From a bacterium (lineage in GTDB: Bacteria; UBA9089; CG2-30-40-21; SBAY01): 5,365 nt of DNA. Positions 1 through 5,365 of this stretch are shown in pieces; the first letter of the stretch is position 1, and each line of letters opens with the position of its first letter. The position numbers were made by a program, and so were the translations under genes. Under the pieces are notes generated by a model that did no database searches, was not told the DNA's origin, and saw only the letters and a list, made by a program, of their open reading frames with translations. Location: the NCBI GenBank assembly GCA_040757115.1, contig JBFLYA010000254.1, forward strand, positions 1 to 5,365. The letters run 5' to 3'.

Positions 1-85
1 CGGTGTCAAGCAAACCTGGCCCAAGAGTTCGATGCACCGCTATAGCGCATCCAATGACTCTATTCGATAATTCATCAAATTTCAC
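1..85 (-). CDS. GxxExxY family protein, N-terminal part (runs off window)
   Basis: Read on the minus strand, this frame gives VKFDELSNRVIGCAIAVHRT and then LGPGLLDT before the window edge. This matches the N-terminus of GxxExxY proteins, a small family of about 125 residues with a PD-(D/E)XK nuclease-like fold and no settled function. Only the first 28 or so residues are visible, so the catalytic region cannot be judged. The start is uncertain. I chose the GTG at 83-85, but the frame stays open upstream through the terminal repeat (reading TIHHEGYGEHE), and no ATG or Shine-Dalgarno sequence is visible. The first 60 nt of this unit (62-121) match 4625-4684 at 58 of 60 positions, so a relative of the same element sits in the ATP synthase operon. 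It may be intact or broken beyond the edge. Confidence 0.72.
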   Translation of the reverse strand, partial: MKFDELSNRVIGCAIAVHRTLGPGLLDT

Positions 86-121
86 TTCGTGCTCTCCGTA
101 CCCTTCGTGGTGAATAGTTAC
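62..121 (-). repeat. Terminal repeat and gene start of the GxxExxY element (copy 1)
   Basis: On the minus strand this begins GTAACTATTCACCACGAAG, the same 19-bp end found at both termini of the 4625-4836 element, and continues into the GxxExxY reading frame. It differs from the copy at 4625-4684 at only two positions. The end is built from 9-mer units of the CACGAAGRR type. The outer edge at 121 lies 8 nt from the 312-bp repeat that starts at 129. Confidence 0.75.
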
Positions 122-128
122 AAAAATA

Positions 129-440
129 GAAACTAATAGAAATTTATGGAAATTTGTTGTTTTCCCCAATCAATTTCTACCTATTTCTATAAATTTCAAT
201 CTATTTCTATTATCTTATCTCCATATCACTCTTATCTCCTTATCCCCTTTCTTACACTTTTGATATATAGCCTGAACGGTTACTTAGTTTTAAGGTTTTG
301 AGATAAGGTTTTGAGTTATGACATTTGAGTTTTGAGTTAATATTGTCCCATTTGATGGACACGGCTGAACGGTTACAAAAAAAGATATTTTCCTCTCTGT
401 TTCTCTGCGTCTCTGCGGTAAAGGATTACCTGAATGATTA
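129..440. repeat. 312-bp direct repeat, copy 1
   Basis: Bases 129-440 match 1450-1761 (offset 1321) without gaps. I count three substitutions (133 C/T, 362 C/T, 435 T/C), so the copies are about 99% identical and the duplication is recent. Inside are the right-hand part of the palindromic mini-element (to about 283), a tandem AAGGTTTTGAG motif near 291-313, and three CCTGAACGGTTAC-type motifs at 271-283, 364-376 and 429-441 (the last degenerate). A CTCTGCGTCTCTGCGG tract lies at 403-418. A 62-codon open frame starting at a TTG at 325 is carried by the repeat and has no recognisable protein features, so I do not call it a gene. Confidence 0.9.
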
Positions 441-460
441 TCCTATTCGTAATGGTCTTT

Positions 461-517
461 GGGGTCAGACTTCAAAAGCAGAATTAATCAAGTTAATTCT
501 GTTCGAGGTCTGACCCC
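461..517. repeat. REP-like palindrome with GGGGTCAGAC arms
   Basis: The outer arms GGGGTCAGAC (461-470) and GTCTGACCCC (508-517) are perfect complements. The inner arms CAGAATTAA (479-487) and TTAATTCTG (493-501) are also perfect complements around a TCAAG loop. The middle segments pair poorly. GGGGTCAGAC-type hairpins are familiar as REP sequences mobilised by REP-associated Y1 (RAYT) transposases, but no transposase is present in this window. It lies downstream of the toxin gene, with no T-run directly after the stem, so a role as terminator is possible but not shown. Confidence 0.7.
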
Positions 518-620
518 ACCATCTTTTCCCTTTTCTTCTTAATCAATGTCCGACCATAACTCACTCCCTTTTATATGTGTTAAGTAAAATGTCTTCGCTA
601 CTTTTCTCTACCTACTCTAT
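518..620. other. Spacer downstream of toxin gene; nothing identified
   Basis: This short AT- and CT-rich stretch lies between the REP-like hairpin and the toxin stop codon. On the minus strand a GGGAG motif stands shortly before an ATG, but the frame closes after four codons (MVGH). I see no gene, RNA or clear terminator. Confidence 0.5.
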
Positions 621-890
621 CTATTTCCTCTCTATCTGTGGGTGGGTTCCAACCCATTTAAGAAAGTAGGTGTTGCTTTCGATAGAAAACAAGCATCGAT
701 AATAATCATCTACATAAAATTCCCACAATCCTTTGATACTTTCGAATCGATGAATCTTTAGCGATGGATGTTTTGGGTCATTTAACAAAAACCTTACTTG
801 TTTTTCAAACTTCCTTTTGATATATTCGGGTAGGGCTGCATAATATTTATCGAAATTATCATCTTTGGCAATTTTTCTTTCACCTGGCAT
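621..890 (-). CDS. RelE/ParE-superfamily toxin of a type II toxin-antitoxin system
   Basis: This 89-residue basic protein has the layout of RelE/ParE/HigB-type toxins. An N-terminal helical hairpin (residues 14-36, with LPEYIKRKFEKQ) is followed by DPKHPSLKIHRFES (38-51), then strands GLWEFYVDDYYRCLFSIE (54-71) and a final strand ending FLKWVGTHPQIER. Arg65 in YYRCLF and His83 in the GTH motif sit where family members carry functional or conserved residues. RelE-type relatives cleave mRNA on the ribosome, while ParE-type relatives poison gyrase. Sequence alone does not separate them here, although the GTH ending resembles mRNA-interferase-like members. The ATG at 890 overlaps the end of the antitoxin gene by 11 nt, which suggests translational coupling. 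The length is normal and there is no sign of decay. Confidence 0.85.
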   Translation of the reverse strand: MPGERKIAKDDNFDKYYAALPEYIKRKFEKQVRFLLNDPKHPSLKIHRFESIKGLWEFYVDDYYRCLFSIESNTYFLKWVGTHPQIERK

Positions 891-1128
891 TATTCAAATC
901 CTTCAGCAAGTCCTCAGCATCTGTATATTCTTTGAACTTACCTGCTTTATAGTTTACCTCTGCTTTTGCTAATGCTTTTTGGACCTCGGGAGTGTGAACA
1001 TAGAGTTCTCTCTTTGGGATTTTTTTAGTAAATGTAATCAAGACTTGCATATCCGAATTGTACGGCACATCTTCCTGGGGAATGACAATCCCATTATGAT
1101 ATACCCCTTCCATTGTCAATTGTGACAT
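880..1128 (-). CDS. Antitoxin partner of the RelE/ParE-type toxin
   Basis: This 82-residue protein is encoded directly upstream of the toxin, overlaps it by 11 nt and is presumably the cognate antitoxin. The N-terminal part (residues 6-33, containing GVYHNGIVIPQEDVPY and QVLITF) looks like a small beta-rich dimerisation or DNA-binding domain resembling AF2212-like/DUF104 or AbrB-like antitoxins. The C-terminal part (about 47-80, with ALAKAEVNYKAGKFKEY and EDLLKDL) is a charged helix of the kind that wraps around RelE-type toxins. The family assignment is tentative and rests mainly on gene position and layout. The ATG at 1128 is chosen because a strong Shine-Dalgarno lies 5 nt upstream; a second Met at residue 6 is less well placed. 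Such antitoxins normally repress their own operon. Confidence 0.75.
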   Translation of the reverse strand: MSQLTMEGVYHNGIVIPQEDVPYNSDMQVLITFTKKIPKRELYVHTPEVQKALAKAEVNYKAGKFKEYTDAEDLLKDLNNAR

Positions 1129-1133
1129 TAACG

Positions 1134-1142
1134 ATCACCTCC
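1134..1142 (-). promoter_or_regulatory. Strong Shine-Dalgarno of the antitoxin gene
   Basis: On the minus strand the sequence is GGAGGTGAT, a near-full complement of the 16S rRNA 3' end, 5 nt before the ATG. It fixes the antitoxin start. It would favour high antitoxin synthesis relative to the toxin, whose start lies inside the antitoxin gene. Confidence 0.85.
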
Positions 1143-1234
1143 TCATTTTGTCTTTTTGCGGAATTAGTGTACCTGTTTAGCGTGGTCAGAGAGCACAAAT
1201 GAATGGTACTGACTTAGTGCGAAACCACTTCAAA

Positions 1235-1248
1235 CACAACAAGTTGTG
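1235..1248. repeat. Short perfect palindrome CACAAC-AA-GTTGTG
   Basis: The 6-bp arms are perfectly complementary around AA, about 107 bp upstream of the antitoxin start. It could be an operator-like site, but it is far from the gene and has no partner copy, so its function is unknown. Confidence 0.3.
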
Positions 1249-1253
1249 TAATA

Positions 1254-1380
1254 CAAAATCAAAAATTAAATATTAAAATGCAAAATGACATATCAAATAT
1301 CATATCAAAAATCAAAGAGCAAATATCAAAATTAAGGAATTCTTTTATTCTTATTTTTGATTTTTAATATTTGATTTTTG
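1254..1380. repeat. AT-rich dispersed repeat with inverted arms
   Basis: The stretch consists of CAAAAATCAAA/AATATTAAA-type words. The left arm (about 1254-1278) is roughly complementary to the right arm (about 1352-1380). The core at 1275-1298 matches 5248-5271 at 22 of 24 positions, and that second site contains the start codon of the four-helix-bundle ORF. From the ATG at 1278 a 29-codon frame begins MQND.SN, like the MQNYKSN start of that ORF. The repeat may therefore include a decayed start of such a gene. I do not call a gene here. Confidence 0.55.
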
Positions 1381-1604
1381 TAAGCGTTCAGGTGGTGTAA
1401 CAAAAGGAGATGTGGAGATTAAGGAGATAGGGAGATATTATAAAAAATTGAAATTAATAGAAATTTATGGAAATTTGTTGTTTTCCCCAATCAATTTCTA
1501 CCTATTTCTATAAATTTCAATCTATTTCTATTATCTTATCTCCATATCACTCTTATCTCCTTATCCCCTTTCTTACACTTTTGATATATAGCCTGAACGG
1601 TTAC
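1380..1604. mobile_element. Palindromic mini-element (MITE-like), about 225 bp
   Basis: The ends are GTAAGCGTTCAGG (1380-1392) and CCTGAACGGTTAC (1592-1604), inverted repeats with one mismatch in 13. The body is also an imperfect palindrome. The left arm runs GTGTAACAAAAGGAGAT, then GGAGATTAAGGAGATAGGG, then AATAGAAATTTATGG. The reverse complement of the right arm runs GTGTAAGAAAGGGGATAAGG, then AGATAATAGAAATAG, then GAAATTTATAG. It has no coding capacity. The right-hand part (from 1450) is duplicated at 129-283, where the left arm is missing. This is the structure of a non-autonomous element moved by a transposase acting in trans. No clear target-site duplication is visible. Confidence 0.65.
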
Positions 1605-1761
1605 TTAGTTTTAAGGTTTTGAGATAAGGTTTTGAGTTATGACATTTGAGTTTTGAGTTAATATTGTCCCATTTGATGGACATGGCTGAACGGTTACAAA
1701 AAAAGATATTTTCCTCTCTGTTTCTCTGCGTCTCTGCGGTAAAGGATTACCTGAACGATTA
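1450..1761. repeat. 312-bp direct repeat, copy 2
   Basis: This is the second copy of 129-440, about 99% identical. It begins inside the palindromic mini-element and ends within 8 nt of the pyruvate kinase stop codon. Beyond the mini-element end at 1604 it contains a GCTGAACGGTTAC motif at 1685-1697, the CTCTGCGTCTCTGCGG tract at 1724-1739 and a CCTGAACGATTAC motif at 1750-1762. The 62-codon frame from a TTG at 1646 is repeat-borne and runs into antisense pyk sequence, so it is not called. Confidence 0.9.
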
Positions 1762-1769
1762 CCTTTTTT

Positions 1770-3191
1770 TCACGCCACAGCTACATGTAGAAAATTGGTT
1801 GTATCATGATGTCCACCGGCAATACCACCAGTAATAATAACTTTGTTTCCAGACCGAAATATACCGGTGGATTTTGCGGTTTCAATCCCCTTTCTTATCA
1901 TATCATCCGTATTATCAAATTCATCTGATTTAACGGGATAAATTCCCCAATACAGGGTCAATTGCCGAACTGTTTCCATAGATGGGCTGACCGCGATAAC
2001 TGGCACAAATGGTCTATATTTAGCAATCATCCTTGCGGTCAGACCTGAATATGTACAGGCAATAATCGCCGCTACCTTTAAGTCCATCGCGATTTGCGCT
2101 GTGGCATAGCCAATTGCCTCTGTAGTATTTATACCTCGCAGGTCTATTTTATCTTTTAATATTGCCTCATATTCTAATGCCTTCTCTGCTTCTAAAGTAA
2201 TTTCTACCATTTCTTTAACACATTCTACCGGATATTTACCGATAGCAGTTTCTTCGGATAGCATCAAGGCATCCGTTGAGTCAAAAATAGCATTGGCAAT
2301 ATCTGTTACCTCTGCTCGTGTGGGAATATCTTCATTTACCATAGACTCTAATATTTGCGTGGCGGTAATAACTGGTTTGCCAAATAGATTTGTCTCCAAA
2401 ATTACTTTTTTTTGCACCAGAGGGATTTTAGCCAGGGCTGTTTCAATGCCTAAATCTCCTCTTGCCACCATTATGCCATCTGCAGATTTAATTATCTCAC
2501 TTATATTTTCAATTGCCTCTTTTTTCTCAATCTTGGCAATAATTGGGATAGAGACATCTTTTTCTTTTAATATCTTACGCAACTGCATAATATCATCTGG
2601 ATTTTTTACAAAAGATAAACTTATAAAATCTACTCCTTCCTCAATCCCAAGGTTTAAATCCTCAATATCCTTTGGAGTAAGTGAAGGAATTGAGAGTTTA
2701 GTCTCCGGGAAATTTACCCTTTTGTCTGATTTTAACTCACCACCTTTGACCACCTGGCAAATAATATTCCCCATATCATGTCTAATCACCTTTAACCTTA
2801 TTCTGCCGTCATCAATGAATATTGGCTCACCTGATTTTACTTCCTTCGGTAGATGTTTATAGGAAACAGAGACTATATTTTCATCCCCTTCAATCTCTTT
2901 AGTGGTTAAGGTGAATACAAAATCCTCCTTTAATACCACCCCTTTTTTTACTTTTCCTATTCTAATTTTGGGTCCGGCTAAATCTTGCATAATCCCTATG
3001 GGTTTATTGATTTCTGCAGATATTCTACGAACACTTCTTATAACTTCAAGATGGTCTTTATGTGTCCCCTGGGAAAAATTCAATCGAACAACATCCATCC
3101 CCGCCTCAGCTAATTCCTTTAATATTTTATGGGAATTACTTGCCGTCCCAATAGTGCATACAATTTTTGTTCTTTTCATAATATTAAACAT
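1770..3191 (-). CDS. pyk: Pyruvate kinase
   Basis: The enzyme converts phosphoenolpyruvate and ADP to pyruvate and ATP, the last step of glycolysis, in the cytoplasm. The 473 residues are a normal bacterial length without the extra C-terminal PEP-utiliser domain. Visible motifs are TKIVCTIGTAS (8-18), RLNFSQG with substrate/K+-site residues Arg36, Asn38 and Ser40, IIAKIEKKEAIEN with catalytic Lys220 and metal ligand Glu222, MVARGDLG with metal ligand Asp246, and the ITATQILESM-TRAEV signature (275-295). LSEETAIGKYP (311-321) is a Gly-to-Glu variant of LSGET. The C-terminal domain (about 350-473) ends TTNFLHVAVA. Residues 70-79 read DLAGPKIRIG, the K+-independent type. The start at 3191 is chosen because a consensus-like promoter ends 7 nt upstream; the alternative MKRTKIV start at 3179 fits relatives better. 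Neither has a Shine-Dalgarno. The gene is divergent from the atp operon. Confidence 0.97.
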   Translation of the reverse strand: MFNIMKRTKIVCTIGTASNSHKILKELAEAGMDVVRLNFSQGTHKDHLEVIRSVRRISAEINKPIGIMQDLAGPKIRIGKVKKGVVLKEDFVFTLTTKEIEGDENIVSVSYKHLPKEVKSGEPIFIDDGRIRLKVIRHDMGNIICQVVKGGELKSDKRVNFPETKLSIPSLTPKDIEDLNLGIEEGVDFISLSFVKNPDDIMQLRKILKEKDVSIPIIAKIEKKEAIENISEIIKSADGIMVARGDLGIETALAKIPLVQKKVILETNLFGKPVITATQILESMVNEDIPTRAEVTDIANAIFDSTDALMLSEETAIGKYPVECVKEMVEITLEAEKALEYEAILKDKIDLRGINTTEAIGYATAQIAMDLKVAAIIACTYSGLTARMIAKYRPFVPVIAVSPSMETVRQLTLYWGIYPVKSDEFDNTDDMIRKGIETAKSTGIFRSGNKVIITGGIAGGHHDTTNFLHVAVA

Positions 3192-3198
3192 ATCTTAA

Positions 3199-3227
3199 AT
3201 TTTACAACATTACTTTTAAAATGTCAA
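3199..3227 (-). promoter_or_regulatory. pyk promoter, sigma-70 type, predicted leaderless
   Basis: On the minus strand a perfect -35 box TTGACA (3222-3227) is followed by a 17-bp spacer and a -10 box TAAAAT (3199-3204). The expected transcription start is at about 3192, directly before the ATG at 3191. The mRNA would then have no leader, or only about 12 nt if translation starts at 3179. Confidence 0.8.
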
Positions 3228-3251
3228 ATAAAATTTATTCTAAATTTTTAG

Positions 3252-3280
3252 TTGCATTTTTTCTTTATCTATGCTATACT
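3252..3280 (+). promoter_or_regulatory. atp operon promoter, sigma-70 type, predicted leaderless
   Basis: A -35 box TTGCAT (3252-3257), a 17-bp spacer and a -10 box TATACT (3275-3280) give an expected transcription start near 3287, at the GTG start codon of the first gene (3288). The -35 boxes of this promoter and the pyk promoter are separated by 24 bp (3228-3251). Confidence 0.75.
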
Positions 3281-3287
3281 TTCAAAA

Positions 3288-3503
3288 GTGGTTAAAAATC
3301 TTGAGACCATAAAGAAAGTAGCGTATGCAAGTAGTATTGGAATTGTGCTCGTTACTTCAACTTTTATTGGCTTAGGAATAGGTTATTTTTTAGATTCACG
3401 ATTTGGCACAACACCATGGTTGACTATCGCTGGATTATTACTGGGTATCATCGCGGGCTTTTACAATGGTTATGAAATGATAATGAAAATTATGAAAGAA
3501 TGA
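3288..3503 (+). CDS. atpZ: AtpZ/AtpI-family F1F0 ATPase-associated protein (ATPase gene 1)
   Basis: This is a small membrane protein of 71 residues with two predicted membrane helices (about 12-35 and 44-61). They are joined by YFLDSRFGTTPWLT, the hallmark of the AtpZ/ATPase_gene1 family, followed by GLLLGIIAGFYNGY. Relatives are encoded at the head of atp operons and are linked to assembly of the c-ring or to Mg2+/Ca2+ uptake. The frame is open back to a TTG at 3252, but that codon is the promoter's -35 box. I therefore place the start at the GTG at 3288, which gives the usual short charged N-terminus (VKNLETIKK). No Shine-Dalgarno precedes it; leaderless translation is inferred. Its stop codon overlaps the start of the next gene by 4 nt (ATGA), which suggests coupling. 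Confidence 0.82.
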   Translation: MVKNLETIKKVAYASSIGIVLVTSTFIGLGIGYFLDSRFGTTPWLTIAGLLLGIIAGFYNGYEMIMKIMKE

Positions 3504-3853
3504 AAGAAATTACTTTACCCCAAATTACTAAAACAACCTGGATACTAATCGGCATTGTTTTTCTAATCTCTTTATTAACCCAAAATATATCAATAATATC
3601 AGGTATAGTCATTGGTTCCTTACTTGGATTATTAAACTTTAAGGCACTGATTTTAACGACGCAAAGAGCCTTTAAATCTGAGCGGACAAAGTCATATATC
3701 TTGATGAGTTACCTGGTTAGATTAAGCCTATTGGGATTAATATTAACCCTCATATTACAGGTAAAAGCAATAAATTTTATTGCCGTGATAGGTGGATTAT
3801 CCATCGTGATTATGGCGATTTGTGTCCAAGGAACGATTAATCTCATTAAATAG
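3500..3853 (+). CDS. atpI: ATP synthase subunit I (AtpI)
   Basis: A 117-residue hydrophobic protein with four predicted membrane helices (about 13-28, 31-52, 67-87 and 91-112). It contains the GxxxGxxNF-type motif (GSLLGLLNF, 39-47) typical of the ATP-synt_I family. Known members act as chaperones for assembly of the c-subunit ring and are not part of the mature enzyme. The gene lies between the AtpZ-like gene and atpB, the usual position. Its ATG overlaps the preceding stop codon by 4 nt, so it is probably translated by coupling, and only a weak AAAGA-like Shine-Dalgarno is visible. The family is poorly conserved in sequence, so the call rests on topology, the motif and context together. Confidence 0.82.
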   Translation: MKEITLPQITKTTWILIGIVFLISLLTQNISIISGIVIGSLLGLLNFKALILTTQRAFKSERTKSYILMSYLVRLSLLGLILTLILQVKAINFIAVIGGLSIVIMAICVQGTINLIK

Positions 3854-3872
3854 ATTAGGTGAAAGGGAAAAG

Positions 3873-4622
3873 ATGGAAGCAGAGGCACCCTTTTTATTTC
3901 AATTTTTAGTCAACTGGCTAAATCAATATTTAGGAAACTACATTCCCATAAATGCTACGATTGTTATGACCTGGTTGATTTCACTTGGGTTAATAGGTTT
4001 TGCCCTGGCGGCATGTTCTTCTTTAAAAATGGTTCCCAGGGGACTACAAAATCTATTAGAACTCTTAGTTGAACAGGTTCTTCAACTCTTAGAGGGCATT
4101 ATGGGACATAAGAAGGCAAAGTTCTTTCTACCTTTAATGGGCACACTGACCCTGTTTATTTTAATTTCAAACCTGATTGGACTCATTCCGGGATTGAAAG
4201 CACCAACAAGTGATTGGAACACAACTATTGCCTTAGCTATGATTGTATTTATCCTGACACACTTTTTTGGAATAAAACAAAAAGGATTAATTGGTTATTT
4301 TAAGCATTTTGTAGGTCCTATCTGGTGGTTAGCTCCATTGATGGTGCCCATACATCTGATCGGAGAAATAGCGAAACCTTTTTCCTTATCTATCCGACTA
4401 TTTGCTAATATGATGGCAAAACATATGACCTTAGGTTGCCTGGCACTATTGCTTGTTCTGTTTTCAAAGAAGGCAATTCTATTTGTCCAAACTTTATTTA
4501 TTCCTGTATTTTTACCACCAATAGTTATGCTTTTAGGGGTGCTTACTTGCCTTATTCAGACATTTGTTTTTGTCTTTTTAGCCATAGTCTATATTTCCAT
4601 TGCTATGGAAGAAGAACATTAA
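3873..4622 (+). CDS. atpB: F-type ATP synthase subunit a
   Basis: Subunit a forms the ion half-channels beside the c-ring in the membrane Fo sector. The 249 residues are a normal length with five to six membrane helices. Recognisable regions are FFLPLMGTLTLFILISNLIGLIPG (84-107), APTSDWNTT (110-118), KHFVGPI (144-150) and SLSIRLFANMMAKHM (171-185) with the essential Arg175 (E. coli aArg210) and Asn179. The last helix IQTFVFVFLAIVYIS has Gln229 (aGln252), and the protein ends in acidic EEEH. The ATG at 3873 is preferred over an upstream GTG at 3822, because it follows an AAAGGGAA Shine-Dalgarno and removes a tail overlapping atpI. The gap to atpI is 19 nt. The mobile-gene remnant begins two bases after the stop codon. 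Confidence 0.96.
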   Translation: MEAEAPFLFQFLVNWLNQYLGNYIPINATIVMTWLISLGLIGFALAACSSLKMVPRGLQNLLELLVEQVLQLLEGIMGHKKAKFFLPLMGTLTLFILISNLIGLIPGLKAPTSDWNTTIALAMIVFILTHFFGIKQKGLIGYFKHFVGPIWWLAPLMVPIHLIGEIAKPFSLSIRLFANMMAKHMTLGCLALLLVLFSKKAILFVQTLFIPVFLPPIVMLLGVLTCLIQTFVFVFLAIVYISIAMEEEH

Positions 4623-4624
4623 AA

Positions 4625-4796
4625 GTAACTATTCACCACGAAGGACACGGAGAGCACGAAGTGAAATTTGATGAATTATCGAATTCATGAAGCTCAAATA
4701 TTGACATATATGAAATTGGCAAATATCAAGGTTGGTCTATTGATAAATTTCAATGTGGAAAGATTGAAAGAAGGCATAAAGAGATTTGTTCTGTAA
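4625..4796 (+). pseudogene. GxxExxY family protein, internally deleted remnant
   Basis: The first part (4625-4684) encodes VTIHHEGHGEHEVKFDELSN, the N-terminal piece also seen at the left edge of the window, and then hits a TGA at 4688. A second part in another frame (4686-4796) encodes HEAQILTYMKLANIKVGLLI and NFNVERLKEGIKRFVL followed by a stop. This is a good match to the C-terminus of GxxExxY proteins. A full family member has about 125 residues, so about 70-80 central residues, including the putative nuclease core, are missing and the two parts are out of frame. The junction near 4682-4687 (GAATTC) may reflect short-homology deletion. The remnant cannot make a working protein. Confidence 0.8.
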
Positions 4797-4836
4797 CATC
4801 TTCGTGTCCTTCGTGCTCTTCGTGGTGAATAGTTAC
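4625..4836 (+). mobile_element. 212-bp GxxExxY-type mini-element with 19-bp terminal inverted repeats
   Basis: Both ends carry a perfect inverted repeat GTAACTATTCACCACGAAG (4625-4643, and reversed at 4818-4836). Further in, both ends continue with related 9-mer units of CACGAAGGA/CACGAAGAG type. Between them lies a broken GxxExxY gene. The element occupies almost the whole atpB-atpE gap: it begins 2 nt after the atpB stop codon and ends 9 nt before the atpE Shine-Dalgarno. The left 60 nt match 62-121 of this window at 58 of 60 positions. Flanking A-rich bases (TTAAAA, ATAAAA) could be a degraded target duplication, but this is weak. Confidence 0.75.
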
Positions 4837-4845
4837 ATAAAAAGA

Positions 4846-4853
4846 AAGGGGGA
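4846..4853 (+). promoter_or_regulatory. Shine-Dalgarno of atpE
   Basis: AAGGGGGA ends 9 nt before the ATG at 4863. It lies just outside the inserted element, so atpE kept its own ribosome binding site despite the insertion. Confidence 0.75.
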
Positions 4854-4859
4854 TGTTAA

Positions 4860-5132
<273 letters not shown>

Positions 5133-5141
5133 TGAATGGTG

Positions 5142-5190
5142 ATTGGTAAATGGTAACTGGTAATTAGTTACCAGTTACCATTTAACCAAT
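5142..5190 (+). repeat. Long hairpin repeat after atpE
   Basis: The left arm 5142-5163 (ATTGGTAAATGGTAACTGG plus TAA) pairs with 5168-5190 around a TTAG loop. Seventeen consecutive pairs next to the loop are followed by one bulged base and further pairing. There is no T-run after the stem, so it is not a standard intrinsic terminator. The words ATTGGTAAAT and ATGGTGATTGG repeat imperfectly from 5121 on, starting inside the atpE coding end. In a transcript it could stabilise the atpBE mRNA 3' end or weaken read-through. Confidence 0.8.
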
Positions 5191-5247
5191 TATCATAGGG
5201 TTCTGCAAAATAGGATTTGGGGAATTAGAGATAAAAATTCAAATATC

Positions 5248-5271
5248 AAAATGCAAAATTACAAATCAAAT
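5248..5271. repeat. Second copy of the AT-rich dispersed repeat core
   Basis: Bases 5248-5271 match 1275-1298 at 22 of 24 positions. The copy contains the probable start codon (5251) of the four-helix-bundle ORF, so the repeat either supplied that gene start or derives from genes of this kind. Confidence 0.6.
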
Positions 5272-5365
5272 TTCAAAAAGGATTTCAAGAAAAGACTGTA
5301 TAACTTTACTCTGCGACTTATAGAATTCATCGATAAGTTACCAAAGGATAGTGTTTCTCAAAGAA
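5251..5365 (+). CDS. Four-helix-bundle protein (23S rRNA IVS / S23 family), N-terminal part
   Basis: From the ATG at 5251 the frame is open to the window edge. It encodes MQNYKSNFKKDFKKRLYNFT and then LRLIEFIDKLPKDSVSQR, 38 residues. The pattern DFKKR.YNF.LRLIEFIDKLPKDSVSQR is characteristic of the small (about 120 residues) four-helix-bundle proteins first found in intervening sequences of 23S rRNA genes, and related to the Avd accessory protein of diversity-generating retroelements. Their function is not settled; the bundles are basic and may bind nucleic acid. Here the gene stands in an ATP synthase operon, with no rRNA sequence nearby. No good Shine-Dalgarno precedes the ATG. The remainder, including the usual LLRSGTS motif, lies outside the window, so integrity cannot be checked. 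Confidence 0.8.
   Translation, partial: MQNYKSNFKKDFKKRLYNFTLRLIEFIDKLPKDSVSQR

Follow-up and report, generated by a model that had tools for sequence, protein, structure and literature searches.

A MITE-like unit with IS66-type ends and a gutted GxxExxY gene between atpB and atpE, and the inverted iterons found around GxxExxY genes

Several described systems bear on a 212-bp unit situated between two ATP synthase genes of the bacterium under study. Ends starting with GTAA and 8-bp repeats are documented for IS66 elements (PMC11946415, PMC12888890), including a GTAAGCG start (PMC11946415). The unit resembles IS66, IS66-derived MITEs and tIS66 in its GTAA start, in sharing its terminal 13 bp with IS66 genes of the phylum and in the 8-bp duplications retained by many of its sister elements. 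It differs from IS66 and tIS66 in that it has no transposase, contains inner iterons and the remnant of a GxxExxY gene, and, like its close kin, shows no duplication. The comparison with REPIN/RAYT concerns the inner layer: like REPINs, the iterons of GxxExxY occur as scattered palindromic doublets accompanied by a low-copy gene flanked by the same repeats, and no target duplications were found around the doublets. Yet, GxxExxY is a predicted PD-(D/E)XK nuclease rather than a Y1 HUH transposase, and its repeats are arrays of 8-9-bp iterons; as the enzyme is unrelated, we do not assign the GxxExxY-iteron system to REPIN/RAYT, although RAYTs may be present beside GxxExxY in the hairpin-bearing genomes.

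Two types of cassettes are also comparable. As in mobile insertion cassettes, GxxExxY can be the only gene between inverted ends with duplications (loci L095, L098, and L100), but this passenger has inverted iterons of its own and is broken in most copies. Uncapped GxxExxY units with attC-like borders (L328, L224) recall integron gene cassettes, whereas the unit described here has no attC and lies inside an operon. Our searches of the literature for the iteron sequences, TIGR04256 and PF13366 retrieved nothing relevant, and the association of GxxExxY with dispersed inverted iterons appears not to have been described in the literature searched. The GxxExxY family is widespread; to our knowledge, no function has been assigned to it and hardly any publications mention it.

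The 212-bp unit and its relatives in the genome

The window, i.e., the whole stretch of 5,365 nucleotides that was analysed, contains the following features at and around the atpB-atpE spacer:

3873-4622, plus strand: atpB, F-type ATP synthase subunit a, intact (TIGR01131, above cut-off)
4625-4836, plus strand: MITE-like unit of 212 bp, a gutted GxxExxY gene enclosed by iteron arms and IS66-type ends
4625-4637, plus strand: outer left end GTAACTATTCACC, IS66-type, 13 bp
4635-4661, plus strand: left iteron arm ACCACGAAG-GACACGGAG-AGCACGAAG
4680-4790, plus strand: GxxExxY gene remnant, C-terminal third (profile positions 82-116 of 116; TIGR04256, E 2.4e-9)
4800-4826, minus strand: right iteron arm, inverted
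4824-4836, minus strand: outer right end, a perfect inverted copy of the left end
4863-5132, plus strand: atpE, subunit c, intact, preceded by a ribosome binding site of its own (TIGR01260, above cut-off)

The sequence-only reading had proposed that a unit of 212 bp, bounded by 19-bp inverted repeats without mismatch, encloses a gutted GxxExxY gene, and we located this unit exactly at 4625-4836. The 19-bp ends (GTAACTATTCACCACGAAG) are perfect, and the arms reach 37 nt with 86% complementarity. The unit is composed of two layers, namely outer IS66-type ends of 13 bp and an inner 9-bp iteron of the CACGAAG type. The gene remnant scores 39.3 bits against a TIGR04256 cut-off of 35, with full genes of the same genome reaching up to 160 bits, and the N-terminal start of the protein (KFDELSN) is retained as well. 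The unit is short, has inverted ends, carries no transposase and occurs at unrelated sites, as is characteristic of MITEs. Taken as a local feature, it is of an ordinary kind, an IS66-ended MITE whose GxxExxY passenger is broken.

The unit starts 2 bp past the atpB stop codon, and the atpE ribosome binding site (AGAAAGGGGGATG) is preserved, so that insertion without disturbance of either gene, as had been suggested, is borne out. In the congener G001, whose atpB is 98% identical, the atpB-atpE spacer does not contain the unit and carries a different small palindrome instead, for which reason this species offers no clean empty site here; G002 and G003 likewise have spacers without the unit. Conservation of the spacer had been named as an observation that would speak against mobility; the spacer is not conserved, and because all three relatives are devoid of the unit, its insertion was probably a recent event on this scale. 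The hairpin expected from pairing of the ends in the atp transcript is also predicted: the RNA fold of the region is much more stable than that of shuffled sequences (z -6.6), and the unit is thus predicted to add a long stable hairpin to the spacer transcript.

We found at least five copies of the unit in the genome, including that of the window, which are 97-99% identical and lie at unrelated sites, with flanks that switch exactly at GTAAC and GTTAC. The end 19-mer occurs 117 times in 4.3 Mb (up to 2 mismatches) against 0 for a reversed-pattern control, and is therefore far beyond chance. Sister elements with the same end class keep other parts of the gene, an N-terminal half in a 268-bp element and the C-terminal two thirds in one of 292 bp; such differences in the retained part are as expected of internal deletions from one kind of parent. 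Full or near-full GxxExxY genes are situated between the same class of ends in this genome, with perfect 8-bp duplications at L095, L098, and L100, and so are deletion forms with gene remnants and perfect 8-bp duplications (L104, L108, L109). The genome search for end pairs thus agrees with the earlier view of the 212-bp unit as a deletion derivative of a mobile GxxExxY unit.

Outer ends and target duplications

Among 89 un-nested GTAA...TTAC pairs in the stretches examined, 28 are bordered by perfect 8-bp target duplications, against 0.5 expected from shuffled pairings. IS66 genes with related GTAA-starting ends were detected both in this genome, where a decayed transposase gene is bounded exactly by GTAACCGTTCAGG...CCTGAACGGTTAC (L119), and in relatives from the phylum, where one IS66 gene is bounded by GTAACTATTCAGC (L187) and another, intact, by GTAACTACTCAGG (L186). 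At L196, GGTGAATAGTTAC, which is the 13-bp end of the window unit itself, directly follows the stop codon of IS66 tnpC. The GxxExxY element at L098 is flanked by the duplication GATAGGTG, and in the congener G001 the same site is uninterrupted and contains GATAGGTG once; the empty site sought in close relatives was thus found for this element, and it provides direct evidence for the mobility of GTAA-ended GxxExxY elements as complete units. No 8-bp target duplication is present at the atp copy (CATTAAAA / ATAAAAAG, 3/8 match), for which reason we term the 212-bp unit IS66-ended and not a proven product of IS66 transposition. As for an intact IS66 with these ends in the same genome (an assembly of 462 contigs), only copies with stop codons or fragments were found.

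The duplications are distributed unevenly among the sister families. Units with CACGAAG iterons at both ends have none (perfect 8-bp duplications in 0/16 cases in G000, the genome of the window, and 0/4 in G001, i.e., 0/20), whereas a family that is just as diverged but carries the iteron at a single end has them in 12 of 16 cases. Age as the cause of their loss was rejected, since this equally diverged family keeps its duplications. On the same ground, IS66 may not have been the mover of the two-iteron subfamily. Such units either took another route, perhaps that of the iteron hairpins described below, or their long arms mislead short-read assembly; the atp copy in the window is safe from such an artefact because its flanks are syntenic.

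The proposal that GTAAC... ends flank GxxExxY genes holds in this genus. Outside it, the genes mostly do not have these ends; GxxExxY genes of relatives without them had been named as counter-evidence, and for the outer layer this is what we found. The idea that GTAAC ends accompany GxxExxY everywhere was thus rejected, and by sequence comparison the ends are of IS66 type and lineage-specific.

Inner iterons, scattered hairpins and the GxxExxY protein

Relatives without the GTAACTATTC cap match the unit only from its position 11 inward, at ACCACGAAG, and GxxExxY loci elsewhere were therefore examined for iterons. The locus set comprised the best 80 matches of a pattern-limited scan, which come from many phyla including archaea and favour one subfamily; an iteron pair was defined as C[AG]C[AG][AG]AG-N1-3-C[AG]C[AG][AG]AG. 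Pairs were found upstream in forward orientation at 55/79 loci, downstream in reverse orientation at 59/76, and on both sides at 45/75, against 0-3 of about 70 (about 1%) in control windows located 0.8-1 kb off the loci. The arms within a locus resemble each other more than mispaired arms do (mean 17.8 vs. 9.2). The genes had previously been regarded as isolated orphans, a view that does not hold for most of the loci sampled, where inverted iterons lie on both sides.

In distant GxxExxY subfamilies the iterons differ in sequence but have a similar period, examples being CGCGGAT, ACAGGAT, CACGAAT, CGCAAAG, GGAGATAAG, and GGAGAAATGG, and loci with their own iterons at a period of around 9 bp include L140, L144, L146, L089, L094, L160, L091, and L095. 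Each subfamily thus appears to possess its own iteron, judging from pairings read by eye. In a diverse set, flanks within a locus were again more similar than mispaired ones (17.5 vs. 8.1, permutation P about 5e-5). In this set of 23, within-locus flanks are equally similar in direct and inverted comparison, partly because some of them are whole hairpins, while in the larger set the inverted bias is clear. We take it from these comparisons that the inner iteron, and not the GTAAC end, is the more general companion of GxxExxY. Two uncapped GxxExxY units, L328 (G001:C89) and L224, are bordered by sequences that look attC-like by eye, suggesting integron-type cassettes; L224 harbours a near-parent of the 212-bp unit that is interrupted by a single stop codon.

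Iterons of this type are also dispersed without the gene. The numbers of pairs were 128 in G041, 101 in G042, and 163 in G080, against 3, 1, and 0 for the reversed control. In G061 and G077 the reversed control gave tens of matches too, and the iteron counts there are less trustworthy. The gene-less hairpins examined are inverted doublets of about 50-90 bp that break off sharply near TT[CA]ACCAC; a search at offsets 0-11 around those of G042, G080, and G049 detected no target duplications. The 27 inverted pairs counted in G042 include 25 of hairpin size, one with arms 2.5 kb apart, and a single pair of gene size, which encloses the one GxxExxY gene of the genome. The 1-2-4 spacing of one arm of this gene is also the commonest among the scattered arms (17 of about 39), and in both G042 and G049 gene-less hairpins have the same spacing pattern as the arms of the gene. 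Across 386 genomes, 10 or more pairs were present in 40 of the 88 with GxxExxY and in 4 of the 298 without it (odds ratio 61, P 3e-25, a value that is too small because the genomes are not independent lineages, although the direction is consistent); one of these four, G004, has a GxxExxY remnant. The remaining 48 of the 88 contain fewer than 10 pairs of the tested iteron, in part since the pattern is restricted to a single iteron type and spacing.

GxxExxY corresponds to TIGR04256 and PF13366. A 117-residue model (pLDDT 94.5) has Cas4 SSO0001 as its nearest solved fold (Z 9.6, rmsd 3.3, 96 residues), followed by weaker matches to lambda-type exonucleases and Holliday-junction resolvases, and the residues D63, E73-x-K75, and Q87-x3-Y91 are conserved. 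The model shows a predicted Cas4-like PD-(D/E)XK nuclease fold, which is a statement on fold and not on activity. A role in a defence system was considered and rejected, as PADLOC gave no match beyond weak Cas4 similarity.

Origin and movement of the unit

We consider the unit to be best explained, with a probability of roughly two in three, as a non-autonomous MITE-like element which derives from an iteron-GxxExxY parent and has IS66-type ends. The parent would have been a GxxExxY gene between inverted CACGAAG iterons. Such units would have gained IS66-type outer ends in this genus, lost most of the gene through internal deletion and then spread as gene-less pieces, one of which would have entered the atpB-atpE spacer, most likely once the lineage had diverged from the sister species. 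As mover of the GTAA-ended class, the most likely candidate is a transposase of the IS66 family that recognises the 13-bp ends in trans; this proposal draws on the shared ends and the 8-bp duplications, from which we infer the enzyme. In this view the inner iterons form the more general layer, belonging to GxxExxY and probably serving as binding sites of the nuclease.

A bolder reading, which we hold tentatively and at less than even odds, makes the nuclease itself the mobiliser: GxxExxY would recognise the inverted iterons and spread both full units and gene-less hairpins, the 212-bp unit among them, without duplications and in the manner of RAYTs with their REPINs, and the IS66 ends would be a later add-on. 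It would account for the inverted iterons around the gene across phyla and the own iteron of each subfamily, for the abundance of pairs in genomes with the gene (40/88 vs. 4/298) and their gene-less hairpins, arm-like in spacing in G042 and G049, as well as for the absence of duplications from both hairpins and two-iteron units; the conserved nuclease residues and the Cas4-like fold point the same way. Yet, boundaries in this genus lie at GTAAC and not at the iteron edge, many elements have 8-bp duplications of IS66 type, the tested iteron is below 10 pairs in 48/88 genomes with the gene, and GxxExxY has no known enzyme activity. Its wider form, in which the 120-residue GxxExxY spreads its own iterons, one kind per subfamily, as a REP-like system of bacterial and archaeal phyla with no relation to RAYTs, and the window unit is an IS66-capped gene-less offspring, is in our view just as tentative. 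The combination of gene, inverted iterons and scattered gene-less hairpins gives GxxExxY a testable role, and the link offers an origin for very common unexplained repeats, such as CACGAAG-GACACGAAG and CGCAGAG-ACGCAGAG; if the nuclease does spread them, REP-like DNA would have a second enzyme behind it, independent of the first.

Alternatively, the gene and its iterons could be repeated cargo of several carriers, such as IS66 and integron-like cassettes, with the iterons serving regulation or the function of the nuclease rather than mobility. The uncapped near-parents between attC-like sequences (L328, L224) fit this idea, and capture of passenger genes is documented for IS66 elements (PMC12888890), but it leaves unaccounted for the scattered gene-less hairpins of one-gene genomes, e.g., the 25 hairpin-size pairs of G042, and we regard it as unlikely. 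It is highly improbable that the repeat is a conserved functional atp spacer, for instance an RNA element, and not a mobile unit: the predicted hairpin is stable and the spacers of relatives also contain short palindromes, but unrelated sites of the genome hold at least four further copies, and G001, G002, and G003 do not have the unit at this position.

Outside the atp spacer, two further units were recognised in the window:

2-121, minus strand: second GxxExxY unit, of which the contig edge leaves the left end and the N-terminal part, with the same 19-bp end at 103-121
1380-1604, plus strand: GTAA-ended unit of 225 bp with GGAGAT-type iterons, GTAAGCGTTCAGG...CCTGAACGGTTAC, flanks matching at 6/8 positions

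The former covers TIGR04256 positions 1-23 (E 6e-4), under the family cut-off. Positions 121-420 and 1440-1765 are near-identical stretches containing GTAA-ended and CTCTGCG-type pieces, and the window has the appearance of a patchwork of nested mini-elements. Two small overlapping ORFs of 82 and 89 aa at 621-1128 on the minus strand, which have no Pfam or NCBIfam match, show a toxin-antitoxin-like arrangement. A further MITE-like repeat with the ends GTGTCGTGTTGA...TCAACACGACAC was observed at L002, L099, and L101, and also at L344 (G001:C88), i.e., in the congener, where it lies within a coding region.
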